NCBI GenBank assembly: GCA_018662225.1
Contig: JABJGO010000073.1
Location: 1 to 64,000, forward strand
Reading direction: 5' to 3'
Length of the DNA: 64,000 bases
Source of the DNA: Rhodospirillales bacterium
Lineage (GTDB): Bacteria; Pseudomonadota; Alphaproteobacteria; Rhodospirillales; Casp-alpha2
The notes under the pieces were generated by a model. That model did not search any database and was not told the origin of the DNA. It saw only the letters and a program-made list of their open reading frames with translations. A program made the position numbers and the translations under genes. Shown piece after piece: positions 1 to 64,000 of this stretch. Position 1 is the first letter of the stretch. Each line of letters begins with the position of its first letter.

Positions 1-138
1 AATCTGTGAGGGCAGAACGCCCATACAAACTCTGGAGGACGGCAAACGTATCTGGATGGAAAAGTTTGTAGACCAAACTTAACCTGACAGACGCCACGTC
101 AAATCCGGCAACTGTCAGGTCGGGTCTGAATTACTACA
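1..138 (+). mobile_element. Right end of an insertion sequence (IS481-like), rest outside window
   Basis: The first 82 bases encode the tail of an integrase-type transposase. They are followed by an inverted repeat (ACCTGACAG at 82-90 with CTGTCAGGT at 112-120) and then a segment reading, on the minus strand, TGTAGTAATTCAGACCCG, which has the look of an IS terminal inverted repeat ending near 138. The left end is outside the window, so neither the terminal repeat pairing nor a target duplication can be confirmed. The edge position is an estimate within a few bases. The family call rests on the transposase tail and the TGT-type end. Confidence 0.55.
2..82 (+). CDS. Transposase, C-terminal fragment (partial at window start)
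   Basis: The open frame entering from outside the window ends at the TAA at 80-82. The visible 26 residues include GRTPIQTLEDGKRIW, followed by MEKFVDQT at the end. This pattern (GRTP-x-QT-x-x-DGK-x-x-W-x-EK) is what I associate with the extreme C-terminus of integrase-core transposases of the IS481 group. No catalytic residue is in view because the DDE domain lies upstream. The stop sits directly before the inverted repeats of the IS end, as expected for an IS transposase gene. It could also be an IS3-type OrfB; the family is not settled by so short a piece. Confidence 0.55.
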   Translation: MCEGRTPIQTLEDGKRIWMEKFVDQT

Positions 139-465
139 AATAAGTGTCATAAGCTGATCATAGCCAAGGCAGCAAATGCTACTTGAGGAAATGCAAATTA
201 GTGCCACAAATAATTTGCCGCACAATTCATCCACGTTGGCCAGCTCATCTAAATTTTCTTGATTGAACGTAAAAAGGTAGTCAGAAGTACTGGCATTAGG
301 GTTAGACGCATATTTTGCGTATATTCCCGTATTATCATTAATTCTATATGCGTTATGGCTATTTTCGCCATCTATCAAGAATGGGTTTATAGCAGTGAAC
401 TCAGGATGTTCGGCAATTTGTATTAGTGCTGCACCATGGTATAGGTGCCTCTGATGAATGTGCAT
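115..465 (-). CDS. Small hypothetical protein whose 3' end runs into the IS end
   Basis: I do not recognise the family. The 116-residue product is soluble, starts MHIHQRHLYHGAALIQ, and has an aromatic middle (YRINDNTGIYAKYAS, then YLFTFNQENLDEL). Its hydrophobic C-terminal part is rich in Cys and Ser (ALICISSSSICCLGYDQL). The ATG at 465 is preceded by a GGGGGG run about 6 bases upstream, so I prefer it to the ATG at 510. The gene is more AT-rich than its neighbours. The last seven codons (CSNSDPT) and the stop lie within the IS terminal repeat, so the native C-terminus was probably replaced when the element inserted. It may be a nearly full-length protein with a new tail or a truncated remnant. 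Confidence 0.55.
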   Translation of the reverse strand: MHIHQRHLYHGAALIQIAEHPEFTAINPFLIDGENSHNAYRINDNTGIYAKYASNPNASTSDYLFTFNQENLDELANVDELCGKLFVALICISSSSICCLGYDQLMTLICSNSDPT

Positions 466-607
466 TACTATCCCCCCAATAAATGAAAATAAATCGCGAT
501 CATATTGCACTATTTATCTACTATATGGTGCAAATAATATACAGACTTTGAAATTAGGGGTTAAAGTGATTTAATTCTGTTATTCGCTGTGATGACTTGC
601 TGGTTTG

Positions 608-1483
608 TCAACTATCCACCGTTTCCTCATCGTCCGCCGACAGGCTGTCGGCTTGCAGGGACAGGCTGCCCACTTGCAGCATGGGAACTTTTGCCGCGCT
701 TAGGGCGTCGAGGATGGCGCGGTTGACCGCGTATCTGACCTGAAAGTATTTGGCGCTGGGTACCCAGAACCGGACCCCCAGCACGTATCCGCCGTAGGTA
801 AAATCGTGGATGCCCACTTGCGGTTTGGCGGCCACGTTTACGTCTTTGATGCTTTCCAGCGCCTTTTTGACTGCCGTGACGGTTTTCTCAGCACTATCAA
901 TACCGGCGATGGCGACCCGGGTTTGGACCACGCGCTGGTCCTGTGAATTGACGATGACCTGGCCGACGATTTCCTTATTAGGAATGGTGATGCGTTCGTC
1001 ATCTTCACCCACCAGCACCGTGACGCCCATGGCGATTTTTTCCACAACCCCACTGGCGCCGCCCACGGTGATGGTATTACCCACCGCGAACGGGCGGGTC
1101 AGGATGATGCCGAGGCCCGCGCCGAAATTAGACAGCGGTCCCTGTAACGCAATGGTCAGACCAAATGCCGAAGCACCGGCCATGGCGACCAATGGACCAA
1201 TTGAAATGCCGAAATTACCCAGCGTGATAATAATCAGGATGCCGACGATCAGCAGCTTGACCACCATGCCGATAAACCCGGCCAGGGTCTGGTCCACGTC
1301 TTTGGTCATGGCGGTGCGGGTCACATAGGCACCGATGGCGGCGGCCACCTTCAGGCCGATGAACAGGAAGAACAACGCGCCGATGATCTGAAAACCGTAG
1401 GACACGCCAAATTCCATCAGCGCATCAATCAGCGTTTGTATCATCTCGAGACTTTGTTCTACTTCGGCCTGTACGGGGTCCAT
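608..1483 (-). CDS. mscS: Small-conductance mechanosensitive channel, MscS family
   Basis: A 291-residue inner-membrane protein, close to the 286 residues of E. coli MscS. It opens under membrane tension to release solutes during hypo-osmotic shock. Three hydrophobic segments occupy roughly residues 22-55, 70-95 and 97-130. The third contains the pore-lining pattern ALQGPLSNFGAGLG followed by RPFAVGNTITVGGASGVVE, the start of the cytoplasmic beta domain typical of the family. The C-terminal region (from about 180) matches the alpha-beta vestibule, and the tail is acidic. It starts 3 bases after the nudC stop on the same strand, so the two are probably cotranscribed. Confidence 0.9.
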   Translation of the reverse strand: MDPVQAEVEQSLEMIQTLIDALMEFGVSYGFQIIGALFFLFIGLKVAAAIGAYVTRTAMTKDVDQTLAGFIGMVVKLLIVGILIIITLGNFGISIGPLVAMAGASAFGLTIALQGPLSNFGAGLGIILTRPFAVGNTITVGGASGVVEKIAMGVTVLVGEDDERITIPNKEIVGQVIVNSQDQRVVQTRVAIAGIDSAEKTVTAVKKALESIKDVNVAAKPQVGIHDFTYGGYVLGVRFWVPSAKYFQVRYAVNRAILDALSAAKVPMLQVGSLSLQADSLSADDEETVDS

Positions 1484-1486
1484 ATG

Positions 1487-2497
1487 TCAGCTTCCTTCGT
1501 TTAACCAGTCATTGATCAGCCACCGGGCGATGGAATCAGATCGGGATAGTTTGCCATCGGCGGCGTCCTTGCGCATCCGTTCATGTAAATCATCGCGCGA
1601 GAACCAACGGGCATCTTCCAACTCATCCTCGCCTACATCAATATCAAATGTGGTGGCGCGGGCCCGAAAACCCAACATAAGCGACGACGGAAACGGCCAC
1701 GGCTGTGACGCGCGGTACTCAACGTCGGTGATTTCAATGGATGCTTCTTCCATGACCTCGCGGGCCACGGCGACCTCAAGGCTCTCGCCCGGCTCCACAA
1801 ATCCGGCCAGCGAGGAATACAGCCCTTCGGCCCAGCTTGGCTGGCGTCCCAACAGGCAATGCTCAACGTCTGAAATCTCGGCTGTTACCAGCATGATCAC
1901 CGCCGGGTCGGTGCGCGGAAAATGATCCACGCCGCAATCGGCCGACGTGCATTGTTGCACAAAGCCGCCGGTATTTGATCGGGTTTTAGTGCCGCAAATT
2001 CCACAGAACTGATGCCGACGTTGCCAGTAAGACATGCCACGCGCGAAGGCCAGCATAGACCCGGTCGGCTGGTCCAGCAGCGGGCCGACCTGACGCAGGT
2101 CCACGAATCCCACGTCTCCGTCCGGCCCGTGTCCGTGTCCATGGCCCACAGCGTCGAGCGCGGCTTGTTCGGTGAGATCAGACAGATCAAGCGCGAACAC
2201 CGGCGCGCCGTCTTTCAGGCCCAGAAAGATGGCGTTATCAGCGCGCAGCATATCCTGTGCCGCCGCGCCCGAAATCACCGCTGCATCGGGATCAGTGTGA
2301 TCTGAATCAGCGCCAAAGATAAGGCTCTGGTCCTGCCATACCGCCAGAACGCTTGGGTTTTCTGCGGTTTGCGCGGCCAGCCACGCATCATCGTCACGCT
2401 TTGCGGCGGCGCGGTCGAGGGGCGTTCCAGAATAGGCGAGGCGGTGTGGCATGGTCGGATGGTGCCATACTCCCCCTGACCTCACAACGGGCATCAT
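1487..2497 (-). CDS. nudC: NADH pyrophosphatase NudC (Nudix, de-capping type)
   Basis: Nudix hydrolase that cleaves NAD(H) to NMN(H) and AMP, and in E. coli removes NAD caps from RNA. A zinc ribbon has Cys165, 168, 183 and 188. The Nudix box spans about residues 232-254 (GFVEPGE, then REVMEEASIE), and the NudC signature SQPWPFPSS lies at 264-272. The N-terminal domain (about 20-150) is the variable NUDIX-like domain. Residue numbers assume the ATG at 2497; the ATG at 2452 (MPHRLAYSG) is an alternative, and neither has a convincing ribosome site. A short His-Gly run (GHGHGHG) at 119-125 is unusual. Divergent from the lipoprotein gene. Confidence 0.92.
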   Translation of the reverse strand: MMPVVRSGGVWHHPTMPHRLAYSGTPLDRAAAKRDDDAWLAAQTAENPSVLAVWQDQSLIFGADSDHTDPDAAVISGAAAQDMLRADNAIFLGLKDGAPVFALDLSDLTEQAALDAVGHGHGHGPDGDVGFVDLRQVGPLLDQPTGSMLAFARGMSYWQRRHQFCGICGTKTRSNTGGFVQQCTSADCGVDHFPRTDPAVIMLVTAEISDVEHCLLGRQPSWAEGLYSSLAGFVEPGESLEVAVAREVMEEASIEITDVEYRASQPWPFPSSLMLGFRARATTFDIDVGEDELEDARWFSRDDLHERMRKDAADGKLSRSDSIARWLINDWLNEGS

Positions 2498-2565
2498 ACG
2501 ATTTTCAATGGAGATGTGGCGCGAGGCTTGGTATCAATAGGATAGATCAAGGATTCGGGATTCCC

Positions 2566-3096
2566 ATGCGCGTCAAATCGATTATGTCTGTGATAGGTCT
2601 GAGCGTCGCCCTGGCGGCGTGCGGCGCGGCTGAGTCCGTTAGCGACTGGATGTTTGAAGCCAGTTTCTCGTCCAGGTCCATCGACTGTGAAGAACGCACC
2701 GCCCGTCAGCTCAACGGCGTGGATTTCGCCACCGCTGCACATATTGAGATGGTGGTCCGCAATGGCGAGTTCTCGCCCATGGTGGTGCGTATGACCAAGG
2801 GCCGCAGCTATGTGTTTAGGCTGCGCAACCGTGATGACGACGTTCACACCTTTGATGCGCCTGAATTTTTCAGTGCCATTGCCGTGGCTGCCGTGGCCGT
2901 TGATAACACCATCCTGGAAACCGTATGTCCCGGCCCGGTGGTAAAATTACAGGGCGGGCAATCGTTCGAGATGCAGTTTCTGGCCGCTCAGGACGGCGCT
3001 TACGCCTTTACCGATACGGCAAACGGTATCGGGGTTGGTGGCTTGTTGGGCACCGGTGCGCCGGGCGGCGTGATCTGGATCGAAGAAGTTTATTGA
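2566..3096 (+). CDS. Lipoprotein with cupredoxin-like fold, function unknown
   Basis: The 176-residue product starts with a lipoprotein signal peptide (MRVKSIMSVIGLSVALAAC) in which LAAC is the lipobox, so Cys19 would be lipidated. The mature part has the layout of small cupredoxin-like domains: a stretch with a predicted beta pattern (MTKGRSYVFRLRNRDDDVHTFDAPEFF), where a His follows the strand, and a C-terminal segment (FEMQFLAAQDGAYAFTDTANGIG). The usual C-x-x-x-H-x-x-x-M copper site is not intact, although one His and one Cys are placed suggestively, so metal binding is uncertain. The in-frame ATG at 2353 would lie inside nudC and lacks a ribosome site; the lipobox fixes the start at 2566. 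Confidence 0.7.
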   Translation: MRVKSIMSVIGLSVALAACGAAESVSDWMFEASFSSRSIDCEERTARQLNGVDFATAAHIEMVVRNGEFSPMVVRMTKGRSYVFRLRNRDDDVHTFDAPEFFSAIAVAAVAVDNTILETVCPGPVVKLQGGQSFEMQFLAAQDGAYAFTDTANGIGVGGLLGTGAPGGVIWIEEVY

Positions 3097-3099
3097 TCC

Positions 3100-3365
3100 A
3101 GAGCACTTCCGGACTATTTAGGTGCATTCTGATGGTGGTGCCATGAGACGGCTCGCTAGGCGTGTGGCGTAGCGCGTAGCGGGGCTACGGGCAAGCCGTG
3201 CAACGCAGCGACTGTCCATGGAAGCGCCACCCTTCGGGCCGGACCATTAAAGCCTGGCTCGTGTCGTGTTTTTTGGCCGTAGTCCCACTACGTCCGGCAA
3301 ACCACTCCTAATCCAGGCTTTAATGGTCTCGGTCAGAATGCACCTAAATAGTCCGGAAATGCTCT
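3100..3365. repeat. 266-bp element bounded by 33-bp inverted repeats (MITE-like)
   Basis: This stretch has no plausible gene. Its ends are a 33-base inverted repeat (3100-3132 with 3333-3365) with a single mismatch. Inside, ACCATTAAAGCCTGG (3243-3257) pairs exactly with CCAGGCTTTAATGGT (3313-3327), and within that loop GTAGT and ACTAC form a further hairpin around 3280. The left half (3140-3240) is GC-rich with its own imperfect foldback. The element begins 4 bases after the lipoprotein stop and ends before the SRP RNA promoter. No target duplication is obvious. It could be a non-autonomous mobile element, a composite repetitive palindrome, or a structured terminator. Confidence 0.65.
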
Positions 3366-3391
3366 AGCCCCCAAATTAACGATTCAAATGC

Positions 3392-3422
3392 TTGCCTATC
3401 CCACCCCCTGATTTGCTATAGT
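3392..3422 (+). promoter_or_regulatory. Candidate sigma-70 promoter of the SRP RNA
   Basis: TTGCCT at 3392-3397 and TATAGT at 3417-3422 with a 19-base spacer; the -10 is preceded by TG in the extended position (TGCTATAGT). A start 8-9 bases downstream would be at the predicted 5' end of the SRP RNA near 3431. The match in spacing and position supports it; the -35 is weak. Confidence 0.5.
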
Positions 3423-3430
3423 GCCTGCGG

Positions 3431-3523
3431 ATAGTCGGCGGTGGGCAGGCCCCTCGCCAACCCGGTCAGGTCCGGAAGGAAGCAGCCGCAACGAGATTCC
3501 GGTCTGGGTCATTGTCCGGCTAT
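3431..3523 (+). ncRNA. ffs: Small SRP RNA (4.5S type)
   Basis: RNA scaffold of the signal recognition particle; it binds Ffh and directs nascent membrane proteins to FtsY. The apical consensus is intact: CCGGTCAGGTCCGGAAGGAA, followed by GCAGCC, at about 3462-3486. The ends pair with each other (ATAGTCGG at 3431 with CCGGCTAT ending at 3523, one G-T wobble), which gives a single long hairpin of about 93 bases, the usual bacterial short-SRP length. It sits just upstream of dnaX, a placement seen in many proteobacteria. The exact ends are inferred from pairing. Confidence 0.93.
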
Positions 3524-3554
3524 CCACCTTTCTCATTTAGGAATGCGGCACCTG

Positions 3555-5351
3555 ATGACGGACAATAATTCCACCACGTCGACCGAAGAGACCGCCGCGC
3601 AGTATCGCGTCCTTGCGCGTAAATACCGCCCCGCCACATTCAGCGAAATGATTGGCCAGGAAGCCATGGTCCGCGTGCTCACCAATGCGGTGAGTTCGGG
3701 TCGTTTGGCCCATGCGTTTATGCTGACCGGGGTTCGTGGTGTGGGCAAGACCACCACCGCTCGCGTGCTGGCCCGGGGATTGAACTGTATCGGCCCGGAC
3801 GGGACTGCGGATTTCGGCCCCACGGTTGAGCCTTGCGGGGTGTGTGAGCATTGTGTGGGCATCGCCGAAGACCGTCATGTGGACGTGCTTGAAATGGATG
3901 CCGCCAGCCGCACCGGCGTGGATGATATGCGTGAGCTTATCGAGGGGGTGCGCTACCGCCCCACATCGGCGCGCTATAAAGTCTACATCATCGATGAAGT
4001 ACACATGCTGTCGAAAAGCGCCTTCAACGCCTTGCTGAAAACGCTGGAAGAGCCGCCCGAACATGTGAAGTTTATTTTCGCCACCACTGAAATTCGCAAA
4101 GTCCCGGTCACGGTATTATCCCGTTGCCAGCGGTTTGATCTGCGCCGGGTTGAGGTCGACGTGCTGGCTACATATTTCAATGAACTGGCCACCAAAGAAG
4201 GTGCCACGGTAGATGATACCGCCATCCAATTAATCGCACGCGCCGCCGATGGCAGTGTGCGTGACGGGTTGAGTTTGCTGGATCAGGCCATATCCCACAC
4301 CACCGATTCAGGCGACACCATTACCGAGGATCAAATCCGCGAGATGCTGGGTCTGGCCGATCGCAGCCAGTCATTTGATACCTTTGATGCCCTCATGAAA
4401 GGCGACGCCGCGGCGGCGTTGGATGTGTTTGCGGCTCAGTATACTTCGGGTGCCGATCCGGCTCAGATTATCGAGGATTTGTTAGGGGTCACCCACTGGC
4501 TGACCCGTCTCAAAGTCTCACCCGCCGTGGCCGATGATGTGGCTGTGCCGGAAATCGAACGGGTCCGGGGCAAACAATTAAGTAGCGACTTGGGCATGGC
4601 GGCCGTCACCCGCGCGTGGCAAATGCTGCTCAAGGGACTGACCGAAGTGCGCCATGCACCGTCTGCCGTACAGGCCGCGGAAATGGTGCTGATCCGGCTG
4701 GCCCATGCCTCGACCCTGCCATCACCGGAAGAAGCGTTAAAAGCGCTCAGCGATGATGCCGCAGCACAAACAACCACCACGACGGTGCCATCAGGCGGTA
4801 ATGGCGGCGGTGCTTCGGCGGTATCGAATACGACGGCGCAACCAACGGGCAACGGGGGGGGCGCACAGGCTGCTCTCAGCGTTGTCTCAAACATCGAACC
4901 TGAACAGATCGCTGTTCAGGCGGACGAACCAGAAACAACGGCCTTCGTCTTTACGGACTTCGCCCACATCGCCGAGCGCGCGACACAATGCCGTGAAGGC
5001 AAGCTGGCGGCGTTTTTGGGCCACAACGCGCGGCTGGTAAAATTCGAGCCGGGCCGCCTTGAAATCAACGGCGGTGAATTTGCCGACGAGGTCACCATGC
5101 GTCGCCTGCGCATGTTCTTACAGGAACAATCGGGCATGGAATGGGTGATCATCAATTCCACCGAAGCCGGGGCCGCTACGCTGGTGGAAGTTCAGGCCGG
5201 CGATATCAAGGCGGCGCTGGACAAGGCAACGGCACACCCGCTGGTGCAGGCCGTGCTTGAGACGTTCCCCGATGCATCAGTCGAGAGCATCGAGCGCATT
5301 GAGCACAATGAACACGTTGAACAAAACAACGAAGACGATCCCACCGAATAA
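3555..5351 (+). CDS. dnaX: DNA polymerase III tau (gamma) subunit
   Basis: Clamp-loader ATPase of the replicase. From the ATG at 3555 the product has 598 residues: Walker A GVRGVGKT at 59-66, zinc-module cysteines at 94, 97 and 100 with Cys78, Walker B region VYIIDEVHML at 144-152, and the sensor stretch FIFATTEIRKVPVTVLSRCQRF. The AAA+ core and collar are followed by a low-complexity Gly/Thr linker and an alphaproteobacterial C-terminal domain. The ATG at 3543 (MRHLM) is an alternative; the longer frame from 3441 overlaps the SRP RNA and is rejected. A G8 run at 4854-4861 could allow a -1 slip that ends at TGA 4901-4903, yielding about 449 residues. Confidence 0.95.
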   Translation: MTDNNSTTSTEETAAQYRVLARKYRPATFSEMIGQEAMVRVLTNAVSSGRLAHAFMLTGVRGVGKTTTARVLARGLNCIGPDGTADFGPTVEPCGVCEHCVGIAEDRHVDVLEMDAASRTGVDDMRELIEGVRYRPTSARYKVYIIDEVHMLSKSAFNALLKTLEEPPEHVKFIFATTEIRKVPVTVLSRCQRFDLRRVEVDVLATYFNELATKEGATVDDTAIQLIARAADGSVRDGLSLLDQAISHTTDSGDTITEDQIREMLGLADRSQSFDTFDALMKGDAAAALDVFAAQYTSGADPAQIIEDLLGVTHWLTRLKVSPAVADDVAVPEIERVRGKQLSSDLGMAAVTRAWQMLLKGLTEVRHAPSAVQAAEMVLIRLAHASTLPSPEEALKALSDDAAAQTTTTTVPSGGNGGGASAVSNTTAQPTGNGGGAQAALSVVSNIEPEQIAVQADEPETTAFVFTDFAHIAERATQCREGKLAAFLGHNARLVKFEPGRLEINGGEFADEVTMRRLRMFLQEQSGMEWVIINSTEAGAATLVEVQAGDIKAALDKATAHPLVQAVLETFPDASVESIERIEHNEHVEQNNEDDPTE

Positions 5352-5377
5352 CACCCCTTAAGACGATGGAGATGACG

Positions 5378-6181
5378 ATGTCACAAGTCCGTACAGAACG
5401 CCGCGACAAGGTTCTTGAAATCACCATGGACAATCCGCCGGTGAACGCCATCGGCACCCAGATGAGTGACGAACTGTATACCGCGTTCAGCACCCTGCGT
5501 GATGACGCATCACTGACCGTGGGTCTGGTCACGGGCGAGGGCGAAAAATGTTTTTCCGCCGGGTGGGACCTGAAAGAAGCGGCGGAGAGCTTCGATGATA
5601 TGGAAGCCCCTGAAACCATGGCCATGACGCCGGGCGGGTTCGCGGGCTACACGGAAATGTGGGATTTATACAAACCCGTCATTGCGGCGCTGAACGGTCA
5701 CGCCGTTGGCGGCGGCCTGGAAGTGGCTTTGGCCGCTGACATTATCGTCTGCGTACCGGAAGCCACCATTGGTTTACCTGAAATGCAGCGCGGGTTCCTG
5801 CCCGATGCGGGCGCAGTCCAGCGCCTGCCTAAAAAAATCCCGCACAACGTGGCCATGGAAATGATGTACACGGGCCGCTACATCGACGCGGAAGAGGCCC
5901 TGCACTGGGGCCTGGTGCACAAGATTTTGCCGCGCGACGAAATGATGGACTACGCCCGCAACATGGCGCATGAGATTTCCAAGGGCGCGCCCTTGGCGTT
6001 ACAGGCGCTGAAAGAAACCTTCTACGGTTCCTGCGAAATGCCGGTACAGCAAGCGTTCGATAGCATGTCCCGCAACAAAGGCATCTTCCCCATCTACGAA
6101 TCTGTGCTTGATTCCGAAGACTTCAAAGAAGGCCCCAAAGCGTACGCGGAAAAACGGGAACCTGTGTGGAAAGGTAAGTGA
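5378..6181 (+). CDS. Enoyl-CoA hydratase/isomerase, CaiD-like
   Basis: Crotonase-superfamily protein of 267 residues. The sequence resembles carnitinyl-CoA dehydratase CaiD along its length: FSAGWDLKEAAE near residue 58, KPVIAALNGHAVGGGLEVALAADIIV (oxyanion-hole region), LPEMQRGFLPDAGAVQRLP, and the C-terminal EGPKAYAEKREPVWKGK. CaiD hydrates crotonobetainyl-CoA, but many relatives act on other enoyl-CoAs, and no carnitine genes lie nearby, so the substrate is open. The Glu of the PEMQRG stretch is in the position of a catalytic glutamate. GGAG lies about 8 bases before the ATG at 5378, which makes it a better start than 5366. It follows dnaX by 26 bases and could be read through from it. Confidence 0.82.
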   Translation: MSQVRTERRDKVLEITMDNPPVNAIGTQMSDELYTAFSTLRDDASLTVGLVTGEGEKCFSAGWDLKEAAESFDDMEAPETMAMTPGGFAGYTEMWDLYKPVIAALNGHAVGGGLEVALAADIIVCVPEATIGLPEMQRGFLPDAGAVQRLPKKIPHNVAMEMMYTGRYIDAEEALHWGLVHKILPRDEMMDYARNMAHEISKGAPLALQALKETFYGSCEMPVQQAFDSMSRNKGIFPIYESVLDSEDFKEGPKAYAEKREPVWKGK

Positions 6182-6335
6182 CGATACGAAGTATTGCACG
6201 AACCCGGCAAGTGCATCGCTAGATGCACTGAGAGGTAAGTAGAATCGCGAAGCGATTGTACGTAACCCGGCAGACGCTGCCCGGCAAGACCATGCAATGG
6301 TCTGAGAGGGACTTTGGCTTCAAAGTTCGAGAGGG
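6182..6335. repeat. Tandem small hairpins with conserved CCCGGCA and GAGAGG linkers
   Basis: Immediately after the hydratase stop lie six small hairpins: CGATAC-GAA-GTATTG (6182-6196), AGTGCATC/GATGCACT (6210-6229), AATCGC-GAA-GCGATT (6243-6257), GGCAG-ACG-CTGCC (6269-6281), AGACCAT/ATGGTCT (6287-6303) and ACTTTG/CAAAGT (6311-6326). The conserved parts are the unpaired linkers (AACCCGGCA before and GAGAGG after the stems), while the stems differ by paired changes. Two units of about 60-75 bp can be aligned. A related copy lies at 54146-54232. No open frame is supported here. Confidence 0.75.
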
Positions 6336-6373
6336 CAAGTAGTAGGGAAATTTGAGACGTAACCCCCGTCATC

Positions 6374-6490
6374 GAATGTCTACATTTCCTGTAGACATTC
6401 ACCCACATTTGCAACAAAAATTCCCAAAACAGTTCAAAAATACCCACTATAAGTCATTGAAATATATGATTTTGTAGACATTCGCCTACA
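6374..6490. promoter_or_regulatory. Palindromic sites in the upstream region of the 6566 gene
   Basis: GAATGTCTACA (6374-6384) and TGTAGACATTC (6390-6400) form a perfect 11-bp inverted repeat with a 5-base centre. The right half recurs exactly at 6473-6483, followed by CTACA (6486-6490), which makes a second, weaker palindrome. Such spaced repeated half-sites look like a regulator binding region controlling the gene at 6566; the regulator is unknown. The rest of 6336-6565 is AT-rich and shows nothing else. Confidence 0.5.
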
Positions 6491-6565
6491 ATTGGCGAGC
6501 GACGGTCTTCATTTCAACCTACGCTGGGCCAATGACCTAAGAATTGAGGCAGAAGAACTGGCTAT

Positions 6566-6967
6566 ATGACAGACGTCCCAAATATCCTCAAAGGCATCGG
6601 TCCCCACGAGGGGCGAGAGCTTGAACTCATGCTGGCTGGCAAGAAACCAGCGGCCATGTTCAACGAAGACCTGCCAGAAGGTTTCACCATGCCGGACGTC
6701 CTGTTCGCGCCGTATGTGGAAAGCGGTCGGGTGATCACGAAAGAGATCATGATCAGTTTTTCCAAACACCCCCAACTGGCATTGCGATATTTCTTCTTTG
6801 CTCTACCCGGTGAAGAGTGGCGCATGGACCGATTAATCGAAATCCATCGCTTGATTCACGAACAAGGGTCGCCCACCACGCGAGAACTGGAAACTGAGAT
6901 TGGTCAGCTTTTGGGGTATCAGGGCCGAGACATTCAGGCCTATCTCGACCACTCCATTCCCAAATAG
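6566..6967 (+). CDS. Hypothetical protein, 133 residues
   Basis: I do not recognise this family. The product is soluble and mixed alpha-beta. It contains MPDVLFAPYVESGRVITKEIMISFSK, in which the latter half reads as a helix, an aromatic stretch LALRYFFFALPGEEW, and a C-terminal helical part (MDRLIEIHRLIHEQGSPTTRELETEIGQLLGYQ) that could be a small helical DNA- or protein-binding unit. There is no signal peptide or membrane segment. The start follows a purine-rich GAGGCAGAAGAA. It stands alone, with palindromes upstream that suggest specific regulation, and is convergent with the 7026 gene. Confidence 0.6.
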   Translation: MTDVPNILKGIGPHEGRELELMLAGKKPAAMFNEDLPEGFTMPDVLFAPYVESGRVITKEIMISFSKHPQLALRYFFFALPGEEWRMDRLIEIHRLIHEQGSPTTRELETEIGQLLGYQGRDIQAYLDHSIPK

Positions 6968-7025
6968 ACGGGGTGGGGATATCTACTACTCGCCCCACCC
7001 GCGCCATTATCTAAACAGCTTTGTT

Positions 7026-7361
7026 TTAGCTAGCTTTGCTCGCGCAATCCGGACACAATTTTCCAGCAACGCCACCATGGAAAGCCCCGCACTTAGGGCA
7101 TTTATAAGATGGTGATCTTGCAGCCAATGCAATTTCTGTTGGGCCACCAGGTTTAATTACCCCATCCGTTTTAAGGCCATTATCTGTCTGGAACCTCTCA
7201 ATTCCAGAGAACATTGCCAAATCGGGATAGGGCGTTACTCCCCATTCTGGTTTCTCATAATATCCGAGGTTTTCGAGCGCTGTTTTTACGGAAAGCACAT
7301 CGTCATCATTGACGTTGTGTGATCGCCCGATCGTTGAGGCGATCTTGTATAATTTTGACAT
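7026..7361 (-). CDS. Peptidoglycan-binding-like domain protein with zinc ribbon
   Basis: A 111-residue protein. Residues about 18-82 match the PG_binding_1 pattern: a helix DDVLSVKTALENLGYY, then MFSGIERFQTDNGLKTDGVIKPGGPTE. The C-terminus is a four-cysteine ribbon, CPKCGAFHGGVAGKLCPDC. There is no signal peptide, so export would need another route or the domain acts inside the cell. AAGGAA about 10 bases before the ATG at 7361 supports this start over 7418. In my recollection, similar small proteins occur in alphaproteobacteria, but no function is known to me. Region 7362-7672 upstream (about 310 bases) holds no gene I can support. Confidence 0.7.
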   Translation of the reverse strand: MSKLYKIASTIGRSHNVNDDDVLSVKTALENLGYYEKPEWGVTPYPDLAMFSGIERFQTDNGLKTDGVIKPGGPTEIALAARSPSYKCPKCGAFHGGVAGKLCPDCASKAS

Positions 7362-7672
7362 CGCATGTTCCTTTTTTCTCTCAGGAACACATGTGCTCCT
7401 GAGGAATTTATCGTTCATACGGCCAGGTCAGGCGTAAAGTGCCTAATCTGTCGTATAAGATTAAATTTCAGGAAGCGTTATCCGTGTCGGTTATCGGGAA
7501 GGGGAAAATGTCTCCCGGCCATACGGGCGCGGTATCTCGTTACTTCTCACTTATCTCACGTTCTCCAGCGTACGAGGACAGCTTGCCGGGCGTTGATATT
7601 CACAATGTCAAATAACGAACAGGAATAAAAGCATAAAAAGGGGCAAAAGTCAAGCTTTTAATCTGGAAATCC

Positions 7673-8281
7673 CTAAACCAACCCAACCTTCCCAGCAAAA
7701 GGGTCCCACCCAGCATCCTGATGCCAGTCATATTCCGCCCAGTCCGCCGTTTGTTCAGCCGCCTCTTGCCCCATCAAGTGCGCGATGAAGCCCAGCGCCA
7801 TGTCCATGCCGGCAGACACACCTGATGAGGTGAAGTATTTGCCGTCCTCAACCCAGCGGGCCTGTTTCTGCCAGTCCACGTCTGGGCCGCAGGTGGTTAC
7901 CCACTCAAAAGCGATTTTGTTGGTGGTGGCCTTTCGTCCATCCAATAGCCCGGTTTTGGCAAGAATGGCACTGCCGGTGCAGACCGTAGTCACGTATTCT
8001 GCCGCCTCTGATTTCCGTTTGAGCCAGTCGAGCATAATCGGGTTGTTTACTTCGGTCCGTGTGCCTGCCCCGCCGGGGATCAGGAGCGCGTCATAGTCTT
8101 TGTCATCGGAAAACAGGTCATCCACCACGCTGGCCGGACCCATACCACTCTCAGTCGCCGGGCTGGTCTCGGCCACCATGCGAAGCTGGAACTGATCAGG
8201 CCACATGCCGAGTATTTCCAGTGGGCCGTAGACGTCCAGTAACTCAAAGCCGGGGAATAGAACTACGCCTATTGTTCGCAT
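7673..8281 (-). CDS. DJ-1/PfpI family protein (isonitrile-hydratase-like)
   Basis: A 202-residue class I glutamine-amidotransferase-like protein. It starts RTIGVVLFPGFELLDVYGPLEILG, carries the nucleophile elbow TTVCTGSAILAKTGLLDGRKATTN (Cys near residue 100), and ends with SSGVSAGMDMALGFIAHLMG. This set matches the DJ-1/PfpI branch that includes isonitrile hydratase and the N-terminal domain of AraC-type regulators such as FtrA. No DNA-binding domain is attached, so an enzymatic or chaperone-like role is more likely than regulation. The true substrate cannot be read from sequence. It is transcribed away from the repeat at 8301. Confidence 0.82.
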   Translation of the reverse strand: MRTIGVVLFPGFELLDVYGPLEILGMWPDQFQLRMVAETSPATESGMGPASVVDDLFSDDKDYDALLIPGGAGTRTEVNNPIMLDWLKRKSEAAEYVTTVCTGSAILAKTGLLDGRKATTNKIAFEWVTTCGPDVDWQKQARWVEDGKYFTSSGVSAGMDMALGFIAHLMGQEAAEQTADWAEYDWHQDAGWDPFAGKVGLV

Positions 8282-8300
8282 GATCGTTCCTTAAAGTGTT

Positions 8301-8387
8301 CACCACAGAGGCACTGAGGCACAGAGAAGAAAATATGAGATAGTTTTTCTCTTCTTCTCTTCTTCTCTTCTTCTCTGTGCCTCAGTG
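8301..8387. repeat. Palindromic repeat with CT-rich microsatellite loop
   Basis: CACTGAGGCACAGAGAAGAA (8312-8331) pairs perfectly with 8368-8387. The left side is preceded by CACCACAGAGG. The loop contains a TCTCTTCT octamer repeated about three and a half times (about 8347-8376). It lies between the DJ-1 gene and the small YHS-like gene, and shares its CACCACAGAGGCACNGAG motif with the repeat at 8601. Confidence 0.8.
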
Positions 8388-8389
8388 GT

Positions 8390-8572
8390 TTATTTCTTCT
8401 TATTCAGCGCCAATTCGAAGTGCTTAATGGCCGCAACAAACTTGTCCCGGCACCCGGTATTACAAAGCCCCACCACGTGGCCGTTGTAGGTGGTGAGTGA
8501 GTCCGCCGCCACCGGGTCGCCGGACCACGGGCAGGTTTCGTTGATGCAGTCTTCGAGTTTCAGTTCATCCAT
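8390..8572 (-). CDS. Small YHS-like cysteine protein
   Basis: A 60-residue protein with the pattern C-P-W-S-G-D-P-V followed by LTTYNGHVVGLCNTGCRDKF. This resembles the YHS domain found in heavy-metal-associated proteins and phenol hydroxylase subunits: Cys13 or so pairs with a later C-x3-C, which may bind a metal. The start MDELKLEDC is the only reasonable one and lies 28 bases before the second palindrome. It is flanked on both sides by related palindromic repeats and has no other partner. Metal binding is inference. Confidence 0.65.
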   Translation of the reverse strand: MDELKLEDCINETCPWSGDPVAADSLTTYNGHVVGLCNTGCRDKFVAAIKHFELALNKKK

Positions 8573-8600
8573 CTGTCTTCTCCGGCTTTGTTTTAATTTT

Positions 8601-8678
8601 CACCACAGAGGCACAGAGACACAGAGAAGATTTAAAACAATCTCTTCTAAAAACTCTGTGTCTCTGCGTCTCTGTGGT
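8601..8678. repeat. Second palindromic repeat of the CACCACAGAGGCACAGAG family
   Basis: Left arm 8601-8626 and right arm 8654-8678 pair over about 25 bases with two mismatches; the arms consist of short CAGAG-type tandem units. It belongs to the same family as 8301-8387, so the YHS-like gene is bracketed by two related palindromes. No coding potential. Confidence 0.8.
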
Positions 8679-8706
8679 TCACTACACCTAAATACGGTGG
8701 TTCAAC

Positions 8707-9537
8707 TCACAACATAAACGAATTCTCGCAAGCCAGTCCCCAGGCCTCCATGAACTCGTTCAGGTGTGGGCGCTCGGCACCTTCGGCTTCAATCAGCGCG
8801 ATCACATCGCCGACGGCGTGGTTATAGCCATCGGTGCTGATGGTGCCGCGGTGGTGCATGAGGCGCAGGTAAACCAGGTACGTGTTCAGCACGTCTGTTT
8901 CACAGTAATCGCGAATTTCCTGAACCTTGCCGCCTTCGAACATCTCGGTGACTTTGGATCCGTCCACGCCGAACTTGCCGGGAAAGCCCAGCACCGAACA
9001 AACCTCGTTCAGTTTCACCCGGGCTGATCCGCCGTATTCGGACAGCACCTCCAGCAAATCACAGTGCCAGTCGGCGGAATAACGCGAGGTGTAGCTGTTC
9101 CATTTATCGCCGTCTGTATACAGGAACCGTGCGCTAATGCCGTGCGCCATGGCGCGGTATTTGAGTACGCTTAAATCAAAGCCCCGACCATTGTAGCTGA
9201 CCAGTCGGGGGCGCAGGCGTTGCAGGTGGGCGAAAAATCCCTGTATCAGGTCACGCTCGCTGAAACCCGCTTCACCGCCGGAGCGTAGTTCGCGCAGGTG
9301 ATAGACTTCTTCGGGGCCTATGCGCTCGATCTCGGCTTCCAGAAAGCTGATGGCGACCACTTTATGAAACGACTGCCTGGGAAAGGCGTTGCGGCCATCG
9401 GTGATGTCCAGATGATAGCGTTCCAGCTCATCCCGGCGGGCTTGGCTATCGGTATCCTCAAACCCGGTCAGGTTAGGCACGGCGTCCGTATCGGGCACGG
9501 TTTCGATATCAAACACGAACAGGTTTTGGTGCGACAT
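8707..9537 (-). CDS. Predicted 3'-5' exonuclease, PolB-like DEDD type
   Basis: A 276-residue ribonuclease-H-fold protein. Motif I is FVFDIETVPD near residue 8, motif II LVSYNGRGFDLSVLKYRAM near 118, and the final Asp lies in YCETDVLNTYLVYLRL near 215. These fit the DEDD exonuclease family related to the proofreading domain of B-family polymerases (Pfam DNA_pol_B_exo2). There is no polymerase domain, so it acts alone on a 3' end in DNA or RNA; the substrate is unknown. It stands divergent from ybaB-recR, which fits a place in DNA repair but does not prove it. Confidence 0.85.
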   Translation of the reverse strand: MSHQNLFVFDIETVPDTDAVPNLTGFEDTDSQARRDELERYHLDITDGRNAFPRQSFHKVVAISFLEAEIERIGPEEVYHLRELRSGGEAGFSERDLIQGFFAHLQRLRPRLVSYNGRGFDLSVLKYRAMAHGISARFLYTDGDKWNSYTSRYSADWHCDLLEVLSEYGGSARVKLNEVCSVLGFPGKFGVDGSKVTEMFEGGKVQEIRDYCETDVLNTYLVYLRLMHHRGTISTDGYNHAVGDVIALIEAEGAERPHLNEFMEAWGLACENSFML

Positions 9538-9631
9538 GACGCTTCCTCCATCTCGCCTGTTATCTCAGGGTTAGGCCTGTTATACAACGGAGAGACAACG
9601 TGCACCAACAGAGACAAAACGGAACAAAGTT

Positions 9632-9955
9632 ATGACCAACTTCGCCAAGATGATGAAACAGGCCCAGGACATGCAGGGCCGCATGCAGGATGTGCAGAAT
9701 TCACTGACCGATATCGAGGTCACCGGGTCCGCCGGGGGCGGTATGGTTGAGGTCACGCTGAACGGCAAGAACGAGGCAAAGCGCGTGCATATCGATCCGT
9801 CACTGGTGGGTGAGGCCGACGCGGCCATGCTGGAAGACCTGGTGGTGGCCGCCATCAACGACGCACGCGGTAAGGTGGACACCGTGGCGCAGGAAAAAAT
9901 GAAAGAGCTGACCGGCGGGATCGAGCTGCCCCCCGGTATGCAGTTGCCGTTCTAG
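9632..9955 (+). CDS. ybaB: Nucleoid-associated protein YbaB/EbfC
   Basis: A 107-residue protein of the YbaB/EbfC family, which forms tweezer-shaped dimers that bind DNA. The N-terminus MTNFAKMMKQAQDMQGRMQ, the central V-T-G-S-A-GGGMVEVTLNGK strand region, and the C-terminal KMKELTGG with GIELPPGMQLPF are typical. It lies 15 bases upstream of recR, the classic ybaB-recR pair; in many bacteria dnaX precedes this pair directly, whereas here about 4.3 kb of small genes has come between them. Confidence 0.93.
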   Translation: MTNFAKMMKQAQDMQGRMQDVQNSLTDIEVTGSAGGGMVEVTLNGKNEAKRVHIDPSLVGEADAAMLEDLVVAAINDARGKVDTVAQEKMKELTGGIELPPGMQLPF

Positions 9956-9970
9956 GCCAGAGAATATTCC

Positions 9971-10567
9971 ATGCAAAACGCCTCTATTGATCAGCTGACC
10001 CAGTATCTGGCCAAGTTGCCGGGGCTGGGGCCGCGCTCGGCACGCCGGGTGGTGCTGTATCTGATCAAGCGGCAGGAAGGTTTGCTGCGGCCTCTGATCA
10101 AGGCGCTGGATGCGGTGGCGAAGGAAATCCGCACCTGTGCTACCTGTGGCAATGTGGACACCAATGATCCGTGCGGTGTGTGTAGTGACGTAAAACGCGA
10201 TCACAAGACCATCTGTGTGGTGGAGGATGTGGCCGATTTATGGGCGCTGGAACGCACGGGCATATTCAAGGGCGTCTATCATGTGCTGGGCGGCACGTTA
10301 TCGGCGCTGGACGGTGTGGGGCCGGACGATCTGAATATTCCTGGACTGGTGCGGCGCACGGAACAGGGGAACGTGGGCGAGGTCGTACTGGCCTTAAGCG
10401 CTACGGTGGATGGTCAAACCACGGCGCACTATATTGCTGAGTGCATCAACCGGGATGCGACGGAAGTCACCGCCTTGGCCCACGGTGTGCCGGTGGGGGG
10501 TGAGCTGGATTATCTGGACGAAGGTACCCTGACCACGGCGCTACGCGCCCGGCGCGGGGTCAGTTAA
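9971..10567 (+). CDS. recR: Recombination protein RecR
   Basis: Loads RecA with RecF and RecO at gaps. The 198-residue product has the helix-hairpin-helix [19 protein letters not shown] (13-32), the zinc finger with Cys56, 59, 68 and 71, and a Toprim domain beginning [14 protein letters not shown] (81-94) and continuing to [15 protein letters not shown]. The length is normal (about 200). The C-terminal segment includes the usual [18 protein letters not shown]-like sequence ([18 protein letters not shown]). Cotranscribed with ybaB. Confidence 0.96.
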
Positions 10568-10573
10568 AAAACC

Positions 10574-11020
10574 TTATTCAGGTTCAACCTCTAACGTGGC
10601 ACCATTGAGGCCCGTTATTCTGACCCGTTCGCCTGCGCCTGTGTCCCTGCCACTGACCCGCCATTGGCTATCACCTACGGCGGCTTTGCCGACACCGTTC
10701 ACGATAGCCTCAGACAGGACCACGACCTGACCCACGTACTGTTCGCCACGCTTATTCAGCATTGGCTTGTCCGATTCGACGGGGTGGCGTTTGAACCAGA
10801 TCCGGCCACCAACGGTGACGCTGACGGCGGTCACGGCAAAGCACAGAAGCTGAATTTCCCATGTCATATCAGGGGCGGCGAGTGCGATCAGCGCCGTGAT
10901 ACCGGCACCAACCCCAACCCACAGGAAAATCACCCCCGGTGCGAAGATTTCCAACACGATCAACACCAGCGCCAGAATGCCCCAATGCCAGTACGACAGT
11001 TGTTCAAGAAACTGGATCAT
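10574..11020 (-). CDS. NfeD family membrane protein
   Basis: A 148-residue protein with two or three hydrophobic segments within residues 12-72, then a soluble C-terminal OB-fold region (residues about 88-148, ending [16 protein letters not shown]). Short NfeD proteins of this kind partner with SPFH proteins. Its start overlaps the stop of the upstream SPFH gene by 4 bases, so the two are translated together. The pair corresponds to E. coli YbbK(QmcA)-YbbL-type modules. Convergent with recR. Confidence 0.88.
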
Positions 11021-12027
11021 TTGTCTGCCAATCCATTCCAGGGGCCTGTCGCACCTGTAGCACCTGTACGGCCTGTGTCACTTGCGTTGCTGTCACCCGT
11101 GCCAAAGGCTTCCTTGGCAATTTCGGCGATACCCGACAGTGATCCCAGTAAAGCGGTTGCTTCCATGGGCAGGATGAGAACCTTTTGGTTTGGCGCGCTG
11201 GCGATCTCACCAAAGGCCTCTACGTATTTTTGGGCGATGAAGTAGTTTATTGCCTGTATATTGCCGCTCTCGATCGCGGCGGAGACCACTTCGGTGACTT
11301 TGGCTTCTGCTTCACCTTCACGTTCGCGCGCTTCCGCATCACGATAAGCGGCTTCGCGGCGGCCTTCGGCGTCAAGAATTGCCGACTGCTTTTCACCTTC
11401 GGCCTTGAGAATCTTGGCCTGACGAAAGCCCTCGGCTTCCAGAATGTTGGCGCGCTTGTCACGCTCTGCCTTCATCTGGCGACCCATGGATTCAACCAGA
11501 TCGCGTGGCGGCGAGATATCCTTGATCTCAATTCGCGTGACTTTAACGCCCCACGGGTTGGTGGCTTCATCGACCACGGTCAGCAACTGGCTGTTGATCT
11601 TGTCACGCTGTGACAGAAGTTCATCCAGATCCATGGAACCCATGACCGTTCTGATATTCGTCATGGTCAGGTTCAGGGTGGCGTTTTCAAGATCGTTCAC
11701 CTCATAGGACGAACCGGCAGCGTCCAGAACCTGAAAGAACACCACGCCATCAACCGTCACCATGGCGTTATCCTTGGTGATGATTTCCTGGGATGGCACG
11801 TCCATGACCCGTTCGCGCATGTTCACTTCATAAGCCACGCGGTCCACGTAGGGTACAATCAGGTGTAGGCCGGGTTTCAGGGTCTTGGTGTACTTACCGA
11901 ACCTCTCCACAGGGAATTCCATGCCTTGCGCGACGATTTTGACGCCCTTGAAGATGGTTGTGATGGCCAGTCCCACAATGACGATGAAAAAGATGGCCGC
12001 GGCATCAATACCTGTAAAAAAATCCAT
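11017..12027 (-). CDS. SPFH/stomatin-like membrane protein (QmcA type)
   Basis: A 336-residue protein anchored by one N-terminal hydrophobic segment (residues 8-28), followed by the SPFH domain: [25 protein letters not shown], then [26 protein letters not shown], typical of the stomatin branch. A long charged coiled-coil follows (residues about 190-250, rich in Ala, Glu and Arg). The extreme C-terminus has collagen-like triplets ([11 protein letters not shown]). Such proteins form membrane microdomains and modulate proteases. It forms a two-gene operon with NfeD. Confidence 0.9.
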
Positions 12028-12118
12028 AAGACGAACTCCTACCCATTCATTTGATTTCTACAATTCAACCTCAGGACATAGTCAGATGAAACTCAGCGCG
12101 CAACCTTTGGGCTAATCG

Positions 12119-13282
12119 TTAGCCAATAACGCGATCTGGCGTTGTTGGGTCTGATATGGGTAAATCGTCCACAGGTGACGTGTCATCACCCAGCTGCACC
12201 GCTTCGATTTTGTCGCCCCGCGAGGTGATTTTACGGGTCGATTTATCGATCTCGGTAATATCTTTCTCGGCTTGGGAAAAATGCGTTTTCAGTTTTCCAA
12301 CGCGTTCATCCAACCGGCCAACGTCTTTGGTCAGCTCATGCACTTCTTTCTGGATCACGCCCGCCTGTTCCTTCATACGCACATCGCGCAGAATGGCACG
12401 CACGGTGTTCAGTGTGGCCATGAGCGTGGTGGGCGAGACGATCCACACCCGGCGGCGGTAGCTGTCTTCTAAAATACCCTGAAATTTATGGTTGGCGTGA
12501 ATTTCCGCGTAGATGGCTTCGCTGGGTAAAAACATGATGGCGGATTCGGCGGTCTCGTTCGGGATGATGTATTTCTCCGCAATGTCCTTTACGTGTTTGG
12601 ACACATCGGTGGAAAAGGCCCTTTCGGCCTGTACCCGCGCCTGATCATCCGTTGCCGCCTGTAATGCCTTGTAGGATTCCATGGGGTATTTTGCATCAAT
12701 GACAATCGGTCCGGGCGGCAGGGGCAGCAGCAACAGACAGTCCGCGCGCTTGCCATTGGATAGGGTGGCCTGAGTCTGGTACGCGCTGGGTGGCAGAATA
12801 TCGCTGACCAGATCATTCAGTTGAATTTCGCCAAACGCCCCACGGGCCTGTTTGTTGGACAGGATATCCTGCAAGCCCACCATCTGTTGCGACAGATCGG
12901 TGATGTTCTTTTGGGCGGCATCAATGACCGCCAGGCGTTCATGCAGAACGTTGAGGGACTCGCCTGTTTTCTGGGTTTGCTTGGCCATGCCGTCACCCAG
13001 CCGTTGATGCAGGGATTCGAGGCGTTGATTGAGGTCCACCTGGGTTTGCTGCAATCGGTCGGCCAGCACGCTTTGATTGGTGCCCATCCGTTCATTAAGG
13101 GCTGTGTGTTCGGTGCTGATGCGGCTGGTGGTTTCCTGCATGCTCATCAGGGCGCTGGTCAACGCCAGGTCATCGTCGCGACGGCGGCGGCCACTGAACA
13201 CAATCACCCCTGCCAACACCACAACGGCGACGACCACAAGCACGATGATAAGAGAATCACTAAACATGCTCCCTTGTAGCAT
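12119..13282 (-). CDS. rmuC: DNA recombination protein RmuC
   Basis: The 387-residue product has an N-terminal membrane anchor (DSLIIVLVVVAVVVLAGVIVF), then a long coiled-coil rich in Gln (about residues 40-140), and the RmuC nuclease-like domain with GAFGEIQLNDLV, DCLLLLPLPPGPIVIDAKYPMESY and MFLPSEAIYAEIH. RmuC limits DNA inversions; the core resembles PD-(D/E)XK nucleases, and IDAKYP carries the D-x-K pair. The frame opens at 13354, but that extension is encoded by the palindromes at 13309-13355, so I favour the ATG at 13282 (or 13267, whose AAGGGAG is only one base away). Divergent from def. Confidence 0.9.
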   Translation of the reverse strand: MLQGSMFSDSLIIVLVVVAVVVLAGVIVFSGRRRRDDDLALTSALMSMQETTSRISTEHTALNERMGTNQSVLADRLQQTQVDLNQRLESLHQRLGDGMAKQTQKTGESLNVLHERLAVIDAAQKNITDLSQQMVGLQDILSNKQARGAFGEIQLNDLVSDILPPSAYQTQATLSNGKRADCLLLLPLPPGPIVIDAKYPMESYKALQAATDDQARVQAERAFSTDVSKHVKDIAEKYIIPNETAESAIMFLPSEAIYAEIHANHKFQGILEDSYRRRVWIVSPTTLMATLNTVRAILRDVRMKEQAGVIQKEVHELTKDVGRLDERVGKLKTHFSQAEKDITEIDKSTRKITSRGDKIEAVQLGDDTSPVDDLPISDPTTPDRVIG

Positions 13283-13300
13283 TACGCCGGGTGGCTTGCA

Positions 13301-13355
13301 CCCTTGACCTTGGTTAGCCAAGTCGATATTTGCCCTTTGACCTTGGCTAGCCAAG
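13301..13355. promoter_or_regulatory. Two palindromic operators between rmuC and def
   Basis: CTTGGTTAGCCAAG (13309-13322) and CTTGGCTAGCCAAG (13342-13355) are near-identical palindromes spaced 33 bases centre to centre, about three helical turns, so a dimeric protein could bind both on one face. Each is preceded by CCTTTGACC-like sequence, which extends the direct repeat to about 19-22 bp. The location between divergent genes suggests control of rmuC, of def-fmt, or both. The binding protein is unknown. Confidence 0.6.
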
Positions 13356-13411
13356 GCAATATATGAATGCCATAGTTGCGTATAATATTATGATTTAGCA
13401 GGAAATGAGCC

Positions 13412-13933
13412 GTGGCCCGATTACCGATCATTGTTGCCCCTGACCCTCGTTTGAAGGGAATCGCCGAGCCGGTGGGCGCGGTCGATGCCCAAGTGCAGGC
13501 GCTCATGGATGACTTGCTTGAAACCATGTATGACGCCAGCGGCATTGGTCTGGCCGCGCCGCAAGTGGGCGTGCTGAAACGCGTGATCGTTGTGGACGTA
13601 TCCAGAGGTGAAGACCGTGCGCCCATGGCGCTGGTGAACCCGGAAATTGTCTGGGAATCCGAAGAGACAAATGTGCATGAAGAAGGCTGTCTGTCATTGC
13701 CTGAATACTATGCCGAAGTTGTGCGCCCGGATCAGGTGCGCATCCAGTATCTGGACCGCGAGGGTCAAGCGCAGGAAATTGAAGCCGATAATATTCTGGC
13801 TACCTGTATCCAGCATGAGATTGACCATCTGGACGGCATCCTGTTTGTGGACCACGTGTCGTCGCTCAAACGCAACATGATCCTGCGTAAGTTAACCAAA
13901 GCCAAACGCCAGGGCGTTCTTGAAACCGCCTGA
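13412..13933 (+). CDS. def: Peptide deformylase
   Basis: Removes the N-formyl group from nascent proteins. The 173-residue product has all three metal-site motifs: GIGLAAPQ at 44-51, EGCLS at 91-95 (Cys93 ligand) and QHEIDHL at 134-140 (His135 and His139 ligands, Glu136 catalytic). The length is normal for a type 1 enzyme. It is followed after 5 bases by fmt, the usual def-fmt operon, and has two palindromes upstream. Confidence 0.97.
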   Translation: MARLPIIVAPDPRLKGIAEPVGAVDAQVQALMDDLLETMYDASGIGLAAPQVGVLKRVIVVDVSRGEDRAPMALVNPEIVWESEETNVHEEGCLSLPEYYAEVVRPDQVRIQYLDREGQAQEIEADNILATCIQHEIDHLDGILFVDHVSSLKRNMILRKLTKAKRQGVLETA

Positions 13934-13938
13934 GTGAG

Positions 13939-14901
13939 ATGGAGAGACCGTTGCGTATTATCTTCATGGGTAGCCCGGATTTTGCCGTATCCACACTGAA
14001 CGCTATCACTGGGGCTGACACCGGTGCCGGACACGATGTGGTCTGTGTCTATGCCCAGCCGCCGCGCCCCGCCGGACGCGGCCATAAGGAACAACCCTGT
14101 CCCGTGCATGCGGCTGCCCTTGAGCAGGGGTTGATGGTACGTACACCCGAAAGCATGCGTGATGATACAGCGATCACCGAGTTTGCTGCGCTGAATGCGG
14201 ATATCGCCGTGGTGGTGGCCTATGGCCAGATTTTGCCCATGGCCGTTCTCGAAGCCCCGAAATATGGCTGCATCAACGTGCATGCCTCGCTATTGCCGAG
14301 GTGGCGGGGCGCGGCCCCTATCCAGCACGCCATTCTGGCTGGTGATGAGACAAGCGGTGTTTGCATCATGCAGGTGGACGAAGGCCTGGATACAGGGCCG
14401 GTGTTCTTGCGACGCGAAACGAAGATTGATGAGGCGACCACCGGTGGCAGCCTGCATGATGATCTGGCAACTATCGGTGCTGCGGCCTGCCTTGAGGTTT
14501 TGGTCGGCATCGAAGCGGGAACCATGACCTCCATTACAGCAGCCCCACAGCCCGATGACGGTGTGACCTATGCGGCCAAAATCAGCCCCGCACTGGCCCG
14601 TCTGGATTGGCGCGCCGATGCCATCGATCTGGATCGTGCCGTGCGGGCATATGATCCATGGCCACGGACCTGGTTTGAGCACGGTGGTGAACGCATTAAA
14701 GTTTTGGCGGCTCATGTGGATGAGGGTGCCAGTCCGGCCAACGTTTCAGCGGGGCAGGTGCTGGACGGGCGCCCGGCTATCGCGTGTGAGAATGGTGTGA
14801 TTGTGCTGGACCGCCTGCAACGTCCCGGTCGCAAACCTCAGGACGCCGCAGAATTTATGCGTGGATATGACCTTACGGTGGGAACTGTTCTGGATCGCTG
14901 A
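13939..14901 (+). CDS. fmt: Methionyl-tRNA formyltransferase
   Basis: Formylates initiator Met-tRNA using 10-formyltetrahydrofolate. The 320-residue product shows RIIFMGSPDFAVSTL at the N-terminus, the central HASLLPRWRGAAPIQHAI (folate-binding and catalytic region with the H-A-S-L-L-P motif) and GVCIMQVDEGLDTGPV. The C-terminal domain includes YDPWPRTWFEHGGERIKV. A TTG at 13951 preceded by GGAGAG at 5-6 bases is a serious alternative start and would fit the usual N-terminus LRIIF better. Pairs functionally with def upstream. Confidence 0.96.
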   Translation: MERPLRIIFMGSPDFAVSTLNAITGADTGAGHDVVCVYAQPPRPAGRGHKEQPCPVHAAALEQGLMVRTPESMRDDTAITEFAALNADIAVVVAYGQILPMAVLEAPKYGCINVHASLLPRWRGAAPIQHAILAGDETSGVCIMQVDEGLDTGPVFLRRETKIDEATTGGSLHDDLATIGAAACLEVLVGIEAGTMTSITAAPQPDDGVTYAAKISPALARLDWRADAIDLDRAVRAYDPWPRTWFEHGGERIKVLAAHVDEGASPANVSAGQVLDGRPAIACENGVIVLDRLQRPGRKPQDAAEFMRGYDLTVGTVLDR

Positions 14902-14925
14902 CCACTGGCTAACGCTGGGGAGCGA

Positions 14926-15966
14926 CTAGCGAATCGATTGCAACTTGGGTGCAGAGGCTTCCAGCGCCAGCATCTTGTCCATGCCGTGTCTCAGGTCCGA
15001 TAGCAGGAACTCGCCCCGCTTGGCCGGGCTGCCCGAAGATTTGGACGGAAATTGTGTTTCCCAAGCTGTCATCTTGACCCACAGCGCGCACAAAACGCCG
15101 CCATTCACCCTGTGAAGCCCACGGATCAGGCTGGAAACCTCCCTGAACCGTTCTGCCGAAATCTCGTCCCACATGGTCTCGGATGCACGATCAAATGATT
15201 CAAACCGACCGGTGACACCGGCCATCACTTCGTTGATGGCAGCTTCCATTTCACGGGTTGCATCCATGAATGGTTTGTTTTCTTTGAACTGAAAGCTCCC
15301 ACGTAACTCGCGCATGGCATCAAGAAAGTCGGAAATGACCGGCTCAATGGTGTCCAGGCACTGTCGGTAATAACTAATCGCCATGAAAATGTCGCCATAT
15401 TCTTCCAGAAAGTCCGGTACCGCTTCAGGTCGGATTTCCAGCTTGTCAGCCATCTGTTTCAGGCGCGTGAGGGCCTCGTTCACATCGGGTGACCGGAACA
15501 GGTTCAGCACATCATCGAAACTCGTAATGTTGCCATCTGCGGAATCACCGTAAATTTCCATGATCAGCGGACGGGTGAACTTGGTCATATAGGTGCTGAG
15601 CTCTTTGCTCTTGGTCTCGGACAGCTTCAGAGCATCGCTGTCGGTTATATCGATTTCCAATTCGCGTAGCGCCAGTCGCAGGCTGTACACATCATAGCTG
15701 GGAAGAGCGAACATCCGTTTCAGGATCTTGTAATCTTCATTGGGGTTGTATTCATCCCAACCGAACTGGGCTGGTAAATCCTGCAAGGACAACTGGCCAC
15801 TGCCGGTTTCAAAACTGGAGAAAATTTCAATGACGGACTCCAGTTTGGCATTCTTGATCAGGCGCGCCCTTTTGAGCGACGCCGTCTCAAGCGGCACCAT
15901 GGAAAGTCGCATGGAATACAGCGAATCGCGATCTTCGTCTGTCTGTTCTCCGTCGTCGTCTGCCAT
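14926..15966 (-). CDS. Hypothetical protein, mostly helical, 346 residues
   Basis: I do not recognise this family. The product is soluble, acidic at the N-terminus (MADDDGEQTDEDRDSLY) and predicted to be almost entirely helical, with recurring helices such as SVIEIFSSFETGSGQLSL, DFLDAMRELRGSFQFKEN and MDATREMEAAINEVMAG. No catalytic motif or membrane segment is evident. GGGGA 6 bases upstream supports the ATG at 15966 over 15996. It lies convergent with fmt and divergent from truA. Its helical make-up resembles an adaptor or scaffold, but that is only an impression. Confidence 0.75.
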   Translation of the reverse strand: MADDDGEQTDEDRDSLYSMRLSMVPLETASLKRARLIKNAKLESVIEIFSSFETGSGQLSLQDLPAQFGWDEYNPNEDYKILKRMFALPSYDVYSLRLALRELEIDITDSDALKLSETKSKELSTYMTKFTRPLIMEIYGDSADGNITSFDDVLNLFRSPDVNEALTRLKQMADKLEIRPEAVPDFLEEYGDIFMAISYYRQCLDTIEPVISDFLDAMRELRGSFQFKENKPFMDATREMEAAINEVMAGVTGRFESFDRASETMWDEISAERFREVSSLIRGLHRVNGGVLCALWVKMTAWETQFPSKSSGSPAKRGEFLLSDLRHGMDKMLALEASAPKLQSIR

Positions 15967-16169
15967 TATGTCCCCAGAGTGCCTTCTCGTCGTCAATTTG
16001 CAAACCGTTTGGCAAGATGATGATTTTGCCCCCTCGCAATGGCCATACTATGATAGGTAATGGTTAATTTACGGTTTCTGCACCGTGCAACAGAACGTAT
16101 TACCGAAATAAGCGGTCGTTCATGAAAACTATATCTCGCGCCATGTGAATTGTCGCGGTAAACAGGGGT

Positions 16170-16907
16170 ATGACACGATACAGAATGAAGCTTGAATACG
16201 ATGGCACAGCCTTTGTGGGTTGGCAGCGGCAGGATAACGGCACAGGCGTGCAGGAGGCGTTGGAAAATGCCCTGCTGGCGTTTACCGGTGAAGAAGCCGC
16301 CGTCTATGGCGCCGGTCGCACGGACGCCGGTGTTCATGCTCTGGCGCAAGTGGCGCATTTCGATCTGGAAAAGTATTTTACCGCTAACAAAGTCAGGGAA
16401 GCCATGAATGCTCATGTGCGCCCGCACCCGGTGGCGATCCTCGAGGTTGACGAGGTGACCGAAGACTTCCATGCCCGTTTTTCAGCGGTCGATCGATCCT
16501 ATGAATACAGGATTCTAAACAGACGCGCACCGGCCGCTATTGGTCTGGACCGCTGTTGGCATGTGCCGGTGGCACTGGACACTGGCGCCATGCACGATGC
16601 GGCGCAAGTTCTGTTGGGCGAACATGATTTCACATCGTTCCGCGCGACCGTCTGCCAGGCCAAAAGCCCGGTCAGAACCCTCAGTGAAATCTCTGTTTCA
16701 CGCGACGGTGATGCGGTCATTACCCGTGTGCGTGCGCGTTCATTTTTGCACAATCAGGTGCGCATCATCATGGGGGCTTTGCGCAAAGTGGGCGAAGGCA
16801 GGTGGACAAAACAGGATATGGTCGATGTACTGGCGGCGTGTGACCGCACCCATACCGGACAAACGGCCCCGCCGCAGGGGCTTTACTTGAGCGACGTTCG
16901 TTACTAA
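16170..16907 (+). CDS. truA: tRNA pseudouridine synthase A
   Basis: Converts U38-U40 of tRNA anticodon stems to pseudouridine. The 245-residue product has the catalytic motif GAGRTDAGVHALAQ with Asp52, the N-terminal KLEYDGTAFVGWQRQ, and RARSFLHNQVRIIMGALRKVGEGRW near the C-terminus. The length is normal. In many alphaproteobacteria truA follows fmt; here the unknown gene at 14926 lies on the opposite strand between them. Confidence 0.96.
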   Translation: MTRYRMKLEYDGTAFVGWQRQDNGTGVQEALENALLAFTGEEAAVYGAGRTDAGVHALAQVAHFDLEKYFTANKVREAMNAHVRPHPVAILEVDEVTEDFHARFSAVDRSYEYRILNRRAPAAIGLDRCWHVPVALDTGAMHDAAQVLLGEHDFTSFRATVCQAKSPVRTLSEISVSRDGDAVITRVRARSFLHNQVRIIMGALRKVGEGRWTKQDMVDVLAACDRTHTGQTAPPQGLYLSDVRY

Positions 16908-16935
16908 TTCTAATGGATACCATCTGGAGGTCAGC

Positions 16936-17304
16936 ATGAGTGAGCAAACACCAAAGCCTATCGAATTGAACCTGACCGCGAGCGATGGCGAGTCGGATGG
17001 CAATTCGCAAGGCCAGCAATCACCGGGGCAGCAAGGCTCGCATCACCCTCATCAAGCTCAATCAGATGATCGACCGGTCATGGGCTACATTGCCACCACG
17101 TTTGGTGTCCTCAGTATTTTCATGTGGGCAATTGTTTTTGCCCCGCTGGGCATCGTGTGTTCAATCATTGCCCTGTTTATGGGCCAGGGCATGTGGGCCT
17201 TTATCGGTCTGGCAACGTCTATGATCGGTATTATCACGTCGCCATTCTGGTGGGGTATTCTTGGTCTTGCCGCGCTGGCTAACTGGTTAGGCTTTGGCTT
17301 CTAG
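16936..17304 (+). CDS. Small membrane protein, DUF4190-like
   Basis: A 122-residue protein with a hydrophilic N-terminal half rich in Gln, Ser and His (GQQSPGQQGSHHPHQAQ) and two hydrophobic segments (residues about 50-83 and 86-118, Gly and Trp rich). The arrangement resembles DUF4190-type small integral membrane proteins, but I cannot assign a role. A Shine-Dalgarno-like CTGGAGGT lies 8 bases before the ATG. Its last four bases overlap the end of the convergent membrane gene at 17301. Confidence 0.7.
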   Translation: MSEQTPKPIELNLTASDGESDGNSQGQQSPGQQGSHHPHQAQSDDRPVMGYIATTFGVLSIFMWAIVFAPLGIVCSIIALFMGQGMWAFIGLATSMIGIITSPFWWGILGLAALANWLGFGF

Positions 17305-17864
17305 CTGCCAATAATCAGCTTATCGCTCCACGCGTTCAAAACCAGGCTGATCAATACATCCAGCATAATAATGGCCCACGCAATCGAAGGGCGGATGTCC
17401 AGGGTCACCTTGATGACATACCCGCTGTACAACAGGATTGCGAGTAGGACGATCAGGCCGATAGGGCCGCTGTCAGCCCCCAACAAGCCAAACAACACCA
17501 CCGGCAGGTAAACGAGATTCTGTATAACCGATGCCCAGTTATAGGCGACGACGGCTCGGATGTAGTGCTGTTGGCGGTCAATAAGACGCAGGACAAGCGG
17601 CAGAATGACCGGAAACGCGGTCCATGCAATGACGTAGGAAATAAATTCAACGATCACAACGCGCCATACCATCACGTCGATGCCTGCATCAATCCATGCG
17701 GTGGCAACGATCAGAATGTAGACGGGGAAAGTAAGCACAGCCGCAAAAAAGGAAAACCAGAAGCTGGCAGGCGTAATATCGAAATATGCTAATCCGCCGG
17801 GGTCAAGTCGGGCCAGCCGAAACGCGCCGTAAAGCGGGCGGGATGCGGCGGCCAGCAAGCTCAT
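17301..17864 (-). CDS. Integral membrane protein, unknown function
   Basis: A 187-residue protein with about five membrane segments (for example [41 protein letters not shown] and [15 protein letters not shown]). The pattern, with a cytoplasmic N-terminus [15 protein letters not shown], resembles short Yip1-like proteins seen in alphaproteobacteria; the family is not certain. It is translationally coupled to dapE (4-base overlap), so it belongs to the dapD-dapE transcription unit. Confidence 0.7.
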
Positions 17865-19021
17865 TTTTCTGCCAGATTCAAATACTGCGATATGGCGTAT
17901 CCATATATTTCGCTTAAGCGGTGGATATCGTCCACCAACACATGCTCGTCTGTTTTGTGGGCGGTGTCACTGATCAGGCCGAACTCTACGACTGGGCAAT
18001 AATTTTTGATAAAGCGCGCATCTGACGTACCGCCCGTGGTGCTGAGTTCCGGGCGGATGCCGGTCACGCGCTCCACGGCGGCAACCATCACATCGCTGAG
18101 TTTGCCCGGTGGCGACAGGAAGGATTCACCCGATACCCGGATGCTTAAATCGTAGCCCACCCCAACGGCGTCCAGTCGGTCGCGAATAATTTTCTCCACA
18201 CCGGCGCCGGTGTGCAGGTCATTAAAACGCACGTTGAACCCGGCCCGGGCTTCGGCCGGGATCACGTTTGTTGTCTCATTACCCACATCCACTGTAGTGA
18301 CGGTCAGGGTCGAGGCCTGAAAATGATCGCTGCCACCGTCCAGCGGTTCGTTAATCAACGCCGACAACATGTGGACCAGATGAGGAATGGGATTGTCCGC
18401 CATGTGCGGGTACGCGGCGTGGCCCTGAACGCCCTTGACCACAAGGTGCCCATTCAGGCTGCCACGACGGCCGATCTTTGCCATTTCGCCCAAATGATGG
18501 GGGTTTGTCGGCTCGCCCACAATACAACCATCCAGCACCTCGCCCATATCGGTGATCCAGGGCAGGGCCTTCTTGGTTCCATTGATGCTGGTAGCTTCTT
18601 CGTCACCGGTGATCAGCAGGCTGATAGAGCCGCCAACGTCGTTATGGTGTTTATCGGCGATGCGGGCCGCGGCTACGGCAAAAGCGGCGATGGCGCACTT
18701 CATGTCTGTGGCACCGCGTCCGAAAAAAACGCCGTCATTAATGGTCGGATCGAAGGGTGGGTATGTCCACAAGCTCTCGTCACCCGGCGGCACCACATCG
18801 GTGTGACCGGCAAAGCAAAGGTTTGGTGACTCGGTGCCTAAACGGGCATAGAGATTGTCTACGGGTGCTGTGCCGTCTTCTTCAAAAATCTTGCGATGGC
18901 ATACAAATCCGCAACGTTCCAAAAACGCCTGCAACACATCCAGCGCGCCCGCATCAATAGGTGTGATGCTGGGGCACCGGATCAGGTCTTCGCTAAGCGA
19001 AACGGGATCAAATGCAGACAT
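17861..19021 (-). CDS. dapE: Succinyl-diaminopimelate desuccinylase
   Basis: Hydrolyses N-succinyl-LL-diaminopimelate in lysine and peptidoglycan-precursor synthesis. The 386-residue M20 peptidase has metal ligands in [13 protein letters not shown] (His and Asp near residues 72-74), the general base Glu in [12 protein letters not shown], the dimerisation stretch [12 protein letters not shown], and a C-terminal [12 protein letters not shown]. The length is typical (about 375-385). It follows dapD by 12 bases in the same operon. Confidence 0.95.
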
Positions 19022-19033
19022 ATACTACCCAAA

Positions 19034-19879
19034 TCAATCGCGCAGCAGGTCGTTGATCGAGGTCTTGGAACGGGTCTGTTCATCAACCCGTTTTACGATG
19101 ACGGCACAATACAGGCCGGGACCGGGGCTTCCATCGGGCAGGGGTTTCCCGGGTAGGGTTCCTGGGACAATCACAGAGTATGCTGGTACGCGACCATAGA
19201 ATATCTCGCCGGTGGCCCGGTCGATAATCTTGGTGGATGCGCTGATATAGACGCCCATGGAAAGCACGGCGCCTTCTTCCACAACGACACCTTCAACAAC
19301 TTCGGACCGGGCACCGATAAAGCAGTTGTCTTCGATGATGACAGGGCCAGCCTGCAAAGGTTCCAGCACGCCGCCGATGCCAACGCCACCTGACAGGTGA
19401 CAGTTCTTGCCGATCTGAGCACAGCTACCCACCGTTACCCAGGTGTCGACCATGGTGCCTGAATCAACATAGGCACCCAGATTGACAAAGCTTGGCATCA
19501 AAATAACACCGGGCGCAATATGGGCTGAATGACGCACGGTGCAATTGGGCACGGCGCGGAAACCGGCTTCGCGGAAGCGGTTCTCAGACCATCCTTCGAA
19601 CTTGTTAGGCACCTTGTCCCACCAGGTTCCACCGCCGGCACCACCTTCGATAACGCTCATATCATTCAGGCGGAACGACAGCAGTACAGCTTTCTTCAGC
19701 CATTGATTGACGGTCCAGCCGTCAGCGGATTTTTCGGCCACCCGCGCCTCGCCGCTGTCCATGGCGCCCAAGGCCGTATTCACGGCTTCACGCACGTCGC
19801 CAGTTGTATGAATATCAATGGAATCCCGATCTTCCCATGCGGCTTCGATCGTGGATTGAAGTGTTGCGAAATCGCTCAT
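19034..19879 (-). CDS. dapD: Tetrahydrodipicolinate N-succinyltransferase
   Basis: Transfers succinyl from succinyl-CoA to tetrahydrodipicolinate, the step before the DapC/DapE reactions. The 281-residue product has an N-terminal helical domain, then left-handed beta-helix hexapeptides ([31 protein letters not shown], followed by [23 protein letters not shown]), and the C-terminal lid. This is the standard DapD length of about 274-284. It heads the dapD-dapE unit, with its promoter in the 130 bases before the PhyH gene. Confidence 0.96.
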
Positions 19880-20010
19880 AATTGCCGTAAACCTTATGTG
19901 AGAGTTCTGACTAAGTTGTTAGCGCAGGAAAATGCGGCAGTGACAGCAACGTGTCAATTGAAACCGGTAAAATCTTGTGACAACATGCGCTGATAGAGAA
20001 GGAACCTGCC

Positions 20011-20841
20011 ATGCCAAAACACCTCACCGAGGCGCAAATACAAGCGTATAAAACGGACGGATTTTGCTCTCCCATCGATGTGATGAGTGAGGCTGATGCG
20101 CTGGATTTTCGTCGACGGCTGGAAGAGGTCGAGGCGGAGTATCCCGGTGCGCTGGATGCTAGCAATCGTAACAACGCACACTTGGTGCTCAAGGTCATTG
20201 ATGAGATTACGCATCATCCGGCTATTCTGGATGCGGTGGAGGATATTATTGGCCCTGACATTCTGGTGTTTGGGACTGTTCTGTTCATCAAGGAACCTGG
20301 CGATCCAGGGTTCGTTAGCTGGCATCAGGATGGGAAATACATGGGCCTGGTGCCACATGATGGCGTGACGGCGTGGTTGGCATTATCACCCAGCAATCAG
20401 GAAAGTGGCTGTATGACCATGTTGCCGGGTTCCGGTCATGGGGGTATTCGTGATCACAACGACACGTTTGGCGAAAACAACATTCTAACCCGTGGGCAGG
20501 AAGTGGATGTAGCGCAAGACGAAGGAGCCATCGATTTGGTGTTGAGACCGGGGCAAATGTCTTTCCATGATCGTGAGGTTGTCCATTCGTCGAAACCGAA
20601 TATCAGTGATGATCGACGGATCGGGATCGTGATCCAGTCCTATCTGCCCCCCAATGTTCATCAGGTTAAAGGCGAAGGCTTTGTTCAATGGGCACGTGGT
20701 GCACCTGTCCCGGCCCAGCATACAGCACTGAACCGACCTCAAAGTGATCTGGATGAGGCGGGTGTCGACGAACGGGATCACGTAAATGCCGCTTGGTCAG
20801 AAATTCTGTATGACAACGCTACCCAAAAGCGGGACCTGTAA
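20011..20841 (+). CDS. Phytanoyl-CoA dioxygenase family protein
   Basis: A 276-residue Fe(II)/2-oxoglutarate dioxygenase of the PhyH family. The iron ligands are visible as WHQD (His and Asp near 113-115) and HSSKPN (distal His), with the 2-oxoglutarate Arg in DDRRIGIVIQSYL. The N-terminal signature LTEAQIQAYKTDGFC is typical. The substrate is unknown: the family includes ectoine hydroxylase and many natural-product or halogenation enzymes. AAGGAA lies 9 bases before the ATG. A second PhyH protein is at 61059-61865. Confidence 0.85.
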   Translation: MPKHLTEAQIQAYKTDGFCSPIDVMSEADALDFRRRLEEVEAEYPGALDASNRNNAHLVLKVIDEITHHPAILDAVEDIIGPDILVFGTVLFIKEPGDPGFVSWHQDGKYMGLVPHDGVTAWLALSPSNQESGCMTMLPGSGHGGIRDHNDTFGENNILTRGQEVDVAQDEGAIDLVLRPGQMSFHDREVVHSSKPNISDDRRIGIVIQSYLPPNVHQVKGEGFVQWARGAPVPAQHTALNRPQSDLDEAGVDERDHVNAAWSEILYDNATQKRDL

Positions 20842-20853
20842 TCAGGTATCTAT

Positions 20854-21561
20854 TTAAGTGCGGGTGATTTGTGTAAGCCAGCCGGTCAGGTCATCCACAA
20901 CGTGGTGGATATGATCGCCGTCTGAGCCTTTGGTGCCCCATTCATTTTCGGTTCTGACCCAGACCGTGGTCATACCCATTTCGGCGGCTGGTTTCAGGTT
21001 GATGGCCATGTCTTCCACCATAACCGATGTGGCCGGGTTGATATCATGGCGTTCGGCCAGCAGGTCATAGACAGATCGGGCCGGTTTCGGCACGAAGTTC
21101 GCTGCCACAATGTCGAACACATGATCGAAATGGTGTCTTATCCCCAGGTGCGCGGTAATATTTTCGGCGTGATTCACGGAACCGTTGGTGAAAATGATTT
21201 TCTGTCCGGGCAACCGGTTCAGGGCCGTGTCCAGGTCTGGGTCCGTTGGTACGCCACTGAGATCGATATCGTGAACGAAATCCATGAAGTCATGTGGCTC
21301 GACACCATGGTGATGCATAAGCCCCGCCATGGTGGTGCCATGTTCGCGAAAATACGTCTTTTGGACGCTGTATGCTTCGTCGCGTTCGCATTTCAACAGT
21401 AGCTCGATAAAACGAGTCATGTTTTTCTCCACCTGATCAAACAGGCGGCATGAGGACGGGTACAGGGTATTGTCCAAATCAAACACCCATGTTTCAGCCT
21501 GTTTAATGCCTGAAAGTTGCGATGTTTCTGATGACGCGGTGGGTGAGGAGTCGGTGTTCAT
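20854..21561 (-). CDS. HAD hydrolase, pyrimidine 5'-nucleotidase type
   Basis: A 235-residue HAD phosphatase. Motif I is VFDLDNTLYPSS (nucleophile Asp near 27), motif II KIIFTNGSVNHAEN, motif III the Lys in FVPKPARSVYD, and motif IV MVEDMAINLKPA. The LDNTLYP form is the mark of the pyrimidine 5'-nucleotidase/Sdt1-like group, often found beside dapD-dapE in alphaproteobacteria as it is near here. It probably dephosphorylates nucleotides or a metabolite of the pyridine or pyrimidine type. Convergent with the PhyH gene. Confidence 0.85.
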   Translation of the reverse strand: MNTDSSPTASSETSQLSGIKQAETWVFDLDNTLYPSSCRLFDQVEKNMTRFIELLLKCERDEAYSVQKTYFREHGTTMAGLMHHHGVEPHDFMDFVHDIDLSGVPTDPDLDTALNRLPGQKIIFTNGSVNHAENITAHLGIRHHFDHVFDIVAANFVPKPARSVYDLLAERHDINPATSVMVEDMAINLKPAAEMGMTTVWVRTENEWGTKGSDGDHIHHVVDDLTGWLTQITRT

Positions 21562-21719
21562 AACGCGATGGATATAACACCCAAGGCAGAAAACAAGCCC
21601 TTCGTGTTGAATCCGTGCAATTCCAATCTATTTTCTGTATTGGTTCCTCCAAATATTATTCATATAATAGGGGATCGGGGCAGCGATTCGGTATCCTTTC
21701 AGATGCCAGAAGGAAAAGC

Positions 21720-23432
21720 ATGTCAGAAGACGAACTCATTGGCGCTAGCAGCATGACTAAGCACGAGGCCATGCTGGAAGGCTATCCTGGCGCGGCCCTG
21801 TTGGTTAACGACAGTGGTGAAGTCACAGCGACCAATTCAAAAGGCCAGAGCTTCGCCTCTCTGCTGAGGGCCCATGATATACCGGCTCTTACTGAAACGC
21901 TCAATCAAGCACGCGCCGACAACACCATCTCGTTATGCAGCTTGACCATGGAATCTGATCAAGGCGGGGTTTTCCTGGAAGCAACGGTGTCACCAATTGG
22001 TGCACTGAATGGCGATGCCGGTGGGAATACCTGTGACGAATTTCTGATTCTGGTGCGTGATATGACCATGGAACGAAATTTACGCACCGCGTTGGTGGAT
22101 TCTCGCCAGCGTTATAAAGATCTGGTTGAGGTTAATAGCGATTTTGCGTGGGAAATTGGCCCAGACCGGACATTCGTCTTTGTCTCGCCACGTGGTGCCA
22201 TCGGCCATACGGCTGATGAAATAGTGGGTAGTGCGGCAGACCGGTTTGTGGTCGACCCTGATCAATACGATCCGTTGCCATTTACCACAAGCAAGCCGCT
22301 GGACAATGTTGAGATGTGGCTAAGCACCGGTGAGGGGGCTACCGCCTGCATGCTGACGTCGTGTGTACCGTTGGAGGATGAACAGGGCCAGTGGTGCGGT
22401 GCCAGGGGTAGCTGTCGCGATGTGACAGATGACCGTGCCAATGAAGCGGCACTCGCCCGTGCCCGGCACCGGGAATACCTGTTAAACCATATTGTCTTTG
22501 CCATTCGTGATGAGATCGACCCCATGAATATGTTGTCGGCCGCATCGAAGGCCACGCTGGACGCGGTCATGGCCAGTGGTGCGCGAATATATCGAACGGT
22601 CGATGAGGGCGAGTTTGAAGTTGCTGCCGAGGATGGTGTGATGGATGGCATTGAGCCCATTTCAGCGTTGTTGGGTACGTTGAACACGCGCGCCGTAACC
22701 GAGGACGCGGAGATTGGCGAATGGCAGGTGTTGTATACGCCAACACTCTACCGTCAGACTATTAACGGTGTCTTTGCCGTGTGGCGCCAGAAGGATGAAT
22801 CCCCCTGGGAAGACGACTACCGGATATTGCTGAGCGATGTGGCCAATCAACTGGGCATAGCGATTGAACAGGTGGCCAATCACCAGCGTATTGTGGCCCT
22901 GTCACGAACGGACAGCATGACGGGATTATTGAACCGTCGAGCCTTCTTTGAGGAAGAATTACCGAGACGTGTCGGGCGTCTGAAACAGGAGGGCATGACG
23001 GCGGCTCTGTTTTTTGTGGATATGGATAATTTCAAATTAGTTAACGATGTACTCGGACACCAGACAGGTGATGCTGCCATCCTCGAACTCAGACGGCTGA
23101 TGGAAGAGAACTCTCGACCGGGCGATGTAATCGCGCGCCTGGGTGGCGATGAATTTGCCTTATGGCTTGATCATATTTCTGAAGACATTGCCCTGAAACG
23201 TGCTGAGGGTTTGCTGGATGCCTGCACTTCGCTTCAACAGTTTTCCGGATCAAAAGAACGCCCGTTGGGGATTTCTATCGGCATGGCCATGTATGATCCA
23301 AATAGCAGCGAAAGTATTGAAGAACTGATGGCAAGGGCCGACACGGCCATGTATGCTGTGAAGCGTGCAGGCAAGGGCGGAATTAGCATGGCAGACCCGG
23401 CAGATGGTGCCACAGGCAGTGAAGATGACTAG
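21720..23432 (+). CDS. PAS-GAF diguanylate cyclase (GGDEF)
   Basis: A 570-residue cytoplasmic protein. It has an N-terminal PAS-like region (about 20-115), a second PAS (130-240, DLVEVNSDFAWEIGPDRTFVFVSP), a GAF-like segment (250-385) and a GGDEF domain (395-560). The active-site motif GGDEF is intact at 475-479, with an RPGD inhibitory-site motif at 466-469, which indicates product feedback. It therefore probably makes c-di-GMP in response to a small ligand or cofactor. AAGGAA 7 bases before the ATG at 21720 decides the start; the frame opening at 21615 has no ribosome site. It lies 20 bases upstream of the DUF2336 genes. Confidence 0.9.
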   Translation: MSEDELIGASSMTKHEAMLEGYPGAALLVNDSGEVTATNSKGQSFASLLRAHDIPALTETLNQARADNTISLCSLTMESDQGGVFLEATVSPIGALNGDAGGNTCDEFLILVRDMTMERNLRTALVDSRQRYKDLVEVNSDFAWEIGPDRTFVFVSPRGAIGHTADEIVGSAADRFVVDPDQYDPLPFTTSKPLDNVEMWLSTGEGATACMLTSCVPLEDEQGQWCGARGSCRDVTDDRANEAALARARHREYLLNHIVFAIRDEIDPMNMLSAASKATLDAVMASGARIYRTVDEGEFEVAAEDGVMDGIEPISALLGTLNTRAVTEDAEIGEWQVLYTPTLYRQTINGVFAVWRQKDESPWEDDYRILLSDVANQLGIAIEQVANHQRIVALSRTDSMTGLLNRRAFFEEELPRRVGRLKQEGMTAALFFVDMDNFKLVNDVLGHQTGDAAILELRRLMEENSRPGDVIARLGGDEFALWLDHISEDIALKRAEGLLDACTSLQQFSGSKERPLGISIGMAMYDPNSSESIEELMARADTAMYAVKRAGKGGISMADPADGATGSEDD

Positions 23433-23452
23433 ACATTCGCCGGAGACGTACA

Positions 23453-24754
23453 ATGTCGGCTGATGTAACTGCAGCGAACTTATCATACGAAGAATCAAAG
23501 GCACTGGCCGCTGATGAGAATACGGATGTGCGAGCAGCTGTTGCTGCACGTGCAGACCTGGAGCCGGAAGTCCTGTATTTTCTGGCACAAGACGAATCCG
23601 TTGAGGTGCGCCGTTTAGTTGCGGCCAACCCGCAATCCCCATACCAGACGTTTGATTTGCTGGCGGGTGATGAAAGCGAAGATGTTCGTAAAAGCCTTGT
23701 AACAAAGATTGCCACGTTAAAACCGAAGCCGAATGATGACCCGGACGGCAAGGTGGAAGGTTCCACACGCGACGCACTTTCGATGCTCGCCCGTGATCAG
23801 GTGGTCCATGTGCGCGAGACCATGGCCGCGGCATTCAAGGACAGGGACGGCGTTCCCGTTGATATTATCCGCACCCTCGCTGGGGATGCCCAGTTGTCTG
23901 TTTCCTCACCGGTGTTGGAACATTCCCCTATTCTGACTGATGACATGTTGCTCGAGCTTATTGAAACCGGGACAGCCAGCGGCAATTTATGCGCTATTTC
24001 CCGCCGCTCAACGGTCAGCGAGTCTGTTTCCGGGGCGGTTGTAAACACCAATGACGTTGCGGCTATTGGCGAACTTCTGACCAACTCATCAGCGCAAATT
24101 CAGGAAGAGGTTCTCGACAGCCTGATCGACCGCGCGGCCGATATAGACGCTTGGCACGAACCCCTGGTTAATCGACCAGCTTTACCGGTGGGTGCGCCCA
24201 AAAAGCTGGCTCATTTTATTGCCGAGCAATTGTTTGATACGCTGAAGTCCCGAGATGATATGGACGCAAGAACCCTGGCAGAGGTCGAGCAGGTGGTTCA
24301 TGATCGGTTGGAAGCGGGTTCAACGTCATCACACCACGGGCAGTTTGATTTTCTGAACGGTCCTGTTCCCATGGACTCGGTGGGTCGTCTCCGCCGTTCT
24401 GGTGGTCTTCAAGCTTCTGTGGTGGTTAGCGCCCTCATGGCGGAAGATCACAAGTTCGTGCTGGCAGCTATGATTTGTCTTTCAGATTTAAGTGAGGCCG
24501 TGGTGAAGCGCATTCTTAGTGAACGCAATGCAAAGGGTATTGTTTCGCTGGTGTGGAAATCGGATTTGCCCGTGTCAATGATTACGGGCGTGCAGCAGCG
24601 TATGGCCCGTATACGACCCGAAGATGTGCTGAAGCCCAAACAGGACCCCACGACGGGACGACAAGAACAATTCCCCATGGCCGAAAAGGAAATGGAGTGG
24701 AATATCGAGTTCTACAAGGATTTGGTAAAACGTGATACCGGACTTTCTGCATAA
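23453..24754 (+). CDS. DUF2336 protein, first of a pair
   Basis: A 433-residue protein of the DUF2336 family. The N-terminal half has HEAT-like repeats: YEESKALAADENTDVRAAVAAR, then ALAADE, YFLAQDESVEVRRLVAANP and LLAGDESEDVRKSLVTK. The C-terminal half contains SLIDRAADIDAWHEPLVNRP, and the end is helical (VAIMICLSDL-like helices). No catalytic motif is seen. It follows the GGDEF gene by 20 bases and is probably cotranscribed. Function unknown; the repeats suggest protein binding. The paralogue at 24873 shares layout and many positions. Confidence 0.85.
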   Translation: MSADVTAANLSYEESKALAADENTDVRAAVAARADLEPEVLYFLAQDESVEVRRLVAANPQSPYQTFDLLAGDESEDVRKSLVTKIATLKPKPNDDPDGKVEGSTRDALSMLARDQVVHVRETMAAAFKDRDGVPVDIIRTLAGDAQLSVSSPVLEHSPILTDDMLLELIETGTASGNLCAISRRSTVSESVSGAVVNTNDVAAIGELLTNSSAQIQEEVLDSLIDRAADIDAWHEPLVNRPALPVGAPKKLAHFIAEQLFDTLKSRDDMDARTLAEVEQVVHDRLEAGSTSSHHGQFDFLNGPVPMDSVGRLRRSGGLQASVVVSALMAEDHKFVLAAMICLSDLSEAVVKRILSERNAKGIVSLVWKSDLPVSMITGVQQRMARIRPEDVLKPKQDPTTGRQEQFPMAEKEMEWNIEFYKDLVKRDTGLSA

Positions 24755-24872
24755 GACTTGAATTTCTGGCACAATACAGCACAATTCACTCTGTAATTAT
24801 GTATCGAAAGCCCTGATTTGAATACGGCTTGGGTGTCGGTTTTTTTTGATCGGCAACGTGGAATAAAGACCA

Positions 24873-26252
24873 ATGGTAGACGCATCTGACAATAGAGCCA
24901 CAGGGGCCTTAAGTTACGAAGACGCTCGCGATCTTGTGTACAAGGGCAACGAGATGGAACGCCAGTCGCTGGCAATGCGTACCGACATAAGGCCTGAAAT
25001 TCTTTACTATCTCACTGAAGACCGTTCCGCGAAGGTTCGCCAGAACCTGGCGTTCAATGAGGCGACCCCCCGCTTGGCCGATGTGGTTCTGGCGAGCGAC
25101 AAGGTCGAAGATGTTCGCGTAACCTTGGCCGAGAAGGTGTCGCGACTGATTTCACATATGGAACCGGATGAACAGGATAAGGTTTATCAGGCAACGGTGG
25201 AAACACTCGAAATTCTCGCTCGTGATCAAGTGGTTCGCGTTCGACAGATCATGTCGGAAACGCTGAAGGACGTGGTCAATGCGCCGCCCAGCGTGATCAA
25301 CCAACTGGCCCGCGATGCGGAGATTATTGTTGCTGAACCGGTTTTGTCCTACTCACCGGTCTTGTCTGATGACGACATCCTGGACATTATTTCCAGCAAT
25401 CCTATTGATGGGGCGTTGAACGCCATCACCCAGCGCCCTGCGGTGTCTGAATCACTGTCAGATGCCATTGTTCAGGGGAACGATAAGGACGCTATTACAC
25501 TGTTGCTGGGCAACCCAAGCGCGCAAATTCGTGAAGAAACACTGGATGCCTTGATCGAAAAAGCACCCGCTGTTGAAAAATGGCACGCGCCACTGGTCAA
25601 ACGACCGAAGCTTCCGTTCCGGGCGGCCTTGAGTCTGGCGCGGTTCGTCGCAGAAAACCTGATGGCGACGCTACAACAACGTGACGACCTGCCTCCTGAA
25701 ACCCTATCCGATATCAAAGATATTGTTGCGCGCCGGATCGGCGAGGGATCGTTCGATCCAGAATGGGCGTTGGGCAACGACTCCAACAAAGCAGAGGAAT
25801 TGGCCGACCCTGATTGGGTGGATAAAGAGGAAGACGACGGTTCCCGGGAAGAGGAAGAAGATGATTTGTGGGCAGGCGAAGACGAGGCCAAGAAAAAGAA
25901 AGGCCGCCCAGTCACGCCCTTGGAAATTGCCGAGGACATGAAGGAAAATGGCAAGCTGAACGAAAAAGCCATGTCAGAGGCCCTGGAGCGTGGTGATGTG
26001 GATCTGGTGATCGCCGGTATTGCGGTGATGGCGGAACTGGAGATGTCGTTGGTTGAGGGCGCTATTGATTCAGGCTCGGCCAAGTCCGTGGTTGCTGTGT
26101 GCTGGAAAGCCAAATTGACAGCCGCACTGGCGACCGAAGTGCAGCGTGAGATCGCCAGTCTGTCAGATGACAATATTCTGGCCGCGAAAGGCGCCAAATA
26201 TGCTTTGCCGGATGATGAAATGAGCGCCGAGATCAGCGCCCTCCAAGGCTGA
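24873..26252 (+). CDS. DUF2336 protein, second of a pair
   Basis: A 459-residue paralogue of the preceding gene. It has the same HEAT-like N-terminal repeats (DIRPEILYYLTEDRSAKVRQNLAF and VEDVRVTLAEKVSRL) and ALIEKAPAVEKWHAPLVKRP at the matching position. It differs by an acidic insert (residues about 305-340, EEDDGSREEEEDDLWAGEDE) followed by KKKKGRP, which looks like a flexible linker. The pair probably arose by tandem duplication, with the insert gained later. The 118 bases upstream end in a T8 run (24839-24848) after an imperfect foldback. Function unknown. Confidence 0.85.
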   Translation: MVDASDNRATGALSYEDARDLVYKGNEMERQSLAMRTDIRPEILYYLTEDRSAKVRQNLAFNEATPRLADVVLASDKVEDVRVTLAEKVSRLISHMEPDEQDKVYQATVETLEILARDQVVRVRQIMSETLKDVVNAPPSVINQLARDAEIIVAEPVLSYSPVLSDDDILDIISSNPIDGALNAITQRPAVSESLSDAIVQGNDKDAITLLLGNPSAQIREETLDALIEKAPAVEKWHAPLVKRPKLPFRAALSLARFVAENLMATLQQRDDLPPETLSDIKDIVARRIGEGSFDPEWALGNDSNKAEELADPDWVDKEEDDGSREEEEDDLWAGEDEAKKKKGRPVTPLEIAEDMKENGKLNEKAMSEALERGDVDLVIAGIAVMAELEMSLVEGAIDSGSAKSVVAVCWKAKLTAALATEVQREIASLSDDNILAAKGAKYALPDDEMSAEISALQG

Positions 26253-26255
26253 CAA

Positions 26256-27179
26256 TCAATCAGCTGTGATGAGCGTACCGGTGCCCGATTTTGTGTAAAG
26301 CTCGATCAGAAGGGCATGGGGAATACGCCCGTCGATAATGACGGCACCGCCAACACCCTCTTCAACGGCCTTGATACAGGTTTCGATCTTCGGAATCATG
26401 CCGCCCTCAATGGTGCCGTCAGCGATCAACGCGCGGGCCTGTGATACCGTTAAGTCTGTAATCAGGTTCTTGTCTTTATCCAACACACCGGGTACATCGG
26501 TTAGCACCAGCAAGCGCAAGGCACCCACAGCGGACGCGATGGCACCGGCGGCTGTATCGGCATTGATGTTCAGGGTTTCACCTTCCGGGCCGCTGCCAAT
26601 CGGTGCGATAACCGGGGTGATGTCTGAACGTTCAAAGAAATCCAGAATGTGGGAGCGAATTTCCGTGGGCTCACCCACCAGGCCCAGATCAAGAACCCGT
26701 TCGATGTTTGATTCTGGATCACGGGCCGTGCGGCGCAGCTTTTCAGCTTGAATCAAATTACCATCTTTACCGGAAAGCCCCACGGCAAAACCGCCAGCCT
26801 CATTCAGGTTGGAGACGATGCTCTTGTTGATGGAGCCGGACAGAACCATCTCAACCACATCGACGGTTTCCTGATCCGTCACGCGCAACCCATCAATGAA
26901 ATCACTTTGAATTTTCAAACGATCCAGCATGGCGCCGATCTGTGGCCCGCCGCCACGAACGACGATGGGGTTACTGCCCACCTGGCGCAGCAGGATAATA
27001 TCGCGGGCAAACAGCTTGGCCATGGCTTCGTCACCCATGGCATGGCCACCATATTTTATCACAATGGTTTTGCCGGAATTGCGTTTCATGAACGGCAGGG
27101 CCTGGGACAGAACCTTGGCCTGATCCAGCAAGCGTTCTTCTGATTCCGGAACGTCAGTTTGATTTATATCGTCACTCAT
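26256..27179 (-). CDS. argB: Acetylglutamate kinase
   Basis: Phosphorylates N-acetylglutamate in arginine synthesis. The 307-residue amino-acid-kinase-fold protein shows [11 protein letters not shown] (phosphate binding), [13 protein letters not shown] (substrate and ATP region), [31 protein letters not shown] and the C-terminal [18 protein letters not shown]. The N-terminal [15 protein letters not shown] helix is the extra helix associated with arginine-feedback-sensitive hexameric kinases, so inhibition by arginine is likely. It ends 3 bases from the convergent DUF2336 gene. Confidence 0.96.
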
Positions 27180-27252
27180 GCGCTGATCTTCAACATTGAT
27201 TTCGGTCGTGTTTATTGGGCTAAACCCTAAACGGATTAAAGCTATGCGGCAA

Positions 27253-27951
27253 TCACTCAGACAAGGCCTGCGCCTCTTCTGGTGACAGGGCCAGTTGCAT
27301 CAATGCCGCGCGCAAATGCTCAAGGCCAATGCCCTTTCGAGAGCTTGTGGCGATTATTTCCGGATGCAGGGCGGTATGGGCCTTGGCTTCTTTACCGATC
27401 CGCTCAATCAGACGTTTCAGGGCCTCAGCCTTGATCTTGTCGGACTTGGTCAACACGATCTGATAATTCACCGCCGCCTGATCCAGCATGGTCATAACTT
27501 CGAAATCGATGGGCTTAAGGCCATGCCGTGCATCCACCAACAAACAGGTTCGCCGCAACACGGGTCGACCGCGCAGGTAAGTGGTCACCAGATGGGTCCA
27601 TTGTTTGACGTTTGCTTTGGCGGCGCGGGCGTAACCGAAACCGGGTAAATCCGCGATCATCAACCGGCCGCCCAGATTGAAGAAATTGATCTCTTGGGTA
27701 CGGCCGGGGGTATTGGACGTGCGGGCCAGCGAATTGTGCCCGGTCAACGCATTGATCAGGCTGGACTTGCCCACATTGGACCGTCCAGCAAACGCTATTT
27801 CAGGCAGGTCCGTTGTGGGAACGTGTTCAGGCTTGGCCGCGCCCAGCACAAACGTGCACTGCTGGGTGAATAACAAGCGACCCTCTTCCAACTGGACCGC
27901 ATCCGGTTCCGGGAATTCGCTTGGTTCAGGAATATCGCCGGATTCTACCAT
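27253..27951 (-). CDS. engB: Ribosome biogenesis GTPase YihA/EngB
   Basis: GTPase needed for 50S subunit assembly. The 232-residue product has the G motifs in order: [16 protein letters not shown] (G1), [11 protein letters not shown] (G2 region), DLPGFGYA (G3), TKSDK (G4) and ATSSRKGIG (G5). It stands between argB and yidC, the usual place in this class, and is likely transcribed with yidC. Confidence 0.96.
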
Positions 27952-27973
27952 TGGGTTTCTCTAAACGATCAGA

Positions 27974-29731
27974 TCAGACTTTTACGCCCATGCGTCGCAT
28001 GATGATCCACTGTTGCAGGATGGACAACGAGTTGTTCCATGCCCAATACACAACCAATCCAGCCGGGAAACTGGCCAACAGGAAGGTGAACATGATCGGC
28101 ATGAACAGGAATATCTTGGCCTGAATGGGGTCAGCGGGTTGCGGGTTCAGTTTTTGTTGCAAGAACATGGACGCGCCCATGACCAATGGCCATACGCCGA
28201 TCATCAGGAAGCTGGGTGGGTCCCAGGGGATCAGGCCAAACAGGTTGAACACCGTGGTGGGATCGGGCGCCGACAAATCCTGAATCCAGCCAAAGAATGG
28301 TGCGTGGCGCATTTCAATAGTCACAAACAGCACTTTGTAGAGCGCAAAGAATACAGGAATCTGAACGATAATCGGCAAGCAACCCGCCGCCGGATTGGCT
28401 TTCTCTTTCTTATAGAGCGCCATCATCTCCTGGTTCAGCTTGGCTTTGTCGTCCTTATACTGTTCGCGCAGCTCTGTCATTTTAGGCTGTAGAGCTTTCA
28501 TCTTGCTCATCGCCACATAGGACTTGTTCGCCAGCGGGAAGAACGCTGCCTTGATGACCACGGTCAACAGCAGGATGGCGATGCCCAGATTGCCCACGTG
28601 CTCATTAAACCACAACAGGACATGGAAGATTGGTTTGGTGAGGAAGTAGAACCAACCCCAATCCACGGCCAGATCCAGACGGTCAATGCCGTACTCTTCA
28701 GAATACTCATCCAGCAACACTGCACGTTTCGCGCCGGCGAAGAAAAAGTTGGTTGATTCCATGGCTCCACCGGTGGGAATAGTTTGAACCGGGTTCAGGA
28801 AATCCACCTGATATTTGTCGGTGCCGCCATCGAGACGGTGCACAAAGCGGGTATTCACTTTTTGTGATTGATCCGGCATCAGGGCGGTCAGCCAGTATTT
28901 ATCCGTAATACCGATCCAGCCACCCGTGGTGGGTGTCTCAATCACACCGGTTTCCTGTAGATCGTCATAATCCACTTCGCTCAGCGTTTCATCAAACACG
29001 CCCAACAAGCCTTCGTGCAGGATATAGAAACCGGTTACCTGCGGCGTGGTACGGCGTGAAATAAGGCCGTAGGGATGCAAATTCACAGATGCACCCGAGG
29101 TGTTGGATACAGATTGGGTAATCGCGAACATGTAATCGTGGTCGATGGAAATGGTCTTGGTGTAGGTGATGCCCTGACCATTGTCCCAACGCAGCGTTAC
29201 AGGCTCACCCACGGTAAGGGTGTTGCTATCGGCCTGCCACAGGGTGTCATTGTCCGGCAGGATAACGTTTTCCATGCCCACACCGGCAACCCAACCGAAG
29301 CTGGCATAGTAGGCATTTTCCACACCGCGTGGCTGAAGCAGGATGATCTTGTTGCTGCTCAGGTCCAGCTCTTCGCGGTAATCCAGTAACGAGAGGTCAT
29401 CAATCCGGCCACCGACGAGCGAGATAGAACCGCTTAGTCGATCAGTGTGAATTGCCACACGCTGTGAGGCGGCCAGTACATCGTCACGTCCGGCTTTGGC
29501 GATATCGGATGCCATTTCGGCGGATACAGCAGGTGAAGGCAGGGCTCCGGATGTGGTTCCCGTTACGCTCGGTAAATCAGATGTGGCATTGCCCGTCTGT
29601 GTATCGGTGGTGGTTGCCTGCTCGACTGTCACTTGCGGCGCCGGTTGAACGGTCGGGAACAGGAACTCGTAGCCAAGAATAATGGCTATGGACAATACAA
29701 TCGCCAAAATCATGTTGCGATTTTCAATCAT
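27974..29731 (-). CDS. yidC: Membrane protein insertase YidC
   Basis: Inserts and folds inner-membrane proteins with or without SecYEG. The 585-residue product has an N-terminal membrane anchor (residues 7-24), a long periplasmic beta-sandwich domain (about 90-350), and the conserved five-helix core from about 365, including AFFPLANKSYVAMSKMKALQPKMTELREQYKDDK and MALYKKEKANPAAGCLPIIVQIPVFFALYKVLF. The length is normal for Gram-negative YidC. Confidence 0.97.
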   Translation of the reverse strand: MIENRNMILAIVLSIAIILGYEFLFPTVQPAPQVTVEQATTTDTQTGNATSDLPSVTGTTSGALPSPAVSAEMASDIAKAGRDDVLAASQRVAIHTDRLSGSISLVGGRIDDLSLLDYREELDLSSNKIILLQPRGVENAYYASFGWVAGVGMENVILPDNDTLWQADSNTLTVGEPVTLRWDNGQGITYTKTISIDHDYMFAITQSVSNTSGASVNLHPYGLISRRTTPQVTGFYILHEGLLGVFDETLSEVDYDDLQETGVIETPTTGGWIGITDKYWLTALMPDQSQKVNTRFVHRLDGGTDKYQVDFLNPVQTIPTGGAMESTNFFFAGAKRAVLLDEYSEEYGIDRLDLAVDWGWFYFLTKPIFHVLLWFNEHVGNLGIAILLLTVVIKAAFFPLANKSYVAMSKMKALQPKMTELREQYKDDKAKLNQEMMALYKKEKANPAAGCLPIIVQIPVFFALYKVLFVTIEMRHAPFFGWIQDLSAPDPTTVFNLFGLIPWDPPSFLMIGVWPLVMGASMFLQQKLNPQPADPIQAKIFLFMPIMFTFLLASFPAGLVVYWAWNNSLSILQQWIIMRRMGVKV

Positions 29732-29786
29732 GGTGGAATTCCTGGTTCATTTTTTTGTTTTGGTTTTTGTTCTTGTTTTATAAAAT

Positions 29787-30167
29787 CTAGCGCGCAGGCA
29801 GTACGGGGTCATGACCACATGATCCCCATGGATGACACCGTAACAACCGGCGGATGGTCAGGTAGCTGCCATGGAAAACACCGTGGACTTGCAAGGCTTT
29901 CACCGCGTAGCTGGAGCACGAAGGCGAAAACCGGCAGGTGGCCGGTGTCACGGATGAATAGATGTATGAATAAAGTCGGACAAGAGCGATGAGGATTTTG
30001 GCCGGGACACTGATCAAAGCCCCAACCGGAACACTGACCAAAGTCCGAGGCGCATTGTGGGGGGAATGGGTCGCGTTTCCCTGATTCAAGACCTGTGTCA
30101 CCTGAATACGTCCCTTTGATCCCATTCCGGTCCTGAGCCCGGTCTTCCTTGTCAGGCCTCTCGCCAA
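29787..30167 (-). CDS. yidD: Membrane protein insertion efficiency factor YidD
   Basis: Small amphipathic protein that helps YidC. The conserved core covers roughly residues 56-120: IALVRLYSYIYSSVTPATCRFSPSCSSYAVKALQVHG and RLLRCHPWGSCGHDPV, with the family's cysteine clusters. The open frame gives 126 residues, longer than the usual 70-90: the first 45 or so (MARGLTRKTGLRTGMGSKGRIQ) are not conserved, so a later start inside the frame is possible. The long form overlaps rnpA by 16 bases. Confidence 0.9.
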   Translation of the reverse strand: MARGLTRKTGLRTGMGSKGRIQVTQVLNQGNATHSPHNAPRTLVSVPVGALISVPAKILIALVRLYSYIYSSVTPATCRFSPSCSSYAVKALQVHGVFHGSYLTIRRLLRCHPWGSCGHDPVLPAR

Positions 30168-30532
30168 GCCTTCAGGCCTTTTAGCGATGCCTGCATGTCT
30201 TTTATCAGGCTGTCGTATGACCGCTTCAGCGTTGCTGCGCGGCCGATCACCACAAAATCACAGCCCAGTGCTGCATGCTGGGCAAAAACCTCGCCCGCAG
30301 CGGCCCGCAATCGTCGTCTGGCCCTGTTTCGCTGTACCGCGTTACCGACCTTTTTGGATACGGTAAAGCCTAAGCGAATAACACCTTCGGGCACGGCTTC
30401 CGTCTCGTTCTGTTCATCCTGTGGCCTGCGCCTGATCTGAAGAATCAGTCCGGGGGCCACCCATTTCTGCCGCGTTCCAGCCACTTTCAGAAACTGTGGA
30501 CGGCGTTGCAGACGTAGGACGGTTGGAAGCAT
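30152..30532 (-). CDS. rnpA: Ribonuclease P protein component
   Basis: Protein subunit of RNase P, which trims the 5' leader of tRNA precursors. The 126-residue product has the signature region around FTVSKKVGNAVQRNRARRRLRAAAGEV (the RNR motif), a hydrophobic strand DFVVIGRAATL and the N-terminal LRLQRRPQFLKVAGTRQKW. It follows rpmH by 8 bases in the classic rpmH-rnpA operon. Confidence 0.95.
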   Translation of the reverse strand: MLPTVLRLQRRPQFLKVAGTRQKWVAPGLILQIRRRPQDEQNETEAVPEGVIRLGFTVSKKVGNAVQRNRARRRLRAAAGEVFAQHAALGCDFVVIGRAATLKRSYDSLIKDMQASLKGLKAWREA

Positions 30533-30540
30533 TCGCGCGC

Positions 30541-30675
30541 TCAGGCAGAAAGGCGTTTACGGCCCTTCGCGCGGCGGTTGGCGATTACCTTGCGGCCACC
30601 AACAGTTGCCATGCGGCTACGAAAGCCGTGACGGTGTTTGCGAACGAGTTTGCTCGGTTGATAAGTACGTTTCAC
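30541..30675 (-). CDS. rpmH: 50S ribosomal protein L34 (GTG start)
   Basis: A 44-residue protein: it starts [20 protein letters not shown] and ends [11 protein letters not shown], a full match to bacterial L34. The start codon is GTG at 30675 (the initiator Met is encoded by GTG), with GGAGAA about 5 bases upstream. It is missed by searches restricted to ATG. First gene of the rpmH-rnpA-yidD-yidC cluster; the upstream 246 bases carry the shared promoter region and lead into the divergent TVP38 gene. Confidence 0.97.
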
Positions 30676-30921
30676 GGAAGTTCTCCGACATTGAATTGGT
30701 GCGGGTATATACGGGTTCGCTTGGGCGAAGTCAACGCCGCTATTGGGCTTTTATGTCATTAACGAATGATTCTTTTCGAGGTGCGATAACACTCAATCAC
30801 GTTTAATTCATTTCAAATCACGGTACGGCTCGGTCACATTAATGATATATGGGCTTTGGTCCATAAAAATAGACGTTTTTTGGGTATATATTTCGGGCTG
30901 TTAAGGAATATTTTGGTGGCT

Positions 30922-31710
30922 ATGACGGAACAAACAACAAACAGCGCAGATGATCAGCCATCCGGTGGTATGACGCCAGGTCGGATCATGCCGCTTTTGA
31001 TCATCGTGGTGGGCTTGATCACTTTTTTTGTCCTTGGCGGGCATGAGTACCTGTCCTTTGCCACACTGGCCGAACACAGAGGCGCGTTATTGGAGTGGTA
31101 CGCGGCAAACGCTCTGCTGGCCGCTGTGGGGTTTTGGGCGTTTTATGCGCTCGCCGTTGCATTTTCGTTGCCTGGTGCTGTGTGGTTAACGCTGATGGGC
31201 GGGTTCATTTTTGGCACCGGGATGGCCATGGTGCTTACAATTTCATCTGCCACTGTGGGGGCCGCGCTGATTTTTCTCGCGGCCCGGTATGCATTAGCCG
31301 ACTATCTGCACGCGAAGGCCGGTGGCATGGTTCGCAAGATGGAAGATGGATTTCGGGAAAACGCGTTTTCCTATCTGTTGGTGCTCCGTCTTGTGCCTAT
31401 TTTTCCATTCTGGCTGGTTAACCTTGTCCCGGCGCTTTTGGGCATGCGGTTCGGAAGCTACACTCTGGCCACCTTTATCGGCATCATTCCCGGCAGCTTT
31501 GTATATTGCAGCTTGGGCAATGGACTTGGCGCCCTGTTCGAACAGGGACAGCAGCCCGACCTGGGTATCATATTCCAGCCCGATGTGCTGACGCCAATCG
31601 TGGGGCTGGCTGTATTGTCGCTTGTTCCCGTTGTGTACAAGAAGCTACGGGCACGGAAAGGACACTTTGATAAAAGGCCCGTGGATAAAGGACCAGCGGA
31701 TAATGCCTGA
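30922..31710 (+). CDS. TVP38/TMEM64 family membrane protein
   Basis: A 262-residue DedA/SNARE-associated-type membrane protein with five or six membrane segments. The conserved core is visible: AFSLPGAVWLTLMGGFIFG, GAALIFLAARYALADYL, ENAFSYLLVLRLVPIFPFWLVNLVPALLGMRFG (the R-x-x-P-x-x-P-x-x-x-x-N motif) and FIGIIPGSFVYCSLGNGLG. These proteins are linked to lipid transport or proton-driven transport. The ATG at 30922 follows GGTGG; the longer frame from 30856 is less likely. Its stop overlaps the next start by 8 bases, so they are cotranscribed; in many proteobacteria this pair is fused or neighbouring. Confidence 0.87.
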   Translation: MTEQTTNSADDQPSGGMTPGRIMPLLIIVVGLITFFVLGGHEYLSFATLAEHRGALLEWYAANALLAAVGFWAFYALAVAFSLPGAVWLTLMGGFIFGTGMAMVLTISSATVGAALIFLAARYALADYLHAKAGGMVRKMEDGFRENAFSYLLVLRLVPIFPFWLVNLVPALLGMRFGSYTLATFIGIIPGSFVYCSLGNGLGALFEQGQQPDLGIIFQPDVLTPIVGLAVLSLVPVVYKKLRARKGHFDKRPVDKGPADNA

Positions 31711-33130
31711 CGTCATCGAAACAGATATTTGTGTAATCGGTGCCGGATCGGGTGGGCTGGCTACTGCTGCCGGGGCCGCCATGATGGGGGCGAGTACTGT
31801 CCTGGTCGAAAAGGGCCTGATGGGCGGTGATTGCCTGAATTATGGCTGCGTACCATCAAAAGCATTGTTAGCGGCTGGTAAAGCCGCACACAGTTTCAGG
31901 GCCGCCGCCAAATTCGGTATTGGGGCCACGGAACCAGACGTCGATCATGCCGCCGTTTATGAGCATGTTCATGGCGTTATTGCGGCGATCGAGCCCAATG
32001 ATTCCGTTGCCCGTTTCGAAGGCCTTGGCGTCAACGTCATTCAGGGCGAGGCCCGCTTTGTGGGACCTAAGGAAATAGAGGTCGGTGACAAGCGCATCAA
32101 GGCCCGCCGATTTGTGATCGCAACCGGATCGACGGCCTCCGTGCCGCCCATTCCCGGTCTGGACAGTGTGCCCTTTCAAACCAACGGGACTATTTTTCAT
32201 GACCGCAAGTTCCCGAAACATCTGATTATTATTGGCGGTGGACCGATTGGTTGTGAATTGGCGCAGGCGCACCGGCGCTTGGGTGCAGATGTCACGGTGT
32301 TGGAAATGTTTTCTATCATGCCGAAGGATGATCCTGAACTGGTGGACATCGCCCGCCAGTCCATGATCACGGACGGTGTTGATATTCGCGAAGGCGTCCA
32401 GATCGACCGCGTTGAGAAATCGACCCGCGGTGTTGTGGTGGTTTTAAAGACTGATGATGGCGAAACCCGCATCAAAGGATCGAACTTGTTACTGGCAACG
32501 GGGCGCAGACCCAATGTATCGAGTCTGAATCTGGAAGCCGCTGGCGTCGATTACGCGCCCGCTGGCATTACGGTGGATAAGCGCCTTCGCACATCCAACA
32601 AACATATTTTCGCCATCGGTGATTGTGCGGGCGCGTTACAGTTTACCCACGTGGCCCTTTATCATGCGGGTATTGTTATTCGGAATGCATTGTTTCGTTT
32701 GCCCGCCCGTGTGAACTACAAGGCCATCCCGTGGGTCACCTATACATCGCCCGAAGTGGCGCAAGTGGGCCTGAACGAAGAACAGGCCCGCGCGAAATAT
32801 GATGGAAATTTTCAGGTCCTGCGCTGGCCATTTCATGAAAATGACCGCGCCCAGGCCGAACACAGCACAGACGGCCTGGTCAAAATTATCATCACCCCCA
32901 ACGGCAAGATTCTGGGTGCAGGTATCGCTGGACCGGGTGCCGGTGAGTTGATTCAAGTTTGGGTTCTGGCCATTGCAAACGGGCTGAAAATTGGTGCCAT
33001 GGCGGGCATGGTCGTGCCATATCCCACGATTGGAGAGGTTTCCAAGCGTGTGGCCGGAAGCTACTACACGCCCAAGCTGTTTGGCGAAAGAACCAAATGG
33101 ATCGTTCGCTTCTTGGCGAAATTCGGCTAA
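31703..33130 (+). CDS. FAD/NAD(P) disulfide oxidoreductase, mercuric-reductase-like
   Basis: A 475-residue protein of the class I pyridine nucleotide-disulfide oxidoreductase family. The FAD-binding GAGSGGLATAAGAAMMGA (near 14-31), redox-active GGDCLNYGCVPSKALL (Cys pair near 45 and 50), NAD-binding IIIGGGPIGCELAQAHRRLG, and FAIGDCAG are all present. It lacks the HMA domain and the C-terminal cysteine pair of true MerA, and its C-terminus has no HxxxE of lipoamide dehydrogenase. It is the partner type normally found after TVP38 proteins. The substrate is unknown. Start at 31703 supported by AAGGA. Confidence 0.85.
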   Translation: MPDVIETDICVIGAGSGGLATAAGAAMMGASTVLVEKGLMGGDCLNYGCVPSKALLAAGKAAHSFRAAAKFGIGATEPDVDHAAVYEHVHGVIAAIEPNDSVARFEGLGVNVIQGEARFVGPKEIEVGDKRIKARRFVIATGSTASVPPIPGLDSVPFQTNGTIFHDRKFPKHLIIIGGGPIGCELAQAHRRLGADVTVLEMFSIMPKDDPELVDIARQSMITDGVDIREGVQIDRVEKSTRGVVVVLKTDDGETRIKGSNLLLATGRRPNVSSLNLEAAGVDYAPAGITVDKRLRTSNKHIFAIGDCAGALQFTHVALYHAGIVIRNALFRLPARVNYKAIPWVTYTSPEVAQVGLNEEQARAKYDGNFQVLRWPFHENDRAQAEHSTDGLVKIIITPNGKILGAGIAGPGAGELIQVWVLAIANGLKIGAMAGMVVPYPTIGEVSKRVAGSYYTPKLFGERTKWIVRFLAKFG

Positions 33131-33189
33131 AGCAAAACCGGAGCGAATGGAGCATTCGCGAACGTGGCTTTGTGGCAATGCTCTGAAAC
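33131..33189. repeat. Post-stop repeat with small hairpin
   Basis: Directly after the oxidoreductase stop: AGCAAAACCGGAGCGAAT, then GCGAATG (33143-33149), GAG, CATTCGC (33153-33159), and GTGGCTTTG downstream. It shares AGCAAAACC at its head and GTGGCTTTG near its end with the repeat at 54146, and its hairpin has the same small-loop style as 6182-6335. It could serve as a terminator-like end or be a mobile repeat. Confidence 0.5.
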
Positions 33190-33241
33190 TATTGCGCCTC
33201 GTGTTCCAGTGGATACACTGATCAAATAAACTGAGGTCCTT

Positions 33242-34738
33242 ATGTCTGATCCTGACATTCAGCACGCAACCGATAACCAAGCCCGCCGACCCGGCATGGG
33301 GTTGTCTGTTCGTTTGATGATCCTGACCATCGCATTTTTGATGCTGGCAGAATTCCTGATCTGGGCACCTTCTATCGCCCGATTTCGAATTACGACCCTG
33401 GAACAACATATTGCGGAAGCTCACCTCGCCATGATCGCCGTTGACGCCCTTAAATTTGGTGACGTGGACATGGACCTGGAAAAACAACTTCTATTTTATA
33501 CCGACACCTACGGCATCGTTCTTAATTTGACAGATCAACGTATGTTGATGGTTGGCGATACCATGCCGCCCCAAGTGGATATTGAGGTGAATTTGTCAGA
33601 GGGTACATTCCTGTCAATGTGCATGGATGCATTCGAAACTTTAAGTCAAACCCACAACCGGGTCCTTCGCGTTATTGGCCCTTCTCCAAAGAACCCTGAG
33701 ATCGGCGTGGAAATCATCATGGATGAAGCTCCCATGCGCGATGCCATGATCCAGTATTCGTGGCGCATTCTGGGTTTATCGGTGGTCATATCCCTGTTCA
33801 CGGCAACGTTGGTTTATATGAGCCTGCAATGGCTGATGGTCCGCCCCATCCGGCGGATTACGCGCAATTTGGGTCATTTTCGAAATATGCCGGAAGACGC
33901 CACGCGTGTTATCGGAGAATCAAGCCGCGCCGATGAATTGGGCACGGCCCAGCGGGAATTGCGGGGCATGCAGGAAGAGGTCCGCCATGCGTTAGGCCAG
34001 AAAACCCGGCTGGCAACTCTGGGCGCGGCGGTGGCACGGGTTAATCACGACCTGCGCAATACACTGGCGACGGCGGTGCTGGCATCCGACAGGTTGGCAA
34101 CCATCGAAGATCCTGAGGTCCAGCACGTGATGCCACGCCTGTTTAATTCTGTTCACCGCGCCGTCCGGCTGTGCAGCCAAACACTGGATTTCGTCAGCGC
34201 CAGCGATCTCAACTTAAAGATGGAACCGTTCCACCTGAGTGAGTTGATTTCAGAAGTGGGTGTCGTCATGCGGGAAGAACTGCCCATTATGGAAATGGAA
34301 GACCCGGATAACCCACCCGAAATTGAATGGGAGAACATGGTGCCTTTCGAGGTCACTGTTACGGGTGACCGCTATCAGCTGTTCCGGGTGTTCCACAATC
34401 TGGCGCTCAATGCCCGTATGGCCGGGGCCGATTGTTACCGGGTCACGGCCAGCATGCAGCCCGGCGACAATGTGGTTCGCGTCGAATTTGCCGATGATGG
34501 CCCCGGCTTGCCTGATCATGCACAGGAACAATTGTTCAAACCGTTCGCCGGATCATCGCGCCGGGGCGGCACAGGGCTGGGACTGGCGATCGTTCATGAT
34601 ATTGTGGTGGCCCACGACGGCACCATTACCCTCAATTCGACCGGGTCAGAGGGCACCCGGTTCTTGATTGAGCTACCCGCCGAGTTCACTGAAATGACAT
34701 TTGATGACGAAAAAAGACCGGGGGATGACAAAGAATGA
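33242..34738 (+). CDS. Sensor histidine kinase with HAMP domain
   Basis: A 498-residue membrane kinase. Two membrane segments (about 22-44 and 175-198) bracket a periplasmic sensor. A HAMP-like segment follows (200-245), then the phospho-acceptor helix VARVNHDLRNTLATAV (His269), and HATPase motifs: N box LALNARMAG, G1 FADDGPGLPD and G2 GTGLGLAIV. The HDLRN box differs from the common HELRT form. No response regulator lies beside it. Its end overlaps tam by 4 bases, so the two are coupled. Confidence 0.9.
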   Translation: MSDPDIQHATDNQARRPGMGLSVRLMILTIAFLMLAEFLIWAPSIARFRITTLEQHIAEAHLAMIAVDALKFGDVDMDLEKQLLFYTDTYGIVLNLTDQRMLMVGDTMPPQVDIEVNLSEGTFLSMCMDAFETLSQTHNRVLRVIGPSPKNPEIGVEIIMDEAPMRDAMIQYSWRILGLSVVISLFTATLVYMSLQWLMVRPIRRITRNLGHFRNMPEDATRVIGESSRADELGTAQRELRGMQEEVRHALGQKTRLATLGAAVARVNHDLRNTLATAVLASDRLATIEDPEVQHVMPRLFNSVHRAVRLCSQTLDFVSASDLNLKMEPFHLSELISEVGVVMREELPIMEMEDPDNPPEIEWENMVPFEVTVTGDRYQLFRVFHNLALNARMAGADCYRVTASMQPGDNVVRVEFADDGPGLPDHAQEQLFKPFAGSSRRGGTGLGLAIVHDIVVAHDGTITLNSTGSEGTRFLIELPAEFTEMTFDDEKRPGDDKE

Positions 34739-35520
34739 TCGGGACGGCGTGGGATCCTGACAAGTATCAGCAATTTGGTGATGAACGATCCCGTCCGGCC
34801 CAAGACCTGATGGATCGCATCCCGGATTTCCCGGCCACAAGCATTCTTGATCTGGGCTGTGGGGCAGGTGGTCAGGCCATCGAACTAACAGCTCGCTGGC
34901 CGGACGCGACTGTCACAGCCATCGATTCATCGGCAACGATGTTAAAGAAAGCCCGCGATACTCACGGCGATCACGTGACGTGGATTGAGGCTAGCATCGA
35001 CACGTTCGAGCCGCCCGAGCCACTGGACCTGATCTATTCCAATGCGGCGCTGCAATGGCTGGACGATCATGAAACCCTGTTCCCGAAAATTGCCAGCTGG
35101 TTAAAGCCGGGTGGATTTCTGGCCATTCAAATGCCGAGAAATTTCGATGCGCCGTCTCATCAGATCATGCGCGATGTGGCCAAAGACAACCGATGGGCGT
35201 CTCGCATGAAGGGTGTGCGCGACGTATCGCCGGTGGCCGACCCGGCCCGGTACTATGAAATCCTGCGACCACACGTGCAGCATCTGGATATCTGGGAAAC
35301 CACCTATACGCATGTGCTGGACGGTGACGATCCGGTGGCGCACTGGGCAAAATCAACCGGCCTGCGTCCGTTTCTGAATCGGCTGGATGATGAAGCGGAA
35401 CAGGAAGCGTTCTTTCAAGCCTACGCCGAACGCCTTCGCGATCCCTATCCAAAACAAACAGACGGTGTGACCCTGTTTCCGTTTCAGCGGTTGTTTATGG
35501 TGGGGCAATCGAGAGATTGA
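34735..35520 (+). CDS. tam: Trans-aconitate 2-methyltransferase
   Basis: A 261-residue SAM-dependent methyltransferase. The N-terminus WDPDKYQQFGDERSRPAQDL is the Tam signature, and motif I ILDLGCGAGGQAIELTARWP is in place, with ASIDTFEPPEPLDLIYSNAALQWLDDH for motif II and post-I. Tam methylates trans-aconitate and related tricarballylates, reducing their inhibition of aconitase. The coupling with an upstream histidine kinase is unusual. Confidence 0.9.
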   Translation: MIGTAWDPDKYQQFGDERSRPAQDLMDRIPDFPATSILDLGCGAGGQAIELTARWPDATVTAIDSSATMLKKARDTHGDHVTWIEASIDTFEPPEPLDLIYSNAALQWLDDHETLFPKIASWLKPGGFLAIQMPRNFDAPSHQIMRDVAKDNRWASRMKGVRDVSPVADPARYYEILRPHVQHLDIWETTYTHVLDGDDPVAHWAKSTGLRPFLNRLDDEAEQEAFFQAYAERLRDPYPKQTDGVTLFPFQRLFMVGQSRD

Positions 35521-35631
35521 AATGATGGGCGATAGACGTCCATGACCCTAAGCAGACTATTTCGCCAATGACCATTGGGGACTTACCCAATTTTGAGAAT
35601 TAACCTAGATCATAGCCGGAAATTCACTGAG

Positions 35632-35640
35632 TGCTATAAT
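35632..35640 (+). promoter_or_regulatory. Extended -10 promoter element before the cytochrome genes
   Basis: TGCTATAAT is an extended -10 (TG-n-TATAAT) about 53 bases before the start of the cytochrome c gene. No convincing -35 lies 17 bases upstream, as is common for extended -10 promoters. A strong AGGAGG lies 6 bases before the ATG at 35693. Confidence 0.5.
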
Positions 35641-35692
35641 TATACCGTTTCTGAAGGAAAAGAATTCAGATATTTTTATACAGGAGGTTGCT

Positions 35693-36409
35693 ATGTGGTT
35701 CTCAAGACTGTGGACTCGGAGATGCATCGTAATGACGATCGCTGCATTGTCCTTTGTTTTCGCAAATGTTGCATATGCTGACGAGGGTACAATCGCCCTT
35801 GGTGGCAAGATGTACGATAAATGGTTCAAGGTGGTTGGGGCCCCGAAACCGGAAGAAACACACGTGGCTTGGCCATCATCCAATACCAAGAAAAAAGGTA
35901 ATGCCACCCACCGCTGCAAAGCCTGTCATGGCTGGGATTATCTGGGGAAAGACGGCGCATATTCCTCTGGCTCCTATCAAACTGGCATTGCGGGTGTCCG
36001 CAGTTTTGATGGTGGTAATCCTGTAGATGTTGTGGCCATTTTGAAAGATTCCACGCATGGGTTCGGTAGCGACATGTCTGATGCTAACCTGATGGCGTTG
36101 GCAACATTTGTTACGGAAGGCCAGGTCGATATGGACAAAGTTATCGACCGCGAAGCCAAAACATTTGCTGGCGACCCGGTGCAGGGCAAGGAGTACTACG
36201 GCACCATGTGTGTTAACTGCCATGGGGCCGACGGTATGTTGCCAAAGGATATGCCCCCGCTTGGCAAACTTTCCAACAAGAATCCCTGGGAAGTCATGCA
36301 CAAAATTCTCAATGGGCAACCGGGTGAAGGTATGCCTGGACTGAGGGCACTGCCGATGCAGGTTACCTCAGATGTGGGTGCCTATATTCAGACGTTACCC
36401 AAGGAATAG
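35693..36409 (+). CDS. Exported dihaem cytochrome c
   Basis: A 238-residue periplasmic cytochrome with a signal peptide (VMTIAALSFVFANVAYA, cleavage likely after about residue 29). Two haem-binding sites are seen, CKACH at 75-79 and CVNCH at 173-177, each followed by a class I-like domain; distal Met candidates lie in GLRALPMQVTSDVG. It is the first gene of a three-cytochrome module. It may carry electrons to or from the NapC-type protein and b561 downstream. AGGAGG lies 6 bases before the ATG. Confidence 0.9.
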   Translation: MWFSRLWTRRCIVMTIAALSFVFANVAYADEGTIALGGKMYDKWFKVVGAPKPEETHVAWPSSNTKKKGNATHRCKACHGWDYLGKDGAYSSGSYQTGIAGVRSFDGGNPVDVVAILKDSTHGFGSDMSDANLMALATFVTEGQVDMDKVIDREAKTFAGDPVQGKEYYGTMCVNCHGADGMLPKDMPPLGKLSNKNPWEVMHKILNGQPGEGMPGLRALPMQVTSDVGAYIQTLPKE

Positions 36410-36420
36410 AAACTTCTACG

Positions 36421-36458
36421 ACAAGGCCTTTCGTTATTTTATACACGAAGGGCCTTGT
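36421..36458 (+). terminator. Hairpin between the cytochrome c and NapC-type genes
   Basis: ACAAGGCC (36421-36428) pairs with GGCCTTGT (36451-36458), with an additional TTTCG/CGAA contact in the loop. No U tract follows, so it is more probably an attenuator or mRNA-processing stem that lowers downstream expression than a full terminator. Confidence 0.45.
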
Positions 36459-36481
36459 TGCTGCCGAATTGGACGTATCGC

Positions 36482-37063
36482 ATGCAAACATTAAAGCGCC
36501 TTTGGCGATGGTTTTTTGCGCCTAGCCAGCGATATGGTTGGGGTGGCATTTTTATTGTTGGCGGTATTGCGGGAATTATATTCTGGGGAGGGTTCAATAC
36601 CTACATGGAATATACCAACACGGCGGAGTTCTGTACCTCGTGCCATGAGATGCGCGATACGGTCTATCAGGAATACAAGAAATCATCTCACTACAAGAAT
36701 CCATCAGGCGTCAGGGCTATATGCTCCGATTGTCATGTGCCCAAAGACTGGACGGCGAAACTGGCTCGTAAAATCAGGGCGTCTAACGAGCTCTACCATA
36801 AAATTGTCGGCACGATTGATACACCGGAGAAATTTGAGGCGAAACGACTGGAACTTGCGGAACACGTGTGGGCCGAAATGAAGTCGAATAATTCCCGGGA
36901 GTGCCGAAACTGTCACGACTATGATGCGATGCATTTTGAAAAACAAAAAAGGCGCTCGGCTGAAAAAATGCAGGAGGGCATCAAGGAAGGAAAAACCTGT
37001 ATTGAGTGTCACAAGTTCATCGTTCACAAACGCCCGGAAGACTATGAAGACGATGACCGCTAA
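36482..37063 (+). CDS. NapC/NirT-family tetrahaem cytochrome c
   Basis: A 193-residue membrane-anchored quinol dehydrogenase. One N-terminal membrane helix (WGGIFIVGGIAGIIFWGGF, about 20-38) precedes four haem sites: CTSCH 51-55, CSDCH 81-85, CRNCH 141-145 and CIECH 173-177, the NapC/NirT count and spacing. Such proteins pass electrons from menaquinol or ubiquinol to periplasmic reductases. No terminal reductase gene lies in this cluster. The ATG at 36482 is chosen because the hydrophobic anchor starts right after it. Confidence 0.92.
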   Translation: MQTLKRLWRWFFAPSQRYGWGGIFIVGGIAGIIFWGGFNTYMEYTNTAEFCTSCHEMRDTVYQEYKKSSHYKNPSGVRAICSDCHVPKDWTAKLARKIRASNELYHKIVGTIDTPEKFEAKRLELAEHVWAEMKSNNSRECRNCHDYDAMHFEKQKRRSAEKMQEGIKEGKTCIECHKFIVHKRPEDYEDDDR

Positions 37064-37150
37064 TGGATGAGGGTATCGACGCCTGCCAAATACGATTGCT
37101 TGCGGCGCCAAACCGGTCTCTGTGGCCCCGGAAACAATTTTAGAATATGC

Positions 37151-37840
37151 ATGCGAATGAAAAGCATCACTGACAAAAAAGAAATACTGGTTTGGGACAG
37201 AGCAACCAGAGCATTCCACTGGACCCTGGTCCTTATGGTCGCCCTTTGCTGGCTCACTTCTGAGGCTGAAGGTGTTCTGTTCTGGACACACTTAGTTTCT
37301 GGTTACGGAGTCCTGGCCTTGGTTATTTTCCGTCTTGCATGGGGCTTTCTCGGCAATAGACACGCTTTGTTCAAAGGCTTTGTCTGCGGTTGGACTGAAG
37401 TACGTGACCATGCCAAGGGTTTAATGGCCCTAACCCCACCTCGGCATATAGGTCATAACCCGCTAGGCGGTTGGATGATTATGACCCTGCTTACCGGACT
37501 GGTTTTAGTTGTCGCCACCGGATTATTCTCTGCTGATGACGGAGATGCAGGTCCTTACGCTGTGCTTTTAAGCCCTAAAGTTGCCGACGCTTTATCAGAG
37601 ATTCATGAAGTACTTTCCTCATTTCTTTTGGCCTTGATATCAGTGCACGTTCTGGGCGTCGTAGCGGATAGCCTGTTAGGCCGCGAAAATCTTGTTAAAG
37701 CTTTGTGGACGGGCGTCAAACGAGTGGCAGCTAATGAACCTGAAAATGATGCAGAGGAGCCCTCCGTTTGGCGGCTAATTGTAGCGCTTGTTTTGGCGGC
37801 AATAGGGCTTGCTGCGGTGATCTGGGTTGCTCCCGTATAG
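37151..37840 (+). CDS. Cytochrome b561-type membrane protein
   Basis: A 229-residue integral membrane cytochrome with four hydrophobic segments. Haem-ligand histidines are plausible in VWDRATRAFHWTLVLMVALCW (first helix), RHIGHNPLGGWMIMTLLTGL and EIHEVLSSFLLALISVHVLGVV. The architecture matches di-haem b561/NiFe-hydrogenase b-type cytochromes that shuttle electrons from quinol to a c-type partner. The third gene of the module. The frame opens at 37067; ATG 37151 (or 37157) gives the family's normal N-terminus. Confidence 0.88.
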   Translation: MRMKSITDKKEILVWDRATRAFHWTLVLMVALCWLTSEAEGVLFWTHLVSGYGVLALVIFRLAWGFLGNRHALFKGFVCGWTEVRDHAKGLMALTPPRHIGHNPLGGWMIMTLLTGLVLVVATGLFSADDGDAGPYAVLLSPKVADALSEIHEVLSSFLLALISVHVLGVVADSLLGRENLVKALWTGVKRVAANEPENDAEEPSVWRLIVALVLAAIGLAAVIWVAPV

Positions 37841-37920
37841 AAAGTGTCAGCCTTGGACCGTCTCATTCGGCCCGATTATAGGCATTCACTCGATATGCCT
37901 CTTACCAAATGGAATACGGT

Positions 37921-39636
37921 TTAATCCCCCGCCGCCACACCCTCACGCCTTGGATCAGCGCCGCCTTCCAGCGTGCCGTCCGGCGTGACCCAGATGCCTT
38001 GCAGGCCACTAACGGATTCGCGGATGTCTATTTCGTGGCCCATGGCTTCCAATGCCGGTTGCAGGGCCACCAGCGGCGTGCCCTCTTCCAGTCGGGTTTT
38101 CCAGTTCTTGTTGAGCGCATGGGGTAGGTCGATGGCTTGCTGGATGTTGAGGTTCCAGTCCAGTGCCGCGATGATTGTCTTGGTCACATAACCGATAATG
38201 GAGGAACCGCCGGGTGACCCGATGGCCATGACCAGATCACGTTTCTGGTCCAGCACCAGCGTGGGTGACATGGAGCTGCGCGGGCGTTTGCCGGGGCCGG
38301 GTCGGTTGGCAATCATCCGGCCATCCCACTCGGCCCAGAACGAGAAATCGGTAAGCTGGTTATTGAGCAGGAACCCGCTGGTCATCAAGCGTGATCCAAA
38401 CTGGGTTTCGATACTGGACGTCATGGACACAGCATTCCCATCGCCATCCACAATGCTGAAGTGTGTGGTGGAGAGCCCCTTTTCGACGGTGTCGGGCGCT
38501 AAGTTACTTTCTTCCAATGGCTCCGGATTGCCGGGTTCGGCATCCGGCGTGGCGTGTTCCGCCGAAATAATTTCAGCGCGGGTGCGTAAGTACCCTTCGT
38601 CCAGCATACCTGTGGGGTGCGGCACGAAATCGGAATCAGCCAGATACATATTGCGATCGGCGAAGGCCAGGCGACTGGCTTCGGCGATCAGGTGGACGGC
38701 TTGGAGCGAATGGGGCTCCAGCGCCGCCATATCAAAATGCTCCAGGATACCCAAAATCTGCAACGTGGTGATACCACCTGATGATGGCGGGGGCATGCCG
38801 CACACGGTGTATTCCCGGTACTCACCACACACCGCACCGCGCTTTACGGCCTTATATCCCGCCATGTCGGCCATGGTTAGTTGGGTGGGATGTAGTGGCG
38901 CATTTTGCACGGTGCTGGTAATGGCCTCGGCAATCTGGCCGGTGTAGAACGCGTCCGCGCCACCGCCCGCGATCAGCTCAAGCGTTTCGGCCAATGCCGG
39001 ATTGGTGAGCATGGTACCCACCGGATGGGGCTGACCGTCGGACCTGAAAAAGTACGCCTCGGTTTCCGGGAAGCTATGAAGATAGGTATCGTTTGTTGAC
39101 AGATAGTTCATGCGGTCGCTGACCGGGAACCCGGCGCGGGCCAAATCGATAGCAGGTTGGAACAACCGCTTCCAGGGCAGCTTACCCCGTTCGTTGTGGG
39201 CCAGTTCCAGCATGCGGATAACGCCCGGCACGCCAACAGACAATCCCCCCACAACGGCGTCATAGAAATCCAGCGCTTCGCCGTCCGCGCCCATAAACAT
39301 GGTGGCAGTGGCGGATGCCGGGGCCATTTCGCGACCGTCATAGGCATCAACGGTTCCCTTGGCCGCATCATAATACATCATGAACGCGCCACCGCCGATA
39401 CCCGACGATTGCGGTTCCACCAGTGTCAGGACCATTTGCGCCGCGATGGCCGCGTCCACGGCCGAGCCACCGGCGCGTAGCACCTCAAGCGCCGCATCCG
39501 TGGCATAGGGGTTGGCCGTGGCCGCCATATATTTGGACGCGGTTACCGGTTCAGACGTGCTGACCATTTGGGCGTTAGCCGTGCTGCCGACAAACACCGC
39601 CAAGATGAACGATAGTGCAGTTGTGATGATGGGCAT
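37921..39636 (-). CDS. ggt: Gamma-glutamyltransferase
   Basis: Periplasmic enzyme that transfers or hydrolyses the gamma-glutamyl group of glutathione. The 571-residue precursor has a signal peptide ([21 protein letters not shown]). The autoprocessing site [21 protein letters not shown] supplies the catalytic N-terminal Thr of the small subunit near residue 390, and [20 protein letters not shown] and [18 protein letters not shown] are typical binding loops. Length normal (about 560-580). Convergent with the cytochrome module. Confidence 0.95.
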
Positions 39637-39700
39637 TATTTATCCTCTGAATTCCGGAACATGCTACTCTGCCTATCCCATAAGTGAAACAGGCTTTGAT

Positions 39701-39835
39701 ATGGATTTGGACGCGGATAAAGGTTGGTTGATTGTCATGGGGGTATGCTTCGTGGGCGTTCTGTATTGGGCCTTCCGGTCGGGCAGGCCGCGGACTGATG
39801 ATCGCGGCTCAGACCACAAACCGCCATTGCGTTAA
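39701..39835 (+). CDS. Possible small membrane protein
   Basis: An open frame of 44 residues starting MDLDADKGWLIVMGVCFVG, with one membrane segment (about 9-27) and a charged C-terminal tail (GRPRTDDRGSDHK). The ribosome site is weak, and I cannot relate it to any family. The longer frame from 39512 overlaps ggt and is unlikely. It lies between the divergent ggt and panB promoters. Confidence 0.35.
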   Translation: MDLDADKGWLIVMGVCFVGVLYWAFRSGRPRTDDRGSDHKPPLR

Positions 39836-39918
39836 TGTTTGTGCAGTGCACCATTTTTTTCTGATTTCTGCATCATAGTCTGATATGGTCCCCCGGTATT
39901 ATACAGGAAACCACCGCC

Positions 39919-40758
39919 ATGAGCGTCACACTTGAGTCCAAACAACGCATCACCGTCCCGGAAATCCGTAGCCGCAAGGGCACAGAGCCGCTGGTGTGTC
40001 TAACCGCTTATACGGTTTTGACGGCGCGCTGGCTGGATGATTACACCGACGTATTGTTGGTGGGTGATTCGCTTGGCATGGTCATTTACGGCATGGAAAA
40101 TACGCTCAGCGTGACGCTGGATATGATGATCGCACACGCCCAAGCCGTCATGCGCGGATCAAAACGAAGCTGCGTCATGGTGGATATGCCGTTTGGCTCC
40201 TACGAAGAAAGTCCACAGATGGCGTTCCGTAATGCAGCGAGGGTGATGAGCGAGTCCGGTGCATCCGGCGTTAAAATCGAGGGCGGTGTTGAAATGGCCG
40301 AAACCATTTCGTACCTCACCAAACGCGGCATCCCGGTCATGGGTCATGTGGGCCTGACCCCGCAATCGGTGCAGGCCACCGGCGGTTTCAAAACCCGAGG
40401 TAAAGGTGAAGATGATGCCAAGGCGGTATTGGCCGACGCCAAAGCCGTGGAAGAAGCCGGCGCCTTTGCGCTTGTGATCGAAGGCACCATGGAGCAACTG
40501 GCCCGCGACATTACCGAATCCGTAGATATTCCCACCATCGGCATTGGCGCGTCGGCGGCCTGTGATGGTCAAATTTTGGTAACCGAAGACCTGGTTGGCC
40601 TGTTCATGGATTTCACGCCCAAGTTCGTGAAACGCTACGCCCTGTTGGGTGAACAGATCGAAGCCTCGGCCAAAGCCTATGCCGAAGATGTGCGGGCCGG
40701 ACGTTTTCCGGGGCCGGAGCATCAGTTTGGCATGAAGAAATCCGTCGAAACCGAATGA
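39919..40758 (+). CDS. panB: 3-methyl-2-oxobutanoate hydroxymethyltransferase
   Basis: First step of pantothenate synthesis, adding a hydroxymethyl from methylene-tetrahydrofolate to ketoisovalerate. The 279-residue product shows [56 protein letters not shown], the conserved [29 protein letters not shown] and [30 protein letters not shown]. The length is typical (260-280). Overlaps panC by 4 bases (ATGA). Confidence 0.96.
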
Positions 40759-41619
40759 GTGATTCGTCAGGCCCTCCAACGGTCCGAACCGTCGCCGATC
40801 TGCGCGCCGCCGTCGCCACGTGGCGCAGCGCAGGTGAGACCATTGCGCTGGTGCCCACCATGGGGGCGCTGCACGAAGGGCATTTGAGCCTTGTACGCGC
40901 GGCCCACGCCAATGCATCCAAAGTAGTGGCCACGTTGTTCGTTAATCCCACCCAGTTTGGCGAGAACGAAGACCTGAGCACGTACCCGCGTGATGAAGAC
41001 CGGGACCGTGAACTGTTTGCGCAAGAAAAAGTCGATCTGTTGTTCGCGCCCGCTATTGACCAGATGTACGGTGAGAACGATTCCACCCGCATTGATGTGG
41101 GTGAACTGGGCACGTGTCTGGACGGTGAATACCGGCCCGGCTTTTTTGTGGGCGTGGCGACCGTTGTGGCGAAATTGTTACTGCAATCATTGCCCGATGT
41201 GGCCCTGTTCGGGGAAAAGGATTTCCAGCAGCTACAGGTCATCCGCCGTATGGTCAGCGACTTACATATCCCGGTGGAAATTATGGGTGTGCCCACGGTG
41301 CGTGAGGCCGATGGCCTGGCACTTTCATCGCGCAATGCATACCTCACACCAGAAGAACGTGAGGCCGCCCCCGCTCTATACAGCGTTCTGAACAAGATCG
41401 CTGATGCGGCCCGTTCAGGCGGTGATCTGCCCGCTGCTATCGATGATGGCATGGACGAACTGCGCGCCGCCGGGTTCAGCAGCGTGGATTATCTGACGGT
41501 ACGAAACGCCGACACATTTGCGGTTATTGACGCCTCAACAGATTTGCAAAGATTCCCTGGTCGTGTGCTGGGTGCGGCGCATTTAGGCAAAGCGCGGCTG
41601 ATTGATAACGTGAAACTGT

Positions 41620-41621
<2 letters not shown>
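40755..41621 (+). CDS. panC: Pantothenate synthetase
   Basis: Joins pantoate and beta-alanine with ATP. The 288-residue product has the HIGH-like [60 protein letters not shown] (the KMSKS-related region) and [15 protein letters not shown]. Normal length. Translationally coupled to panB. Its stop overlaps the first of the GANTC sites ahead of ccrM. Confidence 0.96.
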
Positions 41622-43407
<1,786 letters not shown>

Positions 43408-43466
43408 GCGGGGGGTCCTGCGATCAATGTTGAATCAACTGTGCCACAGGATGGGTGCCGGGCGTA

Positions 43467-43988
43467 ATGACAATTTTTGTGGTGGCATATCCGCTGGTCG
43501 GGCATTCCGATGATCAGGCGATCAAAAAGTTCAGACGACACCACGATCAGGCAAAAGCAGACCTGATCGAGCCACATTTCACCTTGGTCTTCGCTATCAC
43601 CACATTCAGTTACGAAGACGTGCTGGCGCACACCCGTCACCTAGCGGTTGAGTTCCAGCCCTTTGAAGTTCTGTTAAACAGGCTGGTTCCCTTTGCGGAT
43701 CAGTTTACGGGCGAGCACAAATTGTTTCTATGCGCCAGCAAGGGCGAACGTCAGTTGATCAACCTGCACAATCGATTCTACGAAGGCCGCTTCATCACTG
43801 CCATGCAGATTGAAGAAGACTTTGAGCCTCACATGACCATTGCCACCGCCAGAACCGTGGAGCAACTGGCCGAGACACAGGCCGCCTCGGCGGCTTTCAA
43901 GTTGCCGATCTACAGCAGTATCGACGCGTTGAGCGTTATTCAGATTGAGGACCGTGGAATTGTTCGCATGACAGAGGTGGCGCTTTAG
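43467..43988 (+). CDS. 2H phosphoesterase superfamily protein
   Basis: A 173-residue protein with two H-x-T motifs: EPHFTLVF near residue 38 and EPHMTIAT near residue 123. Their spacing fits the 2H superfamily that includes 2'-5' RNA ligases and cyclic phosphodiesterases. The substrate is likely an RNA end or a cyclic nucleotide but cannot be named. The start ATG at 43467 (MTIFVVAYPL) matches the usual beginning of the fold better than 43455. Confidence 0.8.
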   Translation: MTIFVVAYPLVGHSDDQAIKKFRRHHDQAKADLIEPHFTLVFAITTFSYEDVLAHTRHLAVEFQPFEVLLNRLVPFADQFTGEHKLFLCASKGERQLINLHNRFYEGRFITAMQIEEDFEPHMTIATARTVEQLAETQAASAAFKLPIYSSIDALSVIQIEDRGIVRMTEVAL

Positions 43989-44086
43989 GCTTTGGGCGTT
44001 AGTGGGTTCAACGCATCCCCGGAATTTCTGTGCTTGCGCATGATAAGGTATGTAAGGGCTATCGGTTTCTGGCCCAACTCGAAAAT

Positions 44087-46027
44087 TTATTGAGTATTCG
44101 GTTCTAATCGAGCGGCGCCGTTTGGCAGCGTAATTGTGACGGTTGTTCCCTTGCCAACAGTGCTTTGTATGTCTATTTCACCGTCGTGGAGATCCGCTAG
44201 GGATTTGGCAATTGATAATCCGAGACCAAGGCCATCCTGAGTTTTGTCGAAATCTATATCACCCCTGATGAATGGGTCTGTCAGGGTTGGAATTTGATCT
44301 GCTGGTATGCCCTGTCCGGTGTCCGTGACTTCGATCACGCTGCATCCGTTCTTGTCCGCCACTCTCAGCACAACCTCGCCATCTTTTGGTGTGAATTTAA
44401 TGGCGTTGGACAAAATATTGACAAGGATTTGTATCAGTGCGCGCCTATCCGCATGGATTGAGCCTAGATTTTCCTGAACCACTTTGGTGTACCCAACACC
44501 TTTGTTTTGGGCCTGACCAGCGGTCATGGCGTAACACTCAGAGACCACGTCCTCTAAGACCAGTTGCTCCTTGCTCATGCTACGCTCGCCGAATTCTATC
44601 GACGAAACATCAAGGACGTCGCTTACGAGACTTAGCAAATGCGTGCCACTGGTATGGATATCCTCTGCGTATTCTTTGTTTTTATCAGAGCCAAGTGGCC
44701 CAAAATATTGACGAACCAACATATCAGAAAAACCGATTATCGCATTCAGAGGTGTGCGTAATTCATGACTCATGGCCGCCAGGAAAAGGGTTTTAGCCCG
44801 GTTAGCTGCTTGCGCCTTAACGTTAGCCGCATAAGCCTGCGCCCTGTTTTTTTCGAATAAGATTCCAACCGCAATCAACGTCAAAATAGAGAGCGCCGAA
44901 AACATTATGAATACAAGCCGGGTCGTGGATTGAAATTGACTAACTTCCTCAACGTCAATTTCCGTCGTCATTCCAAACCCTAATGCCGAATCCCAAAGCC
45001 AGGCACCTATAACGGGCACACCTCGATAGTCTCGGTACCCCTCAAGATTCATCCCTGATTCCCCGGCGATGGCACTCTCCGCCATAAGGGTTAGAGGTAA
45101 CTGATTCCTGGGTTCTACAGATTTCTCACCATGAAGAAGGTTAACTTGTGGATCACGGATTTGAATATTGAGGATGCTTTTGTGCCCATCTGATATTAAG
45201 CCGGCTTTGCGTAAATCATCGTCGAATCGACTCTCGCTGATAAGCTGTCCCTGTTTATTAAAACCATATGTTTCCCCACTCACACCTAAAACAGCACTCG
45301 AAAAGAGGGCGGTGAAGTGTGTAAACGGGTCGATGCGTAACAGCAAAACAGCAGAAACGTTTTTGGATGAGCTATATATAGGAGCACCAACAAACATTGT
45401 CGGTGGCAAGTCCGTACTTGTGCCCCTTTCAAGGGGGACATCCGAATATTGAGGTAAACTCATAGCCGTTTCGCCCGCCCAGATTTTATCGAGAAATCCG
45501 TGTTGTTTGGCCAAAAGGTTGACGTTTCCGACATTTTCGTTGCGTGAGGACGCAAGATTGATTGAGTCGGGTCCGATAATGAAAAAGCCCTTGAATCCCT
45601 TGGCAGTGGCTACCGGTCGGAACCAATTTCTTAAATAGTTCTGTGCTGGCGATGATAAAAGGGCCACTTTTGTATGGGGTATTTTGAGAAGGGTTGCGCT
45701 GTGATCCTGCATTTCCCTAGTACTTGCCCAAAGTAATGCATCCGAGCGTTTTTCATGAACCCAACTGCGAACGGCCTGTTGTGTGGTGGAGAGCATGGAT
45801 TTGAGTGATGCTCCGGCCGCCGCCCGCACATCGTCCTCGATTTTTCCTAAAGTAATCCAGGCACCCAAGACAATGACGAGAATGGCAGGCAGCACCATTT
45901 TTAACGTTATGGCATTCTTTATTCTCACATCAACTCCCAAGAATTCCTGCCCCGCAATCTGTTTAGAATGAGTCAAGAGTGAGTTATCTATATTGCCTTT
46001 CGATATATTGTCAATTGATAGATGCAT
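44087..46027 (-). CDS. Membrane sensor histidine kinase with extracytoplasmic sensor
   Basis: A 646-residue kinase. The first membrane segment is at about 44-60 (VLPAILVIVLGAWITL), a large periplasmic sensor follows (62-370, Cache-like, containing FFIIGPDSINLASSRNENVG), and a second segment lies at about 372-392. The HisKA box MSHELRTPLNAIIGF places His near 421; HATPase motifs ILVNILSNAIKFTPKDGEV, DTGQGIP and GLGLGLSIAKSL are complete. There is no receiver domain. It starts 15 bases after the sulfatase stop on the same strand, so it may be the sensor that controls this cluster. The start could be later (Met44). Confidence 0.9.
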   Translation of the reverse strand: MHLSIDNISKGNIDNSLLTHSKQIAGQEFLGVDVRIKNAITLKMVLPAILVIVLGAWITLGKIEDDVRAAAGASLKSMLSTTQQAVRSWVHEKRSDALLWASTREMQDHSATLLKIPHTKVALLSSPAQNYLRNWFRPVATAKGFKGFFIIGPDSINLASSRNENVGNVNLLAKQHGFLDKIWAGETAMSLPQYSDVPLERGTSTDLPPTMFVGAPIYSSSKNVSAVLLLRIDPFTHFTALFSSAVLGVSGETYGFNKQGQLISESRFDDDLRKAGLISDGHKSILNIQIRDPQVNLLHGEKSVEPRNQLPLTLMAESAIAGESGMNLEGYRDYRGVPVIGAWLWDSALGFGMTTEIDVEEVSQFQSTTRLVFIMFSALSILTLIAVGILFEKNRAQAYAANVKAQAANRAKTLFLAAMSHELRTPLNAIIGFSDMLVRQYFGPLGSDKNKEYAEDIHTSGTHLLSLVSDVLDVSSIEFGERSMSKEQLVLEDVVSECYAMTAGQAQNKGVGYTKVVQENLGSIHADRRALIQILVNILSNAIKFTPKDGEVVLRVADKNGCSVIEVTDTGQGIPADQIPTLTDPFIRGDIDFDKTQDGLGLGLSIAKSLADLHDGEIDIQSTVGKGTTVTITLPNGAARLEPNTQ

Positions 46028-46041
46028 ACAATCATAATAAT

Positions 46042-47472
46042 CTATTTCTCAACTGGCGTGAAATCGTAATCATCCATGGCGATGATAGCGTCCATGCCGC
46101 CCAGCTCTTCGATGCGCATCGCTTGATCGGCGAAGGCCTGGTCGTTGGCGGCGTCGGCATCCACGATCTGGAACAACGCAGCGTGGCACTGTGCGCGGGT
46201 TTCGGCATAGGCCAAATCAGTGCCCAGGTCGCGGGTTTCCAGCCGGTCGTCTTCCATATCAAACAATTGTGGATCGTAGCCGGGATAGTAGCAGTATTTC
46301 CAGCGCCCCACCCGAACCATGAACATGCCGGTGATGGAGCCGCCGTCGTGGTATTCGCTGAGGATCGCGCGGTCGCGGGCGTCACTATTGGCAATCTGGA
46401 TCAGGTTTTCGCCAGGGCGGTCTATATCTTTACCGGCACCCAACCCAGTGGCTTCCAGAATGGTGGGGTGCAGATCGATCAGTGATGTGGGCGTGGTTAC
46501 GGCTTTGCCTTTGGGGATACTCGCACCGGCCATGATCATGGGAATGGCCACGGATTCCTCATACATATTGCCCTTGGTCCACATACCCTTGGTGCCCAGC
46601 ATCTCGCCGTGATCGCTCACATAAATTACCAGCGTATTATCTGCCTGACCGCTGTCTTCTAGAGCGCGCAGAACCTGCCCGATGTTGTGGTCCAGATACG
46701 AGCACATACCGTAGTACGACGCCACGGCGATGCGCCGACGCTCATCGTCGAAATGGTCGTCATAATTGTAGAGCCGCCGAATACCTTGCACCACTGGATT
46801 GTCTGTGCCATCGCCCGCAACAACAGCACGGGGCAGTTCCATTTCGTGGGCCGGGTACAGGTCGTAGAATTCCTGCGGCACAACAAGCGGATAATGTGGC
46901 GTGATGTAGGATGTGAAAAGAACCCATGGTTTATCCGTGTGTTCTCCAGCTTCATACCTGAGCCAGTGACAGGCATCGCGGGTTATGTCTCGATCCATGA
47001 CCGTATAGTCACACTCACCGGCGCCGATGTTGTGGGAAAATTCTTCGGTCACACCCCAAACGGGAGCGTCCTTTCGAATGAGACCGCGAACCCACCCGAT
47101 ACCATTTCTCACGTGCAGCGAGTGAGCCTCGCTCAGAAAGCCGTTGTCATCGTCGGTGGATCGGTAGTGCAGCTTGCCCACAGATGCCACGTGATGCCCG
47201 GCTTCAATCAGTTTATGGCCCCAGCCGGGTTGTGATCCGTCGTAGGGCTGCGCGTTGCTCCAGAACCGGTTCTGGTGCACGTACCTGCCGGTGGCGATAG
47301 ACGCCCGGGCAGGCACACAGATGGGGGCCGGGGTATAGGCATTGTCGAATCGGGTGCCGCGCGCGGCCAGTTTGTCCAGATTAGGCGTTTTAACGACCGG
47401 GTGACCGTAGCACCCACTGGCATCGCGCATGTGCTCGTCCGACATCAAGATCAGGACGTTTTGCCCGCTCAT
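46042..47472 (-). CDS. Sulfatase-family hydrolase
   Basis: A 476-residue type I sulfatase. The formylglycine site CVPAR (52-56) begins with Cys, so it needs a formylglycine-generating enzyme that is not in this window. N-terminal metal ligands lie in ILMSDEHMRDASG and the alkaline-phosphatase-fold motif VIYVSDHGEMLGTKGMW is present. The substrate is unknown: choline sulfatases, aryl- and sugar sulfatases and phosphonate monoester hydrolases share this layout. No signal peptide, so it is likely cytoplasmic. Overlaps the PfkB kinase by 4 bases. Confidence 0.88.
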   Translation of the reverse strand: MSGQNVLILMSDEHMRDASGCYGHPVVKTPNLDKLAARGTRFDNAYTPAPICVPARASIATGRYVHQNRFWSNAQPYDGSQPGWGHKLIEAGHHVASVGKLHYRSTDDDNGFLSEAHSLHVRNGIGWVRGLIRKDAPVWGVTEEFSHNIGAGECDYTVMDRDITRDACHWLRYEAGEHTDKPWVLFTSYITPHYPLVVPQEFYDLYPAHEMELPRAVVAGDGTDNPVVQGIRRLYNYDDHFDDERRRIAVASYYGMCSYLDHNIGQVLRALEDSGQADNTLVIYVSDHGEMLGTKGMWTKGNMYEESVAIPMIMAGASIPKGKAVTTPTSLIDLHPTILEATGLGAGKDIDRPGENLIQIANSDARDRAILSEYHDGGSITGMFMVRVGRWKYCYYPGYDPQLFDMEDDRLETRDLGTDLAYAETRAQCHAALFQIVDADAANDQAFADQAMRIEELGGMDAIIAMDDYDFTPVEK

Positions 47473-48578
47473 GCAAGATCATCCCAGGTCCAGGTGGTTA
47501 CGGGCAGGTGATCAATGGAATCTTCGATCCGCCGCCTGAGGGCGTCACGCGATAGCAACCCACTTTGGGTATCCACCTCCTCAACCACCGCTGCGGCATT
47601 GACCGCTGCGGCGCGCAAGGCAACGTCAGGGCCTTCACCAGCGGCCAAATGGGTGCACAGCGTTGACGTAAAGGCATCACCCGCACCGGCGGTGCCTTTG
47701 GGTTCAGCCGTCATAGAGGGGCAAAAGTGAACGCCTGTATCGTTGGCGAGGTAGGCACCATCCGTACCATCCGTCACCACAACGTTGCTTACACCATACC
47801 GCCGAACGCGGGCGAAGAATTCAGCCAGTGCCAGATCGAACCCGCCACAGGCAAGCCCCAACCGCATGAGAGGCGGTACGCCGTCTTCGATCAGATTATC
47901 GTCGTTGACACTTTCCACATCATCAAGGGCTGCAATGACCGGCACCAACGCTTCGGCTTCAACCCGGTTAATGGCTAGGAGGTCGATGTTCTTGAGGGTT
48001 TGTAGAAAGACCGCCGTGCGGGATGTGAGCTGTCGAATGCCGGGGTTGGCGGCAACGAAGGCACCAGCTTCACGGCCCATATCCACCACAATGGGGAAAC
48101 AGTCAGCGGATCGGTTGGACAGATTGGTCACATAAACCAGATCACGGCCTTCAAACATTTCAGGGGTGAGGTCCGCCGGGCGCAGCAGCGTATTGGTGCC
48201 ACGCTGGGTAAAAATGGTAGCGTTGCGGTTGTGCGAGGACACCATCACGGCGGTACCCGTGGGCAGCTCAGACGTGCGTAGGGCCAGCGAATCATCCACG
48301 CCTTCATGGGCCAGCCGGTCAATAATTTGTGCGCCGTTTGCGTCAGACCCGATTTTAATCAGTGCACTGACGTCTACATCCATTCTCGCCATGGCCACGG
48401 CGGCGTTTACGGCACCGCCACCGATGTGGGTAGAAATGCTTTCAGATTCAATTTTGCGGCCCTGTTCCAGCAACAGATAGGACGCCGTGGCATTGTGCAT
48501 GGTCAGGCGTTCCACGTCGCGGCTGGCGACAATGGTAATAATATCGACCATGGCAGAGCCAACACAGAGTGCGCGCAT
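47469..48578 (-). CDS. PfkB-family carbohydrate kinase
   Basis: A 369-residue kinase with the PfkB signatures: the N-terminal GGGAVNAAVAMARM and the C-terminal GTAGAGDAFTSTLCTHLA, where the Asp of GAGD is the catalytic base. The phosphoacceptor is unknown; adenosine, ribose, or a sugar acid are possible. It is about 60 residues longer than the common ribokinases, with an insert near 215-245. Translated as part of the aminotransferase-PfkB-sulfatase chain. Confidence 0.86.
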   Translation of the reverse strand: MRALCVGSAMVDIITIVASRDVERLTMHNATASYLLLEQGRKIESESISTHIGGGAVNAAVAMARMDVDVSALIKIGSDANGAQIIDRLAHEGVDDSLALRTSELPTGTAVMVSSHNRNATIFTQRGTNTLLRPADLTPEMFEGRDLVYVTNLSNRSADCFPIVVDMGREAGAFVAANPGIRQLTSRTAVFLQTLKNIDLLAINRVEAEALVPVIAALDDVESVNDDNLIEDGVPPLMRLGLACGGFDLALAEFFARVRRYGVSNVVVTDGTDGAYLANDTGVHFCPSMTAEPKGTAGAGDAFTSTLCTHLAAGEGPDVALRAAAVNAAAVVEEVDTQSGLLSRDALRRRIEDSIDHLPVTTWTWDDLA

Positions 48579-48595
48579 GGAAACTCCTTATTCAG

Positions 48596-50014
48596 CTATA
48601 GCAAGCCTTCGCGGGTTAATTCATCCGCCAGACTGTTCAACGTGGCGACCAGACGCTTGATTAACTCATCACACTCAGGCCTTGTGATCGTCAGGGGCGG
48701 GGCCAGCATGAACCATTCACCATTCTCGCCATTACAGGTGCGGCGTGAATAGATCATCAGGCCATTATCCAACCCGTGCATACGGATACGATCAGCGGCA
48801 ACGGCTTCCAGGGGCAACATCTTTTTGGTGGCCTGATCGGCAACCATCTCAAGACTCATCAGAAGCCCCAGGCCGCGAATATCCCCAATTAGCGGGCAAC
48901 TGGCTTTCAAGCCTTCCAGTTGATCGCGAAGGTAAGTACCCATGGTCGTGGCGTTATCCATCAGACCATGCTTTTCGGTGTAATCCAGCACGGCGCAACC
49001 CGCCGCGCTTGCCACCGGGTTCGCGGTGTAGGTATGGGAGAAATCAAAGCCGATGTCTTCGGCTAATGGATCGGCCATGCTTGCTGGAACCAGCACAGCC
49101 CCCAATGGCACGTAACCGGCGGCCAGCCCCTTGGCCAGCACCGCCACATCGGGCCTGATATCGGGCCAATAGTGGGCTGACAGGAACTTGCCGGTACGGC
49201 CCGATCCGCTCATGACCTCATCGAACACCAGATAAACACCGTTCTCATCACAGATTTTACGAACCTCGCGGAGGAATAACTCGTGCGGTACGTTGGCGCC
49301 GGTGGCCACCCCGCCCACCGGCTCGATCATGAACGCCAGAACATTTTCAGCGCCAAGCTCGTTTATTTTGCTTCGCAAGGCATCGGCGCAGTGTTGCGCG
49401 TAGCTTTCAACCGTATGGTTTTCCGGCACCCGGTAGGTGAAGGGGGCGGGTACCTTGGGCGAATCCACGACCATGCCGTCCAGAAAATTGCCCAGCGTGT
49501 TGTCACCGCTCCATGCCAATGCAGAGAACGTGCCGCCGTGATAGGACGGCATGCAGGTGATCACATGGCGACGATTGGTCTGTCCGTTAGATATGGCGTG
49601 CTGGCGCAGGAATTTGATGGCGATTTCATTGGCTTCTGATCCACCCGATACAAAGCACGCACGCTCGAACCCCGGCCCGGCCAGCCGCGCCACCTGATCC
49701 GATAATTGAATATTGGCCCGGTGCCGGGCAATGCGGGAACAGGCGAAATCAACGGTGTTGATCTGATTGGCGATGGCCTCGCCTACTTCACGGACGCCGT
49801 GGCCGATGTTGGACACAATGGGACCTGATGACATGTCGATATATTCGGTGCCTCCGTCATCCCACATGCGAATACCTTCGGCTCGTTCGATCAGGGGCAG
49901 GGGGATGGCGGTGCCTTTCCGACCAAAGAACACGTCTGAACCGCCACCACTGGCGGGGAGGTAACTTCCGGCGGGGCCGGACAGGTCGGAACGGTGGGCG
50001 TCATTTGCGGGCAT
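48596..50014 (-). CDS. Class III aminotransferase (PLP dependent)
   Basis: A 472-residue omega-type aminotransferase. The PLP Lys is in VAVLAKGLAAGYVPLGAVL (near residue 290), the cofactor Asp in YLVFDEVMSGSGRTGKF, and SGGSEANEIAIKFLRQHAISNG and SYHGGTFSALAWSG are typical. The family uses amines such as taurine, beta-alanine, diaminobutyrate, or putrescine; the substrate cannot be chosen from sequence. AAGGATTACGCC before the ATG at 50014 (MPANDAHRSD) makes this a better start than 50038. First gene of the leftward chain, divergent from the EutB-like gene. Confidence 0.87.
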   Translation of the reverse strand: MPANDAHRSDLSGPAGSYLPASGGGSDVFFGRKGTAIPLPLIERAEGIRMWDDGGTEYIDMSSGPIVSNIGHGVREVGEAIANQINTVDFACSRIARHRANIQLSDQVARLAGPGFERACFVSGGSEANEIAIKFLRQHAISNGQTNRRHVITCMPSYHGGTFSALAWSGDNTLGNFLDGMVVDSPKVPAPFTYRVPENHTVESYAQHCADALRSKINELGAENVLAFMIEPVGGVATGANVPHELFLREVRKICDENGVYLVFDEVMSGSGRTGKFLSAHYWPDIRPDVAVLAKGLAAGYVPLGAVLVPASMADPLAEDIGFDFSHTYTANPVASAAGCAVLDYTEKHGLMDNATTMGTYLRDQLEGLKASCPLIGDIRGLGLLMSLEMVADQATKKMLPLEAVAADRIRMHGLDNGLMIYSRRTCNGENGEWFMLAPPLTITRPECDELIKRLVATLNSLADELTREGLL

Positions 50015-50123
50015 GGCGTAATCCTTTCGCGCGATCATGACTATATTGTCGATTATCTACATATCTCATTGATTGCCCGCGCGCCATAGGCCAAAAATAG
50101 TAATTGAAGAGGGAGTTTGCACC

Positions 50124-51110
50124 ATGTCCACCGTAACGTTGAAGCATATCAAACGCGCACGCGAGGTCATTAGAGATTCCGTGCGCCATACACCGCTGAT
50201 TCCATCGCCAAGCTTGAGCGAAATTGCGGGCGTCGATGTTCATTTGAAACTGGAAACCTTACAGGATATCGGCGCGTTCAAGATCAGAGGCGCCACCAAC
50301 AAACTGGCCAGCCTGAGTGATGAAGAAAAAACCCGCGGTGTTGTTGCGGTATCAACTGGCAATCATGGCCGGGGTGTGGCGGCGGCGGCTAAAAAGATGG
50401 GTATCCGCGCCATCATCTGTATGGGCAATCTGGTGCCTGAAAACAAACTGGCGGGTATCAGGGCTCTGGGTGCCGAAATCAGGATTGTTGGGAAAAGTCA
50501 GGACGATGCCGAGGTGGAAGCCCAGCGTCTGATCGATGAAGAGGGTATGATCAACGCCCATCCTTTTGATGATATGCACGTTGTATCGGGGCAGGGCACG
50601 ATCGGACTGGAACTGCTGGAAGACCTGCCCCATGTGAAGACGGTGATTGTGCCATTATCCGGTGGTGGCTTGGCGGGTGGCATTGCGCTGGCGTTGAAAG
50701 CATCCAGCCCAAACGTTCGTGTGGTGGCTGTTTCCATGGAAAAGGGTGCCGCCATGATCGAGAGCATCGCCGCCGGCAAGCCGGTACCTGTGGAAGAACT
50801 GCCCACACTGGCAGATTCGCTGGGCGGCGGCATCGGCCTTGAAAACCAGCATACCTTTGCGCTTTGTCGTGACTATATCGATGACCTGATTACGCTTTCC
50901 GAAGAACAGATCAGCGCCGCCATGGCGCACTTTTACTGGCAGGAACGCATCATCGTTGAAGGTGGCGGGTCTGTGGGGGCGGCCGCAATCCTGAACGGTC
51001 TGATTCCTGATCTGGAAGGCCCTGTGGCGATCGTGGTCAGTGGCCGCAATGTGGACATGGCCAAGTTGCACCAGATCATTGATGACAATCCCCCGGCGAG
51101 CCCGGGATAA
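50124..51110 (+). CDS. eutB: Threonine-dehydratase-like enzyme, EutB/BhcB type
   Basis: A 328-residue fold type II PLP enzyme. The PLP Lys is in DIGAFKIRGATNKL, followed by STGNHGRGVAAAAKKMG, VPLSGGGLAGGIALALKA (phosphate-binding) and IIVEGGGSVGAAAIL. The closest types I know are EutB, which removes water from hydroxyectoine-derived intermediates, and BhcB, beta-hydroxyaspartate dehydratase. Both make an imine that the following EutC/BhcD-type enzyme reduces, which the neighbour supports. GAGGGAG lies before the ATG at 50124; the frame from 50073 has none. Confidence 0.75.
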   Translation: MSTVTLKHIKRAREVIRDSVRHTPLIPSPSLSEIAGVDVHLKLETLQDIGAFKIRGATNKLASLSDEEKTRGVVAVSTGNHGRGVAAAAKKMGIRAIICMGNLVPENKLAGIRALGAEIRIVGKSQDDAEVEAQRLIDEEGMINAHPFDDMHVVSGQGTIGLELLEDLPHVKTVIVPLSGGGLAGGIALALKASSPNVRVVAVSMEKGAAMIESIAAGKPVPVEELPTLADSLGGGIGLENQHTFALCRDYIDDLITLSEEQISAAMAHFYWQERIIVEGGGSVGAAAILNGLIPDLEGPVAIVVSGRNVDMAKLHQIIDDNPPASPG

Positions 51111-51137
51111 AACTAAGGATAGAACGAAGGATAGCGC

Positions 51138-52130
51138 ATGACTGAAATCACCATTCTGCCCGAAAGCCAGCTTCGCCAATGTGTGCATCTGGATATGGAA
51201 GTCTTAGGTGCCATTGAAGATGTGTTCACGGCGCTGGCCGGTGGCAAGGTTATTATGCCGCCGATCCTGCGGCTGGATATCGAAGAGCATCACGGCGAGA
51301 TTGACGTGAAGACCGCCTATATTCCGGGCTTGGACAGTTTTGCGGTTAAAATGAGTCCCGGTTTTTTCAACAACCCAAAACTGGGACTGCCCAGCACCAA
51401 CGGCCTTATGACGTTGTTCAGCGCCCATACTGGTTTGGTTGAGGCCATGTTGCTGGATAATGGGTACCTGACCGATGTGCGCACTGCTGCTGCCGGTGCC
51501 ATTGCATCCAAATATTTGGCGAACCCGAACATTGATACGGTGGGTGTGATCGGTACCGGATCGCAGGCTCGTTATCAGGTCGAGGCCTTGAAGCTGGTTC
51601 GCGATTTCTCGAACGTTTTGGTCTGGGGTCGCGATGCGGGCAAGGCGGCGGCGTGCGCCGATGATATAGCTGAAAAACTGGATGTATCGGCGGGACCGTG
51701 CGCCAGCATCGAAGACGTGGTTGCGGCGTCGCAGGGGGTTATTACCTCGACGCCATCCAGTGAGCCGCTGATACAGTCCGACTGGCTGCACCCCGGCTTA
51801 CACGTTACCGCCATGGGATCGGACGCTGAACATAAACGTGAGCTGGACCCTGCAATCGTTGCGGCCTGTGATCTGTTTGTGTGCGATACGCGCGCCCAAA
51901 GCGCCAAACTGGGCGAGCTGCACCATGCTATTGATGCAGGCATTGTGGATACCGATGTTGCCGTCACTGAATTGGGGCAGGTCATCACGGGTGATGCACC
52001 AGGCCGCCAAAGCGCCGACGATATCACTGTGTGTGATCTGACCGGTACCGGCGCGCAGGATACGGCCATCGCCCGATTGGCGTTCCAGAAAGCACAAAGG
52101 ATGGGTCTCGGCACCCAGTTCGAGACTTAA
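51138..52130 (+). CDS. eutC: Ornithine cyclodeaminase family protein, EutC/BhcD type
   Basis: A 330-residue member of the ornithine cyclodeaminase/mu-crystallin family. It binds NAD(P) through VGVIGTGSQARYQVEALKLV, with the substrate side formed by the N-terminal half (PILRLDIEEHHGEIDVKTAYIPGL). Such enzymes either cyclise and deaminate amino acids or reduce imines; placed 27 bases behind the EutB-like gene it most likely reduces the imine formed there. AAGGATAGCGC precedes the ATG. Confidence 0.78.
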   Translation: MTEITILPESQLRQCVHLDMEVLGAIEDVFTALAGGKVIMPPILRLDIEEHHGEIDVKTAYIPGLDSFAVKMSPGFFNNPKLGLPSTNGLMTLFSAHTGLVEAMLLDNGYLTDVRTAAAGAIASKYLANPNIDTVGVIGTGSQARYQVEALKLVRDFSNVLVWGRDAGKAAACADDIAEKLDVSAGPCASIEDVVAASQGVITSTPSSEPLIQSDWLHPGLHVTAMGSDAEHKRELDPAIVAACDLFVCDTRAQSAKLGELHHAIDAGIVDTDVAVTELGQVITGDAPGRQSADDITVCDLTGTGAQDTAIARLAFQKAQRMGLGTQFET

Positions 52131-52132
52131 AC

Positions 52133-54145
52133 ATGCTAACGGTCGGCCAGTTTCCCCATGTGGTGCGCGAGATCGAAAACCAGTGGATCACGTTGTCGGA
52201 TGGCTGCCGGTTGGCAGCGCGCATGTGGATACCGGACGTGGCCAACAAGACTCCGGTGCCGGCCATTCTGGAGTATCTTCCCTACCGTAAACGGGGCGGC
52301 ACCGACGCGCGCGATGCACTGACCCATCCTTATTTATGCGGCCATGGCTACGTCTGCATTCGCGTGGATATGCGGGGTAACGGCGAAGCGGATGGCGTCA
52401 TGCATGACGAATACGCGCTTCAGGAACACGACGACGCGCTAGAGGTTATCGACTGGATAACCGCACAGCCCTGGTGCGACGGCAACGTGGGGATGATGGG
52501 CATATCATGGGGCGGGTTTAACGGACTGCAAGTGGCAGCGCGCCAGCCCGAGGCCCTGAAGGCCATTATCACGCTGTGTTCCACCGATGATCGGTACGCG
52601 GATGATATTCATTATAAGGGTGGCTGTATTCTGGGCGAGAACATGGGCTGGGGTGCGACCATGTTGGCTTATTCATCCAAGCCACCGGACCCCGATATCG
52701 TGGGTGATGCGTGGCGGGACATGTGGTTTGAGCGGTTAGAGATCGAGCCTTTGTTAGCCGCCAAGTGGCTGACCCATCAACACCGCGACGAGTACTGGAA
52801 ACACGGCTCGGTCTGTGAGGATTTCTCGAAAATAAAGGCCGCTGTGCTGGCTGTTGGTGGATGGGGCGATGCCTATTCCAATACGGTGCCTCGGATGCTG
52901 ACGGGTCTGCAATCGCCGTGCCGGGGGATCACCGGGCCGTGGCATCACAAGTATCCACACTTCGCCATACCGGAACCCCGTATCGGATTTTTGCAGGAGG
53001 CACTCAGGTGGTGGGATCACTGGCTGAAAGGCCATGATACCGGCGTGATGGATGATCCGCTGTACCGGGCTTACATGATGGAAAGTGTGCGGCCTCAGAC
53101 GTCATACCCGCACCGGGATGGGCGCTGGATCGCCGAAGACAGGTGGCCGTCAGACAAGATTGATCACCAACGCCTGTCATTGAACAGCGAGGGATTGCAG
53201 CGAGCACCCGAAACAGACGGTGCGGTTCTGGATATTTGCTCGCCGCAGGATATCGGCCAGATGGGGGGCGAGTTCTGTGTGATCTGGTTAGGTGAGGACA
53301 TGCCCGGCGATCAACAGTCAGAAGACGCCGGATCGCTGGTGTTTGATTCTGAAGCTTTGAATGAGCGCACAGAGATTTTTGGTGCCCCCACCGTCGATCT
53401 AAGGGTTATATCTGATAAGCCGCAGGCCAACGTGGCCGTGCGGTTATGCGACGTGGCTCCGGATGGCAGTTCCACCCGCGTGACTTGGGGGGTGTTGAAC
53501 TTGTGCCACCGGGACAGCCACGAGATGCCATCGGCGCTGGTGCCGGGTGCGCCGTATACCGTCCGCATTCAGATGGATGATATCGCGTGGGCGTTCCCCG
53601 CTGGGCATTGCATCCGGGTGGCGATCTCAACGGCCTATTGGCCTATGATCTGGTCTTCACCTGAGGCCGTGACGCTGGGGGTGGTCGCTGGGGAGAGTTC
53701 ATTATCCCTACCGGTTCGCGAAGCACGCGCGGAAGATTTGCGAGAATTTCCACCCGCCGAAGCAGCGCCGCCACAAAATACGGAGATCGTCCGTGCGGGT
53801 AAACAAACCCGCGTGGTGGAAAAAAACCCGTATACGGGCGAGACAACGTTGCAGATTATGGATGATTTTGGTGTCGGGCGTGACCTGGATACAAGACTGA
53901 CCACAGGTGAGATCGCGCGCGAGACGTATCGTATTCACCCCGATGATCCATTGTGCGCCAGCGTGCAAATGCACTGGACTGCCACCCTCAGCCGCGAAGG
54001 CTGGAACATTCGCACCGAAACTTATTCAGCCATGTACGGTGATGCCACCACATTCTATGTGAGCGGTCGTATTGAGGCCTATGAAGATGATGCGCTGGTG
54101 TTCGAGAAAGATTTTGCCGAGGAAATCCCCCGTCGGTTTGTTTAG
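52133..54145 (+). CDS. CocE/NonD family hydrolase
   Basis: A 670-residue serine hydrolase of the X-Pro dipeptidyl-peptidase/cocaine-esterase type. The nucleophile elbow GISWGGFNGLQVAARQ, the Asp in VGGWGDAYSN and the His in GPWHHKYPHFAIPEP give the triad. The C-terminal jelly-roll (about 370-560, from ERTEIFGAPTVDL to AVTLGVVAGESSL) is the Pfam PepX_C type. It could cleave an ester, amide or peptide bond of the pathway's substrate. The start is 3 bases after the eutC stop, so it is in the same operon. Confidence 0.84.
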   Translation: MLTVGQFPHVVREIENQWITLSDGCRLAARMWIPDVANKTPVPAILEYLPYRKRGGTDARDALTHPYLCGHGYVCIRVDMRGNGEADGVMHDEYALQEHDDALEVIDWITAQPWCDGNVGMMGISWGGFNGLQVAARQPEALKAIITLCSTDDRYADDIHYKGGCILGENMGWGATMLAYSSKPPDPDIVGDAWRDMWFERLEIEPLLAAKWLTHQHRDEYWKHGSVCEDFSKIKAAVLAVGGWGDAYSNTVPRMLTGLQSPCRGITGPWHHKYPHFAIPEPRIGFLQEALRWWDHWLKGHDTGVMDDPLYRAYMMESVRPQTSYPHRDGRWIAEDRWPSDKIDHQRLSLNSEGLQRAPETDGAVLDICSPQDIGQMGGEFCVIWLGEDMPGDQQSEDAGSLVFDSEALNERTEIFGAPTVDLRVISDKPQANVAVRLCDVAPDGSSTRVTWGVLNLCHRDSHEMPSALVPGAPYTVRIQMDDIAWAFPAGHCIRVAISTAYWPMIWSSPEAVTLGVVAGESSLSLPVREARAEDLREFPPAEAAPPQNTEIVRAGKQTRVVEKNPYTGETTLQIMDDFGVGRDLDTRLTTGEIARETYRIHPDDPLCASVQMHWTATLSREGWNIRTETYSAMYGDATTFYVSGRIEAYEDDALVFEKDFAEEIPRRFV

Positions 54146-54232
54146 AGCAAAACCCGAGCAAATTGGTTCAATCACTGCCCGGCAGGACCACGAAGTGGTC
54201 CGAGAGGGTGTGAAGGTGGCTTTGCGTAACTC
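54146..54232. repeat. Post-stop hairpin repeat related to 6182-6335
   Basis: Directly after the hydrolase stop. Contains AGCAAAACCCGAGCAAAT, then GCCCGGCA, then a hairpin GGACCAC-GAA-GTGGTCC (54185-54201), then GAGAGGG and GTGGCTTTGCGTAAC. The CCCGGCA-stem-GAGAGGG order matches the unit at 6281-6310, where the stem is AGACCAT/ATGGTCT: the two end pairs of the stem differ on both sides. The head and tail match the repeat at 33131. Confidence 0.7.
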
Positions 54233-55198
54233 CTAAGTCTCCTCGAACGGTTCGGCCAGCAGGCAGAGTATCTCCCACATCATGGTAACGCCGACCAGCG
54301 CGGTCATGCCTTCTGAATCAAACGGTGGCGCGACTTCGACCACATCGCCACCAACCAGATTACGCCCGCGCAAGGACCGCAATATTTTCTGGGCCTCATA
54401 AGGGTTCAGCCCGCCGATTTCCGGTGTACCGGTACCGGGGGCATAAACCGGGTCCAGTCCATCCACATCAAAGCTGATGTATGTCGGGCCATCACCGATC
54501 ACGGCGGCAACTTCGTCGATTACCTTGTCCACGCCCAGATCGAAGTATTCTTCGATCTCAATAACCCGAATACCCTGTTCCTTGGCCCAGTTGTTATCCG
54601 TCTTGGTATAAAGACCACCGCGAATGCCGATCTGGACGGTTCGTTTGGGGTCCAGCAGGCCTTCTTCGATGGCGCGGCGGAAAGGGGTGCCGTGTGTATA
54701 GATGCTATCACCGAAATAGCGATCATTGGTGTCGGAATGGGCATCAATATGCACCATGCCAACGGGTCGGTCCTTGGCAATAGCGCGCATGATGGGCAAG
54801 GTGATCAGGTGATCACCACCAGCGGTCAACGGCACCACACCGGCGGCATGGACGTCTTCATAGAATTTACCAACCCGTTCCAGCGTATCCATCAGATCCA
54901 GTGGGTTAACCGGCGTATCACCGAATTCGGCACACTTGGCACATTCGTATGGGTTGATACGGGTGGTGGGGTGAATATTGCGCATGAGCGTGGACATATC
55001 GCGCATTTGGCGGGGGCCATGACGGGCACCGGCCCGGTTAGTGGTGCCGCCATCCCATGGTACGCCGATCAGACCAATATCGGCTTCGGACCATTCGGCC
55101 TGTTCCAGTATGGGTAGGCGCATAAACGTGGGCACGCCCGCGAAACGCGGTTGCACGACGGATGATACGGGTTTGAAAAAATTGTGATCTTTGCTCAT
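54233..55198 (-). CDS. Agmatinase-family ureohydrolase
   Basis: A 321-residue manganese ureohydrolase. The metal motifs are GGDHLITLPIMRAI, HIDAHSDTND (two Asp and a His) and SFDVDGLDPVYAPGTGTPE. This matches agmatinase/guanidinobutyrase (SpeB) more than arginase. The substrate is a guanidino compound, producing urea and an amine; agmatine, guanidinobutyrate, or a related guanidino acid is possible. Transcribed on its own toward the hydrolase repeat and preceded by a GC-rich stretch before the Rieske gene. Confidence 0.88.
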   Translation of the reverse strand: MSKDHNFFKPVSSVVQPRFAGVPTFMRLPILEQAEWSEADIGLIGVPWDGGTTNRAGARHGPRQMRDMSTLMRNIHPTTRINPYECAKCAEFGDTPVNPLDLMDTLERVGKFYEDVHAAGVVPLTAGGDHLITLPIMRAIAKDRPVGMVHIDAHSDTNDRYFGDSIYTHGTPFRRAIEEGLLDPKRTVQIGIRGGLYTKTDNNWAKEQGIRVIEIEEYFDLGVDKVIDEVAAVIGDGPTYISFDVDGLDPVYAPGTGTPEIGGLNPYEAQKILRSLRGRNLVGGDVVEVAPPFDSEGMTALVGVTMMWEILCLLAEPFEET

Positions 55199-55280
55199 GC
55201 TTGCCTCTTTCGTCCTTCATCAGACCAGTCATCTTCTGTATAGATATGGCCCAGGTTTTTCGTGTGGCTATCTTACGCCG

Positions 55281-56879
55281 TTAATCCTCAATGGCAACGA
55301 AAGACAGCGCCTGATTAGCCGTTCGCATGGCATGGCGACGTTTTAACGGCGAGTGCAGAAAACGGTTGAGAGCGGCCAGCAACGTGGGCTGCCATGCGCC
55401 ACCGGGATTGTTATCAATTTCATCGCTGATGGCGGTCGTCGTTTTGATCAAATGCGCCGTAACGATGTATTCGAACTGGCCATGATCGAACAGGGAATCG
55501 AGGGTTTCGTTCAGGAACGCCGTAGGATCCGACACCAGCCAGTCCTCAAGGCAAATGGATGCATCTTGTGAATCACTGTTACGGCCAAAGAAACAGCACA
55601 TCTGCAACAAGGCCGACGGCCATAATTCAGGGTATTTCTGGGCCAGATGCCGGGCAGCGTTGGCGAAGGTGACCTCGTGCGTCACGCTCAGCCACGTGCG
55701 GTTATGGGCTATGGAATTCGTCGTAGCAGCCTGCACGTCCAGATCGAATTTAAGGACGCTGCGACCGTTCATCTCCAGCAACACGTCATAAAGCTCATCA
55801 GGCGATTGGGATGCCTTAGCCGCCAGTGTCATGGCCGCCTTTGCGCCAAGCCCACTGAAATCATCGGGCTGAACCACTTGATCCTTCGTCGTGTTCCAGT
55901 TCTCCAGGATTGCGGCGTATTCCCGGAACTCAGGAATCAGGTCCTCCCGCCACGATTTTACCAGCCCGCGTGTAAGCATGAGCAACAACGGCTCGATGAC
56001 ATCATCGCCCAAGTGGTCCAGCAGTTCACCGGTCTTCAGTACGTAAATAGCCCCATGCCCGAAATCCAGATAATGGGCGAGCGACGCGCGGGCGAAGCCT
56101 CGTTCCATATCCGCCCAGCCCATGCCGACATCCAGCGCGCCGCGAACGTGGGCGGTGGCGGTTCCTTCGTCTTCGTCCTCGATAGCCTGAACAAAATCAT
56201 CTTCGTTCCATGGTTTTGTTTCGGTGGAATAGGGGAACACGGGTTCACGCTGACTGTCCCAGGCGAAGTTCGCCACAATTTCATGCACGGGCATCAGGCG
56301 TGTGGCATCATCATGAGCGCGGGTGTCGCGCAGGCGTAACCAGTCAGCCGCCGCCATGGGGGCGTGGGTGGAGCCAATACCGAATTCAAATCGGTCGTGA
56401 GTCCATTTGATGGTTTCGCGCACCGCATCCAGCACATCGCCGCCAGCTTTGTCCATACGGGCAATTTCACGGGCCATGCGGTCATACTCGTGTCGGTCAA
56501 AGGAATCCCGCAGGTTGTTCAGGGCGTCGTCTATGCGGGCTTGCGCCGGGGCGTCGGCCACATCAATGCGGATCATGCCACCCTCAACACACGTGGGATA
56601 AACGCGTAGACGATCACCCCCATAGGCATTGTCGCCCGTCCGCAAATCAAACTTCCAGTTATGCCAGTTGCAGGTCAGCGTGCAGTCGCCCGACAGGGTA
56701 CCTTCCTTCAACGGATAGCCTTCGTGCGGGCAGCGATTGTTACAGGCATAAATTTCACCATCCCGATCGAATAGCGCGATCTGCTTTGATCCGACCTTGA
56801 TAACCTTGGCACCGGTTTCGCGCAGGGTGCTCAGTTCAATGGCGTCCTGCCAGTCTGTGTGCTGTGCTGAGTCAGGCAT
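55281..56879 (-). CDS. Rieske protein fused to a large helical domain, unknown
   Basis: A 532-residue protein. The N-terminal domain (about 10-108) is a Rieske ferredoxin: CPH at 50-52 (in ACNNRCPHEGYPL) and CNWH at 70-73 (in CNWHNWKFDLRTG) would bind a [2Fe-2S] cluster. The rest (about 115-532) is mostly helical and has no family I can name; recurring His, Asp and Glu appear in LAHYLDFGHGAIYV, HNRTWLSVTHEVTFANAARHL and YIVTAHLIKTTTAI, suggestive of a metal site. It is not a normal Rieske oxygenase alpha subunit (no H-x4-H-x-D facial triad is evident). Divergent from its regulator. AAGGATCGCC precedes the ATG. Confidence 0.7.
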   Translation of the reverse strand: MPDSAQHTDWQDAIELSTLRETGAKVIKVGSKQIALFDRDGEIYACNNRCPHEGYPLKEGTLSGDCTLTCNWHNWKFDLRTGDNAYGGDRLRVYPTCVEGGMIRIDVADAPAQARIDDALNNLRDSFDRHEYDRMAREIARMDKAGGDVLDAVRETIKWTHDRFEFGIGSTHAPMAAADWLRLRDTRAHDDATRLMPVHEIVANFAWDSQREPVFPYSTETKPWNEDDFVQAIEDEDEGTATAHVRGALDVGMGWADMERGFARASLAHYLDFGHGAIYVLKTGELLDHLGDDVIEPLLLMLTRGLVKSWREDLIPEFREYAAILENWNTTKDQVVQPDDFSGLGAKAAMTLAAKASQSPDELYDVLLEMNGRSVLKFDLDVQAATTNSIAHNRTWLSVTHEVTFANAARHLAQKYPELWPSALLQMCCFFGRNSDSQDASICLEDWLVSDPTAFLNETLDSLFDHGQFEYIVTAHLIKTTTAISDEIDNNPGGAWQPTLLAALNRFLHSPLKRRHAMRTANQALSFVAIED

Positions 56880-56897
56880 TTGGCGATCCTTTAATTG

Positions 56898-56962
56898 ATA
56901 TAAAGTTTTTCCTTTATATATTATTTATTGAATTAAACAAGAGTGTTCTTTATAAAAAGAAC
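56898..56962. promoter_or_regulatory. Two inverted repeats between the Rieske gene and its regulator
   Basis: ATATAAAG (56898-56905) pairs with CTTTATAT (56912-56919), and GTTCTT (56945-56950) pairs with AAGAAC (56957-56962), both perfectly. They flank the divergent AT-rich promoter region and the second lies just before the regulator start, as for autoregulation. Which of the genes each controls cannot be said. Confidence 0.55.
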
Positions 56963-57622
56963 ATGAATGATTCTACATCAATAAAGAAAAAGGCCAAAGG
57001 CAGCCGCGCGGTTATCGATTCATTGAAGATCGATGGCCCACAGACGGCGCAGGCATTGTCTGAGCGTTTAGGCGTAACGGCTATGGCTGTGCGCCAGCAT
57101 CTTTATGACATGGTGGACAAGGGGCTGGTCACCTTTGAAGAAAAGAAAGGCCGGGCCGGTCGTCCGTCCAAGATCTGGGCATTGACTGATGGGGCCAACA
57201 GCTTTTTCCCTGATGGCCATGCTGATCTGGCGGTGGGCCTGATCCATACAGTACGGGCGACATTTGGCGATGCGGGTATTGATCAGCTTATAGCTGTTCG
57301 TACCGGCACACAGCTAAAAGCCTATACCCGCGTGTTGGAACGTAGTGAAGGTATTGAGGCCAAACTGGATTCACTGGCCCAAATTCGAACCGGCGAAGGT
57401 TATATGGCGGACGTTCGGCAAGAGGATGATGGCGCGTATACTTTTATTGAACGGCACTGCCCCATCTGTTCGGCGGCGCAAGTTTGCACCGGGCTTTGTG
57501 CATCCGAGCTATCTGTGTTTCAGAAAACACTTGGCGATGATGTTGTTGTGGAGCGTACCGATCATATCCTGGCGGGTGCACAGCGGTGCGCCTATCGCGT
57601 CACGCCCCGCGATAACGGATAA
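56963..57622 (+). CDS. Winged-helix regulator with cysteine cluster (SufR-like)
   Basis: A 219-residue protein. The N-terminal winged helix (about 10-75) reads IDGPQTAQALSERLGVTAMAVRQHLYDMVDKGLVTFEEKKGRAGRPSKIWALT. The C-terminal part contains HCPICSAAQVCTGLCASELSVF and AGAQRCAYRV, four or five cysteines in the arrangement seen in SufR-type [4Fe-4S] regulators. It may therefore sense iron-sulfur or redox state. Divergent from the Rieske gene with palindromes between them. The start at 56963 is chosen because the longer frame from 56864 runs into the Rieske gene. Confidence 0.82.
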   Translation: MNDSTSIKKKAKGSRAVIDSLKIDGPQTAQALSERLGVTAMAVRQHLYDMVDKGLVTFEEKKGRAGRPSKIWALTDGANSFFPDGHADLAVGLIHTVRATFGDAGIDQLIAVRTGTQLKAYTRVLERSEGIEAKLDSLAQIRTGEGYMADVRQEDDGAYTFIERHCPICSAAQVCTGLCASELSVFQKTLGDDVVVERTDHILAGAQRCAYRVTPRDNG

Positions 57623-57627
57623 CGGCC

Positions 57628-57909
57628 ATGTGGCTCATCAAAACAGCTCTCATGTTTGGCCTGCGCCAGATCCGATGGGTGATTGGTTTCGTGGCATTTG
57701 GTGCGGCCTCGGTGGTGTTCAAAATTCTGTCGGCCCAGGACATGATCATGTTGCCGGGCATGGAAGAAGCTTATCAGGTGGACACAACAGACCCGTACAT
57801 TGCCGCCGCCATCGTCTTTCTGGTGATCAGCCGTAGCCTCAAGAAAATCTCAAACCGGTTCATTACAAATGTGGGCGCGGGGTTTGACCGCCTGCGTAGC
57901 AGCGACTAA
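57628..57909 (+). CDS. Small membrane protein, unknown function
   Basis: A 93-residue protein with two hydrophobic segments (about 17-36 and 58-71) and a basic C-terminus [22 protein letters not shown] do not recognise it. It begins 5 bases after the regulator gene and ends 11 before queA, so it may be transcribed with either. Confidence 0.6.
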
Positions 57910-57920
57910 GACCTGCGGCT

Positions 57921-58988
57921 ATGAAAGTAGACCTGTTCGATTTCGATCTACCCACCGAATGCATCGCCCAGCAACCGGCGCGACCACGGGATTCAGCGAA
58001 GCTGCTGCATGTTCCTTCAGATGGGAAACTGGCTGATCTATCTGTGCGTGATCTGCCCGGCCTGTTACGGGCGGGCGATATCATGGTCTTTAACAACACC
58101 CGCGTTATTCCAGCACGGTTAAGCGGTCACCGCCGCCGTGGAGGCGGGCCTGTACCGGGCCCGAGGATCGACGTGACCCTGCACAAACGTGTGGATGATG
58201 ATACGTGGCAGGCCTTCGCCCGGCCGGGCAAGAAGCTGGCCGAAGGCGACGTGATCGTCTTCGCCGATGATTTCAGTGCGACCTTGACCAATAAATCAGA
58301 AGGCGGCGAAATTACGCTGGTCTTTCGCTGTCCCACGCAGCCCCTGCGTGACAACCTGATCGCGCACGGCATTATGCCGCTGCCGCCGTATATTCACCGC
58401 AGCACCGAAGGTGATGTTCACGACGATGACGATTACCAGACGGTCTATGCGGAAACCGAAGGCGCGGTGGCTGCCCCCACAGCCGGACTGCACTTCACGG
58501 ACGGACTACTGGCTGCGCTGGACGACGCGGGCGTTCAACGCACCTTCGTCACCCTGCACGTGGGCGCGGGGACGTTTCTGCCGGTGAAGGTTGATGATAC
58601 CGACGATCACCAGATGCACGCGGAATGGGGCGAGATCAGCCAGAAAACAGCCGATCTCATTAATCACGCCCGAGCCAGTGGTGGCCGCGTGATTGCCGTG
58701 GGCACCACGTCTCTCAGGTTATTGGAAAGTGCGGTGGATGAAGGCGGTGCTATTCAACCATTTTCACAAGAAACCGAGATATTCATCACGCCCGGCTATG
58801 AGATCAAATCCGCCGATATGTTGATGACCAATTTCCATCTGCCCCGGTCAACCCTGTTCATGCTGGTCAGCACCTTTGCCGGACAACCCGAAATGCGTCA
58901 CGTGTACGAGCATGCCATCGCGGGCGGGTATCGGTTCTACTCATATGGAGATACGTCGTTATTAGAGTTAAACAATAAAAAAGTGTAA
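57921..58988 (+). CDS. queA: S-adenosylmethionine:tRNA ribosyltransferase-isomerase
   Basis: Makes epoxyqueuosine on tRNA from preQ1 and SAM. The 355-residue product shows [39 protein letters not shown], the central [22 protein letters not shown] and [29 protein letters not shown]. Normal length (about 340-360). Followed by cysH and tgt, so part of a queuosine group. Confidence 0.96.
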
Positions 58989-59079
58989 TATAAAAATAAA
59001 CACAAATTTATCTCGTAATTAATAAAAAACGCGCTTAGACTACCGCTTCTTCGTTTCTCAAAGACGGTAGGAATTCACC

Positions 59080-59808
59080 ATGCCACTGGATAGCGGCGTT
59101 TTGCCGGATGACGATCCGGCGCAGGAACTTAAGGCTCAGTACGGGCATCTGACAGGTCTCGATTTTCTGGATGCCATGATCAATGATGCCTTTCCGGGCC
59201 GTATTGCCGTGTCTTCATCGTTTGGAACGGAATCGGCTGTATTGCTGCATCAGGTGGCCCAGGTGGCCCCGGCGACGCCTGTTTTGTTTCTGGATACCGG
59301 GATGCTGTTTGCCCAGACTATTCAGTATGAAAAGAAACTGCGTACCCAGTTGGGCCTGACCGATGTGCGGGTGATCCGGCCTGATCCTGACTACATCAAG
59401 TCTTATGATCCGGATGGCACGTTGCATAAACGCGATACGGACTCCTGCTGTCATATGCGTAAGGTTCTGCCCATGGAGCACGCGCTCCAGCCATTCGATG
59501 CGTGGATCACCGGCCGCAAACGCATTCACGGCGGCTTGCGTGCGACGCTGTCCATGATCGAGCACGATGGGAAGCACTATAAAATCAACCCCATGGTCGA
59601 CTGGACCCCTGAGCAGATCAAAGCTGCCTTCACCGGCCACGGCCTGCCGCGTCATCCCTTGGAAGTAATGGGCTATACCTCGGTTGGTTGCTATCCCTGC
59701 ACCGGATTGCCGGAAGCGGGTACCGACAGCCGCAGTGGTCGTTGGGCTGGTCAAGACAAGACAGAGTGTGGCATTCATAAGGCTCCCTGGGCTGGCGAAG
59801 GTATTTAG
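59080..59808 (+). CDS. cysH: APS/PAPS reductase with iron-sulfur cysteine motif
   Basis: Reduces adenylyl-sulfate (APS, or PAPS) to sulfite. The 242-residue product has the PAPS-reductase fold with VSSSFGTESAVLLHQVAQV, VLFLDTGMLFAQTIQYEKKL, the double-cysteine motif DSCCHMRKVLPMEHAL, and the later GCYPCTGLP (CxxC) together with ECGIH near the C-terminus. The CC...CxxC set indicates a [4Fe-4S] cluster, so it is probably the APS-using type rather than the cluster-free PAPS-only type. It is placed between queA and tgt, a position with no obvious functional reason. Confidence 0.93.
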   Translation: MPLDSGVLPDDDPAQELKAQYGHLTGLDFLDAMINDAFPGRIAVSSSFGTESAVLLHQVAQVAPATPVLFLDTGMLFAQTIQYEKKLRTQLGLTDVRVIRPDPDYIKSYDPDGTLHKRDTDSCCHMRKVLPMEHALQPFDAWITGRKRIHGGLRATLSMIEHDGKHYKINPMVDWTPEQIKAAFTGHGLPRHPLEVMGYTSVGCYPCTGLPEAGTDSRSGRWAGQDKTECGIHKAPWAGEGI

Positions 59809-59838
59809 TCGCCCTGATTACGACGGAAAGCACCGTGA

Positions 59839-61047
59839 ATGCGATTGCATGGCTTGAACTGGGACGCGAAGAAGTTTATCCAGACCGCTTCTGACAAAGC
59901 GAACAATGGTGAACCTGTGCACGGAATAAAATTCGATCTGAAATCAACGGACGGTATGGCCCGGCGCGGTGCCATCACCACGGCCCATGGTGTGATCCAG
60001 ACGCCAGCGTTTATGCCTGTGGGTACAGCCGCCACGGTTAAGACCATGCGCCCTGAATCGGTGGCAGAGACCGGTGCCGAGATCATTCTGGGCAATACCT
60101 ATCATCTGATGCTGCGTCCGGGGGCCGAGCGTATTGCATCCTTGGGTGGGTTGCACAAATTTATGAACTGGCCGGGGCCTATCTTAACGGATTCAGGCGG
60201 TTTTCAGGTCATGTCCCTGTCAGAGCTGCGCAAGATCACCGAGGACGGCGTGCGCTTTCGCTCGCACATTGATGGCTCCTACCACGACCTGACACCTGAA
60301 CGGTCTATCGAAATTCAACACTTGCTGGATTCAAACATCACCATGGTGCTGGATGAATGTACGCCGTACCCGGCAACGGAACAGCAGGCCACGGATTCCA
60401 TGCGCCTGTCCATGCGTTGGGCGGCACGGTCCAAGGCGGCGTTTCAGAAACGTGACGGTTATGGTCTGTTCGGCATTGTGCAGGGCGGCGTTTATCCGAG
60501 CTTGCGCGCCGAATCGGCCAAGGCGCTCAGCGATATCGGCTTCGATGGCTACGCCGTTGGCGGGCTGGCCGTGGGGGAAGGGCGCGAGGCTATGTTCGCG
60601 ACCCTTGATGTGACCACGCCTGAATTACCGGGTGATCGACCACGCTACCTCATGGGCGTGGGCAAACCGGAAGATTTGGTGGGTGCCGTTGCCCGTGGTG
60701 TGGACATGTTCGATTGCGTGTTACCGACCCGGTCCGGACGCACAGGTCAGGCCTTTACCCGGCGGGGTCAGGTCAACATCCGCAACGCGCGGCACAAAGA
60801 TGACCCGCGACCACTGGACGAAGAATGCACCTGCCCGGCCTGCACCAGTTACAGCCGTGCCTATTTGCACCATCTGGCTTCGTCCAAAGAGGTTCTGGGC
60901 CTGATGCTGCTCAGCTGGCACAACCTGCATTACTATCAGCAATTGATGAGCGGCATTCGCGCCGCCATCGAAGCTGGCACCTACGCCGATTTCATGGCTG
61001 CGTTTGAGGTTGAATACGGTGGCGGGGATATAGCGCCGTTAGATTAA
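59839..61047 (+). CDS. tgt: Queuine/preQ1 tRNA-guanine transglycosylase
   Basis: Exchanges guanine-34 for preQ1 in tRNA. The product has the nucleophile motif [20 protein letters not shown] (Asp after LT) and the zinc-binding [17 protein letters not shown], plus [15 protein letters not shown] and [16 protein letters not shown]. The annotated ATG gives 402 residues; the GTG at 59917 ([13 protein letters not shown]) gives 376, the usual length, and matches the family start better, though its ribosome site is weak. Queuosine synthesis also involves queA and queF nearby. Confidence 0.95.
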
Positions 61048-61058
61048 TACCCGCCAGA

Positions 61059-61865
61059 CTAATGCCCGACGGCGAAGTCGTTTCGCCCCGTCTTGTCTCC
61101 ACCCCTTAACTGAAACAGCGCGCGCTTGGAATAATCGTGCGTGGGGTTGTCGCTGTCGGCGCCTTTTGAATGATTGAAGAACGACGTGCCGGGCATGATG
61201 CGGAGTACGAAACCGGCGCGCCGGTCCGGTGTGGTATTGGCTCCTGATCCGTGGACGATGAACACGTCATGGATGGAAATTTGGCCCGCTTTGCGAATCA
61301 CATCTACGGCCTTGTCTTCGTCTACCCATTCATCATCGATTTCCTGAAACAGGGTCAGATCGTCCCGTTCGTTCCAGTGATGGGGGTATCCGCGGCGGTC
61401 CTGGTGCGATCCGGGCTGGTAACGCATGCAGCCGTTTTCGGCGGTGGCATCATCAATGGCGATCCACACTGTGATCGTGGCCATGGGCTCGATAGGGTAA
61501 TAGTCGGCGTCCTGATGCCATGGTGTGGCTTTACCCACCAACGGCGGCTTACCAAACAAGGTGGTGCCCCACAGGATCAGGTCTTCACCGGCGACTTGAG
61601 AAACCATATCCAGAATGTCGTCGTTGCGGGCGAGATCCATCCAGAACGGATCACCCTTTACACCCTGCGCGCCTGTTTTTTGCAGGTGTGGGCCCAACAT
61701 GAAATTAGGGCTGACGCCCGGAGTGTCTGAATTTTCGGCCACGATGCGACCGTAAGCCTCGCGCATCTGGTTCAATAAATCATCCGGCATCTGGTAATCC
61801 GGCATGATAAAGCCGTCGCGATGATAGGCTTTGATTTGTTGGTTCGATAACGTGGCTGCGCTCAT
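61059..61865 (-). CDS. Phytanoyl-CoA dioxygenase family protein
   Basis: A 268-residue Fe(II)/2-oxoglutarate dioxygenase. The facial triad is visible as [12 protein letters not shown] (HxD) and the later [21 protein letters not shown] (distal His and Arg). The N-terminal [17 protein letters not shown] is typical of the family. Substrate unknown. GGAG 6 bases upstream favours the ATG at 61865; ATG 61868 is adjacent. The longer frame from 61958 lies within the divergent queF leader. A second PhyH protein is at 20011-20841. Confidence 0.85.
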
Positions 61866-61947
61866 CATTCTCTCCTGTTCCCGGTCAATGAATAACACAC
61901 CCACATTAAAAGTGGACCCAAAAGTTATGGTGGGGTATGCATGGGCC

Positions 61948-62409
61948 ATGAACGACACGATTTATGATAATCTGAGCCAATTGGGCGGTGGGGCTGAGAT
62001 GCCCGCATCACCTGACGAGGCCGTGCTGGAAACCGTACCGAACCCGCAGGACGTAGGTTATCTGGTCCGGTTTACCTGCCCTGAATTCACGTCTGTGTGC
62101 CCGGTGACGGGCCAGCCGGACTTCGCCCATTTGATGATCGATTATGTGCCAGACAACCTGATCGTGGAAAGCAAATCGCTGAAGCTGTATCTGAGCAGCT
62201 TCCGAAATCATGCGGCATTTCACGAAGATTGTACGGTGGGTATTGCCAGGCGACTGGTGGATACCATGTCACCCAAATGGCTGCGCATTGGTGGATACTG
62301 GTATCCGCGCGGGGGTATTCCCATTGATGTGTTCTATCAAACCGGCGAGCCACCCGCAGAGGTATGGATCCCCGAACAGGGTGTGCCACCCTATCGTGGT
62401 CGCGGCTAG
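61948..62409 (+). CDS. queF: NADPH-dependent 7-cyano-7-deazaguanine reductase QueF
   Basis: Reduces preQ0 to preQ1. The 153-residue, unimodular form has the catalytic Cys in [17 protein letters not shown] (near 49) and the QueF signature [20 protein letters not shown]. This is the usual short form. The frame opens at 61831, but the ATG at 61948 (MNDTIYDN) fits the family. With queA and tgt it makes a queuosine group, though the plus-strand queF is separated from tgt by the PhyH gene. Confidence 0.95.
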
Positions 62410-62422
62410 GTCTTAATATCTA

Positions 62423-62632
62423 CTAATCCAGCGCCTGTACCTCAGTGATAACGAAGCCCTGGTGTTTTGGGTGACGTCTTTCAATTCTCTCGCGAGCACC
62501 GGCCTCGTCGTTTGCTGCTATTTCAATATAATGCATGTCGGCCCACTCGTCGTCGAGGCGAGAATGGCGTTTGCCCTCGGCGAGCCTTTCTTTAACAACC
62601 TCGTTATATATGGTCACTTCATACAGTGCCAT
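62423..62632 (-). CDS. Small conserved-looking hypothetical protein
   Basis: A 69-residue soluble protein (starting MALYEVTIYNEVVKERLAEGKRH, ending VITEVQALD), beta-alpha in pattern with a central helix AGARERIERRHP. The codon use and the AAGGGAT about 5-8 bases before the ATG support a real gene. I do not recognise a family. It lies convergent with queF and may be an rRNA- or metal-unrelated small binding protein; the function is unknown. Confidence 0.6.
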   Translation of the reverse strand: MALYEVTIYNEVVKERLAEGKRHSRLDDEWADMHYIEIAANDEAGARERIERRHPKHQGFVITEVQALD

Positions 62633-62736
62633 TGGGTGATCCCTTCCTCTCCGCGCGTAAACAAGATGAAGGTAAACATGCCCCAGTCGATGATATTTAG
62701 TCTGTGATAATAATCACACAAACACTGATGGCAGCA

Positions 62737-63588
62737 TTATTGATAAAGCTGCAGAAATATGACGCCAGCGGCGACGAGAACAGAACAGGTGATGCGCCGG
62801 GGACCGAGCCCTTCTTTCAGGATGTACGCACCGATGACGGCGCCAAATATGACGCTGGTCTCCCGCAAAGCGACCACTTGAACGGCGGACGACTGACTGT
62901 ATGCCCATATGATGATCAGGTAGCCGAATGCTGAACTGTTGCCCGCGATTAATGCCCGACCAATGAGAGGTCGTACCATTGGGATAAGGGCACGGCGCCG
63001 GGTCGCCACCGTGTAAGCAGGAAACCAGCAGCACGACACAATGGAAAGATAGGCATAATAACCAATGGCTGTGTCGGCCAAACGGACGCCCCTGGAATCA
63101 ATGACAGAATAGCTGGCGATCATGCAGCCACAGGCCAGTGCGTATAAGAACCCCCGGTCGATCTTCTTGTCGCCTGCATATCTTTTCGAAAATATGAGGC
63201 CAATAATGCCGATCGATATCAGGAGAATCGCCCCATAGCCGTGCAGCGGTAAAACATCATCGCCAATTGCAATGCCGGCAATGGCGACCAGTAGCGGCGC
63301 AGACCCACGCGCAATGGGATACGATCTGCCAAAATCGCCGTAGCGATAGGCCTTCAGTAAGAAAACTCGGTAAAAGACAAGGACGCCCACCGACATCACA
63401 ATATAGGGCAGTGCCTGAATATCCGGTGTGGGGGCGATAAAGATAATCAGGAACAGGCTGATGCAGAACATAACGATGTCCTGAAACGCCATGGCGACCA
63501 TTCGGTCACCAGCGCTCTTAAGCAATGCATTCCAGGTGGCATGCAAGAGGGCGGCCCCAAGGACAGCGAAAAGAACCACGCTATCCAT
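62737..63588 (-). CDS. EamA/DMT-superfamily transporter
   Basis: A 283-residue inner-membrane protein with about ten hydrophobic segments, in two repeats of five. The first EamA repeat shows LHATWNALLKSAGDRMVAMAF and SYPIARGSAPLLVAIAGIAIG; the second VVALRETSVIFGAVIGAYILKEGLGPRRITCSVLVAAGVIFL. It probably exports or imports a small metabolite such as an amino acid or nucleobase. Substrate unknown. Confidence 0.85.
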   Translation of the reverse strand: MDSVVLFAVLGAALLHATWNALLKSAGDRMVAMAFQDIVMFCISLFLIIFIAPTPDIQALPYIVMSVGVLVFYRVFLLKAYRYGDFGRSYPIARGSAPLLVAIAGIAIGDDVLPLHGYGAILLISIGIIGLIFSKRYAGDKKIDRGFLYALACGCMIASYSVIDSRGVRLADTAIGYYAYLSIVSCCWFPAYTVATRRRALIPMVRPLIGRALIAGNSSAFGYLIIIWAYSQSSAVQVVALRETSVIFGAVIGAYILKEGLGPRRITCSVLVAAGVIFLQLYQ

Positions 63589-63612
63589 AAGGTTTATATC
63601 TCATCTGGCGGG

Positions 63613-64000
63613 TTAGTTTTCCAACGCAGGTGGTGCGCCGTCGGTGATTTCCACGATATCGCCGGGGAAAAACCCGTTAAAGGCGGTGCGCACGGCGTTT
63701 GAGTATGCCCCCATGGTGGCGACCTCAATCCAGTCACCTTCTTGAATATCAGCGGGTAACGGTACAGGTTTCGGCAACTTATCCAGTGAATCACAGGTCG
63801 GGCCGAAAACTGACATCGGTATTACATCACCGGTTACGGTCGATCCGTCATGGCGGAAAACCTGTGTCGGATACCACACGTCGCCATTAGAAATATTGTT
63901 TTCTGAAAAGCTGCCATAAATTCCGTCGTTGATATAGATGGTGTCACCCTTTCGCAGCAGGACCTGCACGACCAGGGACAGGCCATCGGCCACCATCGAC
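63613..64000 (-). CDS. PLP-dependent decarboxylase, C-terminal part (partial at window end)
   Basis: The frame runs beyond the window end, so only the C-terminal 129 residues are seen. VIPMSVFGPTCDSLDKLPKPVPLP and GDWIEVATMGAYSNAVRTAFNGF carry the substrate-specificity loop (GPTCDSxD, with the Cys and Asp of the active site) of fold type III ornithine, lysine, or arginine decarboxylases of eukaryotic type. The substrate (ornithine, diaminopimelate, or carboxynorspermidine) cannot be decided from this part. A second polyamine-linked gene is the ureohydrolase at 54233. Confidence 0.85.
   Translation of the reverse strand, partial: SMVADGLSLVVQVLLRKGDTIYINDGIYGSFSENNISNGDVWYPTQVFRHDGSTVTGDVIPMSVFGPTCDSLDKLPKPVPLPADIQEGDWIEVATMGAYSNAVRTAFNGFFPGDIVEITDGAPPALEN

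Follow-up and report, generated by a model that had tools for sequence, protein, structure and literature searches.

What does a protein do that begins as a Rieske iron-sulfur domain and continues, for some 420 residues, as a helical domain without a family name? The question is raised by a minus-strand gene in the window analysed here (the whole stretch of 64,000 nucleotides), which diverges from a regulator gene; in database records, such proteins are named merely "Rieske (2Fe-2S) protein". The gene and its domains are as follows.

55281..56879, minus strand: Rieske/questin-oxidase-fold fusion protein (532 aa ORF)
56559..56852, minus strand: Rieske [2Fe-2S] domain, residues 10-107 (PF00355, E 9.3e-18)
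56661-56732, minus strand: Rieske ligand motif C50-x-H52-x17-C70-x2-H73 (from the alignment)
55284..56552, minus strand: C-terminal helical domain, residues 110-532, predicted questin-oxidase (BTG13/AflY/PaD) fold (AlphaFold2 model)

The ORF is a real gene because invariant columns run from end to end of an alignment of 90 homologous sequences, 5 of them duplicates (the truncated locus L076 was left out). In the Pfam search, the N-terminal part matched PF00355 over residues 10-83 and PF13806 over residues 9-105, and C50, H52, C70, and H73 are kept in all 90 rows. The top scores of this part came from soluble ferredoxins, and Foldseek likewise pointed to Rieske ferredoxins. Used alone as the query, the C-terminal part retrieved 14 loci beyond the own genome, and each of them carries the Rieske motif. 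The first-pass annotation, made from the sequence alone, had described a 532-residue Rieske protein with a helical C-terminus that it could not assign, and the ORF, the PF00355 match, and the approximately 420-residue unmatched part bear this out.

Sequence searches gave little purchase on the C-terminus: at E≤1, neither Pfam nor NCBIfam offered a matching model, and no PDB sequence matched it. Among 78 relatives searched at E≤10, Pfam families were weak and scattered, the commonest one below the Rieske families occurring in 15 of the 78; PF14027, the questin oxidase family, was not among the best 25 of the 29 families ranked by member count, and each of the 4 remaining families had at most one member among these relatives. 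Structure comparison was more informative. When the C-terminus was modelled by itself with AlphaFold2 (pLDDT 95.4), its five best matches in VIA-align were all questin-oxidase-family entries (7y3w, Z 17.8; 7y3y, 17.8; 8yxs, 17.3; 8z4r, 15.2; 8z4q, 15.1; 329-334 residues aligned); by enzyme, Z reached 17.8 over 330 residues for BTG13, 17.3 for AflY, and 15.2 for PaD, and the next rows dropped to Z 12.5 over 98 residues. The identity to these entries in the structural alignments was 9-11%. Foldseek placed PaD at ranks 1 and 2, but with an E of just 0.15. The match surfaced once the C-terminus was folded separately from the Rieske part; with the full-length model, Foldseek returned Rieske proteins alone among the 50 matches listed, and the model had no match in a viral structure library at E≤0.001. 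Local matches, 85-103 residues long (Z about 10-12), were also returned to the helical domain at the C-terminus of MgsA/RarA-type ATPases and to its relatives; this identity was rejected because the matches span about a quarter of the domain.

On the basis of the model, then, the C-terminus has the fold of the questin-oxidase-family nonheme-iron dioxygenases, and the first-pass suggestion to compare it with questin oxidase-like folds was well aimed. Given that PF14027 did not match the fusion protein at E≤1, we file the protein as sharing the questin-oxidase fold and not as a member of the Pfam family, from which it also differs in the fused Rieske domain and, often, in an adjoining Fe-S-type regulator of its own. 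The known Rieske oxygenases have one common catalytic fold with a two-His-one-Asp iron site. The alpha subunits of these nonheme iron oxygenases resemble the fusion protein in having a Rieske domain (CxH...CxxH) ahead of what is presumed to be a mononuclear iron domain; the second domain of the fusion protein is, in contrast, all-helical and differently folded, and no ring-hydroxylating catalytic Pfam family matched it at E≤1. It had rightly been set apart at the outset from the standard ring-hydroxylating oxygenases, whose two His and one Asp also differ from the predicted site of four His and one Lys described below.

The BTG13 iron site consists of four His and a carboxylated Lys. The presumed equivalents in the fusion protein are the following.

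56364..56366, minus strand: H172, predicted iron ligand 1 (invariant; H48 of PF14027 by motif)
56055..56057, minus strand: H275, predicted iron ligand 2 (invariant; aligned with H138 of PF14027)
55668..55679, minus strand: H401-x-x-T404, predicted iron ligand 3 and active-site Thr (invariant; H266 and T269 of PF14027)
55443..55454, minus strand: H476-x-x-K479, predicted iron ligand 4 and possibly carboxylated Lys (invariant; H334 and K337 of PF14027)

H172, H275, H401, H476, and K479 are the sole invariant His and Lys residues of the C-terminal domain in an alignment of 78 rows, and the 89 closer proteins, without exception, keep all five; H172 is invariant in each of the alignments of 90, 78, and 89 rows. 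In PF14027 proteins (n=5, then n=11), the invariant His and Lys are likewise H48, H138, H266, H334, and K337, so that four His, one Lys, and the HxxT and HxxK motifs characterize both families. The first-pass annotation had thought that repeated His and acidic residues could form a metal site; the His do look like one, with four of them and one Lys invariant. Comparison of the two family profiles (E 4.5e-4 over 251 columns) pairs H275, H401, T404, H476, and K479 with H138, H266, T269, H334, and K337, respectively; the H172/H48 correspondence lies outside this alignment and is by motif only. The hhalign probabilities are low (4.3%, 15%, and 33%), and the sequence link to PF14027, taken alone, is weak. 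The PF14027 set excluded L107 (a Sel1/TPR protein), L108 (the same gene as L103), and the partial L110, and included L105 and L106, which are below the Pfam cut-off. Three of its 11 proteins were chosen from loci by an HxIK pattern, so that H334 and K337 in these three are not independent observations; the first five were chosen without it. By analogy with BTG13, K479 is probably carboxylated.

Six distant Rieske proteins of 583-601 aa, encoded on plasmids of haloarchaea, cyanobacteria, and Priestia, have the same two-part architecture, with C-termini that align over 374 columns (E 5.6e-14). They differ in that all six have Gln in place of K479 and five of them have Tyr in the column of H172; H275 is kept in all six. 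This subfamily alone gave an hhalign probability of 0.2% (E 0.25) against PF14027, and the available gene table, which is incomplete, has no SufR-like gene annotated alongside.

The second part of the question concerns the divergent gene.

56963..57622, plus strand: SufR/ArnR-like winged-helix regulator, 219 aa (TIGR02702, E 2.9e-29)
57458..57589, plus strand: Cys cluster C166-x2-C169-x5-C175-x3-C179-x29-C209 (44 of 44 rows)

Its start is more likely ATG 56963 than GTG 56864, because the stretch between the two corresponds to gaps in 41 of 44 homologue rows; of the three ungapped rows, two are the window's own gene. Like the SufR and ArnR [4Fe-4S] repressors, the protein combines an N-terminal winged helix with a Cys triad, C166-x12-C179-x29-C209, present in 44 of 44 rows; in the respective papers, the cluster Cys are C203, C216, and C244 in Rv1460 (PMC6034842) and C179, C193, and C223 in ArnR (PMC12343034). 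The Fe-S-type cysteine cluster noted on first reading is accordingly SufR/ArnR-like, with five Cys invariant in all 44 rows (41 distinct). The alignment left out five ORFs outside 190-280 aa: three (L030, L080, and L032) run on antisense yet show the Cys motif, and two (L042 and L070) are cut by contig ends. The regulator differs from SufR and ArnR in the additional invariant C169 and C175, in a score against the NCBIfam SufR model (102.3 bits) under the cut-off of 178.8, and in being paired with one enzyme gene. It is the single match in the genome, on contig C39, and sufB is on contig C27 of this assembly of 103 contigs (95.7% complete), unlike a SufR placed beside the suf genes.

The regulator adjoins the fusion gene in 44 of 89 homologous loci; of the other 45, 38 have no regulator in the stretch examined, three have one nearby only, and four are too short. 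Among 199 genomes of the order, 11 have the fusion gene and seven have a strong regulator match, in every case with the Rieske gene adjoining, although four of these seven belong to one genus. Carriers belong to the Alpha- and Gammaproteobacteria, and the distant subfamily of haloarchaea, cyanobacteria, and Bacilli would be a divergent offshoot. Clustering of the 585 ORFs that flank the gene in 91 loci (few clusters are annotated) brought out no common neighbour besides the regulator, and no obvious dedicated electron donor recurs beside the fusion gene. A short-chain dehydrogenase cluster is present in 13 of the 91 loci, in mixed positions (six members confirmed by Pfam); we judged it too scattered for a partner, though the fungal systems use a separate reductase.

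Three features occupy the intergenic region.

56897..56920, no strand: operator copy nearer the Rieske gene, core ATATAAAG-N6-CTTTATAT (score 15/18)
56933..56956, no strand: operator copy nearer the regulator gene (score 15/18)
56895..56922, plus strand: promoter-like site TTGATA-16-TATATT for the regulator (consensus match only)

The palindromic consensus, TTT(C/A)TAAAG-N6-CTTTA(G/T)AAA, was written by eye from the very loci scanned; at a score of at least 13, 45 of the 46 loci that have the regulator carry the operator upstream, versus 4 of the 39 that do not have it (L076 left out, dinucleotide shuffles per group). Those four loci are L088, L055, L062, and L021. The L088 contig ends just upstream, so that a regulator could be lost from it; L055 and L062 each show a palindrome of a related form, and the match of L021 is weak. 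In the window, the two copies are 36 bp apart, the exact core occurs at one place in the genome, and the first copy overlaps the promoter-like site (the 251-base stretch contains three such sites, whereas its shuffled versions average 0.4). Both perfect 8-bp inverted repeats reported in the first-pass annotation exist (arms 56898-56905/56912-56919 and 56944-56951/56956-56963): the former is the core of this cross-genus operator, whereas the latter overlaps the conserved second copy out of register. The expectation that the gene pair would be conserved is only half borne out: many genomes share both pairing and operator, and in 38 of 89 loci the stretch examined contains no regulator.

From the architecture, fold, invariant ligand set, gene pairing, and operator, all of which are computed, we infer the iron, the electron route, the substrate, and the sign and signal of the regulation. 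In our judgement, the protein is probably a single-chain mononuclear iron oxygenase wired to a Rieske cluster, perhaps with a quinol as its substrate, under a dedicated Fe-S-sensing repressor; both "Fe-S sensing" and "oxidation", as in the first-pass annotation, belong to the conjectural part. A Rieske [2Fe-2S] electron carrier and a questin-oxidase-fold catalytic domain would work in one chain, the latter holding one nonheme iron by H172, H275, H401, H476, and K479. The Rieske cluster would receive electrons from a reductase encoded elsewhere and hand them either to the iron or to an adjacent bound quinone substrate, O2 would be activated, and a (hydro)quinone-like substrate would be oxidised or its ring opened. 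The divergent SufR/ArnR-like protein may bind both intergenic operators and repress both genes, and would release the DNA upon damage or loss of its Fe-S cluster. Since the Rieske domain is fused to this fold and roughly every second genome examined has the putative repressor next to it, the pair can be read as an oxygen-using enzyme that brings its own electron wiring and has a switch to itself. Weighing against this reading are the weak sequence link to PF14027, the replaced residues of the distant subfamily, the lack of a recurring electron donor among the few annotated neighbours, and the loci without the regulator.

It is somewhat unlikely that the C-terminus is instead a quinol dioxygenase whose iron needs no electrons, in which case the Rieske domain would only reduce a quinone to the hydroquinone and the protein would clear redox-cycling quinones that damage Fe-S clusters, damage that the regulator would sense. 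To our knowledge, no Rieske domain reduces quinones this way, and no quinone-related gene was recognised among the neighbours, most of which are unannotated. In its favour, the operator core at one genomic place fits a dedicated detoxification gene, the fold matches include PaD, titled a hydroquinone dioxygenase, and in PMC9890505 the fungal ring-cleaving dioxygenases act on a hydroquinone produced by a separate NADPH reductase, an analogy that also serves the favoured reading. The same paper describes the cleavage step of fungal questin oxidases as cofactor-free, so that, to the disadvantage of the favoured reading, the fungal analogy does not predict a Rieske partner. A role in nitric oxide or Fe-S stress, with NO stripping the regulator's cluster as in ArnR/SufR and the Rieske/iron protein handling NO or a damaged metabolite, seems quite unlikely. 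ArnR has the same three-Cys pattern and loses DNA binding with NO (PMC12343034), and the names of some carriers refer to denitrification (Nisaea denitrificans, Denitrobaculum); names are, however, the only such support from the carriers, both Nisaea loci (L053 and L061) are without the regulator, and no nitrogen-oxide gene was recognised among the mostly unannotated neighbours.

Less probable again is a reading in which the helical part retains the fold without the chemistry, as a non-catalytic scaffold or sensor, and the Rieske part is an ordinary ferredoxin for partners elsewhere. The affinity of the Rieske part to soluble ferredoxins and the loss of K479 and, mostly, H172 in the distant subfamily would suit it, but a scaffold would have no need of the five presumed ligands that all 89 closer proteins retain. 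As for the diiron oxidase tentatively raised in the first-pass annotation, many acidic residues and His are indeed conserved, yet the reading is highly improbable: a diiron site is not supported, since both the fold match and the invariant His and Lys point to mononuclear-iron enzymes, and the match to questin oxidases argues against a four-helix diiron (ferritin-like) fold, although the matches listed would not by themselves eliminate other folds.

Among the matches listed, judged by title and with most subscription journals outside the search, no paper on a fusion of Rieske and questin-oxidase domains was found, nor, by title or start of abstract, one on a SufR-Rieske pairing, nor, by title, one on a bacterial questin-oxidase dioxygenase of this kind. 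Returning to the Rieske-wired oxygenase, we give even chances to the broader proposal of a second, independently built class of Rieske oxygenases. Its mononuclear iron would sit in a questin-oxidase fold, with four His and a modified Lys as ligands, and would be fed electrons by the Rieske cluster; the class would span Alpha- and Gammaproteobacteria, extend in divergent form to haloarchaea, cyanobacteria, and Bacilli, and often be under an Fe-S-sensing repressor with one target. If so, the same Rieske trick of electron delivery would have arisen twice, the second time on an iron fold that is unrelated to the first and uses four His and a Lys, and proteins recorded under a bare Rieske label would acquire a testable function. 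The dedicated operator would offer a clean route to the inducing signal and hence to the substrate, and questin-oxidase chemistry, known from fungal natural products, would reach marine bacteria and perhaps archaea.

The Rieske gene and its divergent regulator are arranged around two operator copies, as follows.

55281-56879, minus strand: ORF of the Rieske fusion protein, 532 residues
56897-56920: operator copy 1, score 15
56933-56956: operator copy 2, score 15
56963 to its end at 57622, plus strand: ORF of the divergent regulator

The N-terminus of the fusion protein is a Rieske domain (Pfam PF00355, residues 10-83, E 9.3e-18; PF13806, residues 9-105), ferredoxin-like by structure, with the ligand motif C50-x-H52-x17-C70-x2-H73 kept in 90 of 90 aligned rows. 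For the C-terminal 420 residues, neither Pfam nor NCBIfam gives a match at E<=1, and a C-terminus profile of 78 relatives has no match among PDB sequences at E<=10. Confident AlphaFold2 models were obtained for the whole protein (pLDDT 93.7, pTM 0.91) and for residues 110-532 alone (pLDDT 95.4, pTM 0.93). With the latter, Foldseek has the hydroquinone dioxygenase PaD in its top two places (probability 0.99, E 0.15; probability 0.97, E 0.26). Among 995 chains aligned with VIA-align 2, the top rank is BTG13 (7y3w, Z 17.8, 330 aligned, 4.3 Å), followed by 7y3y (17.8), AflY (8yxs, 17.3), PaD (8z4r, 15.2) and 8z4q (15.1). All five rows are questin-oxidase-family entries, bearing out the guess of the first-pass annotation for the C-terminus; the next is a local helical match (12.5 over 98 residues). 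Mostly helical models often score about 13-14 with this program without a clear relative, and Z of 15-18 over some 330 residues, from one family only, stands above this helical background in the model comparison, if not hugely. A segment of about 98 residues (222-319, positions 113-210 of the C-terminal model) also fits structurally onto the helical C-terminal domain of ATPases of the MgsA/RarA type (Z about 12), and in one cyanobacterial relative the Pfam family MgsA_C scores below its cut-off (E 0.066).

When a single genome was scanned for each species, 229 stretches encoding relatives emerged; the best 80 of these, which were kept, come by title mostly from Alphaproteobacteria or groups thereof, with some from Gammaproteobacteria. 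Used as the sole query, the C-terminal part turns up in 11 of 199 genomes from the order and in 5 of 398 from the phylum (own genome counted in both), and the Rieske motif is found in all 14 loci from such queries, own genome excluded.

Across 78 aligned relatives, the His and Lys residues of the C-terminal domain that never vary are H172, H275, H401, H476 and K479 (63, 166, 292, 367 and 370 in domain numbering), with no others. Five questin oxidase family (PF14027) proteins of other Alphaproteobacteria have the invariant set H48, H138, H266, H334 and K337, which persists when six more are added, to 11; three of the six were chosen by the HxIK pattern, so that H334 and K337 are not independent there. 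Both families thus have four His and one Lys in equal order; the third His lies in an HxxT motif and the fourth in HxxK, and both motifs are also visible in the printed PaD alignment. Comparison of profiles (95 family sequences against the 11 PF14027 proteins; E 4.5e-4, probability 33%) pairs H275, H401, T404, H476 and K479 with H138, H266, T269, H334 and K337; H172 lies outside this alignment and is paired with H48 by motif alone (THAPMAAADWL and NHAPMAAEAL). The E value is 0.0018 without distant members and 0.0095 for an earlier alignment pair. In BTG13, the reported iron ligands are four His and a carboxylated Lys. A publication title describes this enzyme as an atypical nonheme iron dioxygenase. 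The four-His-plus-Lys set and the questin-oxidase fold do not support the diiron site initially considered.

Distant relatives complicate a simple metal-site reading. A tblastn search of plasmids produced 152 records, none with 80% query coverage. Among the 20 listed, ten are haloarchaeal or cyanobacterial (54-78% coverage, 23-30% identity); the remaining ten (Priestia, Metabacillus, nitrite-reductase subunits and others) are matched over the Rieske part and its edge alone. Six distant plasmid-borne Rieske fusions, of 583-601 aa, were examined:

L099, L119 and L121: haloarchaea
L100 and L120: cyanobacteria
L101: Priestia

Their C-termini align with the family (374 columns, E 5.6e-14) and retain H275, H401 and H476. 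Against the simple reading, K479 is replaced by Gln in all six and the H172 column holds Tyr in five; from these sequences, the metal site of the distant fusions is possibly altered. This subfamily alone gives E 0.25 against the PF14027 proteins. An 'AsnC family' regulator gene precedes two of the three haloarchaeal fusions, and, within the stretch read, a gene annotated as a short-chain dehydrogenase or as an SDR oxidoreductase accompanies L100, L101 and L120.

The 219-aa regulator is closest to SufR (TIGR02702, E 2.9e-29), at 102.3 bits below the cut-off of 178.8. All five cysteines of C166-x2-C169-x5-C175-x3-C179-x29-C209 are invariant in 44 aligned rows (41 distinct; two from the window's own gene, two duplicates). 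C166, C179 and C209 fit the spacing of the cluster ligands given for Rv1460 (C203, C216, C244; excerpt of PMC6034842) and ArnR (C179, C193, C223; excerpt of PMC12343034), whereas C169 and C175 are extra. With this SufR/ArnR-like triad, the Fe-S-sensing regulator of the first-pass annotation is plausible and better supported than by reading the sequence alone; sensing itself we infer.

Initial scoring of 89 homologous loci, window excluded, gave 42 with the regulator divergent and adjacent, 43 without and 4 with too little upstream DNA. After correction for L030 and L080, where the regulator ORF extends antisense through the enzyme gene, the counts are 44 adjacent, 3 within 3 kb (L016, L031, L047), 38 without and 4 untestable (42, 3, 35 and 4 of 84 without five duplicate loci). 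Regulator presence is clade-wise, because its label (46 rows) changes 11 times on the 95-protein tree versus 31.8 with shuffled labels. Strong regulator matches (E below 1e-60) occur in 7 of 199 genomes of the order, four from one genus and two from another. Each of these 7 also carries the Rieske gene, which 11 of the 199 have, and the two genes have neighbouring coordinates; therefore, the regulator looks dedicated to the Rieske gene, which can exist without it. In one more genome of the order, residues 5-74 are matched weakly (E 6.8e-4). The window's genome has a single regulator match, with sufB on a different contig.

Upstream of the enzyme gene lies the motif TTT(C/A)TAAAG-N6-CTTTA(G/T)AAA, a consensus derived by eye from intergenic sequences. 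Candidate sites in the 300-base upstream stretch were scored at 18 positions, with a threshold of 13. Among the 46 loci with the regulator, window counted, the best site reaches at least 13 in 45, the sole exception being L047, where the regulator is non-adjacent; a second such site lies 36-53 bases from the first in 40 of the 46. Where the regulator is absent, the best site does so in 4 of 39 loci. Among dinucleotide shuffles, 77 of 2300 (with regulator) and 20 of 1950 (without) score 13 or more, and none reach 15. The genome contains the exact core WTAAAG-N6-CTTTAW at a single place, between the two genes, although the window's second copy misfits it, so that degenerate sites elsewhere could escape this search. 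Copy 1 and a promoter-like site for the regulator overlap, as would suit repression. At L055 and L062, which have no SufR-like regulator in the stretch examined, a related palindrome, AGAAAG-N6-CTTTCT, lies in the 300-base stretch ahead of the enzyme gene, possibly for another regulator.

Just downstream of the Rieske gene on the same strand is an arginase/agmatinase-family gene (PF00491, 54233-55198, minus). It is probably outside the system because its counterpart (91% identical, downstream of the closest homologue, L014) appears in no other locus searched. Elsewhere in the window, ectoine-utilisation-like genes (50073-52130, plus) include a cyclodeaminase resembling EutC (463.2 bits against a TIGR02992 cut-off of 471.65), preceded by a threonine-dehydratase-like ORF (by eye) and followed by a CocE/NonD hydrolase; a PhyH-family dioxygenase (61059-61958, minus) resembles chlorinating enzymes and ectoine hydroxylase, with scores below cut-off.

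The fusion protein falls outside questin oxidases by the Pfam test and outside Rieske oxygenases by the domain test, and the regulator falls outside SufR by score and location; therefore, both are filed as members of no named family, and they may work like the named ones. A literature search, with most subscription journals outside its scope, found no publication combining Rieske and questin. With the two-domain architecture, questin-oxidase fold, invariant four-His-plus-Lys set, dedicated regulator and paired operators established by computation, we consider it fairly likely that this is a Rieske-wired questin-oxidase-fold iron oxygenase under a dedicated Fe-S-type repressor, our confidence being slightly lowered since part of the ligand match comes from proteins picked by motif. 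The four-His-plus-Lys site would hold iron, electrons would pass from the Rieske cluster to this iron or to a quinone, the substrate would be aromatic or a quinol, and loss of the Fe-S cluster from the regulator would lift repression.

Clustering of neighbours in 91 loci, only few of them annotated, revealed no dedicated electron donor beside the enzyme gene. Short-chain dehydrogenase genes, a possible reductase partner, lie near it in 13 of the 91, scattered (six confirmed in Pfam): in L010-L013 as the next gene downstream on the opposite strand, and in nine other loci. In fungi, according to an excerpt of PMC9890505, the hydroquinone is the product of a separate NADPH reductase, and the dioxygenase then cleaves it with O2. 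By analogy, the fused Rieske domain could either stand in for such a reductase or feed the iron directly.
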